Source: Meridianimaribacter flavus
GTDB lineage: Bacteria; Bacteroidota; Bacteroidia; Flavobacteriales; Flavobacteriaceae
NCBI RefSeq assembly: GCF_004366715.1
Contig: NZ_SOQZ01000003.1
Span: forward strand, 129,001 to 193,000
Direction: 5' to 3'
Length of the DNA stretch: 64,000 bases
Below are positions 1 through 64,000 of this stretch, piece after piece. A model generated the notes under the pieces. The model was given only the letters and a program-made list of their open reading frames with translations. It ran no database searches and was not told where the DNA came from. Each line of letters begins with the position of its first letter. The stretch's first letter is position 1. The position numbers were made by a program, and so were the translations under genes.

Positions 1-832
1 TGATGAAAAAATCGTGCTTCGTAGTGATGGTACAGCAGTATATATGACACAAGATATTGGTACAGCTATTCAACGTATTAAAGATTTTCCTGATGTTGGC
101 GGAATGGTTTACACTGTAGGTAACGAGCAAGATTATCATTTTAAAGTACTGTTTTTAATCCTCAAAAAATTAGGTTTTGATTGGGCTAAAAACTTATACC
201 ATTTAAGCTATGGTATGGTCGATTTGCCTTCAGGAAAAATGAAAAGTAGAGAAGGTACTGTTGTAGACGCTGACGATTTAGTAGAAGACATGGCTAAAAC
301 TGCCGAAGAGATTTCTGAAGAACTCGGTAAGTTAGACGGTTATACCCAAGAAGAAAAACAAGAACTTTACAAAACCATTGGTCTTGGTGCTTTAAAATAT
401 TACATCCTTAAAGTAGATCCAAAAAAGCGAATTCTTTTCGATCCTAAAGAATCTATCGATTTTCAAGGAAATACAGGACCATTCATTCAATATACGTATG
501 CAAGAATTCAGTCTATTTTAAGAAAGTCTGATGTAGATACGTCTGCAAAAGTTACAGTTGATTTACACGAAAAGGAAAAAGAATTGCTAAAGCAAATTCA
601 ACTGTTTCCTGAAGTGGTTCAAAACGCAGCAGAACAACACAGTCCTGCATTAATTGCTAATTACACTTATGATTTAGTGAAAGAGTTCAATTCATTTTAT
701 CAAAATGTATCTATACTTGGTGCTGATAATGACAACGAAAAACAGTTTAGAGTACAGTTATCTAAGGTAGTTGGTAACACCATTAAAAATGCGTTTGGGC
801 TATTAGGAATTAATGTTCCTGAACGTATGTAA
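1..832 (+). CDS. argS: Arginyl-tRNA synthetase, C-terminal part (5' truncated by window)
   Basis: Charges tRNA-Arg with arginine in the cytoplasm. The reading frame is open from the first bases (codons from position 2), so the true start lies upstream and only about the last 277 residues are present. Visible are the class I KMSKS-like loop (GKMKSREGTVV), and then the DALR anticodon-binding domain with its typical entry DFQGNTGPFIQYTYARIQS. The protein ends in the family-typical LLGINVPERM. The HIGH motif and the N-terminal Add1 domain must lie outside the window. It is followed after 91 nt by pyrG, which has its own -7 box. Confidence 0.97.
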   Translation, partial: DEKIVLRSDGTAVYMTQDIGTAIQRIKDFPDVGGMVYTVGNEQDYHFKVLFLILKKLGFDWAKNLYHLSYGMVDLPSGKMKSREGTVVDADDLVEDMAKTAEEISEELGKLDGYTQEEKQELYKTIGLGALKYYILKVDPKKRILFDPKESIDFQGNTGPFIQYTYARIQSILRKSDVDTSAKVTVDLHEKEKELLKQIQLFPEVVQNAAEQHSPALIANYTYDLVKEFNSFYQNVSILGADNDNEKQFRVQLSKVVGNTIKNAFGLLGINVPERM

Positions 833-895
833 TAATATTGTATTTTTAATAGCAATTAAAACCCAAAACACTACCTAATAACTATTAAAATTTTG

Positions 896-903
896 TAAAT
901 TTG
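896..903 (+). promoter_or_regulatory. Putative -7 box (TAnnTTTG) for pyrG
   Basis: TAAATTTG fits the Bacteroidota -7 consensus TAnnTTTG and lies 20 nt before the pyrG ATG. No good TTG -33 element was found at the usual distance, so only the -7 box is claimed. Confidence 0.5.
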
Positions 904-914
904 CCTGCGTTTAA

Positions 915-2564
<1,650 letters not shown>

Positions 2565-2632
2565 TATTGGACAGTTTTTTGATACACCAAAAGACATCCA
2601 CTCCTAACTTTAATTGGGGAAACTAAATACTT

Positions 2633-4534
2633 ATGGAAGAAAAAAAATTAGACGTTAATTCCGTTATTGGGTTTATACTTATTTTCGGAATATTATTATT
2701 CATGCTTTGGCAAAACCAACCAACTGAAGAAGAGTTAGCCGAACAAGAAAAAGCAAAACAAGAGCAAATTGAAGCTGAGAAAAAGCAACAAGCACAAGAG
2801 GCAACATTAACTACAACTGCTCAAGACTACTCAAACAGTTCAGTAAAAGACTCTACACAATTAGAGGCATTAAAATTAAAATTAGGCGCTTTTGCTTATG
2901 CAGCAACATTGCCTTCAGCAACTGATGGAGAAACTGCTGTTGAAACTGATGTGTTTTCTTTAAAGTTTAGTAATAAAGGAGGATACTTGTCAGAAGTTAA
3001 GCTGAAAAACTTTGTCGATTACGATTCTGTTCCTATTCATTTAATAAAAAAGAATAATGTTGATTTTAATATCAATTTTGGAACAACAGATAATAGAACC
3101 CTAAATACTAAAGAGCTTTATTTTCAACCATCGGTTACTAAAAATGGTGAAAACACTATAGTTTCTATGAAATTAAAAGTGTCTGAAACTAAGTTTTTAG
3201 AATATCGTTATGAGCTTAAACCTGATGATTATATGATTGGGTTTACCATTAAATCTCAAGGCTTAAATGATGTTATCAATGGTTCTCAAAATATAGATTT
3301 AAACTGGCAACTAGATGGATACAGACATGATAGAAGTATTCAGTATGAAAACCGTTATACACGATTAACTTATCAGCATGATGGTAAAAAAATAGACAAG
3401 TTGGCGCAAACTGGTGATGACGAAGAAGATGTTGAAGATGTAAGCTGGTTATCATACAGACAGCACTTTTTCAGTTCTATTTTAGTATCTGATGCACCTT
3501 TTAAAACAGTAAAATTAACGTCTAAGAATTTAGTTGAAGATGAAGATGTAGATACCTTGTTTACAAAATCATTTGCTTCAAAGTTACCGTTACAAGTAAA
3601 AGGTGGAGAGCTTAATGAAAACATGAGTTTTTATTATGGACCAACTGATAGTAAAGTATTAAAGACTTACGACCAAAATCTTGAAGAAAGTATTCCTTTT
3701 GGATGGGGAATTTTTGGATGGATTAACAAGTCGGTATTTATTCCTCTATTTGGATTTTTAAGTAGCTTTTTACCTTATGGTATTGCTATTATTGTGATGA
3801 CTATTTTGGTTAAAATTTTATTGTCGTTTGTACAATACAAGCAGTTTTTGTCACAAGCAAAAATGAAAATTCTTAAGCCAGAATTAGACGCAATAAGAGA
3901 AAAGTACAAAGACAATAAATTAAAAGCACAACAAGAAACTATGAGCTTGCAAACAAGAGCAGGAGCAAGTCCATTGAGTGGCTGTTTACCTGGTTTAATG
4001 CAAATTCCTGTGTTTTATGCGTTGTTTATGTTTTTCCCAACAGCTTTTGATTTGCGTCAGAAAAAATTCCTTTGGGTTGATGATTTATCGTCTTATGATA
4101 TCATTGCTGAACTTCCTTTTAATATCCCATTATATGGTGATCACGTAAGTTTGTTCCCAATATTGGCAGCTATTGCAATTTTCTTCTACATGCGTATGAC
4201 TACAGGTCAGCAAGTAGCAGCTCAACCTACTCAAGAAGGTATGCCTGATATGCAAAAGATGATGAAATACATGATTTATTTTTCACCATTATTAATGCTG
4301 ATATTCTTTAACCAATACGCTTCAGGATTGAGTTTGTATTACTTTATTTCAAACTTAATTAGTATAGGTATTATGTTAGTGATTAAAAACTTTATCATTG
4401 ATGAAGATAAAGTGTTGGCTAAAATTCAAGAGAAAAAGAAACAACCTAAAAAGGAAAGTCGTTTTCAGCGAAAAATGAAAGAAATGATGGAGCAAGCTGA
4501 ACAACAAAAACGCCAACAACAAGGAAGAAAGTAA
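2633..4534 (+). CDS. yidC: Membrane protein insertase YidC
   Basis: Inserts and folds inner-membrane proteins with or without SecYEG. The 633 residues match the long Bacteroidota form. There is an N-terminal membrane anchor (about residues 13-25), a charged Glu/Gln/Lys-rich linker, a large periplasmic beta domain (to about residue 340), and a C-terminal 60KD_IMP core. The core includes the amphipathic region and SGCLPGLMQIPVFYALFMFF. The tail is Lys/Arg/Gln-rich, as in forms that bind ribosomes. A strong terminator hairpin follows, so pyrG-yidC probably ends here. Confidence 0.97.
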   Translation: MEEKKLDVNSVIGFILIFGILLFMLWQNQPTEEELAEQEKAKQEQIEAEKKQQAQEATLTTTAQDYSNSSVKDSTQLEALKLKLGAFAYAATLPSATDGETAVETDVFSLKFSNKGGYLSEVKLKNFVDYDSVPIHLIKKNNVDFNINFGTTDNRTLNTKELYFQPSVTKNGENTIVSMKLKVSETKFLEYRYELKPDDYMIGFTIKSQGLNDVINGSQNIDLNWQLDGYRHDRSIQYENRYTRLTYQHDGKKIDKLAQTGDDEEDVEDVSWLSYRQHFFSSILVSDAPFKTVKLTSKNLVEDEDVDTLFTKSFASKLPLQVKGGELNENMSFYYGPTDSKVLKTYDQNLEESIPFGWGIFGWINKSVFIPLFGFLSSFLPYGIAIIVMTILVKILLSFVQYKQFLSQAKMKILKPELDAIREKYKDNKLKAQQETMSLQTRAGASPLSGCLPGLMQIPVFYALFMFFPTAFDLRQKKFLWVDDLSSYDIIAELPFNIPLYGDHVSLFPILAAIAIFFYMRMTTGQQVAAQPTQEGMPDMQKMMKYMIYFSPLLMLIFFNQYASGLSLYYFISNLISIGIMLVIKNFIIDEDKVLAKIQEKKKQPKKESRFQRKMKEMMEQAEQQKRQQQGRK

Positions 4535-4560
4535 ATTAAGATTATCTAATTAATAACTAA

Positions 4561-4595
4561 AAAAGCCTTTAAACATTTTTGTTTAAAGGCTTTTT
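4561..4595. terminator. Bidirectional intrinsic terminator
   Basis: A perfect 14-bp inverted repeat (4561-4574 with 4581-4594) around a six-base loop, built on AAAGCCTTTAAAC. T-runs follow on the plus strand and A-runs precede, so it can stop yidC transcription from the left and the convergent FAS1 lipoprotein gene from the right. Confidence 0.88.
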
Positions 4596-4634
4596 GGCTA
4601 ACTAAAACTAATCAATTAATACAATCACTATTAA

Positions 4635-5627
4635 TTATAGAGGAGGTAATATTACTTTATCTATGGCATGAATTACTCCATTTGTTGCTTGAACATCTAC
4701 AGCAATTATGTTGCTAACTCTATCATTCATATCAGTTAATGTCGCTCCACCAGTAACATTTGCTGTAATATCTCCACCTAAAGTGCTAACTGTCATATCG
4801 TCCATTAAAGCTGTTGATCTTACATTAGCTCCAGCTACTGCATGGTGATCTAATGTTGCTTTTAAAGTTGGTTCATCTATATCAGATAAGCTATTTAATG
4901 ATAATTCGGTTAATAAGTCACCAAAGGCGTCGTTTGTTGGTGCAAACACAGTAAAAGGAGCAGGAGCTGTTCCGTTAGCTGTTGATAATGTTGTAACGTA
5001 GTCAAATGTTAAATCATCTCTTGTTAAAGCAGTAACTAAAGTTGAAAAATTTGGATCTGCTGTTGCAAAAGTAACTACATCTGGTAGTCCTATAACAGCA
5101 TCAACAATATGTACTGTTCCGTTTGAAGCGTCAATATCTGGAGTTGTAACTGTAGATATACCATTAAATGTTACACCACTAGAAGTGTTGAAATATAAAC
5201 TAAGCTTGTTGCCTCCAACACCATCTGCATTTGTTGAAGTGTAACCAGAACCCATAGTTGTCAGATCTGTAGAAGTTACTTCAGCTGAAATAACATGATT
5301 CAATAAAATTTGTGATAAAACATCAGTAGGTACTTCGTCTAAGCTTGCAAAACCATTATCTGATAAAAAGGTTGCAAAAGCATCGTTTGTTGGAGCAAGC
5401 ACTGTATATGGTCCATTACCAGAAAGTACTACATCTAGGTTACCATCAGCAGCTTGTAATGCAGCAACAAGACTACTTAAGTTTGGTGTTGTTAACGCAG
5501 TTTCAACAATGTTTAACTCTTCAGGAGTTCCTCCATCATTGTTATCGTCATCACTACTGCAAGATTGAAATGCAAATACTACTGAAAGTATTAGGGCAAA
5601 TTTTGAAATGTTTGAAATAATTTTCAT
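4635..5627 (-). CDS. Surface lipoprotein with two fasciclin (FAS1) domains
   Basis: Predicted exported lipoprotein of 330 residues. A signal peptide ends at Cys23 (lipobox FQSC). It is followed by SSDDD, which fits the flavobacterial lipoprotein export signal that sends lipoproteins to the cell surface. Two FAS1 domains follow (about 37-180 and 185-330), each with the YTVLAPTNDAF or FTVFAPTNDAF segment and an H...IHxID-type second motif. FAS1 domains mediate adhesion or matrix contacts; the partner is unknown. It is divergent from the YwqK-like gene. A TAnnTTTG box on the minus strand (5675-5682, TAAATTTG) may drive it. Confidence 0.9.
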   Translation of the reverse strand: MKIISNISKFALILSVVFAFQSCSSDDDNNDGGTPEELNIVETALTTPNLSSLVAALQAADGNLDVVLSGNGPYTVLAPTNDAFATFLSDNGFASLDEVPTDVLSQILLNHVISAEVTSTDLTTMGSGYTSTNADGVGGNKLSLYFNTSSGVTFNGISTVTTPDIDASNGTVHIVDAVIGLPDVVTFATADPNFSTLVTALTRDDLTFDYVTTLSTANGTAPAPFTVFAPTNDAFGDLLTELSLNSLSDIDEPTLKATLDHHAVAGANVRSTALMDDMTVSTLGGDITANVTGGATLTDMNDRVSNIIAVDVQATNGVIHAIDKVILPPL

Positions 5628-5686
5628 TTTTTTGAGTTTTAATGTTCAACATATACAAACGTCAGTTTGTTTAACAAATTTACAAA

Positions 5687-6397
5687 ATGTTTAAACAAAA
5701 TATTATAGCAGTTATAATTTTAACATTTTTTTATGCAAATTTATCTGCGCAAAATTCTATAAATCAATACGATAATAACGGGAAACGTCATGGTGTTTGG
5801 AAAAAGAACTTTGACAAAACCAACGAGCCTCGTTATGAAGGACAGTTTGAGCATGGAAAGGAAGTAGGTGTTTTTAAATACTATACGCTTAAACAAAAAA
5901 AGAGTGTATTGAGTGCTACCAAAACATTTAACCCTAACAACAATATTGCTGAGGTTAAATTTTTTGCTTCAACAGGTAAACTTATTAGTGAAGGCAAAAT
6001 GAACGGAAAACTCTTTATAGGTAAGTGGGTATTTTACCATAATAAAAGTGATGCTGTCATGTCTATTGAACATTATAATGATAAAGGCGAGTTACATGGC
6101 GAAAAGCAAGTACTATATGATAATGGACAAATAGCAGAAAAAACAAACTACGTCAACGGGAAAATAGAAGGCATTTCAACTTGGTATTCTGAAAAAGGGG
6201 TTGTAGTAAAAGAATTTAGTTATGAAAATGATGAATTACACGGCTTGTCTAAATACTATAATGCAGATGGACAGTTATTAGCTCAAGGGGAATACAAGCG
6301 TGGTAAAAAGCATGGTATTTGGAAGTATTATACTAATGGGAAACTGACTGAGGAAAAGAATTTTACAAAAACGAGTAAAAACCCTAAACAACAATAG
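5687..6397 (+). CDS. Secreted YwqK/MORN-repeat-type protein
   Basis: 236 residues with an N-terminal signal peptide ending near SAQN, so probably periplasmic or exported. The body consists of repeated motifs of the type YDNGQIAEKTNYVNGKIEG and GKRHGVWKKN, which are MORN-like repeats of the YwqK family. YwqK proteins are often annotated as antitoxins, but this secreted form has no toxin neighbour, so that role is not supported here. It is monocistronic and followed by a terminator-like hairpin. Confidence 0.8.
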   Translation: MFKQNIIAVIILTFFYANLSAQNSINQYDNNGKRHGVWKKNFDKTNEPRYEGQFEHGKEVGVFKYYTLKQKKSVLSATKTFNPNNNIAEVKFFASTGKLISEGKMNGKLFIGKWVFYHNKSDAVMSIEHYNDKGELHGEKQVLYDNGQIAEKTNYVNGKIEGISTWYSEKGVVVKEFSYENDELHGLSKYYNADGQLLAQGEYKRGKKHGIWKYYTNGKLTEEKNFTKTSKNPKQQ

Positions 6398-6426
6398 TTA
6401 TAAACTATAAAGAGCATAATTTTTTA

Positions 6427-6458
6427 TAATGGTAACTTTGTATAGTTGCCATTTTTTA
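6427..6458 (+). terminator. Putative terminator after the YwqK-like gene
   Basis: The arms ATGGTAAC (6429-6436) and GTTGCCAT (6444-6451) pair with one G-T type mismatch, and a T-rich run follows. It lies directly upstream of the mnmA promoter box. Confidence 0.65.
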
Positions 6459-6463
6459 TTTTG

Positions 6464-6471
6464 TAATTTTG
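6464..6471 (+). promoter_or_regulatory. Putative -7 box for mnmA
   Basis: TAATTTTG matches TAnnTTTG and lies 25 nt before the GTG start of mnmA. A TTG at 6446-6448 is 15 nt upstream, slightly short of the 17-23 nt usual for the -33 element. Confidence 0.45.
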
Positions 6472-6496
6472 CAAAATCAAATTTTAAAGGAAAATC

Positions 6497-7684
6497 GTGA
6501 AACGAGTTATAGTAGGACTTTCAGGTGGTGTTGATTCTAGCGTTGCGGCTTATTTATTAAAGGAGCAAGGTTATGAGGTTATTGGCTTGTTTATGAAAAA
6601 CTGGCATGATGATTCAGTAACTATTTCTGATGAATGTCCTTGGCTAGATGATAGTAATGACGCTATGTTGGTAGCAGATAAATTAGGTATACCTTTTCAA
6701 ACAGTAGATTTAAGTGAGCAATATAAAGAGCGCATTGTAGACTATATGTTTGATGAATACCAAAAAGGACGCACGCCAAATCCTGACGTACTCTGCAACC
6801 GAGAGATAAAATTTGATGTCTTCATGAAAATTGCTCTCGATTTAGGAGCAGATTATGTGGCAACTGGTCATTATTGCAGAAAAGGAACGCTTCAAAAAGA
6901 TGGTAAAGAAGTTTATCAGTTATTGGCTGGTGTTGATGGTAATAAAGACCAATCTTATTTCTTATGTCAGTTGTCGCAAGAGCAGCTGTCAAAAGCATTA
7001 TTTCCTATAGGTGAATTAACAAAACCACAAGTTAGGGAAATAGCAACAAAACTCGACTTGGTAACAGCTGAGAAAAAAGATTCTCAAGGATTATGTTTTA
7101 TTGGTAAAGTAAGACTGCCTGAGTTTCTTCAGCAAAAATTAAAACCGAAAGAAGGTGTTATTGTTGAGATACCACAAGCTATTGATGTGTATAAGCAAGA
7201 AACTCCTGAGTTTAATTCTGAAGAAGAAAAACTACAATATTTATCACGAAAAATTGAGTATTCTATTACTGATGGAAAAGTTGTGGGGAAGCATCAAGGA
7301 GCACATTATTTTACTAAAGGTCAACGAAAAGGATTAGCTGTTGGTGGTACTGCTGAACCATTATTTGTAATTGACACTAATGTTGATGACAATATCATTT
7401 ACACAGGTCAAGGAAAATCGCATCCTGGTTTATTAAAAAAAGCACTTTTTGTCAATAACGATGAATTGCATTGGATTCGTGAAGATTTAGCTTTAAATGT
7501 TGATGAAACAATGAAGGTGAAAGCGCGTATTAGATACCGTCAACCTTTACAAGAAGCAATTTTACATAAAGTTGATGGCGGACTTTACGTTGAGTTCGAA
7601 GCTGCACAATCTGCAATTACCGAAGGTCAATTTGTAGCATGGTATTTAAATGATGAATTAGTTGGTTCAGGAGTAATTTCTTAA
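6497..7684 (+). CDS. mnmA: tRNA-specific 2-thiouridylase MnmA
   Basis: Thiolates U34 of tRNA-Lys, -Glu and -Gln using ATP and a persulfide relay. The 395 residues contain the PP-loop ATPase motif [15 protein letters not shown] at the N terminus. The two catalytic cysteines are Cys100 (VLCNREIKF) and Cys200 ([11 protein letters not shown]). The C-terminal OB-like tRNA domain follows. The start codon is GTG at 6497, chosen because the family N terminus [15 protein letters not shown] begins there. AAAGGA at 6486-6491 is a possible ribosome binding site, uncommon in this phylum. Confidence 0.97.
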
Positions 7685-7716
7685 ATTGCAGTTGCAATAC
7701 TCCCAAATGCCAACGC

Positions 7717-9336
7717 ATGAAACACAAAATACTTTTACTTCTTTTTATAGTTTTTGCCTTTCAGTTATATGCGCAAGATGAAGACGCTTGGGTGTATTTG
7801 GAAGAAAAGGAAAATGTTGAAACTGCAATAAGCAATCCGTTAACGATTCTTACACAAAGAGCAATAGACCGAAAGAACGCTCATGGTGTTATTATAGATG
7901 CTAGAGATGTTCCTGTAAACGAAAATCATGTTACCACATTAAAAGCACAACCAGGAATTACGGTTATGGCAAAGTCTAAATGGCTTAATGCTGTTCATGT
8001 TAGAGGAACGGTTGAAAACATCAATATGCTTTTAGGTTTAGAGTTTGTAGTTAATATCGATTTTGCTGATAAAATCTTGAATGCTGAAAGTGGAAGATTT
8101 TCAGAAAATGAAGATAAATTTGAAATTGAAGAAACACTAACCGATTTCACCTACGGAAATACCCAAAACCAAGTACAAATGATAAGTGCAGATGATTTGC
8201 ATTTAGATGATTTTACTGGCGAAGGTATGCTGGTTGCGGTTTTAGATGCAGGCTTTACAAATGTTAATACCATGTCAGCTTTTCAACGCTTGAGAGATAA
8301 TGGCGATTTATTGGATGGTTATGATTTTGTAGACAGAACAGAAAATGTATATGCCTATACAGCAAATACTCATGGTACAAGAGTGTTGAGTACAATGGCA
8401 GCTTATGTGCAAGACGAGTATGTTGGTACTGCTCCAGATGCATCGTATTATTTATTTAGAACTGAAGATGCTGGAAGCGAAAACCCTGTTGAAGAAAGTT
8501 ATTGGGTTGAAGCTGCTGAACGTGCAGACAGTTTAGGTGTTGATGTTATAAACACTTCTTTAGGATATACAACTTATGATAATCCTAATTACAGCTACAC
8601 TAACGAAGATATGGATGGTCAAACCGCATTTATTACAAGAGGCGCAACTATTGCTTCAGAAAAAGGAATGTTGGTAATTACATCGGCTGGAAATTCTGGA
8701 GGTAATGCTTGGGTAATCGTTGGTGCTCCTGCCGATTCGCCAAACGTATTATCTATTGGAGCAGTTGATAGTAACGAAGATTATGCGTTTTTTAGCTCTC
8801 AAGGAAGTGCTATCCAACCCACACAAAAACCTGATGTGGCAGCTCAAGGTTTAGGAGCTTATGTGGTTAATGAAAATGATGAAATTATCACTAATAATGG
8901 CACGTCATTAAGTTCGCCAATTCTAGCTGGAGGAGCTGTATGTTTGTGGCAAGCATTACCTAATGCTTCAAATGCCGAAATTATGCAGTACATAAGGATG
9001 TCTGCTTCACAATATGCCACACCAGACAATTTTTTAGGCTACGGAATTCCAGATTTAGCCTTAGCTTATAACATAGCATTGTCTATGCAAGAACAGGAAA
9101 TTGTTGAATTTAAACTTTTTCCAAATCCAGTAAATGACCTTTTAAATATCCATATTCCTAGTCAATTTGAATCTACTAATTTTTTAATGTATGATATGGT
9201 TGGGAATGTAATCTTGGAACAGACACTATCTAATTCAGTCGAACAAATGGATTGTTCTGAAATTGCTTCAGGTGTGTATGTGTTAGTGCTTCAATCTGGA
9301 GACTCATCAAAAACGTTTAAACTTATTAAATCATAA
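7717..9336 (+). CDS. Subtilisin-like (S8) serine protease with type IX secretion signal
   Basis: 539 residues. An N-terminal Sec signal peptide ends near LYAQD. The S8 catalytic triad is visible as Asp177 (AVLDAGF), His219 (NTHGTRVLS) and Ser397 (GTSLSSP). The oxyanion Asn lies in TSAGNSGG. The last roughly 75 residues (from FKLFPNPVNDLLNIHIP to the end FKLIKS) form a type A T9SS sorting domain, so the enzyme is likely exported across the outer membrane and anchored or released there. Substrate unknown. Its TAA abuts the ATG of the next gene, so the two are probably co-transcribed. Confidence 0.93.
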   Translation: MKHKILLLLFIVFAFQLYAQDEDAWVYLEEKENVETAISNPLTILTQRAIDRKNAHGVIIDARDVPVNENHVTTLKAQPGITVMAKSKWLNAVHVRGTVENINMLLGLEFVVNIDFADKILNAESGRFSENEDKFEIEETLTDFTYGNTQNQVQMISADDLHLDDFTGEGMLVAVLDAGFTNVNTMSAFQRLRDNGDLLDGYDFVDRTENVYAYTANTHGTRVLSTMAAYVQDEYVGTAPDASYYLFRTEDAGSENPVEESYWVEAAERADSLGVDVINTSLGYTTYDNPNYSYTNEDMDGQTAFITRGATIASEKGMLVITSAGNSGGNAWVIVGAPADSPNVLSIGAVDSNEDYAFFSSQGSAIQPTQKPDVAAQGLGAYVVNENDEIITNNGTSLSSPILAGGAVCLWQALPNASNAEIMQYIRMSASQYATPDNFLGYGIPDLALAYNIALSMQEQEIVEFKLFPNPVNDLLNIHIPSQFESTNFLMYDMVGNVILEQTLSNSVEQMDCSEIASGVYVLVLQSGDSSKTFKLIKS

Positions 9337-10284
9337 ATGACAAACAGAATTACCAAACTGTTCAATATTCAATATCCTATTGTTCAGGCAGGAATGATTT
9401 GGAATAGTGGTTGGAGGTTAGCTTCAGCTGCTAGTAACTCAGGTATTTTAGGGCTTTTAGGAGCAGGTTCAATGTATCCTGAAGTATTACGTGAGCATAT
9501 TCAAAAATGTAAAAAAGCAACTGATAAACCATTTGGTGTTAATGTGCCAATGTTGTATCCAAATATTGAAGAGATTATGGATATTATTGTTGAAGAAGGT
9601 GTGAAGATTGTATTCACTTCAGCAGGAAATCCAAAAACTTGGACCTCTTGGTTACAAGAAAGAGGGATAACTGTTGTGCATGTGGTGAGTAGTGTAAAAT
9701 TTGCTTTAAAGGCACAAGATGCAGGAGTAGATGCAATTGTTGCTGAAGGATTTGAGGCTGGAGGTCATAATGGAAGAGATGAAACAACTACACTTACTTT
9801 AATACCTATGGTAAAAGAGCAATTGCAAATTCCATTAATAGCAGCAGGTGGTATTGCCACAGGAAAAGCGATGCTTGCAGCTATGGTTTTAGGTGCTGAT
9901 GGTGTTCAAATAGGAACACGATTTGTAGCTAGTGAAGAATCATCGGCACATGCTGCCTTTAAAAATGTTGTTGTTGACGCTAAAGAAGGTGACACGCAAT
10001 TAACTTTAAAAGAGTTGGCTCCTGTACGATTAGTTAAAAATAAGTTTTATAACGACGTTCAGGAATTATACAAAAAAGGACCAACGGTTGAAGAGTTGAA
10101 AACCTTATTAGGTAGAGCAAGAGCAAAAAAAGGTATGTTTGAAGGCGACCTTATTGAAGGTGAACTCGAAATTGGGCAAATTTCCGGCTTAATTCATGAT
10201 ATAAAACCTGTAGCTGAAATTGTAACTGATATTGTTGAAGAATACAGAGAAGCCAAAGAAAATATCAAAAACGAGATGTTTTAG
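9337..10284 (+). CDS. FMN-dependent nitronate monooxygenase / FabK-like oxidoreductase
   Basis: 315-residue TIM-barrel flavin enzyme. Family hallmarks are YPIVQAGM at the N terminus, AEGFEAGGHNGR (catalytic His region) and the phosphate-binding IPLIAAGGIATGKAM and GADGVQIGTRFV segments. These are shared by class II nitronate monooxygenases and the enoyl-ACP reductase FabK, and the sequence alone does not separate them. The start directly follows the stop of the S8 protease with no spacer. No fatty acid synthesis genes are adjacent, which mildly favours the oxidase annotation. Confidence 0.85.
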   Translation: MTNRITKLFNIQYPIVQAGMIWNSGWRLASAASNSGILGLLGAGSMYPEVLREHIQKCKKATDKPFGVNVPMLYPNIEEIMDIIVEEGVKIVFTSAGNPKTWTSWLQERGITVVHVVSSVKFALKAQDAGVDAIVAEGFEAGGHNGRDETTTLTLIPMVKEQLQIPLIAAGGIATGKAMLAAMVLGADGVQIGTRFVASEESSAHAAFKNVVVDAKEGDTQLTLKELAPVRLVKNKFYNDVQELYKKGPTVEELKTLLGRARAKKGMFEGDLIEGELEIGQISGLIHDIKPVAEIVTDIVEEYREAKENIKNEMF

Positions 10285-10302
10285 GTTATTCATTAAAAAT
10301 TC

Positions 10303-10421
10303 TGTCGATTCGAGTGAATTTTACGATTGAAAATGAGTAAAATTTATATCGAGAATAAGAATTTAATGCTTAAAAAGGTTCTCGATACGATTTTTTATCA
10401 AAAAAATCACTCGAACTGACA
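10303..10421. repeat. Nested palindromic intergenic element
   Basis: The outer arms 10303-10322 (TGTCGATTCGAGTGAATTTT) and 10402-10421 are imperfect inverted repeats (about 17 of 20). The inner arms 10347-10355 (TATCGAGAA) and 10379-10387 (TTCTCGATA) are perfect. It lies between two convergent genes and may act as a bidirectional terminator. It resembles the TCGA-rich dispersed intergenic repeats I recall from flavobacterial genomes; copy number cannot be judged from one window. Confidence 0.7.
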
Positions 10422-10465
10422 TTTGTGAGCAAGTATAAACCTAAAAGAAAAATCAATAGATTAAA

Positions 10466-11413
10466 TTATTTCTTGATAAGGTTTGTAATAGAGATTTTAT
10501 ACAATCTACTTAAACCATTTTCATAGCTGTAAAAAATAGTTTTTAAATCTTCAATGCTTTGTTTTTCTTCAAAGCTAGTCATTTTTAATCGTTTACTTGT
10601 AAAGTATAAAATGCCATTTTGAGTATCAACAAATGGGCAATATTCCATTTTGTTGGAGTTGACTTTTTGTCCCATGTTTTTAGAAATACTCCATTCGCCA
10701 TTTTCCTGCTTGTAGCTTACATATAAATCACCACTACCATAACCATCATCACGATTATAGCAAGTATAGATTATAAAAGATTCATCAGGAGCTATAAAAG
10801 CATTAAACTCATAACCTTCAGAATTAATGGAGTCACTTAAAGGTTTAGGTTGTGTATATGCTCCATTTTTAAATTCGCTAATGTATATGTCGTCTTTTCT
10901 TTTAAGAGAAGGATTATCTAATGTAAAATATAGGTTGTTTGAATTTGTAACCACAGGATAAAACTCGTCCATTTCAGTATTTACAGGAGCGCCTAAATTA
11001 ATAGGTGCAGACCAAGAAGCTTCAGTAGAAGCACGTTCAACATACCAAATATCAAAATCTTTTACAGTTGTAGATGTGTTGTCCATAGGTCTGTTCGATG
11101 CAAAAAATAACTTAAGACCATCATTTGAGAAAAAAGGTTCGATGTCATTATACTGTCCAGAAAATGAGATGATTTCAGGGTTACTCCATTTGGTATCAGT
11201 TTTACTAACAATCATCAATGCTGAAATGTCTCCCATAAAACTTTGTGCAGAAAATACTGCTTCTTTTCCGTTGGGAGAAATGGCTAAATCTCTAACATTA
11301 GGAAACTGAGATACGATGTCTTCTAAAAAAGGCTCTATAACATCTTCAGTTGATGATTGAGAAAACGAAAATAAGCTGTAAAGAAAAATGATACTAAGGG
11401 TAATGTGTTTCAT
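10466..11413 (-). CDS. Secreted TolB/PD40-type beta-propeller protein
   Basis: 315 residues with a signal peptide (cleavage near SFSQS) and several WD40-like PD40 repeats. Visible segments include LAISPNGKEAVFSA, FFSNDGLKLFFASNRP and FNAFIAPDESFIIYTC, each followed by a D-[IL]-[WY] strand. Such propellers occur in the periplasm or on the surface of Bacteroidota and usually bind peptides or proteins, but no specific partner can be named. It is convergent with the oxidoreductase gene and separated from it by a palindromic element. Confidence 0.8.
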   Translation of the reverse strand: MKHITLSIIFLYSLFSFSQSSTEDVIEPFLEDIVSQFPNVRDLAISPNGKEAVFSAQSFMGDISALMIVSKTDTKWSNPEIISFSGQYNDIEPFFSNDGLKLFFASNRPMDNTSTTVKDFDIWYVERASTEASWSAPINLGAPVNTEMDEFYPVVTNSNNLYFTLDNPSLKRKDDIYISEFKNGAYTQPKPLSDSINSEGYEFNAFIAPDESFIIYTCYNRDDGYGSGDLYVSYKQENGEWSISKNMGQKVNSNKMEYCPFVDTQNGILYFTSKRLKMTSFEEKQSIEDLKTIFYSYENGLSRLYKISITNLIKK

Positions 11414-11500
11414 TGTTTGTGCTTTTAAGCAATTTACAAAACCTTAGCATTGGCAGATTTTAAAAATATGTTAATTTATAACAAGGCTAAAGCCATAAAA

Positions 11501-11527
11501 AAAGAGGGTAGAAATACCCTCTTTTTA
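11501..11527. terminator. Terminator-like hairpin with GAAA tetraloop
   Basis: A ten-base perfect stem AAAGAGGGTA / TACCCTCTTT closes a GAAA (GNRA) loop. T-rich runs lie on both strands, longer on the minus strand. It sits inside a divergent promoter region, where no terminator is expected. Confidence 0.75.
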
Positions 11528-11794
11528 TTGAAACGTTTTTTAACGTCATTAATTTTTTAAATCCCTCTAAAATAATAGCTAAAAAAGTTTCTTTATTTTC
11601 AATATATACTAAGTAAACATTGATAATTTACATTGAAAATAACTTTGATAAAAATATTGCTTTTAACTGATTTATAGAAATTATACTAAAGTAACTTATT
11701 AACAATCTGATTATATAATTGCTTGATATTCAATATTCATAAAGGTTTTTTGAAAAATATTCAGTGGAAAATTCTTATATAGTTTTCTATGGCA

Positions 11795-11802
11795 TACCTT
11801 TG
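11795..11802 (+). promoter_or_regulatory. Putative -7 box for the MATE gene
   Basis: TACCTTTG fits TAnnTTTG and lies 19 nt before the GTG start, leaving a short leader. No convincing TTG -33 element was found. Confidence 0.5.
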
Positions 11803-11821
11803 AAACCTCAAAAAAGCATAG

Positions 11822-13195
11822 GTGGTTTTATCTAATTATACTAAAGAATTCAAATACAACTGGAAACTTGCTGCTCCTGTAATGTTGGGCATGCTTGGAC
11901 ATACTTTTGTAAGTTTTATTGATAACATTATGGTTGGCCAATTAGGAACTGCTGAGTTGGCTGCAGTTTCACTTGGTAATAGCTTTATGTTTATTGCTAT
12001 GTCTTTAGGTATTGGGTTTTCAACAGCCATTACACCTCTTGTAGCTGAAGCTGATGCAGCCAATGATTTTAAAAATGGAAAATCGGCTTTTAAACATGGA
12101 TTGTTTTTATGTACAATACTAGGTATTTCATTGTTTTTAATGGTGTTTTTCGCTAAACCGCTTTTGTATTTAATGAAGCAACCTATTGAGGTAGTTGAGT
12201 TGGCAATTCCATATCTAAATTTGGTTGCCTTTTCTTTAATTCCGTTAGTAGTTTTTCAAGCATTTAAGCAGTTTAGTGATGGTTTGTCAATGACAAAATA
12301 TCCTATGTATGCTACATTGATAGCTAATATTGTAAATGTTGTTTTTAACTATTTGCTCATTTTTGGGAAATTTGGTTTTCCTGAGTTGGGTATTGTAGGA
12401 GCTGCTTATGGAACATTGATTTCGCGATTTGTAATGGTGGCGTTTATTTGGATATTATTGAGTAAAAAAGAAAAATCTAAAGCTTTTGTAACTAATATCA
12501 AGTTTTTTGTATTAGATAAACTAATGCTTAACAAACTGATTAATTTAGGAACACCTAGCGCAATGCAAATGTTTTTTGAAGTAGCCATTTTTACAGCAGC
12601 TATATGGTTGAGTGGTTTACTAGGTAAAAACCCACAAGCGGCAAACCAAATTGCACTTAACTTATCGTCAATGACATTTATGGTAGCAATGGGACTTAGT
12701 GTTGCTGCAATGGTGAGAGTAGGAAACCAAAAAGGCTTGAATAACTTTTTAGAACTACGCAGAATCGCCATTTCTATATTTTTATTGGCAACAATACTTG
12801 CTATTTGCTTTGGTATTTGCTTCTTTTTGTTTCACAATCATCTACCAAAACTGTATGTAGATTATGACGATGCTGTAAACCTTGTTGATAATACCGAAGT
12901 GGTTAGTATCGCGTCAACGCTTTTAATTGCAGCAGCAATTTTTCAAATAAGTGATAGTGTTCAAGTTGTTGTTTTAGGTGCTTTAAGAGGTTTGCAAGAT
13001 GTAAAAATACCAACTATAATTACCTTTATTTCGTATTGGGTTATTGGATTTCCTATAAGCTATTTTTTAGGGAAAGAAGAAGTCTATGGGAGTTTTGGTA
13101 TTTGGCTAGGGCTTTTAGCAGGTTTAACAACTGCAGCAATTTTATTGTATATTCGATTTAATTATTTAACTAACAAACTCATTAAAACAGCATAA
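11822..13195 (+). CDS. MATE family multidrug efflux transporter
   Basis: 457-residue inner-membrane protein with about 12 hydrophobic segments in two six-helix halves. It contains the N-terminal MATE signature APVMLGMLGHTFVSFIDNIMVGQLG. Family members export cationic compounds using H+ or Na+ gradients; the substrate is unknown. A GTG start is chosen because the -7 box at 11795-11802 leaves little room for anything longer. The next gene starts 2 nt after its stop, and the PAP2 gene follows that, suggesting a three-gene transcript. Confidence 0.92.
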   Translation: MVLSNYTKEFKYNWKLAAPVMLGMLGHTFVSFIDNIMVGQLGTAELAAVSLGNSFMFIAMSLGIGFSTAITPLVAEADAANDFKNGKSAFKHGLFLCTILGISLFLMVFFAKPLLYLMKQPIEVVELAIPYLNLVAFSLIPLVVFQAFKQFSDGLSMTKYPMYATLIANIVNVVFNYLLIFGKFGFPELGIVGAAYGTLISRFVMVAFIWILLSKKEKSKAFVTNIKFFVLDKLMLNKLINLGTPSAMQMFFEVAIFTAAIWLSGLLGKNPQAANQIALNLSSMTFMVAMGLSVAAMVRVGNQKGLNNFLELRRIAISIFLLATILAICFGICFFLFHNHLPKLYVDYDDAVNLVDNTEVVSIASTLLIAAAIFQISDSVQVVVLGALRGLQDVKIPTIITFISYWVIGFPISYFLGKEEVYGSFGIWLGLLAGLTTAAILLYIRFNYLTNKLIKTA

Positions 13196-13197
13196 TT

Positions 13198-13425
13198 ATG
13201 GAACTGCCTAAATTTATACTTGGAGACAATACCCAATTTCCTAATGCTATATATATTATTCATACCGATTTTCCTAGGTTTATTATTAATTTAGAAAATG
13301 ATGAGGTAGAATGGTTAGAAGAATTTGATGAACACGATCAAAGAGAATTAGAGTCTGAAATTGAAAACTTAATTCAGGCAGCTACCGATTTTTACGATAG
13401 CGAAATAGAACAATACAACGATTAG
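13198..13425 (+). CDS. Small acidic protein of unknown function
   Basis: 75 residues, rich in Asp and Glu (for example EWLEEFDEHDQRELESEIENLI), with no signal peptide or membrane segment. I recognise it only as a small conserved-type flavobacterial hypothetical protein. It is placed tightly between the MATE gene (2-nt gap) and the PAP2 gene (0-nt gap, TAG followed by ATG), so it is likely translated from the same message. Confidence 0.75.
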   Translation: MELPKFILGDNTQFPNAIYIIHTDFPRFIINLENDEVEWLEEFDEHDQRELESEIENLIQAATDFYDSEIEQYND

Positions 13426-13995
13426 ATGATAGACCAATTAATAGAATACGATAAAGAATTATTCCTGTTTTTAAACAATTTAGGCGTTGAGTCTTGGGAT
13501 GGATTTTGGATGTTTTATACCACAAAATTTTACTGGATTCCTCTTTATGCCATTTTACTATACTTAATGTTTAAAAACCACGATCGAAAAACGTTTTTAA
13601 TAACTATTTTGGTTGTAGCACTTATGGTGTCTTTTACTGACCAAGTTACCAACTTATTTAAATATGGCTTTGAACGTTTTAGACCTTGCCATGACGAGAC
13701 CGTAAATTCATTAATGCGATTGGTAAAACCTTCTTGTGGTGGTAGATATGGTTTTTTCTCAGGTCATGCCTCTAACTCAATGGCTGTAGCTGTATTTACA
13801 GGTTTAATGTTAAAACATAAATACAAGTATCTTATCTTTTTAATGCTATTTTGGGCAGCAGCAATGGCTTACAGTAGAGTGTATATAGGAGTGCATTTTC
13901 CGTTGGATATTTTCTGCGGAATGATTTTTGGCGCGCTATCAGGTTTTGGGTTTTATAAACTCAATAAGTACTTAGCTAAACGCTTTACTTCTTAG
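13426..13995 (+). CDS. PAP2 family membrane phosphatase
   Basis: 189 residues with several membrane helices. All three phosphatase motifs are present: K79-x6-R86-P87, S112-G113-H114, and S150-R151-x5-H157-x3-D161. Such enzymes dephosphorylate undecaprenyl pyrophosphate, phosphatidate or lipid A. The next module on the opposite strand (GT2, LAB_N, GT39) hints at a lipid-carrier or lipid A role, but this is inference. Its 3' end overlaps the convergent GT39 gene by 11 nt. Confidence 0.9.
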   Translation: MIDQLIEYDKELFLFLNNLGVESWDGFWMFYTTKFYWIPLYAILLYLMFKNHDRKTFLITILVVALMVSFTDQVTNLFKYGFERFRPCHDETVNSLMRLVKPSCGGRYGFFSGHASNSMAVAVFTGLMLKHKYKYLIFLMLFWAAAMAYSRVYIGVHFPLDIFCGMIFGALSGFGFYKLNKYLAKRFTS

Positions 13996-15619
13996 TAAGA
14001 ATATAATAGGTGTTTACCAATCGTCCTCTATAACTTTTACTGTCTTTAGCTGAAGTGTTGAGGTCATAAGTAGCAACTTTTTCAATGTGGTATTTAGCGA
14101 GTAAGAGTTCTTGATGTTCAGGGCTTATACCATTAGCAAGCATCCCAAACACTGGTTCGTCAGGAAAATTTATTGTGCCATCTTCTTGAGTTATATTTGG
14201 GATTTTATCACCAAACTGCCAAATCATTTCAGGTGAGATATAATTAAAACCATACACGTTTATAGCTTCTTTTTTAGTGTCTTCTTTTAAGTTTGAAATA
14301 GGTTTGTAATTATTGTCTATTAAAGCTGTTGAAAGCGGTAAACCAGATATTAATAATGCAGCAAAAAAGAAAATAGTGAGGTAAAATACCTTTTCCATGT
14401 TTTTTAGTTTCAACTGAACAAAAATTAGTACACTTAATAAAACTAAGGTTATGGAAGCTATGGCAAAAGGAAACATATAACCCGAAAGCTTTTCGCCTAA
14501 AAATAAATAACCTACAATAGGAAACGCTAAACCAATTAAGGCTATAAGTCCAAAATTAAAATACACAGGTATAGTTTCGCGCTTGTCCTTTAAACCTTTA
14601 AAGCATCTTATGAGATATTCAATATAAAAACCAGTGTTAATAGCTAAAGGAATTAAAACAGGCATTAGGTATCTTGATTTTTTCTCAGGAATTAATGAAA
14701 GCAAAATAACAGCAGCAATGGTCCAAATAAAACTAAACCTATAGGCTTTAGTATTACTCACTCTTCGCTTTAAATAGGGATATAATAAGCTAATAAAAGC
14801 AGGGGTAGTCCAAATTCCGCTTTGTGTAAAAAAGCTCCAGTAATAGTAAAATGGTCTTATATTGTAACTAGACCAATTTCCTGTTTCTCGTTCAGCAATC
14901 GCAGTAAAGGTTGCAGGATCGTTAACTCTTACATACAAGTACCACCAACCGCCAACTATGAGTCCAATGATTAAAAAAGCTAATAATGGTAATATCTGTT
15001 TTTTTATAGCAGTGAATTTAAAAGCCATTCCATAAGCAATTAAAAAAGGCAGTAATAAGGCATAAAAAGAAACTGGACCTTTACAAAGTATTGAGCATCC
15101 TAAAAACAAACCAGCTAAAAGAATTGCTTTGAAATTGTTTGGAGTGCCTTGTAAGTATTGAAATAGAAAATAAATAGCCATTAACATAAACCCATGAGTA
15201 AAAATATCCCATGGAGCTTCAATACTAATTCCAATAACATAAAAGGAAGTCACTACAATTAAAGCATTAATTAAACTGTGGTTTTTATTATTTAAAAGTT
15301 TATTAGAAAGTAAGTAGGTAAAAACACCTGTGATTGCTATAAATATAATAGCAGGAAAGCGAATAGCTAGTAGGTTTTTTATTCCAAAAATCATCCCAAA
15401 AAAAGCAACTAACCAAGTTGGTAAAGGAGGCTTTTCATATCTGGCTTCACCATTCATGGTTGTAAGGAGCCAATTACCATCTGTTAGCATTTCTCTGGCA
15501 GTGATAAAATTACGTGCTTCCATAATGCTTACTGAAAGATATTGCACACCAAACGCTAACATTATTAGGACAAGAATTGTTATGGTAAGTATAGGGTTAT
15601 GCTGTAGTTTCTTTAGCAT
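13985..15619 (-). CDS. GT39/ArnT-like membrane glycosyltransferase
   Basis: 544 residues, polytopic. The N-terminal loop contains the acidic ArnT/PMT-type motif region (ISIMEARNFITAREML, then GEARYEKPPLPTWL). These enzymes transfer a sugar from an undecaprenyl- or dolichyl-phosphate carrier on the outer face of the inner membrane, for example 4-amino-arabinose to lipid A or mannose to proteins. It is the last gene of a tight minus-strand operon and overlaps the LAB_N gene by 23 nt. The upstream GT2 could supply its lipid-linked sugar donor. The actual sugar and acceptor are unknown. Confidence 0.87.
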   Translation of the reverse strand: MLKKLQHNPILTITILVLIMLAFGVQYLSVSIMEARNFITAREMLTDGNWLLTTMNGEARYEKPPLPTWLVAFFGMIFGIKNLLAIRFPAIIFIAITGVFTYLLSNKLLNNKNHSLINALIVVTSFYVIGISIEAPWDIFTHGFMLMAIYFLFQYLQGTPNNFKAILLAGLFLGCSILCKGPVSFYALLLPFLIAYGMAFKFTAIKKQILPLLAFLIIGLIVGGWWYLYVRVNDPATFTAIAERETGNWSSYNIRPFYYYWSFFTQSGIWTTPAFISLLYPYLKRRVSNTKAYRFSFIWTIAAVILLSLIPEKKSRYLMPVLIPLAINTGFYIEYLIRCFKGLKDKRETIPVYFNFGLIALIGLAFPIVGYLFLGEKLSGYMFPFAIASITLVLLSVLIFVQLKLKNMEKVFYLTIFFFAALLISGLPLSTALIDNNYKPISNLKEDTKKEAINVYGFNYISPEMIWQFGDKIPNITQEDGTINFPDEPVFGMLANGISPEHQELLLAKYHIEKVATYDLNTSAKDSKSYRGRLVNTYYILTKK

Positions 15620-16235
15620 TTGATTTTTTTATTAAGAATAAATTTCTGGCATAGATCATTAAACCAAGACCATGACCTATAAATAACACAGGATCTCTTC
15701 TGTAAACGGCATAAATAAGAATTAGCAAAGAACCTATTAAGCTCAACATCCAAAATCCAAAAGGAAGAGACGATTGCTTTTTGCGTTCAGAATAAATCCA
15801 TTGGTAAATAAACCTAAACGTGAAAATAATTTGAGATACAATACCTAAGGTTAACAACCAGGTTGGAATAGCTTCATTTTTGAATAAAACATCTCTATCA
15901 ATAACATTGTTGTTAAAGTAATATATGGCAATTAGAGTAGGAGCACCAAGTAAAATGTATTGCATTACTCTTGGGAATTTCTCCCATTCGCCTTGTAATT
16001 GCAAATTGCGTATATAAATAAAATAGGTTAACCCTTGTCCTAGCATAATGGCAAAATCATCTCTAAGGTAGCCATATATAAAGAGTAAAAAAGAGGCAAT
16101 TAAGCTTAAGGTCCAAAATAAGGTTGGAGTTATTACTTTTTGGTGTTTCTCAGAAGTTATCCATTGTATTATTAAGCGCGAAGAGAATAAAATCTGAGCG
16201 ATAAAACCTATGCAATATATCAACCAATCGTTCAT
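15597..16235 (-). CDS. Duplicated LAB_N (lipid-A-disaccharide synthase N-terminal-like) membrane protein
   Basis: 212 residues made of two similar halves, each a LAB_N domain of about 70 residues. Residues about 8-80 (FIAQILFSSRLIIQWITSEK ... YIRNL) match about 130-205 (IVSQIIFTFRFIYQWIYSER ... YARNL). Each half has three membrane helices and the R-x-(I/Y)-(I/Y)-QW-I-x-SE signature. Function is not established; LAB_N proteins often accompany lipid A or glycolipid genes. It overlaps GT39 downstream and abuts the GT2 gene upstream with one shared base. Confidence 0.87.
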   Translation of the reverse strand: MNDWLIYCIGFIAQILFSSRLIIQWITSEKHQKVITPTLFWTLSLIASFLLFIYGYLRDDFAIMLGQGLTYFIYIRNLQLQGEWEKFPRVMQYILLGAPTLIAIYYFNNNVIDRDVLFKNEAIPTWLLTLGIVSQIIFTFRFIYQWIYSERKKQSSLPFGFWMLSLIGSLLILIYAVYRRDPVLFIGHGLGLMIYARNLFLIKKSNAKETTA

Positions 16236-16948
16236 TAACCTTGTTTAGAAACTGTATAGTTGATGTACTTTTTTTTCATCCATAAGTAAGCAAAACAATC
16301 CATAAGTGGTCCAAGTAATCGGTTCCATAAACCAAATTTTGCAGTACCAGCAATTCTTGGAAAATGACGTACAGGAATTTGGGTAACCTTACCGTTTTGC
16401 AATAATATCATTGCTGGTAAAAAACGATGTAAACCCTTAAACATAGGAATACGCTTAGCATATTCGGTTTTAATAACTTTTAAAGGACAACCAGTATCAT
16501 CCATTCCGTCTTTGGTAAAAGCTCTTCTAATACCATTAGCAATTTTAGACGACATGTTTTTTACAAAACTATCTTTTCGGTCTGCTCTTACACCAGTTAC
16601 TAAATCGTAAGTGTCAATATGTTTTAAAAGTAAATTAAAATCTTCAGGAGCAGTTTGTAAATCAGAATCTATATAACCTACAAGTTCAGTGTCAGCATAA
16701 TCAAACCCAGCTTTTATAGCAGCACTTAAACCTCTATTAGCTTCAAACAAAATGTAGTTGAAAGCAGCGTTTCTATTGCAAATATCTTCAATAAGTTGCT
16801 GACTGCTATCTTTTGAGCCATCATTTACAAATAAAATTTTTGTAGGTAAGGAAGCGATTTTCGTGTAAGCTAGTAGTTCCTTTTCAACTCTCTCTAAATT
16901 ATCTTCTTCATTATAAACAGGAACTATGATAGTGAATTTGTAATTCAT
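16235..16948 (-). CDS. GT2 polyprenyl-phosphate glycosyltransferase (ArnC/DPM1-like)
   Basis: 237 residues with a GT-A fold. Motifs are IIVPVYNEEDNLERV at the N terminus, FVNDGSKDSS, and the metal-binding DSD in YIDSDLQTAPED. Dolichyl-phosphate-mannose-synthase-type enzymes place one sugar on a polyprenyl phosphate on the cytoplasmic face. There is no C-terminal membrane domain, consistent with the soluble DPM1-like type. It is first in the GT2-LAB_N-GT39 operon. A TAnnTTTG box on the minus strand (16969-16976, TACTTTTG) is a candidate promoter. Confidence 0.9.
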   Translation of the reverse strand: MNYKFTIIVPVYNEEDNLERVEKELLAYTKIASLPTKILFVNDGSKDSSQQLIEDICNRNAAFNYILFEANRGLSAAIKAGFDYADTELVGYIDSDLQTAPEDFNLLLKHIDTYDLVTGVRADRKDSFVKNMSSKIANGIRRAFTKDGMDDTGCPLKVIKTEYAKRIPMFKGLHRFLPAMILLQNGKVTQIPVRHFPRIAGTAKFGLWNRLLGPLMDCFAYLWMKKKYINYTVSKQG

Positions 16949-17049
16949 CTGTTAAAAGTTAGTTGCTACAAAAGTATTGTTTTTTAACTAAACTGAAATT
17001 ATTCTTTTTAATGGAATAATTGTTAATTTGCAATCTCTAAACTAATAAA

Positions 17050-17991
17050 ATGAAAATACTTGTTACAGGAGCTGTCGGTTTTATTGGCTCTCACACAGCT
17101 GAAAGACTTAAAGCTTTAGGGCATGATGTTTTAGGAATTGATAATTTTAATGATTATTACAGTCTGGAATTAAAGCAATTAAATGCTGATGCTTTAACCC
17201 AAAAAGGCATTTCAATCTTGAAAAAAGATTTAAGAGATTCTGACCTTGCTGAAGTGTTACCTAAAGACATCGACTATATTTTTCACTATGCTGCTCAACC
17301 AGGTATTTCATCAACTTCTACGTTTGAAGACTATTTTAGCAATAATATAATAGCGACTAAAAATTTAATGGATTACGCTTTACAGTGTAACAACCTTAAA
17401 TTATTTGTAAATATTGGAACCTCTTCAATTTATGGTTTAGAAGCGACTTTCCCTGAAAGTATTGCGCCAAAACCAGCATCTCACTATGGTGTTACTAAAT
17501 TAGCTGCTGAGCAGTTAGTACTTCAAAAAAGTAGAGAAAAGCAATTAAAATCATGCTCATTAAGGTTGTATTCTGTTATTGGTCCAAGAGAGCGTCCTGA
17601 AAAAATGTACACAAAACTCATAGATTTAGGGTTGAAGGACGAAGCGTTTCCGTTGTATGAAGGCAGTGATAAACACCTTAGAAGTTTTACTTACGTAGGC
17701 GACATTGTAGATGGTGTAGTGAGTGTAATTGGTAATGAAGATAAGGTCAATGGTGAAATCATTAATCTAGGAACTGAGGTAGAACACACCACTCAAGAAG
17801 GTATTGAAGCTGTTGAAGCTGTTTTAGGTAAGTCTATAAAAATTAATGTCATCCCTAAGCGTCCTGGAGACCAATTGCGTACTAAAGCAAATATCGATAA
17901 AGCAAGAAAGTTGTTGAACTACAATCCGCAAACTACATTGTTAGAAGCTGTAAAAGCTCAAGTAGAATGGTTTAAAGCCAATTTTTCATAA
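17050..17991 (+). CDS. NAD-dependent epimerase/dehydratase (extended SDR)
   Basis: 313 residues. A Rossmann start TGAVGFIGSH binds NAD, and the catalytic SDR pair is in HYGVTKLAAE with an upstream SSIYG serine. The overall pattern (DNFNDYYSLELKQLN, then RLYSVIGPRERPE) is like UDP-glucuronate 4-epimerases and related nucleotide-sugar epimerases. The substrate is not certain. It is divergent from the GT2 operon and could supply its sugar nucleotide. The last few bases overlap the convergent meaB gene. Confidence 0.88.
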   Translation: MKILVTGAVGFIGSHTAERLKALGHDVLGIDNFNDYYSLELKQLNADALTQKGISILKKDLRDSDLAEVLPKDIDYIFHYAAQPGISSTSTFEDYFSNNIIATKNLMDYALQCNNLKLFVNIGTSSIYGLEATFPESIAPKPASHYGVTKLAAEQLVLQKSREKQLKSCSLRLYSVIGPRERPEKMYTKLIDLGLKDEAFPLYEGSDKHLRSFTYVGDIVDGVVSVIGNEDKVNGEIINLGTEVEHTTQEGIEAVEAVLGKSIKINVIPKRPGDQLRTKANIDKARKLLNYNPQTTLLEAVKAQVEWFKANFS

Positions 17992-19062
17992 ACTCAATAT
18001 ATATTCTGCAGCAGCAAATGGAGTGGTTTTACCATTTTCTATAAGTTCAAGCTGAGATTTGAGTGCTTCTTTTATTTTTGAATCTCCAAAGAAATCAGAT
18101 TTTAAACGGTCTTCAATTGTTTGTAGTAGCCAAAATTTATTTTGTTCGTTTCTATGATGTTCAAAATAATTGTTCTTTTGGGTTGCTTCAACATAGTCAT
18201 TTATAATATCCCAAATAGTGTCAATACCTTCTTGTTGTAAAGCACTACATAGTGTGACTTTTGGTTGCCAACCAGAAGCTTTAGCAGGATATAAATGCAA
18301 TGCTCTATTAAATTCTACTTTGGCAATTTTAGCAGCTTTTAGGTTGTCTCCATCTGCTTTATTAATAACAATGGTATCTGCCATTTCAATAATACCACGT
18401 TTAATACCTTGAAGTTCATCACCAGCTCCTGCAAGTTTTAACAGTAGAAAAAAGTCTACCATACTATGAACAGCAGTTTCACTTTGACCAACACCAACCG
18501 TTTCAATAATAATGGTGTCAAAACCTGCTGCTTCACATAAAATAATAGTTTCTCTAGTTTTTCTGGCAACACCACCTAACGAGGAACCAGAAGGAGAAGG
18601 TCGTATAAAAGCATTTGGGTCTTTTACCAAATCTTCCATTCGAGTTTTGTCTCCCAAAATGCTGCCTTTGGTTAAGCTACTACTAGGGTCAACTGCCAAA
18701 ACAGCTACTTTTTTACCATTTGTTGTGAGTTGCGAACCAAAAGCTTCAATAAACGTGCTTTTACCAACTCCAGGAACTCCTGTTATACCTATTCTTACTG
18801 ATTTGTTGGCATAAGGCAAACAGTGTTTTATAATAGTATTGGCTTTTTCTAAATGTAAAGGGTTAGAGCTCTCTACCAAAGTTATGGCTCTGCTTAAATA
18901 CGTAATGTCACCTTTTATAATACCTTGAGCCAATGCTTCGGCAGAAGGTTGATGACGCCTTCGCTTTTTTATGGTTTCAATAGAATCCTTGTTTGTAATT
19001 TCAGACTCTGAAACTCCTTTCTTTTCGTGTAAAGCAGACGATGATTTAGTGTTCTTAGCCAA
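17986..19062 (-). CDS. meaB: Methylmalonyl-CoA mutase-associated GTPase MeaB
   Basis: 358 residues. SIMIBI-class P-loop GTPase with Walker A GVPGVGKS (residues 95-102), preceded by the typical IGIT strand. Further family segments are AVDPSSSLTKGSILGDKTRM, ETVGVGQSE and NKADGD. MeaB/ArgK protects and reloads adenosylcobalamin-dependent methylmalonyl-CoA mutase. The mutase is not in this window, but a PduO-type adenosyltransferase that makes its cofactor is (30006-30581). Confidence 0.95.
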   Translation of the reverse strand: MAKNTKSSSALHEKKGVSESEITNKDSIETIKKRRRHQPSAEALAQGIIKGDITYLSRAITLVESSNPLHLEKANTIIKHCLPYANKSVRIGITGVPGVGKSTFIEAFGSQLTTNGKKVAVLAVDPSSSLTKGSILGDKTRMEDLVKDPNAFIRPSPSGSSLGGVARKTRETIILCEAAGFDTIIIETVGVGQSETAVHSMVDFFLLLKLAGAGDELQGIKRGIIEMADTIVINKADGDNLKAAKIAKVEFNRALHLYPAKASGWQPKVTLCSALQQEGIDTIWDIINDYVEATQKNNYFEHHRNEQNKFWLLQTIEDRLKSDFFGDSKIKEALKSQLELIENGKTTPFAAAEYILSL

Positions 19063-19079
19063 GTTATAATGTCTTACCT

Positions 19080-19655
19080 TTATTCAATTGAATCTTTGAT
19101 TACAGTTAAAGGTACGGCAATTTTTGTTTTATCCCAAGCCATTGTAAGGTGAAGGTCACCTGTAGTATTATCAAAACCAATGGTAAATTGTTCAACAGTA
19201 GTGTTGAGCTCTTCAGTAGGAACTTCAATTTCAAGTATATCGTGTTGAGGTTCTCTCATTGGCTTCATTTGCTCATCAACTCCCCATGGATATAGTTTTT
19301 TATTAAAAATGACTTGCCAAGAGCTGTCTTTTGGTACTGTCCAAAGCGTGTAAATGCCTTTAGGTATAGCAATTCCTTTTACATAAAGCGATTTGTTGGT
19401 TTCAAAAGTTGTCGCTTCATTGGCTCCTGTTCGCCATACTTGGTTATAAGGTACAAGTCCGCCAAAAATTTCCCTTCCTTTTTTTGAAGGTCTGTTGTAA
19501 AACACTTCAACTTGTAAATCGTTGAGTTTGTATTCTACATTATCTTTTGGACTCAAGCGTTTAGAAAAAATATTTTCAACAAAATAAGAGTATAAAAATA
19601 GTCCTACAGCGACTAAAGTTAAAACAATAAGGATTCGTTTTAAAAACGTGTTCAT
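19080..19655 (-). CDS. DUF2911 membrane-anchored protein
   Basis: 191 residues with one N-terminal membrane segment (about 8-25) that may be an uncleaved signal anchor. The remainder is a DUF2911 domain with the typical VEVFYNRPSKKGREIFGGLVP and VWRTGANEATTFET segments. Function unknown; the domain is frequent in Bacteroidota. It is 17 nt upstream of meaB on the same strand and may be co-transcribed. Confidence 0.85.
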   Translation of the reverse strand: MNTFLKRILIVLTLVAVGLFLYSYFVENIFSKRLSPKDNVEYKLNDLQVEVFYNRPSKKGREIFGGLVPYNQVWRTGANEATTFETNKSLYVKGIAIPKGIYTLWTVPKDSSWQVIFNKKLYPWGVDEQMKPMREPQHDILEIEVPTEELNTTVEQFTIGFDNTTGDLHLTMAWDKTKIAVPLTVIKDSIE

Positions 19656-19842
19656 ACCTAAAAATTCGAATTTTAAAATTAAGTGCTAAAGATATATCAA
19701 AAACAACTAAAGACTATCTATTTAACGTTCATTTATAATAATTTGGTGTCATTTTAAAAAAAAGAGGTAAATTTTGCAACACTGTATGTTTTGTATCGTC
19801 TTTATAGAGAACTAAACCAATAACCAAAAGATCAACTAACGC

Positions 19843-20394
19843 ATGTTTCAAGTTGAAATTATTGAAAAATGCAAGCAAAATAATCGTGCTGCACAACTAC
19901 AAATTTACAATCAGTATTGTGATGGTATGTATGCTGTGGCAATGCGATTTGTAAAGGACTCTATGGAAGCTGAAGATATCGTTCAGGAAGCCTTTATAAA
20001 AGCTTTTGCTAAACTACATCAATACAAAGCAGAGGTTACTTTTGGAGCTTGGTTAAAACGTATTGTTATCAATAAAAGTATCGATTTACTTAAATCCAAA
20101 AAACAGCATTTGTTGCAGTTGGAAGAGGTGCACCTAAAGGTAGTTGATGATAATGATGACAACTGGTTTGTTGAAGATACAATAACACTAGACGAAGTAA
20201 AAGAAGCTATAAAAAAGCTGCCAGAAAAGTATAAATACGTAGTTATGCTGTATTTGGTTGAAGGATACGACCATCAGGAAATATCTGAAATTTTAAGTAT
20301 TAGCGAAGTCGCTTCTCGAACGCAACTGTCTAGAGGAAAAGTAAAATTAAAAGAACTGTTAACACTAACAAGTAATGGCACAACAAGATATTAG
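19843..20394 (+). CDS. ECF-type RNA polymerase sigma factor
   Basis: 183 residues. Sigma region 2 lies near the N terminus (MRFVKDSMEAEDIVQEAFIKAF). Region 4 is at the C terminus (LPEKYKYVVMLYLVEGYDHQEISEILSIS), with the helix-turn-helix for -35-type recognition. Regions 1 and 3 are absent, as in ECF sigmas. It overlaps by 20 nt a gene for a single-pass membrane protein, the arrangement usual for a sigma/anti-sigma pair. The secreted repeat protein downstream may be its target. Confidence 0.93.
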   Translation: MFQVEIIEKCKQNNRAAQLQIYNQYCDGMYAVAMRFVKDSMEAEDIVQEAFIKAFAKLHQYKAEVTFGAWLKRIVINKSIDLLKSKKQHLLQLEEVHLKVVDDNDDNWFVEDTITLDEVKEAIKKLPEKYKYVVMLYLVEGYDHQEISEILSISEVASRTQLSRGKVKLKELLTLTSNGTTRY

Positions 20395-20947
20395 AGAACT
20401 CTTTAAAGACGAACCAAAGGTTTCCAATCAAAAAATGCCTAAAGGACATGAAGCCCGTTTTTTAAAGAAGCTAGATGACGCACAACCGCAAAAAACAATC
20501 AAAAAACGTTTCAGTATAATGCAAATAGCGGCAAGTGTTGTTATTCTTATTGGGATGGGTTTTGGAGCATATAAATTTTATAATGTACCTCCAATTGAGC
20601 CTTTAAATGGTAAGGAAGAAGTGGTATCCAATTTAAAGTCGCTTGGTGATATTTCACCCGATTTAAAAAAGGTTGAAGACTACTATCTGGCTAATATTAA
20701 CTTAGAATTATCCAACGTAAAGCTCACTTCAGAAAATAAAGAATTGTTTGATAGCTACGTGCTACGTCTTGAAGAACTCAATAAAGAGTACGATAGACTT
20801 TCGGTTGAACTAACCGAAAATGGACCAAACGAGCTTACTGTAAGTGCCTTGATAGATAACTTAAAATTAAGACTTAATTTATTGTATCGCTTAAAAGAAC
20901 AGTTAAAAGATTTAAACGACTCAGAAATGAGTCAGGATAATGCTTAA
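20375..20947 (+). CDS. Putative membrane anti-sigma factor
   Basis: 190 residues: a cytoplasmic N terminus of about 48 residues, one membrane helix (about 49-67, IMQIAASVVILIGMGFGAY), and a helical, charged periplasmic C-terminal part. No known anti-sigma zinc motif (HxxxCxxC) is seen, so the assignment rests on topology and on the 20-nt overlap with the ECF sigma gene. The start ATG at 20375 gives the reading MAQQDIRELF. The following gene begins 18 nt later. Confidence 0.72.
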   Translation: MAQQDIRELFKDEPKVSNQKMPKGHEARFLKKLDDAQPQKTIKKRFSIMQIAASVVILIGMGFGAYKFYNVPPIEPLNGKEEVVSNLKSLGDISPDLKKVEDYYLANINLELSNVKLTSENKELFDSYVLRLEELNKEYDRLSVELTENGPNELTVSALIDNLKLRLNLLYRLKEQLKDLNDSEMSQDNA

Positions 20948-20965
20948 AGCAATAAAAACGAACAA

Positions 20966-22546
20966 ATGAAAACAATACAATTAATGTTGTTTATGTTGTG
21001 TGCTACCATTAGTGTTACTGCACAGCAACAGTTAAATAAAATATCTCAATCTATAAAAGTAGATAAAGACGTTACCATAGATTTAAACACTAGCTATGTG
21101 CAAATTGAAATCGATACATGGAATAAAGATCTTGTTGAGGTTGAAGCATATATAGAAAGCGATAAACTTTCAAAGGAAGAGCTTAAAAAAGCACTTGAAA
21201 ACTGGAATATAAGCGTTGAAGGTTCAGGAAAAAATGTAAGTATAAGCTCTAAAGGAAGCCGAAATGTATGGGGAAACTTTAACATGGAAGGGTTTGAATT
21301 TGAGTTTGACAACAATTTCGAATTTGATGCCTTACGAGAGCTTGAATTTGAATTGGCTGAATTACCTGAAATGCCAGAGTTACCCGAAATACCTGAGCTA
21401 CCTGAAATGCCAGAAATGGAATTGCCAAAACTTCCTAAGCTTCCAAAATTACCTGAATTACCAAAAGGGATTCATTCAGTACATTTTGATACCGAAGCCT
21501 ACAAAAAAGATGGTGAAAAATACCTTGAAAAATGGAGTAAAGAGTATGAGGAAAAGTATGGAAAAGAGTACAAGGATAAAATGAAAGCTTGGGCAAAAGA
21601 ATTTTCTAAAGTTGATTTTGATAACTACGAAAAGGAAATGCAAAAATGGGGAGAAGAGTATGGTAAGCAGTTTGGTGAAGATTATGAAGTGAAACTAAAA
21701 GAGTGGAGCAAGAAGTTTGACAAACAATGGGGAAAAGAGTATGCTAAACGTATGGAAGAGTGGGAAGCAAAACACGGTAAGCAAATGGAAGAACGTGCTA
21801 AACAAATGGAAGAGCGTAGTGCAGAAATTGCAAAACGTTTTGAAGAGCGCCAAAAAGCTCACGCTGAAAGACAAGCTCATTTAGCTGAACGTCTTGAAGA
21901 GCGTATGGAACGCAACGAAAAGCGTCGTGTTGAACTGTCTAGAACACTTGAGGCAAGAAGTGGTAAGGTAAAAAAGACCATTAAAATAAAAATGCCTAAA
22001 GATGCTAAACTAAACCTAAACGTAAGACATGGTGAGTTGAAGTTTACTTCGGTTATTAAAAACTTAAGAGCAGATATTTCACACTCTACATTAGTAGCAA
22101 ATCACATTGATGGAAGCGAGACTTCCATCAATGTATCTTATTCACCTGTGTTAATTGACACTTGGAGTCAAGGTGAGTTAAAACTAAATTATGTGGATAA
22201 AGCACATGTAAAGCAAGTAAACAGAATTGTATTAAATTCTAACTCATCAAACATTAGTCTCGACAATTTAAATGGCAATGCAATTATTGATGGTAGTTTT
22301 GGAGATTTAACCATTTCAAAAATCAACGATTCGTTTAATAATATCAATTTGGTGTTAGAAAATAGCGATGCGCTTATAAGTTTACCAAAAACAGCATTCA
22401 ACTTGCAGTATAAAGGAGATCGAACACGTTTTACTCATCCAGAAAAGCAAGATGCTAAAAATACATCGTCGTTTTCTACCAATAGTCCAAATAGTAATAA
22501 AACAATTGTGGTTAATGCTAAATTTAGCCATGTTATAATGCAATAA
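20966..22546 (+). CDS. Secreted DUF4097-like protein with internal Pro-rich and 19-residue repeats
   Basis: 526 residues. A signal peptide ends near TAQQQ. The N-terminal (21-105) and C-terminal (335-526) parts look like beta-helical putative adhesin (DUF4097-type) strands (NVRHGELKFTSVIKNL, NLNGNAIIDGSFGDLTI). Between them are a Leu-Pro-Glu/Lys repeat (about 130-166), then four exact 19-residue repeats marked by Trp190, 209, 228, 247 and 266, then an Arg/Glu-rich helix with MEER and RLEER units (to about 335). It is third in the sigma/anti-sigma operon. Function unknown; a stress-sensing or surface structural role is possible. Confidence 0.72.
   Translation: MKTIQLMLFMLCATISVTAQQQLNKISQSIKVDKDVTIDLNTSYVQIEIDTWNKDLVEVEAYIESDKLSKEELKKALENWNISVEGSGKNVSISSKGSRNVWGNFNMEGFEFEFDNNFEFDALRELEFELAELPEMPELPEIPELPEMPEMELPKLPKLPKLPELPKGIHSVHFDTEAYKKDGEKYLEKWSKEYEEKYGKEYKDKMKAWAKEFSKVDFDNYEKEMQKWGEEYGKQFGEDYEVKLKEWSKKFDKQWGKEYAKRMEEWEAKHGKQMEERAKQMEERSAEIAKRFEERQKAHAERQAHLAERLEERMERNEKRRVELSRTLEARSGKVKKTIKIKMPKDAKLNLNVRHGELKFTSVIKNLRADISHSTLVANHIDGSETSINVSYSPVLIDTWSQGELKLNYVDKAHVKQVNRIVLNSNSSNISLDNLNGNAIIDGSFGDLTISKINDSFNNINLVLENSDALISLPKTAFNLQYKGDRTRFTHPEKQDAKNTSSFSTNSPNSNKTIVVNAKFSHVIMQ
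21353..21763 (+). repeat. Protein-coding tandem repeats (LPE block and 19-codon units)
   Basis: The DNA for residues 130-166 encodes alternating LPE/LPK/MPE units. Positions 21533-21763 encode four 57-nt units with Trp at the same phase (190, 209, 228, 247, 266). The unit consensus is W-x-K-(E/K)-(Y/F), then G-(K/E)-(E/D)-Y, then K-(M/L)-x-x. Confidence 0.85.
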
Positions 22547-22635
22547 TCAAGCTTTCTGTATGAACAGAAATCTTACAGTTGAATAAAGGCTATACGTTTC
22601 AAAAAAGTGTATTTTTATAGAAATATTTTTTTGAA

Positions 22636-23328
22636 ATGCCCTCAAACACATTCCACGATTTTTTAGAACGCATTAGTACAAAACCACTTCGAGTACTAGA
22701 TGCTTCAATTTCAAATTCACAGTACATTCCTTTAGATCTTTCTAAACACAATACCTTACTGCAATCGGTTGATGTATCTTCATCTTCAAAGCTTGAAGCA
22801 TTTGTCAATACGCATATAAGCAAGCATAATGGGTTGGTTGCCTTTGGAGGTTATAACGAAGTGCGAAACATTTACCAGCGTAGTACACATTTTAACGAAC
22901 AAAATCCACTAACCGAACGCAACATTCATTTAGGAATTGACCTTTGGATTGCTGCTGGTACAGAAATTCTTTCGCCTTTAGATGGAGTAGTGCATAGTTT
23001 TAAAAACAACACCAATTTTGGAGATTATGGACCAACTATCATTTTAAAACACGCCATCGATGGAAAGGTTTTTTATACTTTATATGGACATTTAAGTACT
23101 ACGTCAATTGAACAGTTAAGTGTAGGACAACAGTTTAAACAAGGAGAACAATTAGCAACACTTGGCGATGCTACCGTAAATGGCGATTATCCTCCGCACT
23201 TGCATTTTCAAATTATAAAAGATATTGGTGAGTATCTAGGTGATTATCCAGGAGTAAGCTCAAAACAAGATTTAGAGTATTATTTAAGTAATTGCCCAAA
23301 CCCAAATGTGTTGTTGAAACTGGAGTAA
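22636..23328 (+). CDS. M23-type peptidase (LytM domain), apparently without signal peptide
   Basis: 230 residues. The zinc site of M23 is intact: HLGIDLW (HxxxD), and PPHLHFQ (HxH), with GHLSTTS between. No signal peptide is seen at MPSNTFHDFLERI, unlike cell-wall endopeptidases. A similar M23 segment occurs inside large cytoplasmic phosphotransferase-aminotransferase fusions in this phylum as I recall, so this may be a standalone relative rather than a murein hydrolase. No partner gene is adjacent. Confidence 0.8.
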   Translation: MPSNTFHDFLERISTKPLRVLDASISNSQYIPLDLSKHNTLLQSVDVSSSSKLEAFVNTHISKHNGLVAFGGYNEVRNIYQRSTHFNEQNPLTERNIHLGIDLWIAAGTEILSPLDGVVHSFKNNTNFGDYGPTIILKHAIDGKVFYTLYGHLSTTSIEQLSVGQQFKQGEQLATLGDATVNGDYPPHLHFQIIKDIGEYLGDYPGVSSKQDLEYYLSNCPNPNVLLKLE

Positions 23329-23355
23329 TTTTTTGAAGGGTTCGTTTAACGGTTT

Positions 23356-23463
23356 GTGTATGATTACTGGCGTGTTTAAGCACCTAATTTAGCAAATACA
23401 AACCGAATAGAAAATCCGCGAGGATTTTCGTAAGCAAGCTCGAACTAGCCATTAATTATACAC
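23356..23463. repeat. Structured dispersed-type repeat with GCGA tetraloop hairpin
   Basis: The terminal inverted repeats 23356-23371 (GTGTATGATTACTGGC) and 23448-23463 (GCCATTAATTATACAC) match at 14 of 16 positions. Inside is a perfect 8-bp hairpin GAAAATCC / GGATTTTC (23410-23429) with a GCGA loop. I recognise this layout as a high-copy intergenic element of Flavobacteriia. It lies between the M23 gene and a convergent lipoprotein gene. Confidence 0.75.
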
Positions 23464-23482
23464 GGTGTTGTAAAACGTTTTT

Positions 23483-23971
23483 TTATTCAGTTAATTTTTC
23501 AATTATATTATCTAAAATTTTTGAATCCGATTGATTTTTTAAATAAACAAAATTCGGCGCCATTACATTGCCAATTCCTAAAATGCCGTATTCAGGATTG
23601 AACAAAATAGGTCCAGTTCCGTCGGTTTCTGGTTCTTGCATTTCGTAATTCACGAATTCAGTTTTGGAAAGCGAAAGTCCTTTAAAATTCTCGCTATTTT
23701 TTGGAATGTATTTCCACATTGCAAATTTTAATATTTTAGTTTTCGGAATGTAAAACACATCCATATTTTTACTTTCGTCAGTCAAATTTTGATATTTGTA
23801 TTTGGTTATAGTATCTCTAATTTCAATTGTCAGTTTGTAGTTTTCTGTTCTTTTTAGAGAATCAAAGTCGAACACATAAAGAGTTCTGTTTTCAGTTATA
23901 ATTCCTTTTTTTGAATTGGAACAAGAAACTGAAATCATTACAATAATTAGTATTTGGAACGCTTTTTTCAA
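23483..23971 (-). CDS. Lipoprotein of unknown function
   Basis: 162 residues with a lipoprotein signal peptide and lipobox ending at Cys17 (SVSC). The mature part is mainly predicted beta strands (TENRTLYVFDFDSLKR and later segments) with no domain I recognise. It lies next to the dispersed repeat at 23356-23463, a setting typical of variable small cargo genes. Confidence 0.75.
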   Translation of the reverse strand: MKKAFQILIIVMISVSCSNSKKGIITENRTLYVFDFDSLKRTENYKLTIEIRDTITKYKYQNLTDESKNMDVFYIPKTKILKFAMWKYIPKNSENFKGLSLSKTEFVNYEMQEPETDGTGPILFNPEYGILGIGNVMAPNFVYLKNQSDSKILDNIIEKLTE

Positions 23972-24079
23972 ATGTTTTACAAATAATAAAGATATGGACA
24001 GTTAAACGAAGGTCGACTATTTTTATAAAAAAGGTTAAGCTTTTGATAAGTTATATGTTTAATGAATGGCCTTTAAGCT

Positions 24080-24802
24080 TTACATCTCATCAATAATTTT
24101 TTCAATAAGTTCAGTGGTTATTTGATAGTTTTCTCCACTTGATTTAGCAATGTCAATAGATTCCTTTGCCATTTTTAAAGCTTTGGTGTAATTTCCAGTT
24201 TTGTATAACAACGCAGCGTATGTATCAGTATTATGGGAATTTCGGTCTAGTTCAATTGAACGTTCTACAGCTTTAATAGCTTTTAATAGAATTTTGATGT
24301 CACTATAATTTTCGTAGGCATTCCAAGCTAAACTGTTTAAGCTGTTAGAGGAGTTCCAATATTTGTCAATATTGGATTGACTAAAGTCGTCAAGATCAAT
24401 AGTGTTTGATGAACTAGAAGCAACAGCGCCACCCATATGTTTTAGAATCAAGTCTTCCATTTCAGCTTTACTCATTGCGCCTTCAACAACTTCTAAATTA
24501 GAGCTGTTTTTAAGGAAAAAATACGTAGGCATTGCTGTAACATTTAACGCATCATCTACTTTGTTTTTATCAACATCAACTTTATAAAAGTCAACTTTAT
24601 CTTTATATTTTGCTTCTAACTCTTTAATGATAGGTTCCATGCGCTTACATGGTCCACACCAAGTAGCATAAAAGTCTAGTACAATTAATCTGTCGTTATT
24701 AACAAGAAGCTTTGCTTCAGCGTCATCATCAGTAAGTTCTGTTTGAGCAAATGACATCGTGATGCTTAATAGCATCATTAAAATAGAGGCAGTTTTTTTC
24801 AT
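24080..24802 (-). CDS. Secreted thioredoxin-fold protein
   Basis: 240 residues. A signal peptide (1-20, ending SFAQ) is followed by a thioredoxin domain with the redox motif W48-C49-G50-P51-C52 and the cis-proline segment NVTAMPTYFFL. The C-terminal 110 residues are helical and TPR-like (SIELDRNSHNTDTYAALLYKTGNYTKALKMAKES). Likely a periplasmic thiol oxidoreductase with a protein-binding tail. The partner is unknown. Confidence 0.88.
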   Translation of the reverse strand: MKKTASILMMLLSITMSFAQTELTDDDAEAKLLVNNDRLIVLDFYATWCGPCKRMEPIIKELEAKYKDKVDFYKVDVDKNKVDDALNVTAMPTYFFLKNSSNLEVVEGAMSKAEMEDLILKHMGGAVASSSSNTIDLDDFSQSNIDKYWNSSNSLNSLAWNAYENYSDIKILLKAIKAVERSIELDRNSHNTDTYAALLYKTGNYTKALKMAKESIDIAKSSGENYQITTELIEKIIDEM

Positions 24803-24898
24803 GGTTTTGATTTGGTTAGAGTTATTGTCTTTAAAAAAAATGATTATTTAGCGGAACGAATATCGTTTATTTTTTTTAAAAAACAAATTATCAAAGAG

Positions 24899-25882
24899 TT
24901 ACTCTTTGTAAAAATGTCCTTTTACACCTTTTACTCCAGGAACAGCTTTAAATACTGAACCAGCTAATGGAAACTGTTTTAGTTGTTCAGTACCCATATC
25001 TTTGGTTGCTGTGGTAATGTAAAGCGTGTCTAGGTTTTTACCACCAAAGGCACAAGATGTTACATTAAGCGCAGGAACTTCAATTTTTGTAATCAAATTA
25101 CCAGTTTTAGGGTTAAAGCACCCAACAGCACTTCCATTCCATAAACCAACCCAAAGGTTATCGTGTTCATCAATGGTCATTCCGTCAGGATAACCAAGTG
25201 TATCACTCACTTTTACTGCAACACGTTCATTTGATATAGCTCCTGTAGCATCATTATAATCGTAAGCTTTTATTTCGCTTGTTGGCGTATCGATATAATA
25301 CATAGTGGTTTTGTCTTTGGTCCAAACAATTCCGTTGGATATAGTAACACTATCTTTTTTTAAAATGGCATTTTGGTTGTTGTCCAACATATACAGTTTT
25401 GCAGCGTGTGGAGTTTCATCAAAGGCAATAGAACCTACCCAAAAACGACCACTTGGGTCACATTTTCCATCATTAAAACGATTGGTAGTTATAGCTTGTT
25501 CTACATCTGAAAGTAGTTGTAAATCTCCTGTGTTCGTGTCAATACTGTAAATCCCATCTTGTAAAGCTGTAATGGCTTTGTTGCTTTGAGTTGAAGGAAC
25601 AACTGTCCCAATCATGGAAGGCATAGATAAGCTTTTATTGGTTTTGGTTTTAGGGTTGTAAATATGTAATGTTTTACCTTGAATATCTACCCAATAGAGT
25701 TCTTGGGTGTTGTAGTTCCAAAACGAGCCTTCTCCTAATTTTGATCGTATTTGGTATTCTAAAACAGCTTTGTGTTTTAATGTGTTACTAGTGTTTAAAG
25801 CTGTTGTTGTAGCTTCTTTACAACTGATTATTGATAAGGCGATACAAAAGAGTAGAGAAGTTGTTATGGTTTTAATCTGCAT
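24899..25882 (-). CDS. SMP-30/gluconolactonase-type lipoprotein
   Basis: A six-bladed propeller of the SMP-30/LRE family, usually a calcium-dependent lactonase. Marks are LGEGSFWN near the start of the domain, NDGKCDPSGRFWVGS and YPDGMTIDEHDNLWVGLW. A longer frame runs to 25915, but the ATG at 25882 gives a clean lipoprotein signal peptide with lipobox ending at Cys21 (LSIISC), so that start is preferred. The natural substrate is unknown. Confidence 0.88.
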   Translation of the reverse strand: MQIKTITTSLLFCIALSIISCKEATTTALNTSNTLKHKAVLEYQIRSKLGEGSFWNYNTQELYWVDIQGKTLHIYNPKTKTNKSLSMPSMIGTVVPSTQSNKAITALQDGIYSIDTNTGDLQLLSDVEQAITTNRFNDGKCDPSGRFWVGSIAFDETPHAAKLYMLDNNQNAILKKDSVTISNGIVWTKDKTTMYYIDTPTSEIKAYDYNDATGAISNERVAVKVSDTLGYPDGMTIDEHDNLWVGLWNGSAVGCFNPKTGNLITKIEVPALNVTSCAFGGKNLDTLYITTATKDMGTEQLKQFPLAGSVFKAVPGVKGVKGHFYKE

Positions 25883-25971
25883 TTTCAAGTTTGTTTTGGT
25901 GATAAAAATACTCAAAAACCGTGGTTTTGATTACTAGTAAATGCGCAATCCCTTGTACTATATTTATACAA

Positions 25972-26006
25972 ATAAAAAGTCCTGACACATAAATGTATCA
26001 GGACTA
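25972..26006 (-). terminator. Terminator of secA
   Basis: An inverted repeat AGTCCTGA...TCAGGACT (25978-26005), extended by ACAT/ATGT near the loop with one mismatch, followed on the minus strand by a T-run. It lies 22 nt after the secA stop codon. Confidence 0.85.
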
Positions 26007-26027
26007 TGATAAACTATTTATAAGGTT

Positions 26028-29000
26028 TTACTCTTCAATCAAAACCCATTCACCTTTAGCAATTAAGGGTTCTGCTTGTTTGTATTTTACAGTTTTATTT
26101 TCACCACTCATAACGTGTTTTATAGTGACTTTATCGTTACGACCAATTTTTGGTTTATCACGAACAATAGTTTCAATAACTTCTGGTTGACGTTGTGTGT
26201 TACCTGCAGCTCTGTTTTGCGCAGAACGCTCATCCATATTTGGAATTTCTTCTTTAGAAGTTTCAAGATTTTCTTTTCTTCTAGCTCTAGCTTCCTGAAT
26301 GGTGTTTTGCGTTTCTGTAGGTAATTCACCTTTAAACAAGAATGAAATCACATCCTTATTAACTTGGTCTAGCATTTGCTTAAACAATTCAAAAGCTTCA
26401 AACTTATAGATTAATAAAGGATCTTTTTGCTCATGAACAGCTAATTGTACAGACTGTTTAAGCTCATCCATTTTACGTAAGTGCGTTTTCCAAGAATCAT
26501 CAACAATAGCCAAAGTAATATTTTTTTCAAAATCGTTGATAAGTTGCTTACCGTTGGTTTCGTAAGCTTTTTCTAAATCGGTAACTACTTGTAAGTTCTT
26601 TACACCATCAGTAAAAGGAACAACGATACGCTTAAATTTATCACGTTGGTTTTCGTATACATTTTTAATTACAGGGAATGCAATTTCTGCATTACGCTCC
26701 ATTTTTTCACGATAATGTTCAAATGCCGCTTTATAGATTTTCCCTGCAATGTCTTGAGTTGAAAGTTTAGAAAACTCTGCTTCAGTAATTGGCGAACTCA
26801 TTGAGAAGTATCTAATAAGCTCAAACTCGAAGTTTTTAAAGTCGTTAGCGTCTTTGTTGGTTTGTGCAATACCTTCTGAAGTATCGTAAATCATGTTTGC
26901 CAAATCCACTCTTAAGCGCTCACCAAATAATGCGTGGTGACGACGTTTGTAAACCACTTCACGTTGTGCATTCATTACGTCATCATATTCTAATAAACGT
27001 TTACGAACACCAAAGTTGTTTTCTTCTACTTTTTTCTGAGCACGCTCAATAGATTTTGAAATCATAGAATGCTGAATTACTTCACCTTCTTGTAATCCCA
27101 TTCTATCCATCATTTTCGCAATACGCTCACTACCAAATAAACGCATTAAGTTATCTTCAAGAGACACGTAAAATTGCGAACTTCCTGGATCTCCTTGTCG
27201 ACCTGCACGACCACGTAACTGTCTGTCTACACGACGCGAGTCATGACGCTCAGTACCAACAATAGCTAATCCACCAGCAGCTTTTACGTCTTCGCTTAAC
27301 TTAATGTCAGTACCACGACCAGCCATATTGGTGGCAATGGTTACTTGTCCTGCTTTACCAGCTTCAGCAACAATATCAGCTTCCTTTTTATGCAATTTTG
27401 CATTCAGGACATTGTGAGGTACTTTTCTAATGGATAACATTTTTCCTAAAAGCTCACTAATTTCTACTGATGTGGTACCAATTAGTACTGGACGACCAGC
27501 TTGCGATAAGGCGGTAACTTCATCAATTACAGCATTGTATTTTTCACGTTTGGTTTTGTAAACCAAATCTTCTCTATCATCTCTTGCAATAGGTTTGTTG
27601 GTTGGGATTTCAACCACGTCCAATTTATAGATTTCCCAAAACTCACCAGCTTCGGTAACAGCTGTACCTGTCATACCAGAAAGTTTGCGGTACATTCTAA
27701 AGTAATTTTGAAGTGTAACCGTTGCAAAAGTTTGAGTTGCGTCTTCAATTTTTACATTTTCTTTGGCTTCAATAGCTTGGTGAAGTCCGTCGCTATAACG
27801 ACGACCATCCATAATACGACCTGTTTGCTCATCAACAATCATTACTTTGTTGTCCATAACAACATATTGAATGTCTTTTTCAAACAAAGCGTACGCTTTA
27901 AGTAATTGGTTAAGCGTATGAATACGTTCAGATTTTACACCAAAATCTCTAAAGAGATCTTCTTTAGCTTCAGCTTCTTCTTCTTTTGAAAGACCTTGGG
28001 CTTCAATTTTAGCAATTTCAACACCTATTTCAGGCATCACAAAAAAGTTTGGATCATCTTCACCTGAAAGGAATTCAACACCTTTATCAGTTAATTCAAC
28101 CTGATTGTTTTTTTCATCGATAACATAGTAAAGCTCAGCATCAATTTTTGGCATTTCTCTATTGTTATCCTGCATGTAGTAGTTTTCAGTTTTTTGAAGG
28201 AGTTGTTTAATCCCTTCTTCACTTAAAAACTTAATTAATGCTTTGTTTTTTGGCATACCTCTGTACACTCTCAACAATAAGAAGCCACCTTCTTTAGTGT
28301 CGCCTTCAGCAATTAATTTTTTTGCTTCGGCAAGAACACCAGTTAGCATTTTACGTTGTACACCAGCAATATTATCAACTTTTGGTTTTAACTCAGTAAA
28401 CTCATGTCTGTCTCCTTGCGGAATTGGACCAGAAATAATTAAAGGTGTACGTGCATCATCAACCAATACCGAATCCACCTCATCCACAATAGCGTAGTGA
28501 TGCGGACGCTGTACCAAGTCGTCTGGTGAGTGTGCCATATTATCTCTTAGGTAATCAAAACCAAACTCGTTGTTTGTACCATAAGTAATGTCTGCCATGT
28601 AAGCTTTTTTACGAGCAGCTGAGTTAGGTTGGTGATAGTCTATACAGTCAACACTTAAACCATGGAACTCAAAAATTGGAGCCATCCACGCGCTATCACG
28701 TTTTGCTAGATAGTCGTTTACAGTAACTAGATGAACACCTTTTCCTGCTAATGCGTTAAGGTAAACAGGTAGGGTTGCAACAAGAGTTTTACCTTCACCA
28801 GTTTGCATTTCGGCAATTTTACCTTGGTGCATTGCTACACCACCAATAAGCTGTACATCGTAATGTACCATATCCCAAGTGATGGCTTTGCCAGCAGCAT
28901 CCCAAGAGTTTGACCAAATTGCTTTATCGTCTTCTAAAGTAATGTATTCTTTACTTCCTGAAAGTTCTCTGTCAAACGTACTTGCAGTTACAGTAATTTC

Positions 29001-29381
29001 AGTATTGCTTACAAAACGCTTAGCGGTTTCCTTAACTACAGCAAAGGCTTCAGGTAGTATGTCGTTAAGTACATCTTCAGTAACTTGGTAGATGTCGTCT
29101 TCTATTTTATCGGCTTCAACGTAGATGTCTTCTCTCTCGTCAATATCTTCAGTAGTTTCGGCTTGTTTAAGGAGTTGTTCCTTTTTTTCTAGAAGTGGTT
29201 GTCTCGCTTCTGCTATTTTAGCTTTAAAAGCATCGGTTTTGGCTCTTAATTCATCGTGTGATAATTGTTCAAGAGCACTTGCAAAGGTTTTAATCTTATC
29301 AACAATAGGTGTAATGGATTTTACATCTTGTTTAGATTTATCACCTACAAATACTTTTAAAACTGAATCTAAAAAACTCAT
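26028..29381 (-). CDS. secA: Preprotein translocase ATPase SecA (long Bacteroidota form)
   Basis: Motor ATPase that drives proteins through SecYEG. 1117 residues, longer than the roughly 900 of E. coli, as usual for this phylum. Walker A MQTGEGKT is near residue 195, the DEAD box reads DEVDSVLVDDART, and motif III/VI regions include GRGTDIKL and QLRGRAGRQGDPG. The C terminus keeps KIGRND but continues VTIKHVMSGENKTVKYKQA instead of the cysteine zinc motif (CPCGSGKKYK). Upstream are a TAnnTTTG box (29463-29470, minus) and a leader of about 75 nt with a small hairpin (29401-29420). Confidence 0.97.
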   Translation of the reverse strand: MSFLDSVLKVFVGDKSKQDVKSITPIVDKIKTFASALEQLSHDELRAKTDAFKAKIAEARQPLLEKKEQLLKQAETTEDIDEREDIYVEADKIEDDIYQVTEDVLNDILPEAFAVVKETAKRFVSNTEITVTASTFDRELSGSKEYITLEDDKAIWSNSWDAAGKAITWDMVHYDVQLIGGVAMHQGKIAEMQTGEGKTLVATLPVYLNALAGKGVHLVTVNDYLAKRDSAWMAPIFEFHGLSVDCIDYHQPNSAARKKAYMADITYGTNNEFGFDYLRDNMAHSPDDLVQRPHHYAIVDEVDSVLVDDARTPLIISGPIPQGDRHEFTELKPKVDNIAGVQRKMLTGVLAEAKKLIAEGDTKEGGFLLLRVYRGMPKNKALIKFLSEEGIKQLLQKTENYYMQDNNREMPKIDAELYYVIDEKNNQVELTDKGVEFLSGEDDPNFFVMPEIGVEIAKIEAQGLSKEEEAEAKEDLFRDFGVKSERIHTLNQLLKAYALFEKDIQYVVMDNKVMIVDEQTGRIMDGRRYSDGLHQAIEAKENVKIEDATQTFATVTLQNYFRMYRKLSGMTGTAVTEAGEFWEIYKLDVVEIPTNKPIARDDREDLVYKTKREKYNAVIDEVTALSQAGRPVLIGTTSVEISELLGKMLSIRKVPHNVLNAKLHKKEADIVAEAGKAGQVTIATNMAGRGTDIKLSEDVKAAGGLAIVGTERHDSRRVDRQLRGRAGRQGDPGSSQFYVSLEDNLMRLFGSERIAKMMDRMGLQEGEVIQHSMISKSIERAQKKVEENNFGVRKRLLEYDDVMNAQREVVYKRRHHALFGERLRVDLANMIYDTSEGIAQTNKDANDFKNFEFELIRYFSMSSPITEAEFSKLSTQDIAGKIYKAAFEHYREKMERNAEIAFPVIKNVYENQRDKFKRIVVPFTDGVKNLQVVTDLEKAYETNGKQLINDFEKNITLAIVDDSWKTHLRKMDELKQSVQLAVHEQKDPLLIYKFEAFELFKQMLDQVNKDVISFLFKGELPTETQNTIQEARARRKENLETSKEEIPNMDERSAQNRAAGNTQRQPEVIETIVRDKPKIGRNDKVTIKHVMSGENKTVKYKQAEPLIAKGEWVLIEE

Positions 29382-29503
29382 ATGTAGTCTATTTTTTATG
29401 AGACCGAAGTAATACGGTCTTAAGTTGTTATTGTAATCTTTGGTTTGCTTTAGTAAGGCTTACAAAGATAGGGTTTGTGTTATGTTTTTTAAAAGGATAG
29501 TCC

Positions 29504-29532
29504 ACAAAAAAAGTCTCATTATGAGACTTTTT
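29504..29532 (-). terminator. Terminator of the DUF2795 gene
   Basis: A hairpin AAAGTCTCA...TGAGACTTT with a short loop and a T-run on the minus strand, 22 nt after the DUF2795 stop codon and upstream of the secA promoter box. Confidence 0.82.
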
Positions 29533-29553
29533 AACTATTCTTTTTGATTTTGT

Positions 29554-29775
29554 TTAATATTCGTCCTCGTTCCAGAGGTAGTCCTCATCCGTAGGATAGT
29601 CTGACCAGATTTCTTCAATAGAATCATAAGAATCACCTTCATCCTCAATAGCCTGCAAGTTTTCAACTACTTCCAGAGGCGCTCCTGTACGGATGGCGTA
29701 ATCTATTAATTCGTCTTTAGTTGCTGGCCAAGGTGCATCACTTAAATAAGATGCTAGTTCTAGTGTCCAATACAT
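29554..29775 (-). CDS. DUF2795 domain protein
   Basis: 73 residues, acidic. It matches the DUF2795 pattern: WTLELASYLSDAPWPATKDELIDYAIRTGAP, then VVENLQAIEDEGD and an Asp/Glu/Tyr-rich tail. These small soluble proteins are common in Bacteroidota, and no function is established. It forms its own transcription unit between a promoter (29799-29828) and a terminator. Confidence 0.88.
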   Translation of the reverse strand: MYWTLELASYLSDAPWPATKDELIDYAIRTGAPLEVVENLQAIEDEGDSYDSIEEIWSDYPTDEDYLWNEDEY

Positions 29776-29798
29776 TTCTTATGCGTTTTAATTTTTTG

Positions 29799-29828
29799 CA
29801 AAAATAAATTTTTAGTTCAAAAAGTCAA
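29799..29828 (-). promoter_or_regulatory. Flavobacterial promoter of the DUF2795 gene
   Basis: On the minus strand, TTG (29826-29828), a 19-nt spacer and TATTTTTG (29799-29806) match the TTG-N17-23-TAnnTTTG consensus. The start codon lies 23 nt downstream of the -7 box. Confidence 0.68.
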
Positions 29829-30005
29829 GAAAAAAATGAATTATTTAATGTTTTGTTTAAACTGAGTACGTTACAAAGTGTTTTGTAGTGCTTTTTTTAC
29901 AGTTTAAATAGTACATTGTCATTAATCAAAGAGCGTATAACTATTTGCTAATTCTTGAACTTGATAGTATCAATAAAGCAAAGTTTTTTAAATACCCAAA
30001 AAATG

Positions 30006-30581
30006 TTACGATTCTTTTTTCGGAATCCATTTTACTTCTTCGGCTTGCAAGTCATAAGTCAACTTTCGTGCCAACACAAAAAGGTAGTCAGATAAGCGGT
30101 TTAAATACATTAAAGTTTCCGATTGAAAAGGTTCTAAGTCATTAAGTGCAGACGCTAAACGTTCGGCTCTACGGCACACACAGCGTGCAATGTGACAGAA
30201 TGACACGGTTTGGTGACCTCCTGGTAATACAAAGTGTGTCATTTGTGGTAACGCAGCATCCATGGTGTCCATTTCTTGCTCTAGAGTAGTAATATCTTCT
30301 TCAGAAATTTTAGGAATGTTTAATCGAGACTTTCCGTTTTTTAAAATAGCCTTCTCAGGGTCGGTAGCCAAAATAGCGCCAACAGTAAATAAGCGATCTT
30401 GTATTTGTATTAATACGTTTTTGTAGTGTGTATTGATGTCTTGGTCTCTAAGCAGGCCAATGTAGGAGTTTAACTCATCAACAGTGCCATAGCTTTCAAT
30501 TCTTATATGGTGTTTTGGTACTCGTGTACCACCAAACAGAGCTGTTGTGCCTTTGTCTCCGGTTTTTGTGTATACTTTCAT
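30006..30581 (-). CDS. Cob(I)alamin adenosyltransferase, PduO type
   Basis: 191 residues. It transfers the adenosyl group of ATP to cob(I)alamin to make coenzyme B12. Family signatures are TKTGDKGTTALFGGTRV at the N terminus, ESYGTVDELNSYIGL, and RCVCRRAERLASAL near the C terminus. With MeaB (17986-19062) it suggests a B12-dependent methylmalonyl-CoA mutase elsewhere in the genome. No cobalamin riboswitch was seen upstream. Confidence 0.94.
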   Translation of the reverse strand: MKVYTKTGDKGTTALFGGTRVPKHHIRIESYGTVDELNSYIGLLRDQDINTHYKNVLIQIQDRLFTVGAILATDPEKAILKNGKSRLNIPKISEEDITTLEQEMDTMDAALPQMTHFVLPGGHQTVSFCHIARCVCRRAERLASALNDLEPFQSETLMYLNRLSDYLFVLARKLTYDLQAEEVKWIPKKES

Positions 30582-30698
30582 ATTTTAAACTTTCAGGGTT
30601 TACTGAATTACAAGAGGTAGGTGTGCTAAACCGAATCTTGGAATTTGCAAATGCAAGGTAAGATTTAAAAGTTCTATTGGAAAATTGTAAAGGATGTT

Positions 30699-30827
30699 TT
30701 AACGTCTAAACCGACGTTTATTAAACATAGTGTCTTTATTACGACGTTCCCTTAAGCGTTGATTGTTTGTGAAAATAGTTTTAACAAGAATAAAAGCACC
30801 AACTAAAATTAAAAGTATCCAAAGCAT
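30699..30827 (-). CDS. Small single-pass membrane protein (42 aa)
   Basis: 42 codons from ATG at 30827 to TAA at 30699. The product starts MLWILLILVGAFILVKTIF, a single membrane helix, and continues into a strongly basic tail (QRLRERRNKD and KRRFRR), fitting the positive-inside rule with the tail in the cytoplasm. It begins 5 nt after the stop of the LolD-like ATPase gene, so it is probably translated from the same mRNA. No homology can be named. Confidence 0.6.
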   Translation of the reverse strand: MLWILLILVGAFILVKTIFTNNQRLRERRNKDTMFNKRRFRR

Positions 30828-30832
30828 GACAA

Positions 30833-31516
30833 TTAGTTTCTAGTATCACTTTCAATAATACCATCACGTAAACGAATAACGCGTTTTGCATGAGCAGCAA
30901 TATCTTCTTCGTGAGTAACCATTATAACGGTATTTCCTGCTTTGTGTATCTCATCAAAAAGATTCATGATTTCGTATCCGGTTTTAGAATCTAGATTACC
31001 TGTTGGCTCATCAGCAAGTATTATAGAAGGCTTGTTAACCAAAGCTCTACCTACAGCAACACGTTGACGTTGACCACCAGAAAGCTGATTAGGTCTGTGG
31101 TCCATTCGGTCAGCAAGACCTACATCGTTTAGTACTTCTTCGGCTCTTGCAACACGTTCTTTTTTAGAAGCACCAGCATACACCATAGGTAATGCTACAT
31201 TGTCTAATGCTGTGGTACGTGGTAAGAGGTTAAAAGTTTGAAAGACAAAACCAATTTCTTTGTTTCTAATATCAGCAAGTTCGTCATCACTCATTTTGCT
31301 TACATCTTTTCCGTTAAGGTTGTAAGAACCTGATGTTGGTGTGTCTAAACAGCCTAATAAGTTCATAAGCGTGGATTTTCCTGATCCAGAAGGTCCCATT
31401 ATAGCGACATAATCTCCGCGTTCAATGTCTAGGTCGATGCCTTTAAGAACATGTACGGTTTCCTGACCTAATTGAAAATCTCTAACAATATCACGTATTT
31501 CTATAACGTTACCCAT
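30833..31516 (-). CDS. LolD/MacB-type ABC transporter ATPase
   Basis: Walker [10 protein letters not shown], the signature [15 protein letters not shown] and Walker [14 protein letters not shown] are present, with the MacB/LolD-type [15 protein letters not shown]. An upstream extension to 31552 is open, but the family N terminus [14 protein letters not shown] begins at 31516, which is taken as the start. It energises an ABC permease of the MacB/LolCE class, which is not adjacent. The 42-aa membrane protein follows at once. About 228 residues. Confidence 0.9.
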
Positions 31517-31595
31517 TATCACTTTTTTAGTTGAACTATAGTTGCTATGCAAGATACATATTTGCGATTAATATGACGCTAAAACAACAATCTTG

Positions 31596-32360
31596 TTACA
31601 GTCTTATGGTAAAATGTTCTTTGGCTTGCTCTTTTCTAAAAAACACAAAGCCCCAAAAAAAGGTGTCAATAGTTACTGTGACTTTAGGATGTTGCTTTAT
31701 AGTTTCCCAAGCTTCAGTCATACCTCTAGACCAATAGATATCATCAAAAATAAAGACAGTATCGTTTGTAGCTTTTGGTAGTAAGGCTTCAAAATAGTGC
31801 AATGTTGCATCTTTAGTATGGTTGCCGTCAAAGAAAATACAATCGTAGTTTGAAGTTTTTAAAAGCGGAATCTGCTCGTCGAATGCTCCATAAATGATAG
31901 TAATATTTGGTTGGTTGGTAAATCTTGTTTTTGAAAGTAGCGCTAGGTTAGGGCAACCTTCAATGCTTGTAAGTGTTGCATTAGGATTTCCAAGATGTAA
32001 TGCATGGGTTGCTATGCCAACCGATGTTCCAAGTTCAAGTATAGACTTAAATTTAAAATAATGCGATAACCTGTAAAGCAGTTTAGCACGTTTGTAAGTA
32101 GTGCCTGATGTTTTTGCAATGGCACATATTTGTCGAGTATTAGATGTTGTGCGTTTAGATCCAGAACCTAAATCGGTTACTGAAACTAAACTGTCATTTC
32201 TCAGTAGACTTTGTCTGTAGGATTTAAGCTTTTCGTAGTCAGGATAGTTAGTAGTGTCGTAAAAACATTTAGTAACCAAGTCAAATACAAAAGGCGAGTG
32301 TACACCATGTTGGTTGGTGGATTTAAATAAGAATTTTATATATTGAATCACTTGATGCAT
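31596..32360 (-). CDS. Class I SAM-dependent methyltransferase
   Basis: 254 residues with a Rossmann SAM-binding core: LELGTSVGIATHALHLG (motif I), TSIEGCPN (motif II) and YDCIFFDGNHTKDATLHYFEALL (post-II), as in the O-methyltransferase 3 type family. Substrate unknown. It lies 14 nt downstream of the ABC-F gene on the same strand, so it may share its transcript. Confidence 0.85.
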   Translation of the reverse strand: MHQVIQYIKFLFKSTNQHGVHSPFVFDLVTKCFYDTTNYPDYEKLKSYRQSLLRNDSLVSVTDLGSGSKRTTSNTRQICAIAKTSGTTYKRAKLLYRLSHYFKFKSILELGTSVGIATHALHLGNPNATLTSIEGCPNLALLSKTRFTNQPNITIIYGAFDEQIPLLKTSNYDCIFFDGNHTKDATLHYFEALLPKATNDTVFIFDDIYWSRGMTEAWETIKQHPKVTVTIDTFFWGFVFFRKEQAKEHFTIRL

Positions 32361-32374
32361 ACGAGTCTTGCGTC

Positions 32375-34237
32375 TTAGGATTCTAGTTTTTCTGAGAGTT
32401 CAAACCACCTGCTTTCTTTGGTAGCAATCTCATCAATAATGTCTTGAAGCGATTGCGATAACGCATTGATTTTATCTTGAGATAAGCTTGTGTCGTTAAA
32501 CTTAGCTTCAAGTGCTTTTTTATCAAGTTCTAAAGAACGAATCTTACTTTCAAGGTTTTTGAGTTCTTTTTGCTCGTTGTATGAAAGTTTTTGTGCCTCG
32601 TTTTGCTTTTGGCTTTCTGTAACTTTAGTAGTTTCCTTAGGTGAAGTTTCAGGAGGAGTAGAGCTTTCGTAAACCCTATAATCGGTATAATTTCCTGGGA
32701 AATCAGTAATGGTACCATCGCCATTAAACACAAAAAGGTGGTCTACAATTTTATCCATAAAGTAACGGTCGTGAGAAACCACAATTAAACATCCTGGAAA
32801 GTCAAGCAAAAAGTCTTCCAACACATTTAAAGTCACAATATCCAAGTCATTAGTTGGCTCATCCAGAATTAAAAAATTAGGATTTTGAATAAGTACAGTA
32901 CATAAGTACAGACGCTTTTGTTCACCACCACTAAGTTTTTCAACAAAGTCGTATTGCTTCTTTCTATCAAATAGAAAACGCTCCAAGAGTTGCTGTGCAC
33001 TAATTTGACGTCCTTTTTTTAACGGGATGTACTCACCAAATTCCCTAATAACATCAATGACTTTTTGTTCAGGTTTTATTTTAATCCCTGATTGCGTGTA
33101 ATACCCAAACTTTACGGTGTCACCAATAACAACTTTACCTGAGTCGGGAGCTATGGTTTTGGTTAGCATGTTAAGGAATGTGGATTTTCCGGTACCATTT
33201 TTTCCAATAATACCTACACGTTCACCTTTTTTAAAGACATAGTCAAAGCCGTTAAGAATAGTTTTGTTTTCATAGGCTTTTGAAACTTTGTGTAGTTCCA
33301 CAATCTTACTACCAAGGCGTTCCATGTTGAGTTCCAATTGCACTTGGTGGTCTTTTCGGCGTTGGTGCGCTTTGGATTTTATATCGAAGAAGTCGTCAAT
33401 TCTAGATTTTGATTTCGTGGTACGCGCTTTAGGTTGTCTGCGCATCCATTCTAACTCCTTTTTGTACTGTTGTTTGGCTTTTCCTGTTTCAACTTCTTCA
33501 GAAGCAATTCGAGCTTCCTTTTGTTCTAAATAGTAGGAGTAGTTGCCTTTGTAGGTGTAGAGTTTGCCATGATCTAGTTCAATAATTTCATTACAAACGC
33601 GCTCCAAAAAGTAGCGGTCGTGTGTGACCATAAACAGTGTCATTTGCGCTTTTGCAAAATACTGCTCTAGCCACTCAATCATTTCAAGGTCTAAGTGGTT
33701 GGTTGGCTCATCTAGAATAAGTAAATCAGGTGTATTGATAAGCACTTTTGCAAGAGCTAAACGCTTTTTTTGACCACCAGATAGTTTGCTGATGCTTTGA
33801 TGGATATCTTCTAGCTTTAACTGAAACAGAATTTGTTTGTACTGCACATCAAACTCCCAGGCATTATGGATGTCCATTTGTTCAAAGGCTTTTTGGTAGG
33901 CTTCAGTGTCCTCAGGGTTTTGTAAGGCCTTTTCATAATTGGATATGATGTTGAGTATGGGTAGGTCTGCATTAAAAATGGCCTCTTCAATAGTTTTGCT
34001 GTCCCCAAAGTTTGGGGTTTGCGACAAGAAGGAAACCCGTAACCCATTACGCATAATCACCTGACCCGAATCAGGGCTGTCTGCCCCTGAGATGATATTA
34101 AGGATAGAGGTTTTTCCGCTGCCATTTTTAGCAACGAAAGCTATTTTTTGATCTTTATGGATACTAAAAGAAATGTCACTGAAGAGTTCCAGTACTCCAT
34201 AAGATTTTGAGATATGTTCAACGGTTAAGTAATTCAA
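32375..34237 (-). CDS. ABC-F family ATPase (Uup-like)
   Basis: 620 residues with two ABC domains and no membrane segment. The first has the Walker A NGSGKTS and signature LSGGQKKRLALAK, the second GKNGTGKST and LSGGEQKRLYL. The linker of basic helical residues (EWMRRQPKARTTKSKSRIDDF) is the P-site tRNA interaction motif region. The C-terminal coiled coil (LKNLESKIRSLELDKKALEAKF) points to the Uup branch, which acts on ribosomes or DNA. It is convergent with nothing and is divergent from the capsule operon. Confidence 0.9.
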   Translation of the reverse strand: MNYLTVEHISKSYGVLELFSDISFSIHKDQKIAFVAKNGSGKTSILNIISGADSPDSGQVIMRNGLRVSFLSQTPNFGDSKTIEEAIFNADLPILNIISNYEKALQNPEDTEAYQKAFEQMDIHNAWEFDVQYKQILFQLKLEDIHQSISKLSGGQKKRLALAKVLINTPDLLILDEPTNHLDLEMIEWLEQYFAKAQMTLFMVTHDRYFLERVCNEIIELDHGKLYTYKGNYSYYLEQKEARIASEEVETGKAKQQYKKELEWMRRQPKARTTKSKSRIDDFFDIKSKAHQRRKDHQVQLELNMERLGSKIVELHKVSKAYENKTILNGFDYVFKKGERVGIIGKNGTGKSTFLNMLTKTIAPDSGKVVIGDTVKFGYYTQSGIKIKPEQKVIDVIREFGEYIPLKKGRQISAQQLLERFLFDRKKQYDFVEKLSGGEQKRLYLCTVLIQNPNFLILDEPTNDLDIVTLNVLEDFLLDFPGCLIVVSHDRYFMDKIVDHLFVFNGDGTITDFPGNYTDYRVYESSTPPETSPKETTKVTESQKQNEAQKLSYNEQKELKNLESKIRSLELDKKALEAKFNDTSLSQDKINALSQSLQDIIDEIATKESRWFELSEKLES

Positions 34238-34290
34238 AAGTCATTTTTTTGCAAATAACGGGATAATCCTTAAAAAAAGAAGGAATAGTT

Positions 34291-34319
34291 TTGATATTCC
34301 TGTTGATGGATTATATTTG
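34291..34319 (+). promoter_or_regulatory. Flavobacterial promoter of the polysaccharide locus
   Basis: TTG (34291-34293), an 18-nt spacer and TATATTTG (34312-34319) match the TTG-N17-23-TAnnTTTG consensus exactly. The wza-like ATG lies 22 nt downstream at 34342. Confidence 0.75.
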
Positions 34320-34341
34320 TGAGGCAACAAGTTACGCAACT

Positions 34342-35139
34342 ATGAATAGATGTTTACTGCTAGTGTTACTCATGGCAATTGGTTTTACCTCTTGTATTCC
34401 ACATAAAGATACACTGTATTTACAAACTAAAGATGAGTCGTCTTCTGATACACTTCAATTGGCTAAGGAACAACCTAAACCTTACAGGGTGCAAATTAAC
34501 GATGTGTTAAACATTCGAATAAAGGTGCTTGATCAAAATAATGCCTCTATTTTTAATCCTATAAGTGAAGCAGGTGTGTTACAAGCTACAAGTGAAGAGC
34601 GTGCGTATTTTGATGGCTTTACAGTAGATGATCATGGGAATATACGTTTTCCACAACTAGGAAAATTAAATGTTTTGGGGTATACGCTTGAAGAGATACA
34701 AGGTATGATTGAAGAATTGCTTTTAAAAGAACAGTTTAAAGAAACCGCAAATATTTTTGTGAGTGTAAAGTTAGCAGGGTTGCGATATACAACTATGGGA
34801 GAAATTGGTAATACAGGTGTGCAGGTTATCTTTAAAGATAAAGTAAATATTTTTGAGGCTATTGCTAGTTCAGGGGAAATACCAGTTACAGGTGATAAAA
34901 AGGATGTTTTGATTATACGTCAATATCCTCATGGTCAAGAAATCCATCATGTAGATCTTACTGATATTAAGGTAATGGATTCACCATACTACTACATTAT
35001 GCCTAATGATATGATTTATGTAAAACCCCTTAAGCAAAAATCTTGGGGAACAGGAACTACAGGTCGTGAAACTTTAGCTTCTATTGTAGCGGTAATGTCT
35101 CTTGTTACAACCACTATTTTATTAATTAACAGACTCTAG
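34342..35139 (+). CDS. Polysaccharide export outer-membrane lipoprotein (Wza-like)
   Basis: A TTG at 34291 opens a longer frame, but that TTG is the -33 element of the promoter. The ATG at 34342 gives a proper signal peptide with lipobox at Cys18 (GFTSC), so it is preferred. The mature protein has the Poly_export domain (PYRVQINDVLNIRIKVLD), SLBB-type segments (TTMGEIGNTGVQVIF) and a C-terminal hydrophobic segment. It forms the outer-membrane channel for the glycan made by the downstream genes, with the co-polymerase encoded 2 nt later. Confidence 0.92.
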   Translation: MNRCLLLVLLMAIGFTSCIPHKDTLYLQTKDESSSDTLQLAKEQPKPYRVQINDVLNIRIKVLDQNNASIFNPISEAGVLQATSEERAYFDGFTVDDHGNIRFPQLGKLNVLGYTLEEIQGMIEELLLKEQFKETANIFVSVKLAGLRYTTMGEIGNTGVQVIFKDKVNIFEAIASSGEIPVTGDKKDVLIIRQYPHGQEIHHVDLTDIKVMDSPYYYIMPNDMIYVKPLKQKSWGTGTTGRETLASIVAVMSLVTTTILLINRL

Positions 35140-35141
35140 AA

Positions 35142-37619
35142 ATGTCGAGTGAGGAATATTACGATATAGACGACACCGTAGAAAAAGGCTTAAGTTTTGA
35201 TTTTAAAGGGTTTTTGTTTAAAGCCTTAAATCTTTGGAAGCTAATTGTTTTATCTATTGGTATTGGTCTCATTGTGGCCTACTGGATTAATGTTAGAAAA
35301 CAAAATGTATATAAATTAGAGTCGTTAATTTCGGTTGAAAACGAACAGAATCCTTTTTTTACAGCCAATACAAGTATCTCCTTTAATTGGGGAGGTGTCT
35401 CAGGAAAAGTAGGTAAAATAATGACAACCATTAATACGAGGCGACACAATGAGTTAGTTGTTGATTCCTTGCAGTTTTATTTAAATTACCTTGTTGAAGG
35501 GAAGTACCGAAAAGTAGATATCTATAAAGATGCTCCTTTTGTTGTTAATATAGATCAAAGTAGAGGGCAAATCCTTGGACAACCTATTCTAATTCGATTT
35601 CTTACTGAAACAGAATATGAGGTAGTGATGAATTTTGAGTCTGGTAGACGACAAGTGCAGCGTTACCTTGATAAAGCAAAGTATTCGGTTGATGTTCCAG
35701 TAGGAGAGTTTAAACAACAATTTAAATTAGGAGAACCAGTTAAGTTGCCATTTCTAAATGCAACATTAACACTACGTCCCAATAAACGCACACTGCCAGG
35801 AACAGAGTTTTATATTCAGTTTTTGAATTTTGATAGTGTTGTAAATAGTTATAAAAATGCAGTAGATATATCGCCTTATTCTAAAGAATCCTCATCAGTA
35901 TTGAAGTTAGCTATGAGTGGTTTTAATAAAAGTAAAATAGTAGACTATTTAAATACCACAACAGCAATATTAAAGCGTACTGAATTAGAGCGAAAAAACC
36001 AATATGCCACTAATACCATTAAGTTTATTGATAGTAGTTTAAATGCGGTAAATATTGATCTTAAAGACGTTACAGATGAGATGAACGACTTTAGGAAGAA
36101 AAATAAGGTGTTTGATGTTAATCGTGAAATGACAGAAACCCTTAGCAAGCTAAGAGGGTATGATACCGCAAAGGAAGCAGAAGAAACTAAATTGAACTAT
36201 TTAGATGCGCTTGAAACTTATTTAAGAACTAAAACTGGTGACTACAGTAAAATAGCAGCACCAAGCTCTGTAGGTATTTTGGAAGGTAATATCGTGTCAG
36301 GAGTGAGTAAAATTATTGCGTTATCTGTTGAGCGTCAAAATCTTGAGTATGTAGCTAAAGAAGGTAATGTGTTATTTAATGATATTGATCGAAAAATAGA
36401 CTCTGAAAAGAATGTGTTGTTAGAAGCTATTGATGCTACTAAATACACCATTAGCTCTAACATCAATACAATAAATAGAGAGATATATGCCCTAGAAGCT
36501 GAGCTTAGCAAACTCCCTGAAGACCAACAAGAGTACTTAAAGATTGAGCGTAAGCTTAATTTAAGTCAACAGGCCTATGATGTATATTTAGCTAAGCGAG
36601 GAGAAGCTGCTATTGTTAAAGCAGCTAGTGTTTCGGATATTTCAGTTATTGATGAAGCTAAAGATATTGGAGGAGGGCTAATAGGTCCAAATAAGAGTCT
36701 TAATTATATGATGGCTTTAATGCTTGGGTTCTTCATTCCGATGTTTTTAATTTTTGTACTCTTTTTATTAGATAACACCATTCATGGGTCGGATGAGGTT
36801 GTACAGCTTTCTAAAATTCCAATTTTAGGACTGATTGGAAAGTATAATTATAAGAACAATTTAGTTGTTTTTGAAAAACCTAAGTCTGCAGTAGCGGAGT
36901 CTTTTAGAGCCATACGGTCTAGCTTGCAATTTATTTATAGCAAACAAAAAGGGGGTAATGGACGTACCTTAATGGTTACGTCTTCAGTTAGTGGAGAGGG
37001 AAAAACGTTTTGCTCCATTAATATGTCAACAGCCTATGCCTTAAGTGGTAAAAAGACCGTTTTGTTAGGTTTAGACTTGCGTAAACCAAAGATATTTGGT
37101 GATTTTAATATTGCGAATGATAAGGGTATTGTTAATTATATTATTGATGAAGCTACATTAGAGGATGTAAAGTTTAAGACTGAAATTCCTAATTTGGAGA
37201 TTATCCCTTCGGGACCTATACCACCAAACCCTTCAGAGTTATTAATGAGTTCTAAGCTTAGTAATTTAATAACCTCTTTACGCGAAGACTATGATCTTAT
37301 TGTTCTTGATACACCTCCTTTAGGTTTAGTTACAGATGCGCTGCAATTAAGTTCATTTGCTGATGCAACAATATTTATGATTCGATTGGATTATACTAAA
37401 AAAGGAATGTTGCAACTTGTAAATGCAAAGCATAGAGCAGGCGAACTTAAAAACATAAGTTTTGTGCTTAACTTCTATAAGCATAAAACCAATCACAACT
37501 ATGGTTATGGCTACGGTTATGGCTACGGTTATGGATATGGAGTTTATGGTAATGCTTATCATGAAAGTGATAATGCTTCTGTCTGGACTAAGTTTAAAAT
37601 GTTTTTAAAACGCATTTAG
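35142..37619 (+). CDS. Wzc-type polysaccharide co-polymerase with BY-kinase domain
   Basis: 825 residues. The N-terminal Wzz part has two membrane helices (about 31-47 and 515-540) around a long periplasmic coiled coil. The C-terminal bacterial tyrosine kinase has Walker A VSGEGKT (near 620), Walker A' LGLDLRKPK and Walker B LIVLDTPP. The tail has a tyrosine cluster: seven Tyr-Gly units from Tyr787, then Tyr802 and Tyr806, the expected autophosphorylation region. It controls glycan length and export together with the Wza-like protein. Confidence 0.94.
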   Translation: MSSEEYYDIDDTVEKGLSFDFKGFLFKALNLWKLIVLSIGIGLIVAYWINVRKQNVYKLESLISVENEQNPFFTANTSISFNWGGVSGKVGKIMTTINTRRHNELVVDSLQFYLNYLVEGKYRKVDIYKDAPFVVNIDQSRGQILGQPILIRFLTETEYEVVMNFESGRRQVQRYLDKAKYSVDVPVGEFKQQFKLGEPVKLPFLNATLTLRPNKRTLPGTEFYIQFLNFDSVVNSYKNAVDISPYSKESSSVLKLAMSGFNKSKIVDYLNTTTAILKRTELERKNQYATNTIKFIDSSLNAVNIDLKDVTDEMNDFRKKNKVFDVNREMTETLSKLRGYDTAKEAEETKLNYLDALETYLRTKTGDYSKIAAPSSVGILEGNIVSGVSKIIALSVERQNLEYVAKEGNVLFNDIDRKIDSEKNVLLEAIDATKYTISSNINTINREIYALEAELSKLPEDQQEYLKIERKLNLSQQAYDVYLAKRGEAAIVKAASVSDISVIDEAKDIGGGLIGPNKSLNYMMALMLGFFIPMFLIFVLFLLDNTIHGSDEVVQLSKIPILGLIGKYNYKNNLVVFEKPKSAVAESFRAIRSSLQFIYSKQKGGNGRTLMVTSSVSGEGKTFCSINMSTAYALSGKKTVLLGLDLRKPKIFGDFNIANDKGIVNYIIDEATLEDVKFKTEIPNLEIIPSGPIPPNPSELLMSSKLSNLITSLREDYDLIVLDTPPLGLVTDALQLSSFADATIFMIRLDYTKKGMLQLVNAKHRAGELKNISFVLNFYKHKTNHNYGYGYGYGYGYGYGVYGNAYHESDNASVWTKFKMFLKRI

Positions 37620-37620
37620 T

Positions 37621-38211
37621 TTGATTACTAAACCTCAGCTTAGAATAAAACGATGTTTTGACTTTCTTTTAAGCATCCTGATTTTCCCTTTTTTGATTGT
37701 GCCTATTTTGGTCTTGATTTTAATATCTAGTATAGATACTCAGCAATGGGGCGTGTTTTCTCAAAAACGTGTTGGTCAAAACGGTAAGCTTTTTAAAATA
37801 TATAAAATTAGGACTTTAAAGAAAGAGCCTCATTACTTAGGGCGTTTGCATCAAAGTGCTACAACGTTTGGTGGCTTTTTACGAAACAGTAAGTTAGATG
37901 AGTTGCCGCAGCTGTTTAATGTGCTCTTTGGTCATATGAGTTTTGTGGGGCCGCGACCAGATGTTCAAGGATTTGCTGATGAGTTAATAGGAGAGGATAG
38001 AGTTATTTTAAAAGTTAAACCAGGTATTACAGGACCCGCTACAATAAAGTATAAAGATGAAGATGTGCTTTTGGCAATGCAGTCTGACCCAGAAACTTAC
38101 AATAGAACGATTATTTGGGTAGATAAGGTTGAAATCAATAAAAAATACGTGCAGAATTGGAGTTTTTCTTTAGATTTGAGATATATTTTACAATCAATAA
38201 AACTTAAATGA
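37621..38211 (+). CDS. Phosphoglycosyl transferase (initiating sugar transferase, PglC-like)
   Basis: 196 residues of the short monotopic PGT family. It starts the glycan by moving a sugar-1-phosphate to undecaprenyl phosphate. Motifs are KRCFDFLLS, QKRVGQNGKLFKIYKIRTL and SKLDELPQLFNVLFGHMSFVGPRPD. No ATG in frame precedes the conserved KRCFD, so the start is taken as TTG at 37621, one base after the Wzc stop. The next gene overlaps by 4 nt. Confidence 0.9.
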   Translation: MITKPQLRIKRCFDFLLSILIFPFLIVPILVLILISSIDTQQWGVFSQKRVGQNGKLFKIYKIRTLKKEPHYLGRLHQSATTFGGFLRNSKLDELPQLFNVLFGHMSFVGPRPDVQGFADELIGEDRVILKVKPGITGPATIKYKDEDVLLAMQSDPETYNRTIIWVDKVEINKKYVQNWSFSLDLRYILQSIKLK

Positions 38212-39503
38212 TGCCCAAAACAGATAGAATAACCATTATAGGACTTGGTTATGTAGGTTTACCATTAGCAGTTGAATTTGCTAAGCAATATCATGTTGTA
38301 GGTTTTGATATTAATGCTGCTAGAATTGCTGAACTAAAAGAAGGGAACGATCAAACCTTAGAAGTAGAAACGGATGAATTAAAAGCGGTACTTACTTATG
38401 ATGAGCATGCTGAAAAAGGATTGTTTGTAACATCTGATAAGGATATGATTGCAGGGTCTAACATTTATATTGTTACTGTGCCAACACCTACTGATGCTTT
38501 AAACAAGCCTATATTCACACCTTTGGTTAAAGCCAGCGAAACTGTTGGCGCTGTACTAAAGCAAGACGATATTGTAATTTATGAATCTACTGTATATCCA
38601 GGTGTGACTGAAGATATTTGCGTGCCTATACTAGAGCGTGAATCAGGGCTAGTGTTTAATACAAGTTTTTTTGCTGGATATTCTCCAGAGCGAATTAACC
38701 CAGGGGATAAAACTCATACAGTAACTAAAATATTAAAAGTGACTTCAGGGTCTACTCCTGAAATCGCTAAGCGAGTAGATGATTTGTATAAGTCTATTAT
38801 TACTGCAGGAACACATTTGGCGCCTTCTATTAAGGTGGCAGAAGCAGCAAAAGTGATTGAAAACTCCCAAAGAGATATTAATATCGCCTTTGTGAATGAA
38901 CTCTCAAAAATATTCAGACTCTTAGATATTGACACGCAAGCAGTGTTGGAGGCTGCAGGAACCAAATGGAACTTTTTAAAATTCACTCCAGGTTTGGTTG
39001 GAGGTCATTGTATAGGTGTTGACCCTTATTATTTGGCGCAAAAAGCTATTGAGAGTGGTTACACTCCTGAGATTATATTGGCAGGACGAAAAATGAATGA
39101 CAGCATGGGTAGCTATGTGGCTTCAGAAACAGTGAAGATGATGATTAAAAAAGGAGCAACCATTAAGGGGTCTAGAGCTTTGGTGTTAGGTATTACCTTT
39201 AAAGAGAATTGTCCTGATATTAGAAACTCACGTGTTATTGATATTATACGAGAGTTTCAATCGTATCAAGTTGATGTAGATGTGTATGATCCTTGGGCAT
39301 CCAAAAGTGAAGTAAAGCATGAATATGGATTAGATTTGTTGTGTTCTGAAGCTGAACTGTCTGATGCTTATGAGGCGATTATATTAGCAGTGTCTCATAA
39401 TTCATTTTTAAGTTTGGATATTAGTCAATTGAAATCAGATATTGGGGTTGTGTTTGATGTAAAGTCCTTGTTGCCTAAGGTATTAGTTGATGCGAGGTTG
39501 TAA
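38208..39503 (+). CDS. UDP-N-acetylhexosamine C6-dehydrogenase (TviB/WbpO-like)
   Basis: 431 residues. N-terminal NAD Rossmann fold (IIGLGYVGLPLAVEF), the central domain, and the catalytic Cys268 in GGHCIGVDPYYLA. Such enzymes oxidise UDP-GlcNAc or UDP-GalNAc to the uronic acid in two steps. Together with the next gene (WbpP/TviC-like 4-epimerase) it probably produces UDP-GalNAcA. The stop codon is followed without spacer by a GTGANNN heptamer array. Confidence 0.93.
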   Translation: MMPKTDRITIIGLGYVGLPLAVEFAKQYHVVGFDINAARIAELKEGNDQTLEVETDELKAVLTYDEHAEKGLFVTSDKDMIAGSNIYIVTVPTPTDALNKPIFTPLVKASETVGAVLKQDDIVIYESTVYPGVTEDICVPILERESGLVFNTSFFAGYSPERINPGDKTHTVTKILKVTSGSTPEIAKRVDDLYKSIITAGTHLAPSIKVAEAAKVIENSQRDINIAFVNELSKIFRLLDIDTQAVLEAAGTKWNFLKFTPGLVGGHCIGVDPYYLAQKAIESGYTPEIILAGRKMNDSMGSYVASETVKMMIKKGATIKGSRALVLGITFKENCPDIRNSRVIDIIREFQSYQVDVDVYDPWASKSEVKHEYGLDLLCSEAELSDAYEAIILAVSHNSFLSLDISQLKSDIGVVFDVKSLLPKVLVDARL

Positions 39504-39566
39504 GTGAGGAATGAGACGTGAGAAGTGAGACGTGAGGAGTGAATAGTGAGTAGTGAGGAGTGGAAA
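39504..39566 (+). repeat. GTGANNN heptamer array 1 (nine units)
   Basis: Nine seven-base units in unbroken phase begin at the first base after the dehydrogenase TAA. Seven are GTGA plus one of GGA, GAA, GAC, ATA or GTA. ATGAGAC and GTGGAAA are near-variants. The array runs into a short TCGA-type motif (39577-39597), also intergenic. Confidence 0.85.
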
Positions 39567-39576
39567 GTTTGGAGGG

Positions 39577-39597
39577 CTTCGATAGGCTCGACTGACA
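39577..39597. repeat. Short TCGA-type dispersed motif
   Basis: GCTTCGATAGGCTCGACTGA here and the ends of the 10303-10421 palindrome share CTCGA followed by CTGACA. This suggests one repeat family, seen here in a short form directly after array 1. Confidence 0.5.
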
Positions 39598-39638
39598 ATA
39601 AGTATAGAACATAACAATGCAGTAAACAATACAAAAAC

Positions 39639-40619
39639 ATGTACGAAAACGCATATCATACCCAAGATTTATCTAAACTGTCTTTTTTAGTTACCGGAGG
39701 CGGAGGTTTTATAGGCTCTAATCTGGTGGAATATTTACTAAAATACAATGCTAAAACCGTTAGGGTACTAGATAATTTTTCCAATGGGTATAAAGAGAAT
39801 TTAAGTGAGTTTGTGTCTCACTCTGCTTTTGAACTTATTGAAGGAGATATTAGAGATTTGGATACCTGTAAACGGGCTATGAATGGTATAGATTATGTGA
39901 GCCATCAGGCAGCTTTAGGCTCAGTGCCACGATCAATTAATGATCCTGCTACAACCAATGCGGTAAATATTACTGGGTTTTTAAATATGATGATAGCACT
40001 TAAAGAAAGCACTACCGTTAAGCGCATGGTATATGCAGCCTCTAGTTCGACTTACGGAGATAGTAAGAACCTACCTAAAGTAGAAGGTATTATCGGTAAT
40101 CCCTTGTCACCTTATGCAGTGACTAAGTATGTTAATGAGTTGTATGCTAATGTGTTTGGTACTACCTATGGTACTGATGTTATCGGGTTGCGTTATTTTA
40201 ATGTCTTTGGGCCCAAGCAAAGTCCCAATGGTGCTTATGCTGCAGTAATTCCTTTGTTTATGCAGGCCATTAAAGATCAAAAGTCACCAACCATCAATGG
40301 TGATGGTAAGCAAACACGCGATTTTACTTTTGTGGACAATGCAGTGCAAGCCAATGTGCGAGGTTTTTTTGCTTCAGAAGCTGCCAAGAACCAAGTGTTT
40401 AATGTAGCTTGCGGTGAACGTATTGATTTAAACTACTTGTGGGGTGCCTTAAAAACTTCAGCCCAATCTGATGTGGAGGCTATTTATGGACCGCCACGAT
40501 TAGGTGATGTAAGAGACTCCTTGGCTGACATTAGTAAAGCCCAAAATTTATTAGGTTATGCTCCACAGTTTACCGTTAGAGAAGGTCTAAAGGTTACTTT
40601 AGACTGGTTTATGGGTTAG
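39639..40619 (+). CDS. UDP-N-acetylhexosamine 4-epimerase (WbpP/TviC-like)
   Basis: 326 residues, extended SDR. It has the long N terminus before the Rossmann motif (LSFLVTGGGGFIGSNLVEYLL) typical of WbpP/TviC enzymes that act on N-acetylated UDP sugars. Further marks are QAALGSVPRSINDP, the catalytic Ser-Tyr-Lys set (ASSSTYG, SPYAVTKYVNE) and RYFNVFGPKQSPNGAYAAVIP. It interconverts Glc/GalNAc(A) forms. It acts with the dehydrogenase upstream. Array 1 separates the two. Confidence 0.92.
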   Translation: MYENAYHTQDLSKLSFLVTGGGGFIGSNLVEYLLKYNAKTVRVLDNFSNGYKENLSEFVSHSAFELIEGDIRDLDTCKRAMNGIDYVSHQAALGSVPRSINDPATTNAVNITGFLNMMIALKESTTVKRMVYAASSSTYGDSKNLPKVEGIIGNPLSPYAVTKYVNELYANVFGTTYGTDVIGLRYFNVFGPKQSPNGAYAAVIPLFMQAIKDQKSPTINGDGKQTRDFTFVDNAVQANVRGFFASEAAKNQVFNVACGERIDLNYLWGALKTSAQSDVEAIYGPPRLGDVRDSLADISKAQNLLGYAPQFTVREGLKVTLDWFMG

Positions 40620-40755
40620 TATTGTGTTATCAATCAGTAGTATAGGTTTTTTCTTTCAATATTTTTGTTATATTCGTCTAAAGTATTCGTTGACAATCTG
40701 TTAATAGACTGTTACGAACTGGAAAGCTATTAATCATACTTACTGAAACGCATAC

Positions 40756-41682
40756 ATGGCAAAACTATTAATTACTGGAGGGGCAGGTCAGTTAGGAAGC
40801 GCTTTGGCTTCTAAATTGGCACAACACCCTGAACATTTTATTTTATGTGTAGATAATCTTTCAACAGGAAAATTAGAAAAAGTACCCAAAACCGATAACG
40901 TTAAGTTTATAAAAGCAGATATTAATACCTATGAAGATATTGTGCCCATTTTTGGACGTTTTGATTTTGACTATGTATTTCATTATGCAGCAGTAGTAGG
41001 GGTTGAACGTACTTTGGAGCATCCTATAGATGTTTTGGATGATATAGAAGGAATAAAAAATATACTGTCCTTGTCCAAAAACTCAGGTGTGAAACGCGTG
41101 TTTTATTCCAGTTCTTCTGAAGTGTATGGAGAGCCATTTGAGATTCCGCAGAATGAACAAACAACACCTTTAAACTCTAGACTGCCTTATGCTATAGTAA
41201 AGAATGTGGGTGAAGCCTTTATGAAAGCCTATGCTAGAGAATATCATTTAGACTATACTATTTTTCGTTTCTTTAATACTTATGGCCCTCAACAAAGTCA
41301 GGATTTTGTGATTCCGCGTTTTGTGAAGTTAGCTCTTAAGAATAAACCGATATGTATTAATGGTCCTGGTGACCAAACCCGTTCGTTTTGTTTTATAGAT
41401 GACAATGTAGACACTTGTATTAAAGCTTTTGAAGAGAATCTATATGTGAATGACGTTTTAAATATTGGTAACGATTTAGAGATTAGTATTATAGATCTTG
41501 CTAAACGTATTGTTCAGTTGTCAGGGTCGTCCTCAGAGATTGTGCACTTGCCTGCTTTAAAGGAAGGCGATATGAAACGTCGGTGTCCTGATATTACCAA
41601 GATGAAAGCAGTACTAAACAGGGAGTTGGTATCTATAGACGAAGGCTTACAAGTGATGATTAATTATTACAGGAGTTTGTAA
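40756..41682 (+). CDS. NAD-dependent epimerase/decarboxylase (UXS-like SDR)
   Basis: 308 residues. Rossmann motif ITGGAGQLGS, catalytic SSSSEVYGE, and YAIVKNVGEAF. Here the usual Y-xxx-K pair is intact as Tyr-Ala-Ile-Val-Lys. RFFNTYGPQQSQDFVIPRF is the form seen in UDP-glucuronate decarboxylases and related enzymes. The exact substrate is unknown. The 136-nt gap before it holds a TAnnTTTG box (40660-40667), so it may start a sub-transcript. Confidence 0.85.
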   Translation: MAKLLITGGAGQLGSALASKLAQHPEHFILCVDNLSTGKLEKVPKTDNVKFIKADINTYEDIVPIFGRFDFDYVFHYAAVVGVERTLEHPIDVLDDIEGIKNILSLSKNSGVKRVFYSSSSEVYGEPFEIPQNEQTTPLNSRLPYAIVKNVGEAFMKAYAREYHLDYTIFRFFNTYGPQQSQDFVIPRFVKLALKNKPICINGPGDQTRSFCFIDDNVDTCIKAFEENLYVNDVLNIGNDLEISIIDLAKRIVQLSGSSSEIVHLPALKEGDMKRRCPDITKMKAVLNRELVSIDEGLQVMINYYRSL

Positions 41683-41765
41683 TAAATTACGTAATTCCCT
41701 TAAGTTTAATAGGTGTTTTAGTATATTAGCTTCAAACAAGAACAGTATAACTACGCTTTGCATTA

Positions 41766-42611
41766 ATGGCTTTAGAAACAAGAGTTTATCAAAAAGAACG
41801 TACTATAAAATTTGGTGCTTTACTTAAAGCGAGTTTGGGAGATATGTTGCGCTCGCGTTTTTTAGCGAGACAATTGGCAGAACGTGACATTAAAGCCCAG
41901 TACCGACAATCTTACCTTGGAATTATTTGGGCTTTTGTAATGCCTATAGGTACTGCTTTGGTATGGATTTTTTTAAACAATAGTGGTACTGTTCGCTTGT
42001 CGGATACAGGTGTGCCTTATCCTGTGTATGCCTTTTCAGGTACATTGATATGGTCTATTATGGTGGCAGCAATTAATTCGCCAATGCAAAATACAAATGC
42101 TGCAAAAGGAATACTTACCAAGATTAACTTCCCTAAAGAAGCCTTGTTGCTTTCAGGGGTTTATAAACTGTTGTTTGATAGCTTTATTAAGCTTTTGCTT
42201 TTAGTGTTTTTTGTGTTTGCCTTTGGGGTTGGGTTTCATTGGAGCTTACTGCTAGTGCCTTTTGCTATTTTGGCAGCTGTTCTTTTTGGGACTACCGTAG
42301 GGTTGTTTTTAACGCCTTTGGGGCTACTGTATAAAGATATTGGTAAGATTATTACGTTTGGTATGCAGTTTTTAATGTATGCTACTCCTGTAGTGTATGC
42401 TATTCCTGATGCTGGACTTATGAGAACGGTTATGATGTATAATCCTATAACGCCTATTATTTTAACCACGCGCGATTTGGTAGTTGGGTTTTCGCCAGAG
42501 TTTTTAAGCTACTTTATAGTGGTTATTGCTGCTTGTGTGCCTTTATTGTTTTTGGGGTTGGTGATGTATCGTATTGCGATTCCAATTATTGTGGAGCGGT
42601 TGAGTGCGTAG
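41766..42611 (+). CDS. wzm: ABC-2 type polysaccharide export permease (Wzm-like)
   Basis: 281 residues with six membrane helices and the N-terminal family segment RFLARQLAERDIKAQYRQSYLGIIWAFVMP. It forms the inner-membrane channel that exports a lipid-linked glycan with the Wzt ATPase. The wzt-like gene is usually the next gene, but here a heptamer array, a four-helix-bundle gene and a second array lie between. Its TAG overlaps the first unit of array 2 at 42611. Confidence 0.93.
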   Translation: MALETRVYQKERTIKFGALLKASLGDMLRSRFLARQLAERDIKAQYRQSYLGIIWAFVMPIGTALVWIFLNNSGTVRLSDTGVPYPVYAFSGTLIWSIMVAAINSPMQNTNAAKGILTKINFPKEALLLSGVYKLLFDSFIKLLLLVFFVFAFGVGFHWSLLLVPFAILAAVLFGTTVGLFLTPLGLLYKDIGKIITFGMQFLMYATPVVYAIPDAGLMRTVMMYNPITPIILTTRDLVVGFSPEFLSYFIVVIAACVPLLFLGLVMYRIAIPIIVERLSA

Positions 42612-42757
42612 GGAGACGTGAGGAGTGAGTAGTGAGGAGTGAGACGTGAGTAGTGAAAAGTGAGTAGTGAAAAGTGAGTAGTGAGACGTGAGGAGTGAGA
42701 CGTGAAAAGTGAGATGTGAGGAGTGAGAAGTGAGACGTGAAAAGTGAGTAGTGAAAC
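42611..42757 (+). repeat. GTGANNN heptamer array 2 (21 units)
   Basis: 147 nt: 21 units of exactly seven bases without a phase break. Twenty are GTGA followed by GGA, GTA, GAC, AAA, GAA, GAT or AAC; the first (42611-42617) is GGGAGAC. The first base is the last base of the Wzm stop codon. On the plus strand every frame meets a TGA within 21 nt; on the minus strand no frame has a stop. Confidence 0.93.
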
Positions 42758-42824
42758 GACTATCCGATTCACGATTCACGACTATGCGATTTTCGATTCA
42801 CGATTATGCGATTCACGATAAAAT
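42758..42824 (+). repeat. GATTCAC / GACTATCC array (type B), left copy
   Basis: Directly continues array 2. Units GACTATCC or GACTATGC (8 nt) alternate with GATTCAC (7 nt), ending in GATAAAAT. GATTCAC is the reverse complement of GTGAATC, so the block is an inverted relative of the GTGANNN array. It ends 18 nt before the four-helix-bundle start codon. Confidence 0.85.
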
Positions 42825-42842
42825 ATTAAAGAAAATAAAGAT

Positions 42843-43193
42843 ATGAATCATAAGGATTTAGATGTGTGGAAGAAAAGCATGGACCTAGTGGTTGAGGTTT
42901 ATGACTGGACGACATTGTTTCCTGATGAAGAAAAATATGGTTTGATTTCGCAAATGCGTAGAGCTGCTGTTTCTATTCCTTCCAATATTGCTGAAGGGAG
43001 TGCTAGAAAAAGCGATAAGGAGTTGTTGCAATTTATAAATATTGCTTTAGGTTCTGTTGCTGAATTGGAAACACAGTATTTAATTGTATTGCGTTTGAAG
43101 TTTTCAGAGCCTAATACTATTTTAAATGATTTGTTGATTGATGTGAAACAACTATTGTTGGGATATAGGAATTATGTGAGGAGGAAGACGTGA
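42843..43193 (+). CDS. Four-helix-bundle protein (23S rRNA IVP / Avd-like)
   Basis: 116 residues of the TIGR02436/PF05635-type family: LDVWKKSMDLVVEVYDWTTLFP, then YGLISQMRRAAVSIPSNIAEGSARKSDKE and ALGSVAELETQYLIVLRL. Known relatives are proteins encoded in intervening sequences of 23S rRNA genes and the Avd accessory protein of diversity-generating retroelements; most members have no known role. Here no rRNA gene or reverse transcriptase is present. It is bracketed by repeat blocks in the same orientation. Its TGA stop is part of a GTGAGGA unit, and heptamer-like bases reach back into the last codons (43176-43189). Confidence 0.92.
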   Translation: MNHKDLDVWKKSMDLVVEVYDWTTLFPDEEKYGLISQMRRAAVSIPSNIAEGSARKSDKELLQFINIALGSVAELETQYLIVLRLKFSEPNTILNDLLIDVKQLLLGYRNYVRRKT

Positions 43194-43316
43194 GGAGTGA
43201 GTGGTGAGTAGTGAGACGTGAAAAGTGAGTAGTGAGACGTGAAAAGTGAGTAGTGAGACGTGAAAAGTGAGTAGTGAGACGTGGAGGCGTGAAAAGTGAG
43301 TAGTGAGTAGTGAAAC
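43176..43316 (+). repeat. GTGANNN heptamer array 3
   Basis: Units start inside the end of the four-helix-bundle gene (GTGAGGA 43176-43182, degenerate GGAAGAC 43183-43189) and continue to GTGAAAC at 43310-43316. All are 7 nt except an 8-nt GTGGAGGC at 43281-43288. From 43204 the order GTGAGTA, GTGAGAC, GTGAAAA repeats as a 21-nt higher-order unit three times, then partly. Confidence 0.93.
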
Positions 43317-43381
43317 GACTATCCGATTCACGATTCACGACTATCCGATTCACGACTATCCGATTCACGACTAAACGATTT
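43317..43381 (+). repeat. GATTCAC / GACTATCC array (type B), right copy
   Basis: Same organisation as 42758-42824: GACTATCC, two GATTCAC, then alternating units, ending with GACTAAAC and GATTTT. It ends 15 nt before the Wzt start codon. Confidence 0.85.
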
Positions 43382-43396
43382 TAAATTAAATAACTA

Positions 43397-44635
43397 ATGA
43401 GTAACATACAACATAATAACGAGGTTCTTGTTAAGGTTGAGGGTTTGAGCAAAAAGTTTTGCAAGGACCTAAAGACGAGCTTGTGGTATGGTGTTAAGGA
43501 CTTGTTGAGTGGGATACGAGGATCGCAAGAGGAGAGCCAATTGCGAGCTAAGGAGTTTTGGGCGGTTAAGGATATTAATTTTGAGTTGCGACGCGGAGAG
43601 TGTTTGGGCTTAATTGGGCATAATGGAGCTGGTAAAAGTACGTTGCTAAAGATATTGAATGGGCTTATTAACCCTGATGCTGGTAAAGTTACCATAAGAG
43701 GGCGCGTGGGCGCATTGATTGAGTTGGGTGCAGGGTTTAACCCTATACTTACTGGGCGTGAAAACATTTATAACAATGGTGCTGTTTTAGGGTTTAGCCG
43801 AAAAGAGATTGACAGCAAGTTGGAGGCTATTATTGCTTTTGCAGAGCTTGATGAGTTTATAGATATGCCAGTGCAGCATTACAGTAGTGGGATGAAAGTG
43901 CGCTTGGGCTTTGCAGTAGCAGCCCAAATGGAACCTGATGTATTGATTATTGATGAGGTATTGGCTGTGGGTGATGTTGGGTTTAGAATGAAATGTTTAA
44001 CTAGAATTGGAGAATTGCTAAAAACTACTGCTGTGATTTTTGTATCCCATACTATGCCTCAAGTTGCAAGAATAGCTAATAAAATTATTCTACTGAAGCA
44101 TGGTGAATCAATAGAAAATAGTGTTAATGTTTCTAGTGGGATTGAAAAGTATTATAATGAGTTTCAAAATACTGACAAAATCATTGGCGGAAATGGTTTG
44201 ATTAAGCTAAAAGAATTCAACATTTATAAAGATAATAGAGCGCTAAATAATAATGAAAAGTTTGTTAGCCTTGAATTTAATAAGTCATATGTTTTAAGAT
44301 TAAAACTTAATGTGAGTCATGAAACTAGGGATTACTTTGTTAATTTCTCATTTATTGATAAAGACGCTAAGCAAGTTGCTAATTTTTATTCGGTTATTTC
44401 AAATAATATATTTAATGAAAAAGGAATAGTTGATATTACAGCTAAAATAGATAATCTAATATTGGGACAAGGAACTTATACTATTGGAGTTGCAATAAAT
44501 GAGATTAAGACAAATGGGGCAAGAGGTGATATCTATTATTATGATTCTAATATAAAGTCAATTAATGTAGTAGGAGTGCCGACAGGGCATTCACCAATAC
44601 AATTTTATGGAGATTGGGATTTAAATAAAATATGA
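43397..44635 (+). CDS. wzt: Polysaccharide export ABC ATPase with C-terminal glycan domain (Wzt-like)
   Basis: 412 residues. The ABC domain has Walker A GHNGAGKST, the signature YSSGMKVRLGFAVAAQ and Walker B VLIIDEVLAVGD. The C-terminal third (about 270-412) is a beta-sandwich of the Wzt_C type that recognises the completed glycan. It pairs with the Wzm permease 785 nt upstream. The stop overlaps the next start by 4 nt (ATGA). Confidence 0.93.
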   Translation: MSNIQHNNEVLVKVEGLSKKFCKDLKTSLWYGVKDLLSGIRGSQEESQLRAKEFWAVKDINFELRRGECLGLIGHNGAGKSTLLKILNGLINPDAGKVTIRGRVGALIELGAGFNPILTGRENIYNNGAVLGFSRKEIDSKLEAIIAFAELDEFIDMPVQHYSSGMKVRLGFAVAAQMEPDVLIIDEVLAVGDVGFRMKCLTRIGELLKTTAVIFVSHTMPQVARIANKIILLKHGESIENSVNVSSGIEKYYNEFQNTDKIIGGNGLIKLKEFNIYKDNRALNNNEKFVSLEFNKSYVLRLKLNVSHETRDYFVNFSFIDKDAKQVANFYSVISNNIFNEKGIVDITAKIDNLILGQGTYTIGVAINEIKTNGARGDIYYYDSNIKSINVVGVPTGHSPIQFYGDWDLNKI

Positions 44636-45327
44636 AGAATAATTATATTAAAATATATTCTCACCCAAGAAGTGGGACTCATTTTTTAGAAGCTTTTTTG
44701 GCAAAAAACTTCTACCAAAATCACGACTTATCTTCGGAGGGTTCTATTTATTACGGACATTGGTCAAATAAAATATTATTAGAGGAAGGAGAGCCTTATC
44801 ATAAGCTGTTTGGGTCTCATTTTTTTCCTGATAAGACTGAAATATCTGAAAAGACAATTTATATATATAGAGATGGTAGAGCAGTAATTGCCTCGCTATG
44901 GAATTCAGGGTTTTATAATACTGATTGGAAAGGTATTTCTTTTAGTGATTATTTAAGAAAAGATATTGATTGGTTTGGAGGTACAGGACAAAAAATGTAT
45001 CCTAAAATGAATATTATACAACATTGGGAAAAGCATATAGATAGTTGGCTTGAATTAAATAATAGAAATATTTTCTATTTAAGTTTTGAAGATTTAAAAA
45101 ATAATCCGCACAAAGTTTATAACCAGATTAATAAAAAGTTTTTCCCAATTAAATATTATAAAGAAAAAGTTTTTGGAAATACAAAAATAGACCCAATTAA
45201 GAGTAAAGTTGGTTTAAAACCTAACGCAGCAAAAATTAATAGTTGGGAATCTCTTTTCAGTAGGGATGATTTAGATTTCTTTTATTCTCAACTTACTAAT
45301 AAAGATTATTTGTTTAAAAATGAATAG
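44632..45327 (+). CDS. Sulfotransferase-domain protein
   Basis: 231 residues. The PAPS 5'-phosphosulfate loop is visible as SHPRSGTHFLEAF (residues 10-22), and the 3'-phosphate region as KTIYIYRDGRAVIASL. It would move sulfate from PAPS to a hydroxyl, presumably on the glycan. PAPS synthesis genes are not in the window. It overlaps wzt by 4 nt and the next gene by 8 nt, so all are translated as a unit. Confidence 0.82.
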   Translation: MKNNYIKIYSHPRSGTHFLEAFLAKNFYQNHDLSSEGSIYYGHWSNKILLEEGEPYHKLFGSHFFPDKTEISEKTIYIYRDGRAVIASLWNSGFYNTDWKGISFSDYLRKDIDWFGGTGQKMYPKMNIIQHWEKHIDSWLELNNRNIFYLSFEDLKNNPHKVYNQINKKFFPIKYYKEKVFGNTKIDPIKSKVGLKPNAAKINSWESLFSRDDLDFFYSQLTNKDYLFKNE

Positions 45328-47443
45328 AAAGTTTTTTTTCTCTTGTGTATTGGATTATACGCCATTAATGGCTGTACAAAATTATATATGGCTAGTTAAC
45401 TTGCTTGCTGTAGGAATTGAACCAAAGAGTATATACATACATATTGTTTCGGAGTTGCCGAAGGATTATACTTCTTATTTAGAGTCTTTAGGTGTACATC
45501 TAATATATAAGGCTGCTTTTGATCCTAAAAATAAGTATTGTAATAAATTAGTGCAATTAGAAACTTTTGTAAAGGAAGATGATTATGATTATGTGTTTTT
45601 AACGGATTGCGATACAGCGGTTATAGACATAAGTGGCATTGGTTTTGTAGATGACGTTTATGCCAAGGTTGTAGATTTTCCCAATCCACCTCTAGAAATC
45701 TTACAAGCCATTTTTGATAAAAATGAATTGCCAATTACCCAGATAGAAAGCAGTTTTCCCTTGGACGGGGAGCAATTAACTGATTGGAATAATTGCAACG
45801 GTGGTTTGTATATAATTAAAAAAGAGTTTTTAAAGCAATTAGCTCCACAATGGATTAATTATGCTAGTCTTTGTATTGAGCAAGAGAGTTTGTTTACCGA
45901 TGCATATAGTAAACATGCTGACCAAGTTGGTTTTGCTTTGGCAATGAGTAGTTTAAAGAAGCAGGTGACTCATCTAGGTATAGAATGGAATTACCCAATT
46001 CATATACCTAATGTACATAATGTTCAACCTAAGATAGTGCATTTTCATCAAGAAGTAGATGAACATATGCAGGTAAAACCTAAAAATAAGAGTGAAGTTA
46101 AAGAAGCAATAGCATTAATTAACTCACGGATAAATAAAGATTTAGAAAAAGGATTAAGTAATTCTTTGTTTTGGGATTATAGATATAAAATATGTCCAAG
46201 CTTAGGGAGTGGAGTTGGGTCTAGAGGTGAGGTGCTGGAGTTAAAAAAAACATTAATTAAGCGATTGACCTATGGTAAAACATCACAGAATATAGTAGAT
46301 GTAGGATGTGGCGATTTAGAGCTAATGAAAGACATGCCTTTTAAGAATTATATAGGATTAGATGTTTCTAAAGAGGCTGTAATGATTGGAAGAAATAAAA
46401 GGCCAGATTGGAGGTTTGAGGTTGCTTCTATTTCAGATGATTTAATAGAAGATGCAAATATTGTTTTTTGTTTTGATGTTTTAATACATCAAAGTGACCC
46501 TAATGTATTTAAGGAAATTGTAAAAGGGATAGTGGAAAAGGCAAATTCGAGAATAGTTATTGGAGCATACAACGAAGTTTCAGGATATACGTCTACTATT
46601 ACACATTTTCACAATGCGATTATAAATGAGGTTTCTAATTACAATAAGTTTGATGAACTAGCAATTGTAAAAAAATATAGGGATGTTTCTGTCTTGGTAG
46701 GTACTGTTAATGAATATAGTCATCAACGAGATATAGGGTCTTTATATTTAAACAAAGCATATAAAGAAGTTGAACGACCTGATTTGTTGCAGTATCTTGT
46801 AGATGTGTCAAGGCATCATTTTAGCTTTTATACTGCGCATTATCCAAGAGTTTTTGAATATACATGGATATTAGAGCAGCTAGAGCATAAAGTTAATCTA
46901 AAGGTTTTAGATATAGGCGCTGGTGTTTGTCCAGTGCCAATATGTCTTAATGACATGGGAATGCAAGTCACTACAGTAGATTTACACCCAACTGTACGAC
47001 ATTTAAAGGATAAGGAAAATTGGAATGAATGGGGTTATTTGGACTACAGTTATTTTGAAAAGAATATTGTATCTAAACATAAAGATTTTACTAAGTATAG
47101 AACTTACAAACGATATGATTGTATTTATTCAATATCGGTTATAGAACATATGCCAAGAGAGACACGTTTAAAGATGTTAAAAAAGGCAGCAAAGTTACTA
47201 AAAAAGGGAGGTGAGTTTCTTTTGACTATTGATATTGCGCCTAATACAAATGATCTATGGAATTTCTCTGAGGGTAAACAAGTAGAGAGCAAAGAAGAAC
47301 ATGGCACAATTCAGAGCTTTAAAGCTGAATTGAGTGCGTTTGGTTTTAAAATTGTTTCAGAGCACATACAGAGAGATATTTATGATTCGAGAACTGATGT
47401 TTGGTATGTGAAAAGTGTTTTAATTAAGAAAGGTTTTTTATGA
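45320..47443 (+). CDS. Three-domain glycosyltransferase-methyltransferase-methyltransferase fusion
   Basis: 707 residues. Residues 1 to about 255 are a GT-A-like domain with a DxD-type LTDCDTAV near residue 95. A first SAM methyltransferase follows with motif I IVDVGCGDLEL near 324 and later FCFDVLIHQ. A second has VLDIGAGVCPVP near 530 and SISVIEHMPRETRLKML. One polypeptide may thus add a sugar and methylate at two positions, or cap the chain. The domain combination is inferred from motifs. The stop overlaps the next gene by 4 nt. Confidence 0.78.
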   Translation: MNRKFFFSCVLDYTPLMAVQNYIWLVNLLAVGIEPKSIYIHIVSELPKDYTSYLESLGVHLIYKAAFDPKNKYCNKLVQLETFVKEDDYDYVFLTDCDTAVIDISGIGFVDDVYAKVVDFPNPPLEILQAIFDKNELPITQIESSFPLDGEQLTDWNNCNGGLYIIKKEFLKQLAPQWINYASLCIEQESLFTDAYSKHADQVGFALAMSSLKKQVTHLGIEWNYPIHIPNVHNVQPKIVHFHQEVDEHMQVKPKNKSEVKEAIALINSRINKDLEKGLSNSLFWDYRYKICPSLGSGVGSRGEVLELKKTLIKRLTYGKTSQNIVDVGCGDLELMKDMPFKNYIGLDVSKEAVMIGRNKRPDWRFEVASISDDLIEDANIVFCFDVLIHQSDPNVFKEIVKGIVEKANSRIVIGAYNEVSGYTSTITHFHNAIINEVSNYNKFDELAIVKKYRDVSVLVGTVNEYSHQRDIGSLYLNKAYKEVERPDLLQYLVDVSRHHFSFYTAHYPRVFEYTWILEQLEHKVNLKVLDIGAGVCPVPICLNDMGMQVTTVDLHPTVRHLKDKENWNEWGYLDYSYFEKNIVSKHKDFTKYRTYKRYDCIYSISVIEHMPRETRLKMLKKAAKLLKKGGEFLLTIDIAPNTNDLWNFSEGKQVESKEEHGTIQSFKAELSAFGFKIVSEHIQRDIYDSRTDVWYVKSVLIKKGFL

Positions 47444-48120
47444 TATCACATAAACACAAATGTATTTTTATCCATATTCCAAAAACAGCAGGAACTAGTA
47501 TTAATTCTTTTTTTTACCCAAAAGTAAAGTTTCATTTCAATAATCCAGATTATGAAAGACTTTTTGGTTGGTGTCCTAAGCGTAAGCTTCATATGCAACA
47601 TGCTACAGCAAAACAGCTTTTGGAAACAGAATTAGTTACAGAAGAACAATGGAGTAACTATTTTAAGTTTGTGTTTGTTAGAAACCCTTGGGATAGGGCA
47701 TATTCAGATTATAATTTTGTACAGAAGTTTTCTGGAGTACAAGGTAGTTTTAAGGATTTTTTAAATAAAGCAAGTGCGTTTCATGATATTTTAAATAATT
47801 CTTCTAATAGTAATTATTTAGGAGATCATTTATTGCCGCAGACTAATTTTTTTGAAACACACGGAGTATACAAGCCTGACTATATTGGGCGGTTTGAAAA
47901 TTTTTCTATGGATATAAAAAAAGTGTTGTCTTCTCTTGATATAAGTAAAGAATTTAATGTCTTTCAAAATAAAAGCGAACGAAAAAAAGATTATTCATTG
48001 TTTTATACAAATTCAGAAAAGGCATTAGTATCACAATTGTATAAAGAAGATATACTTCAGTTTGGGTATAGTTTTGAGGATAACAGAAAAGGACTTTATG
48101 TTTTGAAAAAACTAATGTGA
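47440..48120 (+). CDS. Sulfotransferase family protein (Sulfotransfer_2-like)
   Basis: 226 residues. The PAPS-binding loop is KCIFIHIPKTAGTSINSF at the N terminus and the 3'-phosphate segment is FVFVRNPWDRAYSDYNF. The IPKTAGT/VRNP pair is typical of carbohydrate (heparan/chondroitin-like) sulfotransferases. It is unlike the PRSGTH-type sulfotransferase 2 kb upstream, so the glycan may be sulfated at two positions. Overlaps the previous gene by 4 nt. Confidence 0.87.
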   Translation: MISHKHKCIFIHIPKTAGTSINSFFYPKVKFHFNNPDYERLFGWCPKRKLHMQHATAKQLLETELVTEEQWSNYFKFVFVRNPWDRAYSDYNFVQKFSGVQGSFKDFLNKASAFHDILNNSSNSNYLGDHLLPQTNFFETHGVYKPDYIGRFENFSMDIKKVLSSLDISKEFNVFQNKSERKKDYSLFYTNSEKALVSQLYKEDILQFGYSFEDNRKGLYVLKKLM

Positions 48121-48126
48121 TAGAGA

Positions 48127-48906
48127 ATGTTTAAAAAAATAAAAAAGCATATTAGGTTAAAATTATCTGTTCTTTACGAAAACCGTATAGGCGCCTTCTT
48201 TTTTAAGCAGTCTGGTTTTTGCCCTTGTTGTGAGCAGGATGTTTTGTTTGTAGCGAGGAACTCATGGTTACGAGACCATTTTAAATGTAGTAATTGTGGA
48301 TGTATACCTAGAGAGCGAGCTTTAATGCAAACTATTAAAAATTATTACCCTAATTGGAGTGAGTTGTTCATCCACGAGTCTTCACCAGGAAAAAGAGGGC
48401 ATAGTGTGTTGTTACAAGCTAAAGCAAAACACTATGTTGAAACTCAATTTTTTCCAGAAGCCTCTTTAGGAAGTTATGTAAATGGTGTACGTCATGAAGA
48501 TTTAGAGCAGCAAACTTTTGATGACGAAGCATTTGATTTGGTAGTTACTTCTGATGTTATGGAACATATTTACGAACCAAAAAAAGCATTTCAAGAGATT
48601 TATAGAACCTTAAAACCAGGAGGTGCACATATTTTTTCAGTACCCATTATTAATAAGCATAAAAAAACACAGCGTTGGGCTACCAAAAATCCAGATGGAA
48701 GTCCGGAGTTTTTATTTGAACCTGAATGGCATGGTAACCCGGTAGATAAAAAAGGATCACCAGTAACTTTTCATTGGGGTTATGATATTAAAGACTTTAT
48801 AGAAACACATACAGGTGCTGACTGTGAAATTGTTTATATTGATGATTTGAAGTACGGTATTCGAGCAGAGTATATAGAAATTATAGTAATGAAGAAACCA
48901 TTATGA
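48127..48906 (+). CDS. SAM methyltransferase with N-terminal Cys cluster
   Basis: 259 residues. The N-terminal part has a zinc-knuckle-like cluster: Cys32, 34, 35 and Cys54, 57, 59 (FCPCC and FKCSNCGC). The rest is a class I methyltransferase of the Methyltransf_11 type (FDLVVTSDVMEHIYEPKKAFQEIYRTLKPGG). The glycine-rich motif I is atypical. A role in glycan or lipid-carrier methylation is suggested only by context. Confidence 0.82.
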   Translation: MFKKIKKHIRLKLSVLYENRIGAFFFKQSGFCPCCEQDVLFVARNSWLRDHFKCSNCGCIPRERALMQTIKNYYPNWSELFIHESSPGKRGHSVLLQAKAKHYVETQFFPEASLGSYVNGVRHEDLEQQTFDDEAFDLVVTSDVMEHIYEPKKAFQEIYRTLKPGGAHIFSVPIINKHKKTQRWATKNPDGSPEFLFEPEWHGNPVDKKGSPVTFHWGYDIKDFIETHTGADCEIVYIDDLKYGIRAEYIEIIVMKKPL

Positions 48907-49982
48907 TAGATAAAAAATTGCGTGCAATTGCTTTTGTGTTGCCTCAGTTTCATCCTATACCAGAAAATGATGCTTGGTGGGGAAAGGGTTTTACTGAGTG
49001 GACTAATGTTACTAAAGCCCAAGCTTTGTATGAGGGTCACTACCAACCACAGTTGCCAACTGACTTGGGTTTTTATGACTTACGATTACCAGAAGCACGA
49101 CAAGCCCAAGCTGCTATAGCCAAGGATTATGGTATTTATGGGTTTTGTTATTACCATTATTGGTTTAATGGTAAACGTTTACTGCAAGCACCTATTGATG
49201 GTATGCTGAAACAAAAAGATTTAAATATGCCTTTTATGTTGTGTTGGGCTAATGAAAACTGGACTCGTCGTTGGGATGGTAAAGATGAAGATGTGCTTAT
49301 GCAACAAGATTACGGTATTGATGATGATGAGGCACATATGCGATGGTTGTGTGAGCATGTCTTTTCAGATGACCGCTACATTACTGTAGATGATAAGCCT
49401 GTATTTATGATTTACAGGCATAATTTATTTCCTGATATTGTAAAAACTGTTACAATATGGCAGGAAATAGCAATAAAAGAATTTGGTTTTAAAGGATTGT
49501 ATTTGTGTTTTGCTGAAAGTTTTGGAGCGCAAACTGACCCAAGGCAAATACAGTTTGATGCTGCAGTGGAGTTTTCTCCGCATAAAGTTATAAAGCATAA
49601 ACTGCTACAGCAGCAGCCTAAAATGTGGACAAGAATTGTACAGAAAAACAAAGCATCATTAGATTTAAGAGACTTTAAGAAAGGAGTAGATGAATTGATT
49701 CATCGTTCACTTCCAGATTATAAACTGTATCGTTGCGTAACGCCTGCATGGGATAATACAGCGCGAAAAGGAAAAGCTGCTGTAATAGCAGTAGGAAGTT
49801 CACCTGAGTTGTATGAGTCCTGGTTACGTAGTCTAGTGAAGGCGTTTAATCCTTTTTCTAGTGAGGAGAATTTTATATTTATTAATGCCATGAACGAGTG
49901 GGCTGAAGGGAATCATTTAGAGCCATGTATAAAGTATGGAACGCAATATTTAGAAGCTACTAAAAATGCCTTAACAACTTGA
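48903..49982 (+). CDS. WbsX-like / GH99-like glycan-processing protein
   Basis: 359 residues matching the WbsX (PF14307-type) family: AFVLPQFHPIPENDAWWGKGFTEWTNV, YGFCYYHYWFNGKRLL, CWANENWTRRWDG and the end NAMNEWAEGNHLEPC. Members are found in polysaccharide loci and share a fold with GH99; the activity is unproven (transferase or hydrolase). It overlaps the preceding gene by 4 nt. Confidence 0.87.
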   Translation: MIDKKLRAIAFVLPQFHPIPENDAWWGKGFTEWTNVTKAQALYEGHYQPQLPTDLGFYDLRLPEARQAQAAIAKDYGIYGFCYYHYWFNGKRLLQAPIDGMLKQKDLNMPFMLCWANENWTRRWDGKDEDVLMQQDYGIDDDEAHMRWLCEHVFSDDRYITVDDKPVFMIYRHNLFPDIVKTVTIWQEIAIKEFGFKGLYLCFAESFGAQTDPRQIQFDAAVEFSPHKVIKHKLLQQQPKMWTRIVQKNKASLDLRDFKKGVDELIHRSLPDYKLYRCVTPAWDNTARKGKAAVIAVGSSPELYESWLRSLVKAFNPFSSEENFIFINAMNEWAEGNHLEPCIKYGTQYLEATKNALTT

Positions 49983-49989
49983 TACTTCT

Positions 49990-50907
49990 ATGCATTTACC
50001 TAAAGTCTCTATAATCATCCCTAATTACAACCATAAACCGTATTTACAACAGCGGTTGGATAGTGTGTTAGGTCAAACGTTTCAGGATTTTGAGGTGATT
50101 GTATTGGATGATGCATCAACCGATGGGAGTCAAGAGGTGTTGAAAGCCTACAGCAACCACCCAAAAGTAAACCATATGGTTTTTAATGACGTAAACTCTG
50201 GTAGTCCGTTTAAGCAATGGCAAAAGGGTATTGCATTGGCACAAGGCGAGTGGATATGGATTGCCGAGAGTGATGATTATTGTGAGCTTGATTTTTTATC
50301 AACATTACTTAGCTTTTATGAGTCTGACACAAGTTGTGTTTTACTTTATTGTGCCACTAAGCATAAAGATGAAATTTCTGGTAAAATGTATTTAGATACA
50401 TGGGCTTCGGCTATGGATGAGCATCGCTGGAACAATAGTTTTATTAATACAGGACAAGATGAAGTAAAGCGTTACTTTAGATATAGAAACATTATACCAA
50501 ACGCAAGTGGAGCATTGTTTAAAAAAGAAGCAGTGTTGAATGTGAGATTACCATTAGGTATGAAATATTGTGGTGATTGGCAATTGTGGTTACAGTTGTT
50601 AAGTTATGGTAGTATTGGTTATGTAAGTAAGCCTATGAACTATTTTAGGAAACACAAAGATACTACTCGCACATTTAAACTGTTAGAAAGTGAAAGAACC
50701 CGTTTTAATGAATATTATACAATTATACAGCAGTACTCTACTTTTCTAGATAGGTTGGTTTATTTAAACAAGTATAATTGGATTGTTTTGGAATGTTATT
50801 TAAAAAAAAGAACCTTGGGACGATTTCCTAATGTAAAGCTAAAATTACCTATTGAATTGCAGTTGGCTTATTGCATGCTGGTTGTAAGAAAAAAACTGAG
50901 TTTATGA
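49990..50907 (+). CDS. GT2 family glycosyltransferase
   Basis: 305 residues. GT-A fold with VSIIIPNYNHKPYLQQRLDSVLGQTFQDFE, LDDASTDGS and the DxD-type AESDDY. It adds one sugar to the growing chain; the specific sugar is not predictable. Overlaps the next gene by 4 nt at its stop (ATGA). Confidence 0.9.
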   Translation: MHLPKVSIIIPNYNHKPYLQQRLDSVLGQTFQDFEVIVLDDASTDGSQEVLKAYSNHPKVNHMVFNDVNSGSPFKQWQKGIALAQGEWIWIAESDDYCELDFLSTLLSFYESDTSCVLLYCATKHKDEISGKMYLDTWASAMDEHRWNNSFINTGQDEVKRYFRYRNIIPNASGALFKKEAVLNVRLPLGMKYCGDWQLWLQLLSYGSIGYVSKPMNYFRKHKDTTRTFKLLESERTRFNEYYTIIQQYSTFLDRLVYLNKYNWIVLECYLKKRTLGRFPNVKLKLPIELQLAYCMLVVRKKLSL

Positions 50908-51896
50908 GAAATATTATTTGTACTGTTATTACTAATAATTATGCGCATTATGCTTTAGCCTTACATGATTCGTTTAAAGATTATGATGATACTGTAGATT
51001 ATTGTGTGTTTGTAAGTAATGGTACTTTAGATACAGCTTATGAAGATGAGTTTGAGGCACGAGGTATTGTATTATTAACTGTAGCTGATTTTAAAGATAA
51101 CCGTTTAGCTCAACAAATGCATGAGAAATATGCGACTGTTTATCATGATGCTTACCGTTGGGGAATGAAACCTTTGGTAATGATTGAGCTTTTAAATAGA
51201 AGTTATGACCATGTTATTTATGTGGATAGTGATATTTACTTTTTTGCTGATTATACTTTTTTATGGAAGGAGTTAGAAACAAGGAGTATGTTGCTTTCTC
51301 CGCATTGGCGTTGTTCAGACCCTAGTATAAGCGAAACTAATTTTAGACATAATTTTCTTGATGGTATCTATAACGGAGGTTTTGTAGGAGCAAGCAAAAA
51401 GGGAATTAAAGCTATGAGTTATTGGGCTGAATTGTGTTTGTTTAAGTGTGAGGTTAACCGAAATGACGGTTTTTATGTAGATCAGCGTTATTTGGATATT
51501 CTTCCAACTCGATTTGAAGGTGTGGGACATATTACTCATAGAGGGTGTAATGTTGCCAATTGGAATATAGTTGACTGCCAACGTGTGGCGCAAGCCGATG
51601 GTACGGTTTTGATTAATAATACTTTTCCTATTGTGTTTATACATTTTACCAATAGCTTATTTAAGGGTGCTTATTTATGGAAGGACGATGCACTTTTGAT
51701 TCCTTATATTGAGCGTTATAGGGATAATTTGCTCAATTACTCAAAGGTAGATGTTATAGCTGCTTTTTTTAATAAAGGGATTCATCAGCAATCGCGAACA
51801 GAATCTGACTTTGAAAAGAAGTCTTTGATTGTAAAACTTAAAACGCTTTTAAAACGTACTGTAAAGAAAGTGCTAAAGACTTTTAAACTATTTTGA
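50904..51896 (+). CDS. GT-A fold nucleotide-sugar transferase (GT8-like)
   Basis: The frame extends back to 50871, but the ATG at 50904 overlaps the previous stop by ATGA and gives the fold's first strand MRNIICTVITNNYAHYALAL, so it is preferred (330 residues). The metal-binding motif is VDSDIYF, and NGGFVGASKKG is a typical later loop. A basic helical tail (KTLLKRTVKKVLKTFKLF) may bind the membrane. The donor is unknown. Confidence 0.8.
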   Translation: MRNIICTVITNNYAHYALALHDSFKDYDDTVDYCVFVSNGTLDTAYEDEFEARGIVLLTVADFKDNRLAQQMHEKYATVYHDAYRWGMKPLVMIELLNRSYDHVIYVDSDIYFFADYTFLWKELETRSMLLSPHWRCSDPSISETNFRHNFLDGIYNGGFVGASKKGIKAMSYWAELCLFKCEVNRNDGFYVDQRYLDILPTRFEGVGHITHRGCNVANWNIVDCQRVAQADGTVLINNTFPIVFIHFTNSLFKGAYLWKDDALLIPYIERYRDNLLNYSKVDVIAAFFNKGIHQQSRTESDFEKKSLIVKLKTLLKRTVKKVLKTFKLF

Positions 51897-51897
51897 T

Positions 51898-53010
51898 ATG
51901 ACTATAGCCATCTTAACTCCTAGTCAGAATCCTTATTCAGAAACGTTTATCCAGGCGCATAAGCAGTATTTGCGTGGTAAGATATGTTATTATTATGGTT
52001 CAGGCGAGGGTATACGCTTAGAGGGTGTTGGAGGTTTAGTAGGACAATGGAAGCGGTTGTATTTTAAAGCGATTGCGAAATTGTTTAAGAAGCCTTCTGG
52101 TTATGTGAGGGATTGTATGTTGCGTACATCATTTAAACAGCAAGGAGTTGATGTAGTACTAGTAGAGTATGGCACACAGGCCCATAACTTAAGGAGTATT
52201 TTGGCTTCGTTGAGTTTGCCTGTGGTGGTTCATTTTCATGGTTATGATGCCAGTAGGCAGGATGTTATAGCGCGTTGTGATGCGTATCGAGAAGTGTTTC
52301 AATTGGCCTCTAAGGTTATTGCGGTGTCTAGAGTTATGGAGACTACACTACTTAAACTTGGATGTCCTAAAGCTAAATTAGTATATAATGTGTATGGGCC
52401 GCAACCTGAATTTACCACAATAGAGCCTAGTTTTACACACCGACAGTTTATTGCTATAGGTCGATTTACCGATAAAAAGGCGCCTTATTATACTTTATTG
52501 GCTTTTAAAGCTGTTTTAGAACAGCATCCTGATGCGCGATTGCTTATGGCAGGAGATGGTGATTTGCTGAATACTTGTAAGAATTTAGCACAGTACTTAG
52601 GGTTGCAGTCTCAGGTGGAGTTTTTAGGGATTATACGTCCTGAAGTTTATAGGAGTTTGCTAAGTCGTTCATTGGCTTTTGTACAGCATTCAATTACTGC
52701 AGCCAGTGGTGATATGGAGGGTACACCTCTAGCTGTGCTGGAAGCTAGTGCTGCAGGGTTACCTGTGGTGTCTACCTATCATGCTGGAATACCTGATGTT
52801 GTTGTGCATAACGAAACGGGTTTGTTAAGTGATGAGCATGATGTAAAGGCTATGACCCAAAATATGTTGCGATTGCTTGATGATGTTGATTATGCGCAAC
52901 AGCTTGGAAGAGCTGGACAGGAGCGTGTTAATAGGTTTTTTACTTTGGAGCGACATATTGGGGTTTTGCAGAAGTTGTTAGAACAGGTTGTTTCAAACAA
53001 AAAGAAATAA
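51898..53010 (+). CDS. GT4 family glycosyltransferase
   Basis: 370 residues, GT-B fold. The C-terminal donor domain has FIAIGRFTDKKAPYYTLLAF and the GT4 E-x7-E region (EGTPLAVLEASAAGLPVVST). It starts 1 nt after the preceding gene. It acts on the cytoplasmic side of the membrane; the sugar is not predictable. Confidence 0.92.
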   Translation: MTIAILTPSQNPYSETFIQAHKQYLRGKICYYYGSGEGIRLEGVGGLVGQWKRLYFKAIAKLFKKPSGYVRDCMLRTSFKQQGVDVVLVEYGTQAHNLRSILASLSLPVVVHFHGYDASRQDVIARCDAYREVFQLASKVIAVSRVMETTLLKLGCPKAKLVYNVYGPQPEFTTIEPSFTHRQFIAIGRFTDKKAPYYTLLAFKAVLEQHPDARLLMAGDGDLLNTCKNLAQYLGLQSQVEFLGIIRPEVYRSLLSRSLAFVQHSITAASGDMEGTPLAVLEASAAGLPVVSTYHAGIPDVVVHNETGLLSDEHDVKAMTQNMLRLLDDVDYAQQLGRAGQERVNRFFTLERHIGVLQKLLEQVVSNKKK

Positions 53011-53094
53011 CTGATTTGTGATGTGATTTATAAGAAGAAAAAATAAAAGAAGAAACAGTAATTTATAAGTAAATGGTATTGACAACTATTTGTA

Positions 53095-54093
53095 ATGAGT
53101 AATAAACCATTAGTATCCATAATAATTCCCACCTTTAATCGAGCACATTTGATAGGAGAAACGCTTGATAGTGTATTGGCGCAAACTTATAACCATTGGG
53201 AGTGTATTGTTGTAGATGATGGTAGTACTGATGGTACAGCAGCTTTACTAGATACTTATTGTGCCAAGGACCCGCGTATTCAATACTACCAACGACCTGA
53301 GGATAGACCTAAAGGTGCTAATGCCTGTAGGAATTATGGTAAACAACTAAGTAAAGGACAGTATTTATTATTTTTAGATTCTGATGATTTATTGTTGATA
53401 GATTGTTTGTTTGATCGAGTTAGTAATATCAATGATGGTCAAAGCAGTGTTTTAATTTCCAATACGGCTAAATTATTTTCAAACACATCTATTAGTAATG
53501 CTATAAATGTTGACCCTTTTACTACAACTAATAAAGCTTATTTGTTGCTTTTTTTAAGTTATAGACTTCCTTGGACAATTATGGATGCCTTTTGGGATAA
53601 ACGTGTTTTAAAAGAGATATGGTTTAATGAGGGTTTGCAACGTTTTCAGGATGTTGATTTTCATATACGTGTGTTAATGAAAGATAAAGTAGTTATTAAG
53701 CGGCAGTTTAAAACTGATACGCTTTACAGGCACAGTAAGGCAGAAAAAGATTTGGATATAACAACCTATAATCAAAAAGTAGTAGATAGTTATGAGATGA
53801 TGATTAGAAATGCTACCGAATGGGCTTTGACTAGATTGCAAAAACAAGCTTTTAAACGGTATTGCTATATCATTTATAGAGATTTTATTTTTACAAGGGC
53901 TTATAAATCATTAACGCAATTACATTTAATTTCTGCTATTTTTAAAGTGGTAGGATTTAGTGTCTGGGATTGTTTTTATTTTTATGGTATGGCTTTTTAT
54001 GCGATTACCGGTTTGAGCTCTAAAAAAGGAACAGGGAGCCATCGATTTATCCAAAAAGCAAATCGTTATTTTGATAATTTAATAGAAGTATAA
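53095..54093 (+). CDS. GT2 family glycosyltransferase
   Basis: 332 residues: VSIIIPTFNRAHLIGETLDSVLAQTYNHWE, VDDGSTDGTAALL and LDSDDLLL as DxD. An 84-nt gap separates it from the GT4 gene and no clear promoter was seen in it. It is similar in its N-terminal 100 residues to the next gene, suggesting paralogy. Confidence 0.92.
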   Translation: MSNKPLVSIIIPTFNRAHLIGETLDSVLAQTYNHWECIVVDDGSTDGTAALLDTYCAKDPRIQYYQRPEDRPKGANACRNYGKQLSKGQYLLFLDSDDLLLIDCLFDRVSNINDGQSSVLISNTAKLFSNTSISNAINVDPFTTTNKAYLLLFLSYRLPWTIMDAFWDKRVLKEIWFNEGLQRFQDVDFHIRVLMKDKVVIKRQFKTDTLYRHSKAEKDLDITTYNQKVVDSYEMMIRNATEWALTRLQKQAFKRYCYIIYRDFIFTRAYKSLTQLHLISAIFKVVGFSVWDCFYFYGMAFYAITGLSSKKGTGSHRFIQKANRYFDNLIEV

Positions 54094-55014
54094 ATGCAAG
54101 AACTTAAAGTATCTATTATAATGGCCACTTATAATAGGGCACATTTTATTTTAGAAACACTAACTTCTATAAGAAATCAAACCTATCAAAATTGGGAGTG
54201 TTTAATTGTTGATGACGGAGGAAGTGATAATACCCAAGAGGTTATTTCTAAAGTACTTCAAGCTGACACAAGGTTTAAGTATTTAAGACGTCCTGAACGT
54301 TATTTAAAAGGCTTACCTGGAAGTAGAAATTATGGGTTAGATCTAGCTGAAGGAGACTATATTGTTTTTTTTGATGATGATGATATTGTGCATCCATGCC
54401 TACTAGAAACCACATTAAAAGTTTTAGAGACTAAAAATGTTGACTTTTGTCTTTATCAAAAACAATCTTTTGAAAAGTCGTTTAGTATTGATTTATTAGA
54501 ACCGTTGGATGTTATTAAGACAGAACCTGCAAAAGATGATTTTTTGTTTAAAGTAGTAACTCAACAAATTGGTATGGCTTCCTGTACCGTATTATGGAAA
54601 TCTAGTTGTTTTGATCATTTACGGTTTAATGAACATTTACAGTATGCCGAGGAATGGGAATGTTTTGTAAGAGTATTACTGAGAAAACCTAAAGGTGTAG
54701 TGTTACTGGCAGTTTTGTATTACAACCGTAAGCATTCACAGTCTAATACTGGAGAGTACTGGAGTGGTGATAATGTAAGAAGAGTGTCAAAGAAGAAAGC
54801 AACGCTATTAATTATTAATAATTTAAAGCACTATAGTCTGTTAGATGCAAAGTTTAAAAAGTTCTTTTTGTCAAGTGCGTTTAATTTTAAGGATAAGGTT
54901 TTTTTTAGAAATGTGGTTGCTACCATGAAAGTGAGTCAATATAATGTAGTTTTGTTTTTGTTTAGACATAAGCTGTATGTCTTATTAAAGAGTCTCAAAA
55001 AGAAAATTAGCTAA
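54094..55014 (+). CDS. GT2 family glycosyltransferase
   Basis: 306 residues: VSIIMATYNRAHFILETLTSIRNQTYQNWE, VDDGGSDNTQE and FFDDDDIVHP as DxD region. It begins directly after the previous stop (0-nt gap) and is probably its paralog. The C-terminal part is basic and hydrophobic, possibly membrane-contacting. Confidence 0.92.
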   Translation: MQELKVSIIMATYNRAHFILETLTSIRNQTYQNWECLIVDDGGSDNTQEVISKVLQADTRFKYLRRPERYLKGLPGSRNYGLDLAEGDYIVFFDDDDIVHPCLLETTLKVLETKNVDFCLYQKQSFEKSFSIDLLEPLDVIKTEPAKDDFLFKVVTQQIGMASCTVLWKSSCFDHLRFNEHLQYAEEWECFVRVLLRKPKGVVLLAVLYYNRKHSQSNTGEYWSGDNVRRVSKKKATLLIINNLKHYSLLDAKFKKFFLSSAFNFKDKVFFRNVVATMKVSQYNVVLFLFRHKLYVLLKSLKKKIS

Positions 55015-55015
55015 T

Positions 55016-56272
55016 ATGCGAAAGATATTAATTGTAGTAGAGTCTATTGATGTTAATAGTAGTAGTGGAGCTAAGGGTAGAATGTCCCTAATAAAATCTT
55101 TGATTGCCCTAGGTTATGGAGTGAAAATATTGCATTATACAAGAAAAAACATTGAAATTGAAGGTGTAGATTGTATCTCTATAAAGGAACTAAAGTATAA
55201 TTTATTGTATGTGCTAAGTAGAACAAGACGACTTGTTTTAAGACATTTTAAAGTTGATTTGTTCTCATGGGTAGATTCTGTCTTTGGATTTTCTTTTACC
55301 TATTATAACGATTCAAATAGTATTGCAGCCTCAATACGAAAACATTATACCGATGAGGATTATATTTTTACATTGAGTCATGGAGGTAATTTTAAATCTC
55401 ATCATGCCATGTTGAAGTTTCCAAAGTTATATAAAAAATGGGTGGCATATATGCATGATCCCTATCCCTTTCATTGTTATCCTAAACCTTATAACTGGTA
55501 TGAAAAAGGGTATGAGGTTAAAGAACAGTTTATTAAAGATGTTTCGGATAAGGCAGAGTTTTCTGTGTTTCCTAGTTTGCTTTTAATGCAATGGATGGGA
55601 AACTACTTTCCTAATTTCTTAAAGACAGGGTCAGTAATTCCTCACCAAAGTTATGATTTAGAAATCCGCAATAAAAGACCTTTAAAGTTAGAGTATTTTG
55701 ATTTTAATAAATTCACCATATTGCATGCAGGAAATTTACTAAAACAAAGACAGCCCCAAGGTTTAGTTGAAGCGTATAAATTGTTTTTAAAAAAAATACC
55801 TGAAGCCAAACAAAATTCTTTATTATTACTTTTGGGGGATGCAAGTGAACATAAGGAATATTTGTTAGAAGAAAAGACCAAGTGTTCAAGCTTATATTGT
55901 AGTATGAATTATGTGTCTTTTGATGAGGCAAATTATGTTCAAGAGTATGCAAGTGTTAATGTAATTTTAGAAGCAGACGCAGATATAAGTCCGTTTTTAC
56001 CAGGTAAGTTTCCGCATTGTGTAAAGTCTAATTCTCCAATAATGTCTTTAGCTCCAGAACAAAGTGAGGTAAGAAGGTTGTTGGGGTTAGATTATAAATA
56101 TGCCTGCAGGCCTTCGGATTCGACAGTTATTTCAGAATTTCTTATTGAGCTTTACTTCTTATGGAAAGAAACACCTGAAAAGTTAAAACTCAATAGGCCA
56201 GATATAGAAGGGTATTTGAGTACAGAGTTTTTGCAGAAACAATTAAATGCTATGTTCAAGAATGAACAATAA
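55016..56272 (+). CDS. GT-B type glycosyltransferase
   Basis: 418 residues. The N terminus KILIVVESIDVNSSSGAKGRMSLIKSLIALGY and the later FTILHAGNLLKQRQPQGLVEAYKLFL and LEADADISPFLPGKFPHCVKSNSPIMSL fit a GT4-like two-domain transferase. The sugar is unknown. The ATG of the next gene lies inside its 3' end. Confidence 0.82.
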   Translation: MRKILIVVESIDVNSSSGAKGRMSLIKSLIALGYGVKILHYTRKNIEIEGVDCISIKELKYNLLYVLSRTRRLVLRHFKVDLFSWVDSVFGFSFTYYNDSNSIAASIRKHYTDEDYIFTLSHGGNFKSHHAMLKFPKLYKKWVAYMHDPYPFHCYPKPYNWYEKGYEVKEQFIKDVSDKAEFSVFPSLLLMQWMGNYFPNFLKTGSVIPHQSYDLEIRNKRPLKLEYFDFNKFTILHAGNLLKQRQPQGLVEAYKLFLKKIPEAKQNSLLLLLGDASEHKEYLLEEKTKCSSLYCSMNYVSFDEANYVQEYASVNVILEADADISPFLPGKFPHCVKSNSPIMSLAPEQSEVRRLLGLDYKYACRPSDSTVISEFLIELYFLWKETPEKLKLNRPDIEGYLSTEFLQKQLNAMFKNEQ

Positions 56273-57167
56273 TTTTTCCATACTAATTACAACTAAAAAC
56301 AGGTTAAAAGAGTTAAAAAGGACATTAGTCACTTTAAGCCCATTGTTAAAGAGGGGCGATGTAGAGTGTTTTATTTGTGACGATGGGTCTTCAGATGGAA
56401 CCCAAGCTTTTTTAGAATCTCAGCAATCTGATATTCAATTATGGCTAGAGTCTAAAAGTAAAGGGTATTTGTATCACCGTAATTATATGCTCAGAACAAC
56501 TACTGCTAAGTATAGTGTCAGTTTGGATGACGATGCTCATTTTCTTACTGAAAACGTATTGGAAACTATTTCGCAATATTTTGAAACAAATCCAACTTGT
56601 GGACTCTTGACATTCCGTATTTTTTGGGGGCAAGAAGCGCCAAAGAAAACAGCGACTTCAGATGTGTCTTACGCTGTTAATGGTTTTGTAGGTTGTGGAC
56701 ACGTTTGGCGTATGCAAGCATGGAAAGAGATTCCTGATTACCCTGAATGGTTTCAGTTTTATGGAGAAGAACAGTTTGCCGCTTTACAGTTGTTTAAAAA
56801 GGGATGGTATATACGTTATGCGCCAGAGGTGTTGGTCCAACATAGAGTAGATATGCTTGCTAGAAAAACACAAAAAGATTATTTGCAGCGACAACGCCGA
56901 TCTTTAAGAGCTGGATGGTATGTGTATTTTATGTGTTACCCATTTGCTATTGCTTTTAGATTGTTTTTATCTAGTATTTGGAGTCAACTGAGACGAAAAA
57001 CTTTTAAAGGGAACATGCAAGCTACTAGGGCTTTAATGTTAGCATTTTATGATATATTAATACATGTTCCTAAGTTTCTTACAAATAGATATCGTTTAAG
57101 TAATAGTCAATATAGAGAATTTACTAACTTGCCGAAAGTGCCTATATATTGGAAACCGCATGAGTAA
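56262..57167 (+). CDS. GT2 family glycosyltransferase
   Basis: The frame is open from 56247, but the ATG at 56262 gives the family start MNNNFSILITTKNRLKELKRTL. About 301 residues. ICDDGSSDGTQAFLE and SLDDDAHFL (DxD) are GT2 marks. Overlaps the previous gene by 11 nt and the next by 8 nt. Confidence 0.9.
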   Translation: MNNNFSILITTKNRLKELKRTLVTLSPLLKRGDVECFICDDGSSDGTQAFLESQQSDIQLWLESKSKGYLYHRNYMLRTTTAKYSVSLDDDAHFLTENVLETISQYFETNPTCGLLTFRIFWGQEAPKKTATSDVSYAVNGFVGCGHVWRMQAWKEIPDYPEWFQFYGEEQFAALQLFKKGWYIRYAPEVLVQHRVDMLARKTQKDYLQRQRRSLRAGWYVYFMCYPFAIAFRLFLSSIWSQLRRKTFKGNMQATRALMLAFYDILIHVPKFLTNRYRLSNSQYREFTNLPKVPIYWKPHE

Positions 57168-57807
57168 TTTATTAAATACATTTGAAGATAGAGAGGTGTT
57201 TGCTAAAACTATGTTAGAAAAATATGCAAACCCAGACCTTAGTGTAATTAGTGATATAGGAGCAGGTTATGGTTTTATGCAAGCTCATGTTGAAAAATTA
57301 GGAGCTATTTGGCAGCCATTTGATTATTTGAAAAAAATAAAGCAAACCACTATCTGGGATTTAAATAATCTTGCGCCTAAAACATCTCAACCTGCTGATA
57401 TGGCTTTGTTTTTGGAGGTGTTAGAACATTTGGCTAATCCATTGTTAGGGCTTCAGAATATAGGTAAACATTTAAAAAAGGATGGTGTACTTATTTTAAC
57501 AACACCTAACCCTCAATCGAGTAAAAACAGAATTAATCTTTTATTGAAAGGAGTACTTTACGCATTTCAGGAAAAACACTTAAAGGAACAGCATGTTTTT
57601 ACGCCTTGGGAGCATATTGTGAAGTTTTTTTTAGAACAAAGTGGCTTTGAAATTTTGGAATACGCAGTGGTTGATACAAAGTATCAAACACGAAAAACAA
57701 AAGGAATAAAAGAGTTTTTAAAGCTACAATTGGAGAAACTTATAGAAAAGCGTTATCCTAAAGCTCAAGGTATGAGCTACGGTATAGTTGCTAGAAAAAT
57801 TGATTAA
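57160..57807 (+). CDS. Class I SAM methyltransferase
   Basis: 215 residues. The SAM site is ISDIGAGYGFMQAHV, followed by DMALFLEVLEHLANPLLGLQNI and GVLILTTPNPQSSKNR, as in Methyltransf_23/UbiG-like proteins. In this locus it may O-methylate a sugar or terminate the chain. Overlaps the preceding GT2 gene by 8 nt; the neuB-like gene starts 2 nt after it. Confidence 0.87.
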   Translation: MSNLLNTFEDREVFAKTMLEKYANPDLSVISDIGAGYGFMQAHVEKLGAIWQPFDYLKKIKQTTIWDLNNLAPKTSQPADMALFLEVLEHLANPLLGLQNIGKHLKKDGVLILTTPNPQSSKNRINLLLKGVLYAFQEKHLKEQHVFTPWEHIVKFFLEQSGFEILEYAVVDTKYQTRKTKGIKEFLKLQLEKLIEKRYPKAQGMSYGIVARKID

Positions 57808-57809
57808 AT

Positions 57810-58811
57810 ATGAATGTTTTTATCATAGCCGAAATCGCTCAAGCGCACCATGGGAGTTTACAAAAAGCCCATGATTATATAGAGGCTTTAGCCACAACAG
57901 GAGTAAACGCAATAAAATTTCAAACACATATAGCACAGGCTGAAAGCAGCATTTATGAACCTTTTAGGATTAAATTTAGTAACGACTATGCGACACGTTT
58001 TGACTACTGGAAAGCTATGGAGTTTACTGTGGAAGAATGGAAAGCCTTAAAAGGGCATTGTGATGCGGTTGGTTTAGAGTTTATGAGTTCACCCTTTAGT
58101 AATGCTGCTGTTGATGTATTGGAGGAAGTTGGTGTTAAACGTTATAAAATAGGATCTGGAGAGGTGAATAATTTCTTGTTGTTGGAAAAAATTGCACAAA
58201 CCAAAAAACCTGTAATTCTATCATCAGGTATGAGTGCATATAATGAGCTTGATAAAACGATAGATTTCTTAAAAACAAAAGGTGTAAACTATTCTATTTT
58301 ACAGTGTACTACCTCATACCCAACACAACCAGAACAATATGGCCTAAATGTAATTGAAGAGTTAAAACAAAGTTATAGTGTTCCAGTGGGCTTTTCAGAC
58401 CATTCAGCAAAACCTGAAACGAGTATTGCTGCAGTAATAATGGGCGCAGAAATTTTAGAGTTTCACGCAGTTTTTGACAAACAGGAAACAGGGCCTGATG
58501 TAACCTCATCCTTAACTATTGACGAAATACGTACGTTGGTAAGTGCTGTTAGAAACATTGAAAAAGCGCTTGAGAACCCAATAAACAAAAGAGATAATTC
58601 TGCATTTAAGGATTTAAAAGCTATTTTTGAAAAGTCATTAGCCGTTAATAAAGCTTTACCTAAAGGACATCGAATCACCTTCTCTGATTTGGAAGCCAAA
58701 AAACCGAAAGGATATGGTATTGATGCTTTTGATTTTGAAAAGGTTATAGGTAGGCAATTAGTAAAAGAAATGAGCGCATGGGAGTTTTTAAACGATAAAG
58801 ATTTAGTATGA
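57810..58811 (+). CDS. neuB: N-acetylneuraminate (nonulosonate) synthase, NeuB-like
   Basis: 333 residues. Condenses phosphoenolpyruvate with an N-acetyl-mannosamine-type sugar to a nine-carbon acid. Marks are FIIAEIAQAHHGS, NAIKFQTHIA, FMSSPFSNAAVDVLEEVGVKRYKIGSGE, and a C-terminal SAF (antifreeze-like) domain. The neuC and neuA genes follow in tight overlap. The genes for legionaminic or pseudaminic precursors (dehydratase, aminotransferase) are not in the window, so sialic acid is the simplest product. Confidence 0.92.
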   Translation: MNVFIIAEIAQAHHGSLQKAHDYIEALATTGVNAIKFQTHIAQAESSIYEPFRIKFSNDYATRFDYWKAMEFTVEEWKALKGHCDAVGLEFMSSPFSNAAVDVLEEVGVKRYKIGSGEVNNFLLLEKIAQTKKPVILSSGMSAYNELDKTIDFLKTKGVNYSILQCTTSYPTQPEQYGLNVIEELKQSYSVPVGFSDHSAKPETSIAAVIMGAEILEFHAVFDKQETGPDVTSSLTIDEIRTLVSAVRNIEKALENPINKRDNSAFKDLKAIFEKSLAVNKALPKGHRITFSDLEAKKPKGYGIDAFDFEKVIGRQLVKEMSAWEFLNDKDLV

Positions 58812-59971
58812 AGCAAGGGAAACGAAAGATTTGTGTGGTAGTCACAGCAAGACCATCGTATAGCAGAATAAAAACAGTACTAAAAGCCATTAACGAACAC
58901 CCAAAGCTCGAATTACAATTAGTAGTTGCTGGTTCAGCCTTGTTGGATCGTTATGGCAACGCAGCGGACTATATCATTAAAGACGGGTTTACAATTACAG
59001 AAAAAGTGTTTATGGTTTTGGAGGGTGAGAACCCTACAGCTATGGCAAAAACTACAGGCTTGGGAGTTATGGAACTGTCCAATGTGTTTTACAACCTTCA
59101 ACCAGATGCTGTTATAACCATTGCTGATCGTTTTGAAACGATAGCCACATCTATTGCTGCAGCTTATCAAAATATACCTCTAGTACATATACAAGGAGGT
59201 GAGGTTACTGGAAATATTGATGAAAAAGTACGTCATGCAAACACCAAATTAGCCGATATTCATTTAGTGGCTTCAGAAGATGCCAAAGCTCGGGTGGTAA
59301 AATTGGGCGAGGATGAAGAATGTGTCTTTAATACAGGTTGCCCTTCAATAGACATTGCTAATGACCTGTTACAGATTAAGGGTTTGGATTTTAACCCTAT
59401 TGAAAAGTATGGAGGAGTTGGAGGATTACACACAATGCCTAAAAATTATCTAGTGGTGCTCCAACACCCAGTAACTAATGAATACTTACAAGCAAAAGCA
59501 GACATAACAAAAACATTGCAGGTTATTAATAGGCTTAAAATACCAACATTTTGGTTTTGGCCTAATGTAGATGCAGGTGCTGATGGAACTTCCAATGGGA
59601 TACGTTCATTTAGAGAGCAACATAACCCAAAGCACATACGCTTTTTTAAAAATATGGATTCGGTAGATTTTTTAAAACTACTTAAGCATAGCCAGTGTCT
59701 GATTGGTAACAGCAGTGTAGGGATTAGGGAGTGCTCGTTTTTAGGGGTGCCAGTGGTTAATATTGGTACGCGACAACATAGAAGGCAAAGAGGAACAAAT
59801 GTAATTGACGTGATGTATAATGAAGCCGAAATACAAACGGCAATTGAACAACAATTGAAAACTCCTAAAAACACGAGAAGCACTATTTATGGTAAAGGAG
59901 ATAGTGGTCAAAAAATAGCGGAAATTTTAGCCAAAGTTAAATTTAAATTTCATAAAACAATACAATACTAA
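58808..59971 (+). CDS. neuC: UDP-N-acetylglucosamine 2-epimerase, hydrolysing (NeuC-like)
   Basis: 387 residues of GT-B fold. Makes ManNAc (or a related sugar) from UDP-GlcNAc and provides the NeuB substrate. Marks are VVVTARPSYSRIKTVLKAI, HIQGGEVTGNIDEKVRHANTKLADIH and LIGNSSVGIRECSFLGVPVVNIGTRQ. It overlaps neuB by 4 nt and neuA by 1 nt. Confidence 0.94.
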   Translation: MKQGKRKICVVVTARPSYSRIKTVLKAINEHPKLELQLVVAGSALLDRYGNAADYIIKDGFTITEKVFMVLEGENPTAMAKTTGLGVMELSNVFYNLQPDAVITIADRFETIATSIAAAYQNIPLVHIQGGEVTGNIDEKVRHANTKLADIHLVASEDAKARVVKLGEDEECVFNTGCPSIDIANDLLQIKGLDFNPIEKYGGVGGLHTMPKNYLVVLQHPVTNEYLQAKADITKTLQVINRLKIPTFWFWPNVDAGADGTSNGIRSFREQHNPKHIRFFKNMDSVDFLKLLKHSQCLIGNSSVGIRECSFLGVPVVNIGTRQHRRQRGTNVIDVMYNEAEIQTAIEQQLKTPKNTRSTIYGKGDSGQKIAEILAKVKFKFHKTIQY

Positions 59972-60669
59972 TGCGTGTTTTAGGAATTATACCAGCAAGA
60001 GGAGGGTCAAAGTCGATTCCAAAAAAAAATATTAAGAAGTTAGATGGTAAACCGCTTTTGCAATATACTGTTGAAGCTGCCAATGAGTCTAAACTATTGT
60101 CTCGTGTGGTTTTGAGTTCTGATGATGATGATATTATTTCAGTTGCAAAAACACTAAATTTAGAGGTGCCATTTAAAAGACCTTCTCATCTCGCTGAGGA
60201 TATTTCGCCTACATTACCGGTTATTCAACATGCGCTTCATTTTTTCCAGTCTCAAAACATACAGTTTGATGCGGTTTGTTTGCTACAAGTGACAAGCCCA
60301 TTTAAATCAGGGGGTTTTATAGATGAAGCTATAAGAAAATTCAGTAATACGGAATGTGATGCCTTGGTTTCGGTTCAAAAGGTGCCAACGGAATACAATC
60401 CGCATTGGACATTTGAAGAAAACAGAAAAGGGTTCTTAAAGATTGCTACTGGAGAAATTGATATTATACCAAGGCGTCAAGAGCTTCCTATAGCGTATCA
60501 CAGGGATGGATTGATTTATATTACTAAAACGAGTGTGATAATAGAGCAGAATTCGCTGTACGGCAATACTCTAGGATATATTGAGTCTCCTGCAGGAGCA
60601 CAAATTAATATTGATACTATAGAGGATTGGGAAAAAGCAGAAAGCTATTTAAAATCAAAAAAACAATAA
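59971..60669 (+). CDS. neuA: Acylneuraminate cytidylyltransferase (NeuA-like)
   Basis: 232 residues. Activates the nonulosonate with CTP to a CMP sugar, the donor for a sialyltransferase. The N-terminal nucleotide site is IIPARGGSKSIPKKNIKKL, and LLQVTSPFKSG is the second motif. It follows neuC by a 1-nt overlap, giving the complete neuB-neuC-neuA set. Confidence 0.94.
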   Translation: MRVLGIIPARGGSKSIPKKNIKKLDGKPLLQYTVEAANESKLLSRVVLSSDDDDIISVAKTLNLEVPFKRPSHLAEDISPTLPVIQHALHFFQSQNIQFDAVCLLQVTSPFKSGGFIDEAIRKFSNTECDALVSVQKVPTEYNPHWTFEENRKGFLKIATGEIDIIPRRQELPIAYHRDGLIYITKTSVIIEQNSLYGNTLGYIESPAGAQINIDTIEDWEKAESYLKSKKQ

Positions 60670-60670
60670 A

Positions 60671-62377
60671 ATGTGTGGTATTTCAGGACTGATAGGTCAT
60701 GAAGATTTTGAGTTACTACTGTGTGCTATGGTGGAATCACAAGCACATCGAGGACCTGATGCTGAAGGAGTTTTTTATGATAAAAATTTTGCGGCTTTAG
60801 GGCATAATCGCTTATCAATAATTGATTTGTCTCCTAAATCCAACCAACCTTTTACTGATCATTCAAAACGTTATTACATTGTTTTTAATGGAGAAATTTA
60901 TAATTATCTCGAATTAAAAGCAAGTTTAAGGCATGATTATAATTTTATAACTCAGTCTGACACAGAAGTGCTTTTGGCCCTATATATAAAGTATGGGGTG
61001 TCTTGTTTGGGTAAGTTGAATGGCATGTTTTCGTTTGCCATATGGGATACAAAGAAAAAAAAATTATTTGCAGCTAGAGACCGTTTTGGGGTAAAGCCAT
61101 TTTATTATAGTAAAAGTCAAAATAGATTTGTGTTTTCAAGTGAAATAAAGGCGATTCATAAAAGTGGGATAAAAAAGACACCTAATCAAGACCTATGGAG
61201 ACGATATTTTGCTTTTGGAAGTTACGGTTTGCCAAATGAAACATTTTGGGAAGGGGTTTGTCAACTTCCTGCGGGACATTTTTTAGAACTTAATGAAGGT
61301 AACTTAAACATTACACAATGGTATGATTTTGCGAGTCAAGTGATAAAACAACCTCTAGTAAAAAATTATACTGAAGCTAAAGAACAATACCATGATTTGC
61401 TTTTTGATAGCGTAAAATTACGGTTTAGAGCTGATGTGCCTGTTGGGTTTAATGTAAGTGGCGGCTTGGATAGTTCGACATTGTTGGCATTGGTGAATCA
61501 ATCACAAGTTAATTCAACTAAAATTGAAGCCTTTACCTTTTATACTAATGATAAACGCTATGATGAGTTGTCTTGGGTAGAACAAATGATAAGTCATTAC
61601 AGTAATCCCTTACATAAAGTACTTTTAAAAGCTATTGAAGTACCAGAACTATCTAAATTAATAAGTAGTTTTCAAGACGAGCCTTTTGGGGGGATTCCAA
61701 CATTAGCCTATTCCAAGGTATTTAAAACAGCAAGAAATAAGGGTGTTAAGGTGTTATTGGATGGTCAAGGTATGGATGAACAATTAGCAGGATACGATTA
61801 TTATACTACTAATACAAAATCAACAATTCAAGGGGTTACTAAATCGCCTTTTAACCCTAAAATATTGAGCGAAGATACTAGTGATGGAATGGGTAAAGAC
61901 CAATATCCAAGCCCTTTTGAAGACTCTTTACTAAATTTACAATACAGAGACTTGATATATACCAAAATTCCTAGAGCCTTACGCTTTAACGATAGGGTAT
62001 CTATGGCGTACTCTACAGAATTGAGGGAACCATTTTTGGATTACCGATTAGTGGAGTTTGGATGTTCACTTCCAATCGAATTCAAAATAAAAGACCAACA
62101 AAACAAACGTATTTTACGAGAGGTAATGACTAAATATATACCCCAATCCATATCCTATGCTCCAAAGCGACCACTGCAAACACCACAACGTGAATGGCTT
62201 GAGAAGGAACTAAAACAATTTGTAGAGGAACAGATAGATAAAATAAAATATAGTAATTATGCTCACTGGTTTAATTTAAACGAAATTGATAATACATGGA
62301 GTTTATATTTAAAAGGGGATAATGACTCCAGTTTTCATATTTGGCAATTGGTGAATTTTTCTTTGTTACTGAATTAA
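60671..62377 (+). CDS. Asparagine synthetase B-like amidotransferase
   Basis: 568 residues. The N-terminal class II glutaminase starts MCGISGLIG with nucleophile Cys2. The C-terminal ATP pyrophosphatase domain has FNVSGGLDSSTLLAL. In surface-glycan loci such proteins (WbpS/AsnB-like) often amidate sugar acids. With the UDP-HexNAcA genes here, amidation of a uronic acid is plausible. True asparagine synthesis cannot be excluded by sequence. Confidence 0.88.
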   Translation: MCGISGLIGHEDFELLLCAMVESQAHRGPDAEGVFYDKNFAALGHNRLSIIDLSPKSNQPFTDHSKRYYIVFNGEIYNYLELKASLRHDYNFITQSDTEVLLALYIKYGVSCLGKLNGMFSFAIWDTKKKKLFAARDRFGVKPFYYSKSQNRFVFSSEIKAIHKSGIKKTPNQDLWRRYFAFGSYGLPNETFWEGVCQLPAGHFLELNEGNLNITQWYDFASQVIKQPLVKNYTEAKEQYHDLLFDSVKLRFRADVPVGFNVSGGLDSSTLLALVNQSQVNSTKIEAFTFYTNDKRYDELSWVEQMISHYSNPLHKVLLKAIEVPELSKLISSFQDEPFGGIPTLAYSKVFKTARNKGVKVLLDGQGMDEQLAGYDYYTTNTKSTIQGVTKSPFNPKILSEDTSDGMGKDQYPSPFEDSLLNLQYRDLIYTKIPRALRFNDRVSMAYSTELREPFLDYRLVEFGCSLPIEFKIKDQQNKRILREVMTKYIPQSISYAPKRPLQTPQREWLEKELKQFVEEQIDKIKYSNYAHWFNLNEIDNTWSLYLKGDNDSSFHIWQLVNFSLLLN

Positions 62378-62435
62378 TTAAGATATTATTAAAAAAAATT
62401 ATCTTGTACTGCGATAATTGAGCTAAACGTTTTAG

Positions 62436-63830
62436 ATGAAGAATTTGGGAATAGTAATAACTGATGGTGTTGGTTTTAGAAATTTTATGTTAAGTGATTT
62501 TTTACGCGAAGCAGAGACTACCTTCGATAAGGTTGTGATATATTCCTACTTACCGGAAAAAGTTTACGAGGATTTTGAAATGAATGCCAAAGTAGTGGAG
62601 TTACCTGTCATTAATGATAACTTTTTTACTTGGTTTTTTTTGAAATTAAAAGAAATGGCACACTTGCAATTGCACAAGCAGGGTAATTTTGGAATCAAAG
62701 ATGTCATTCGTACTAATAAAACAAAAAGTAGGTCTATAAGAGGCTATGCTAAACGTCTTGTGTTTTTAATAACCTCTGTTTGTAATTCTGAGAGTTGGAT
62801 TAAGCGTTTTAATAGGCTACAACAACGCACGTTTAAAAGCCATCACATTACTAAGGCCTATATCAACATGTTAAAAATACACGAGGTGGACTTTTTGTTT
62901 TTTACGCATCAACGTCCACCCTATATAGCACCATTAATTTATGCTTCGGAACAATTGAACATTAAAAATGGTACTTTTATTTTTAGTTGGGATAATTTAG
63001 CCTCTAAGGGTAGAATGGCAGGCGATTTTAACCACTATTTTGTATGGAGTCATTTAATGGCTACAGAGCTATTGCATTTTTATAAGAAAATACACTCATC
63101 CCAAGTACATGTCGTAGGGACACCGCAATTTGAGCCTTATGTATTAGAACGCTATAAAACTTCTAAACAGGAGTTTTTCGAGAAGTTTAGGCTAAATGCA
63201 GAGCATCAAACCATTTGTTTTAGTTGTGGAGATGTGTCAACCAGTAAAAATGACCCTTTATATATAGAGGTTATTGCTGAGGCTATACAAAATGGAGTGT
63301 TGGGAGCTGTTAACTTTATAGTACGCACTTCGCCAGCTGAATCTCCTGAACGCTTTCATTTTCTTAAAGAACGCTATCCCTTCATAATATGGAACTACCC
63401 TAAGTGGGATTTGGTAAGACAAGACCACCAAGAAACTTGGTCGCAACGCGTTCCTGATAGAGTAGACGTTAAAGACCTAAGAGGAATTTTACAATATTGT
63501 GATGTGTTTATAAATATGTGTTCCACCATGAGTTTGGATGCCATGTGTTTTGATAAGCCTGTGATTAACCCTGTGTTTGGAAATGCAGAAAATGGATGGT
63601 ATAACGATCAACGATTTTTAAAATTTGCACATTACAAACGCGTGGTTGAAAGTGGTGCAGTTGCTGTGGTTAAAACAAAAGAAGCTTTAATTAAAGAAAT
63701 AAACAATAGTTTAAAAAATCCAGAACAACGTTTGCAGTTCCAAAAAAAGCTCTTAGAAATGCAGGTAAGTTGTGCGTTGAAGCATACCTCACAGCGAATT
63801 GTAAACTCAATACAATTATGCTTGAATTAA
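62436..63830 (+). CDS. Uncharacterised GT-B-like protein of the glycan locus
   Basis: 464 residues, no signal peptide. I do not recognise the family with certainty. FIFSWDNLASKGRM, VHVVGTPQFEPYV and YCDVFINMCSTMSLDAMCFDKPVINPVFG look like the acceptor and donor clefts of GT-B transferases or CDP-glycerol-type transferases. It is 58 nt after the AsnB-like gene and overlaps the next gene by 13 nt. Confidence 0.68.
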   Translation: MKNLGIVITDGVGFRNFMLSDFLREAETTFDKVVIYSYLPEKVYEDFEMNAKVVELPVINDNFFTWFFLKLKEMAHLQLHKQGNFGIKDVIRTNKTKSRSIRGYAKRLVFLITSVCNSESWIKRFNRLQQRTFKSHHITKAYINMLKIHEVDFLFFTHQRPPYIAPLIYASEQLNIKNGTFIFSWDNLASKGRMAGDFNHYFVWSHLMATELLHFYKKIHSSQVHVVGTPQFEPYVLERYKTSKQEFFEKFRLNAEHQTICFSCGDVSTSKNDPLYIEVIAEAIQNGVLGAVNFIVRTSPAESPERFHFLKERYPFIIWNYPKWDLVRQDHQETWSQRVPDRVDVKDLRGILQYCDVFINMCSTMSLDAMCFDKPVINPVFGNAENGWYNDQRFLKFAHYKRVVESGAVAVVKTKEALIKEINNSLKNPEQRLQFQKKLLEMQVSCALKHTSQRIVNSIQLCLN

Positions 63831-64000
63831 AATCAAAAACCATAGCGGTCATTTGTAATTATCAATTAAGACCAGACCGAATAGGAGGTATGGATCGGTT
63901 TTTTGTGGCTTATGATACCAAAGCAAAGTTGTTGGGATGTGATGTAAAATGGTTTTTTAAAGGACAAGCGGTGTTTGATTTTTATAAGGACTTAGATATT
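63818..64000 (+). CDS. Glycosyltransferase-like protein, N-terminal part (cut by window end)
   Basis: Open from ATG at 63818 to the window end (61 codons seen). Reads MLELKSKTIAVICNYQL, then RIGGMDRFFVAYD and DVKWFFKGQAVFDFY, resembling the start of a GT-B transferase with its glycine-rich N-terminal loop. The ATG is inside the end of the previous gene. Confidence 0.65.
   Translation, partial: MLELKSKTIAVICNYQLRPDRIGGMDRFFVAYDTKAKLLGCDVKWFFKGQAVFDFYKDLDI

Follow-up and report, generated by a model that had tools for sequence, protein, structure and literature searches.

The junction between wzm and wzt was analysed within a stretch of 64,000 nucleotides from Meridianimaribacter flavus, referred to here as the window, in which all features described lie on the forward strand. 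The gene wzm, encoding an ABC permease (41766–42611), ends in a stop codon (42609–42611) that runs straight into arm A1 (array 2; 42612–42754). The initial annotation had counted 21 heptamers in this array, 20 of them with GTGA, and the count was borne out: 20 GTGANNN units proceed in exact 7-nt steps, with starts from 42618 to 42751, and the remaining unit, at 42611, reads GGGAGAC and is without GTGA. Block B1 (42755–42819), composed of CGACTATCC and GATTCAC, separates A1 from a gene for an S23p protein of 116 aa (43193 being its last position, 42843 its first). Its TGA stop codon (43191–43193) forms part of the first unit of arm A2 (array 3; 43190–43313), which holds 13 phased units (43190–43274), an 8-nt slip (43281–43288) and 4 further phased units (43289–43310). 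The strict phasing originally claimed for both arrays thus applies to A1, while array 3 departs from it by this one slip. Block B2 (43314–43379), with GATTCAC and CGACTATC, follows, and the gene for the ABC ATP-binding protein Wzt (43397–44635) marks the downstream edge of the junction. A third, solo GTGANNN array (39502–39562), with no S23p gene beside it, is located between ugd and an epimerase gene.

A block of the GATTCAC and CGACTATCC/GC type therefore comes after both arrays, and the direct arrangement of array and block on either side of the gene was described correctly. As GATTCAC is the reverse complement of GTGAATC, the blocks carry the array motif on the opposite strand, and both flanks of the gene consequently carry the motif in both directions. 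A pattern of three GTGANNN units was matched 35 times in the window against an expectation of 0 (100 shuffles, maximum 0). Genome-wide, arrays of at least four units occur at four places, of which the window holds three, and PF05635 genes number two. No Rfam match with an E-value up to 1 was found between window positions 38000 and 45000, and across 20 related loci Rfam returned one tRNA and nothing else. The position between wzm and wzt places the element outside 23S rRNA.

Assignment of the protein to the four-helix-bundle family PF05635 was confirmed at 119.3 bits against a cut-off of 33.8. The predicted structure (pLDDT 97.1) has a four-helix fold, and its closest match is 2gsc of Xanthomonas (TM 0.93). 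The Avd protein of diversity-generating retroelements has a similar fold, yet the match is weak (4dwl, TM 0.77, Foldseek E 0.11) and the Avd model scored 20.4 bits against a cut-off of 80, so that identity with Avd was rejected.

Heptad flanks of PF05635 genes

In order to place the window copy, flanks of PF05635 genes were compared in three sets of loci. Screening of 149 Flavobacteriaceae genomes yielded 37 with arrays of at least five GTGANNN units; PF05635 genes were present in 36 of these 37, with 179 matches, from which 92, mostly top-scoring, were examined as the first set (31 loci from searches and 60 fetched stretches). A second, "named" set comprised the best 80 among the matches listed in a scan by protein similarity alone, and a third consisted of 29 new loci from a search across 198 genomes of the phylum. 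After removal of 4 of 201 rows with short, N-rich or duplicate flanks the pooled sample was 197 loci, with 274 neighbouring ORFs as controls. Flanks of 120 nt were scored for local inverted complementarity at a threshold of 12.

Near the start and stop codons, loci of the first set showed tandem repeats with a unit of 7 nt, in some cases 8 and rarely 6, often as facing arms. The threshold was reached in 44/92 of these loci against 1/163 neighbouring ORFs, and in 4.3% of cases when arms were paired at random across loci. In the pooled sample 108/197 PF05635 loci had inverted flanks at this threshold (89/197 fell below it) against 5/274 neighbouring ORFs, and 80/197 against 2/274 at a threshold of 14. 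Corresponding values were 50/76 against 4/104 for the named set, drawn from the best 80 among the matches listed, and 14/29 against 0/7 for the phylum set; in Flavobacteriaceae genomes lacking long GTGANNN arrays 10/16 loci reached 12. Direct similarity between flanks at or above 12 was seen in 39/197 loci and 10/274 controls. The automatic scoring skips loci in which a reading frame enters an arm, as at L253, and 108/197 may for that reason be low. High inverted scores were obtained in Bacteroidota, Melainabacteria, Bacillota, Thermodesulfobacteriota, Acidobacteriota and Pseudomonadota, among others.

The 7-nt period was evident from autocorrelation, which at lag 7 averaged 0.39 and 0.38 in the flanks as compared to 0.306 in controls and was clearly above controls at 7, 14, 21 and 28 nt. 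A marked period of 7 nt was assigned to 111/394 flanks and one of 8 nt to 26/394 (controls 27/548 and 8/548, respectively). Both neighbours were co-directional with the gene in 162 of the 181 PF05635 loci with two called neighbours, and in 67/93 other ORFs. The commonest form was a gene between facing arms, GTGANNN being one among many units. With an inverted-flank score of 8.5 and an A-B block on either side, the window copy is an untypical member of the heptad-armed S23p genes; among its kin, G108 has arrays in one direction only and G113 an arm on one side only. PF05635 genes had four or more phased GTGANNN units no further than 300 nt away, on whichever strand, in 29/197 loci as opposed to 1/157 control ORFs (Fisher p 3e-7), where 92 of the 197 loci came from genomes chosen for arrays and positives were distributed as 9/92 in the first set, 20/76 in the named set and 0/29 in the phylum set. 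The link from gene to array put forward in the initial annotation is thus real.

Two further protein families, each represented by 30 loci with 4 unusable, were scored for comparison. ParE (PF05016) reached the threshold in 1/26 inverted and 0/26 direct comparisons. GIY-YIG genes (PF01541) reached it in 11/26 and 12/26, respectively, with no 7-nt signal (lag 7 = 0.272). Inverted flanks are accordingly not specific to S23p genes, while neither control showed heptad arms. Inverted non-heptad flanks were seen around Flavobacteriaceae GIY-YIG genes at L353, L358, L359, L362, L365 and L367, possibly a second kind of element.

The order of units within the arms was evaluated by shuffling the downstream flank in blocks of 7 nt and comparing complementarity scores. 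Unit order mattered (p<0.05) in 85/197 PF05635 loci against 5/246 control ORFs, and in 38/68 loci whose only selection criterion was a 7-nt period on both sides. A previous figure of 69/80 at p<0.05 was discarded as biased, the loci having been preselected at a threshold of 14. On these results roughly half of the armed loci have arms that match as reverse complements in the order of their units, beyond what arrays of a single unit would give. Own arms fitted each other better than exchanged ones in two manually compiled groups of like sites (p 0.0006 and p 0.037), both drawn from what we take to be a fad operon.

Taken over the whole survey, the flanks point to S23p genes with heptad arms, usually facing, as a family of genetic elements that is widespread and has attracted little notice. 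No published link between S23p genes and heptad arms was found in the literature searched, from which subscription papers were mostly absent; heptamers in one rRNA IVS are noted in the accessible text of PMC4990558.

Repeat units, protein relatedness and junction occupancy

Phased upstream GTGA pairs were present in 11/14 loci whose protein is at least 60% identical to the window protein (the window itself counted), in 17/43 at 50–60%, in 8/90 at 40–50% and in 0/50 below 40%. Among 117 armed loci, arm similarity could be predicted from protein identity for pairs located at different sites (Mantel r 0.22, p 0.0005, the lowest value that the test can return). On a tree of 84 proteins with poor resolution, the GTGA label required 14 changes against 27 when shuffled, with 0/500 shuffles as low. 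Judging from these sequence comparisons the repeat unit tracks the phylogeny of the protein. Related S23p proteins were located at different sites and phyla were intermixed on the tree. In 11/11 hand-picked pairs dN (0.007–0.13) was below dS (0.06–1.9), by which measure the S23p protein is under purifying selection.

Occupancy of the wzm-wzt junction was compared at the 18 closest Wzt loci, our own counted, out of 56 genomes with a match; the start of the match was substituted in 4 loci where no wzt ATG was found. Spacing between the genes was –8 to +2 nt, that is without insert, in 10/18 loci and 45 nt in one. An S23p gene of the window type with A-B material on both sides occupied the junction in 3/18, our own included. 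The four remaining loci were each different: a distant S23p gene (36% identity to the nearest query) with other arms at L159, GTGA/TCAC arms without a gene at L156, other material at L161, and no wzm within 1.5 kb of wzt at L158. The S23p gene of G108 is also found between wzm and wzt, where GTGA arrays flank both sides and a phased TCAC arm is absent. These empty sites support the gene and its arrays as a cassette. The direct A-B/A-B arrangement of the initial annotation, where the cassette was proposed to be the gene plus one A-B block, proved to be a variant of the window's clade.

At the ugd-epimerase junction of another genus (G113, L123) there is an S23p gene that has a GTGA array on its upstream side only, and ugd and the epimerase gene overlap as TAATG (stop/start) in L220 of the G108 genome and in L110 of G082. 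The solo array of the window resembles a gene-less remnant at this same junction. Two S23p lineages were observed about 1.3–1.6 kb apart on single contigs, as L066 and L138 (G037:C14) and as L077 and L144 (G122:C1), presumably at successive junctions of a fad operon.

Gene-less arrays and related repeat systems

The reverse direction, from array to gene, was also considered. Long GTGANNN arrays were found in 8/11 Flavobacteriaceae genomes with the window's S23p clade against 29/138 others (p 0.0007, gene-side arrays counted). Thirty array loci were then inspected, one per genome, from the 37 array-bearing genomes, with M. flavus represented by its C2 array. An S23p gene within 1.5 kb was clear in 2, weak in 1 and missing in 27, so the association in this direction is weak and most long GTGANNN arrays are far from S23p genes. 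What resembles a decayed element was seen at L040, where short GTGA and TCAC arrays enclose a weak S23p match.

Gene-less repeats were abundant in G340, the gammaproteobacterium Dokdonella immobilis, the single PF05635 gene of which (L253) is inside GGGATTC arms, between genes that we take to be accB and accC. Doubled GGGATTC matched this genome 153 + 202 = 355 times (at most 1 mismatch, overlaps and own arms counted) and the reversed doubled pattern 0 + 0 times. Among the places listed there were 11 facing pairs 39–173 nt apart, too close for the S23p gene, and an S23p gene was found in 2/30 array loci (about 16 sites), both at the gene itself. In the order to which G340 belongs PF05635 was present in 41/121 genomes, and with a wider window 20/29 scored loci reached 12 compared with 9/246 control ORFs of the earlier loci. 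Gene-less GGGANTC matches amounted to 11 in 400 kb of 6 genomes whose S23p gene has such arms, to 18 in 360 kb of 9 genomes with other S23p arms, all 18 in one genome, and to 0 in 368 kb of 20 genomes without S23p; since G340 itself gave 0 matches in 80 kb, this sample is too thin for density. Recent transposition is not supported: in pairs sharing 62% identity or more, the best being 71%, no near-identical element was found at two sites.

In REPIN/RAYT systems one protein gene is flanked by a motif that also occurs elsewhere in the genome as inverted pairs without the gene. G340 is similar in having a gene with motif arms and gene-less facing pairs elsewhere, and differs in that the unit is a 7-nt tandem array instead of one palindrome. 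To our knowledge S23p is not a known transposase.

Intervening sequences (IVS) of 23S rRNA provide a second comparison. In the accessible part of a report on Coxiella, the IVS has complementary inverted ends and is excised by RNase III, two or three heptamers and a degenerate one lie just upstream of the S23p gene in strain-variable number, the S23p protein is thought by the authors probably not to be made, and the role of rRNA IVS and S23p genes is called unclear (PMC4990558). The elements surveyed here share with it, so far as that text goes, an S23p gene, complementary ends (in 108/197 loci) and heptamers before the gene; they differ in lying between protein genes and in that their arms are often long heptad arrays. 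Two or more 23S motifs were found at 0/201 loci.

Heptamer arrays have also been recorded independently of S23p genes. GGGAATC arrays of Xanthomonas form 70 and 75 facing pairs in two genomes, and the available text of that report contains neither "S23" nor "four helix" (PMC4692102); the same type of unit makes up the arms in 6/29 scored S23p loci of G340's order. TAACTGA heptamers form intergenic arrays in Beggiatoaceae, Cyanobacteria and Bacteroidetes including Flavobacteriaceae, and differ from the arms in being a single fixed unit that, in the main genome studied, is mostly near start codons; "intervening" and "four helix bundle protein" do not occur in the portion of that paper at hand (PMC4679880).

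Interpretation of the armed S23p genes

Our preferred reading, which we rate at about even odds (roughly 0.5), is that the window holds one copy of a widespread IVS-like element composed of an S23p gene and heptad arms, the arms being the ends of the element, recognised by S23p, and the element residing at operon junctions and spreading rarely. The reading builds on the arms themselves, their 7-nt period, facing orientation and partly ordered complementarity, and on the empty sites, the agreement between unit and clade and the purifying selection, all of which have direct support; movement of the element and binding of the arms by S23p we infer. In its commonest form the element would comprise two arms of 7-nt repeats, mutually reverse complementary, around the S23p gene, and in the window's clade an A-B block would often stand on either side of it. 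It would insert between co-directional operon genes much as an IVS does inside rRNA. The ring formed by S23p may recognise the ends in the form of hairpin DNA or RNA, facing pairs and arrays without a gene would be derivatives, and the element would move rarely from one operon junction to another. A wider proposal is held tentatively and with some doubt, namely that S23p elements constitute a mobile superfamily across phyla in which each lineage has its own heptad, that the rRNA IVS is its best-known site, and that many intergenic heptamers, such as Xanthomonas GGGAATC, may be gene-less descendants maintained in trans by a protein other than a transposase.

The arms surround a gene within operons and are partly ordered complements, which would also suit an RNA processing device. 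The arms would then pair in the polycistronic transcript and be cut by RNase III, the S23p frame would be excised or severed and the operon mRNA tuned. RNase III cleavage of an rRNA IVS, described in the consulted part of PMC4990558, is in line with this, as is the composition of the aligned arms (upstream 10% C, downstream 9% G), which would limit self-pairing of either arm. Selection on RNA pairing, however, predicts the opposite of the mismatches counted: G-U (153) was less frequent than A-C (244) and hence not favoured over it, so that such selection was not seen. Predicted folds were unremarkable, with z –1.39 for the whole window element (2/20 shuffles as good) and –1.61 and –1.35 for its flanks. 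RNA pairing as the sole force was rejected on the un-enriched G-U and the unremarkable folds, and the processing device in general is considered unlikely.

Purifying selection on the protein and the filling of like junctions in several genera, partly a reading by eye, would equally be expected if S23p and its arms were old, vertically inherited regulators of their particular operons. This appears improbable given that 10/18 genomes have no insert at wzm-wzt and that in one genome this junction was entered by a distant lineage of S23p, and given that related proteins occupy different sites with phyla mixed on the tree. Slippage might alternatively grow 7-nt intergenic arrays in which S23p genes are simply tolerated. 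Heptamer arrays without a nearby S23p gene agree with such passive growth, as do the arrays on record in other bacteria, to the extent covered by the available texts (PMC4692102, PMC4679880), and the very different arm lengths in relatives at one site: in two Bacteroidales (L239 and L249) with near-identical S23p, the upstream and the downstream arm each diverge strongly between the two in length and in units. Arms that face and are partly ordered complements, a unit that tracks the protein clade across sites, and ParE genes that reach the threshold at 1/26 loci stand against it, and we regard it as very improbable.

For the S23p family, the reading as an IVS-like element with heptad ends has a practical consequence. 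The shared anatomy of a gene, facing heptad arms, an operon junction and a clade-matched unit makes binding of S23p to its own heptad testable, and the link between S23p and its arms could account for some of the unexplained heptamer repeats of bacteria.
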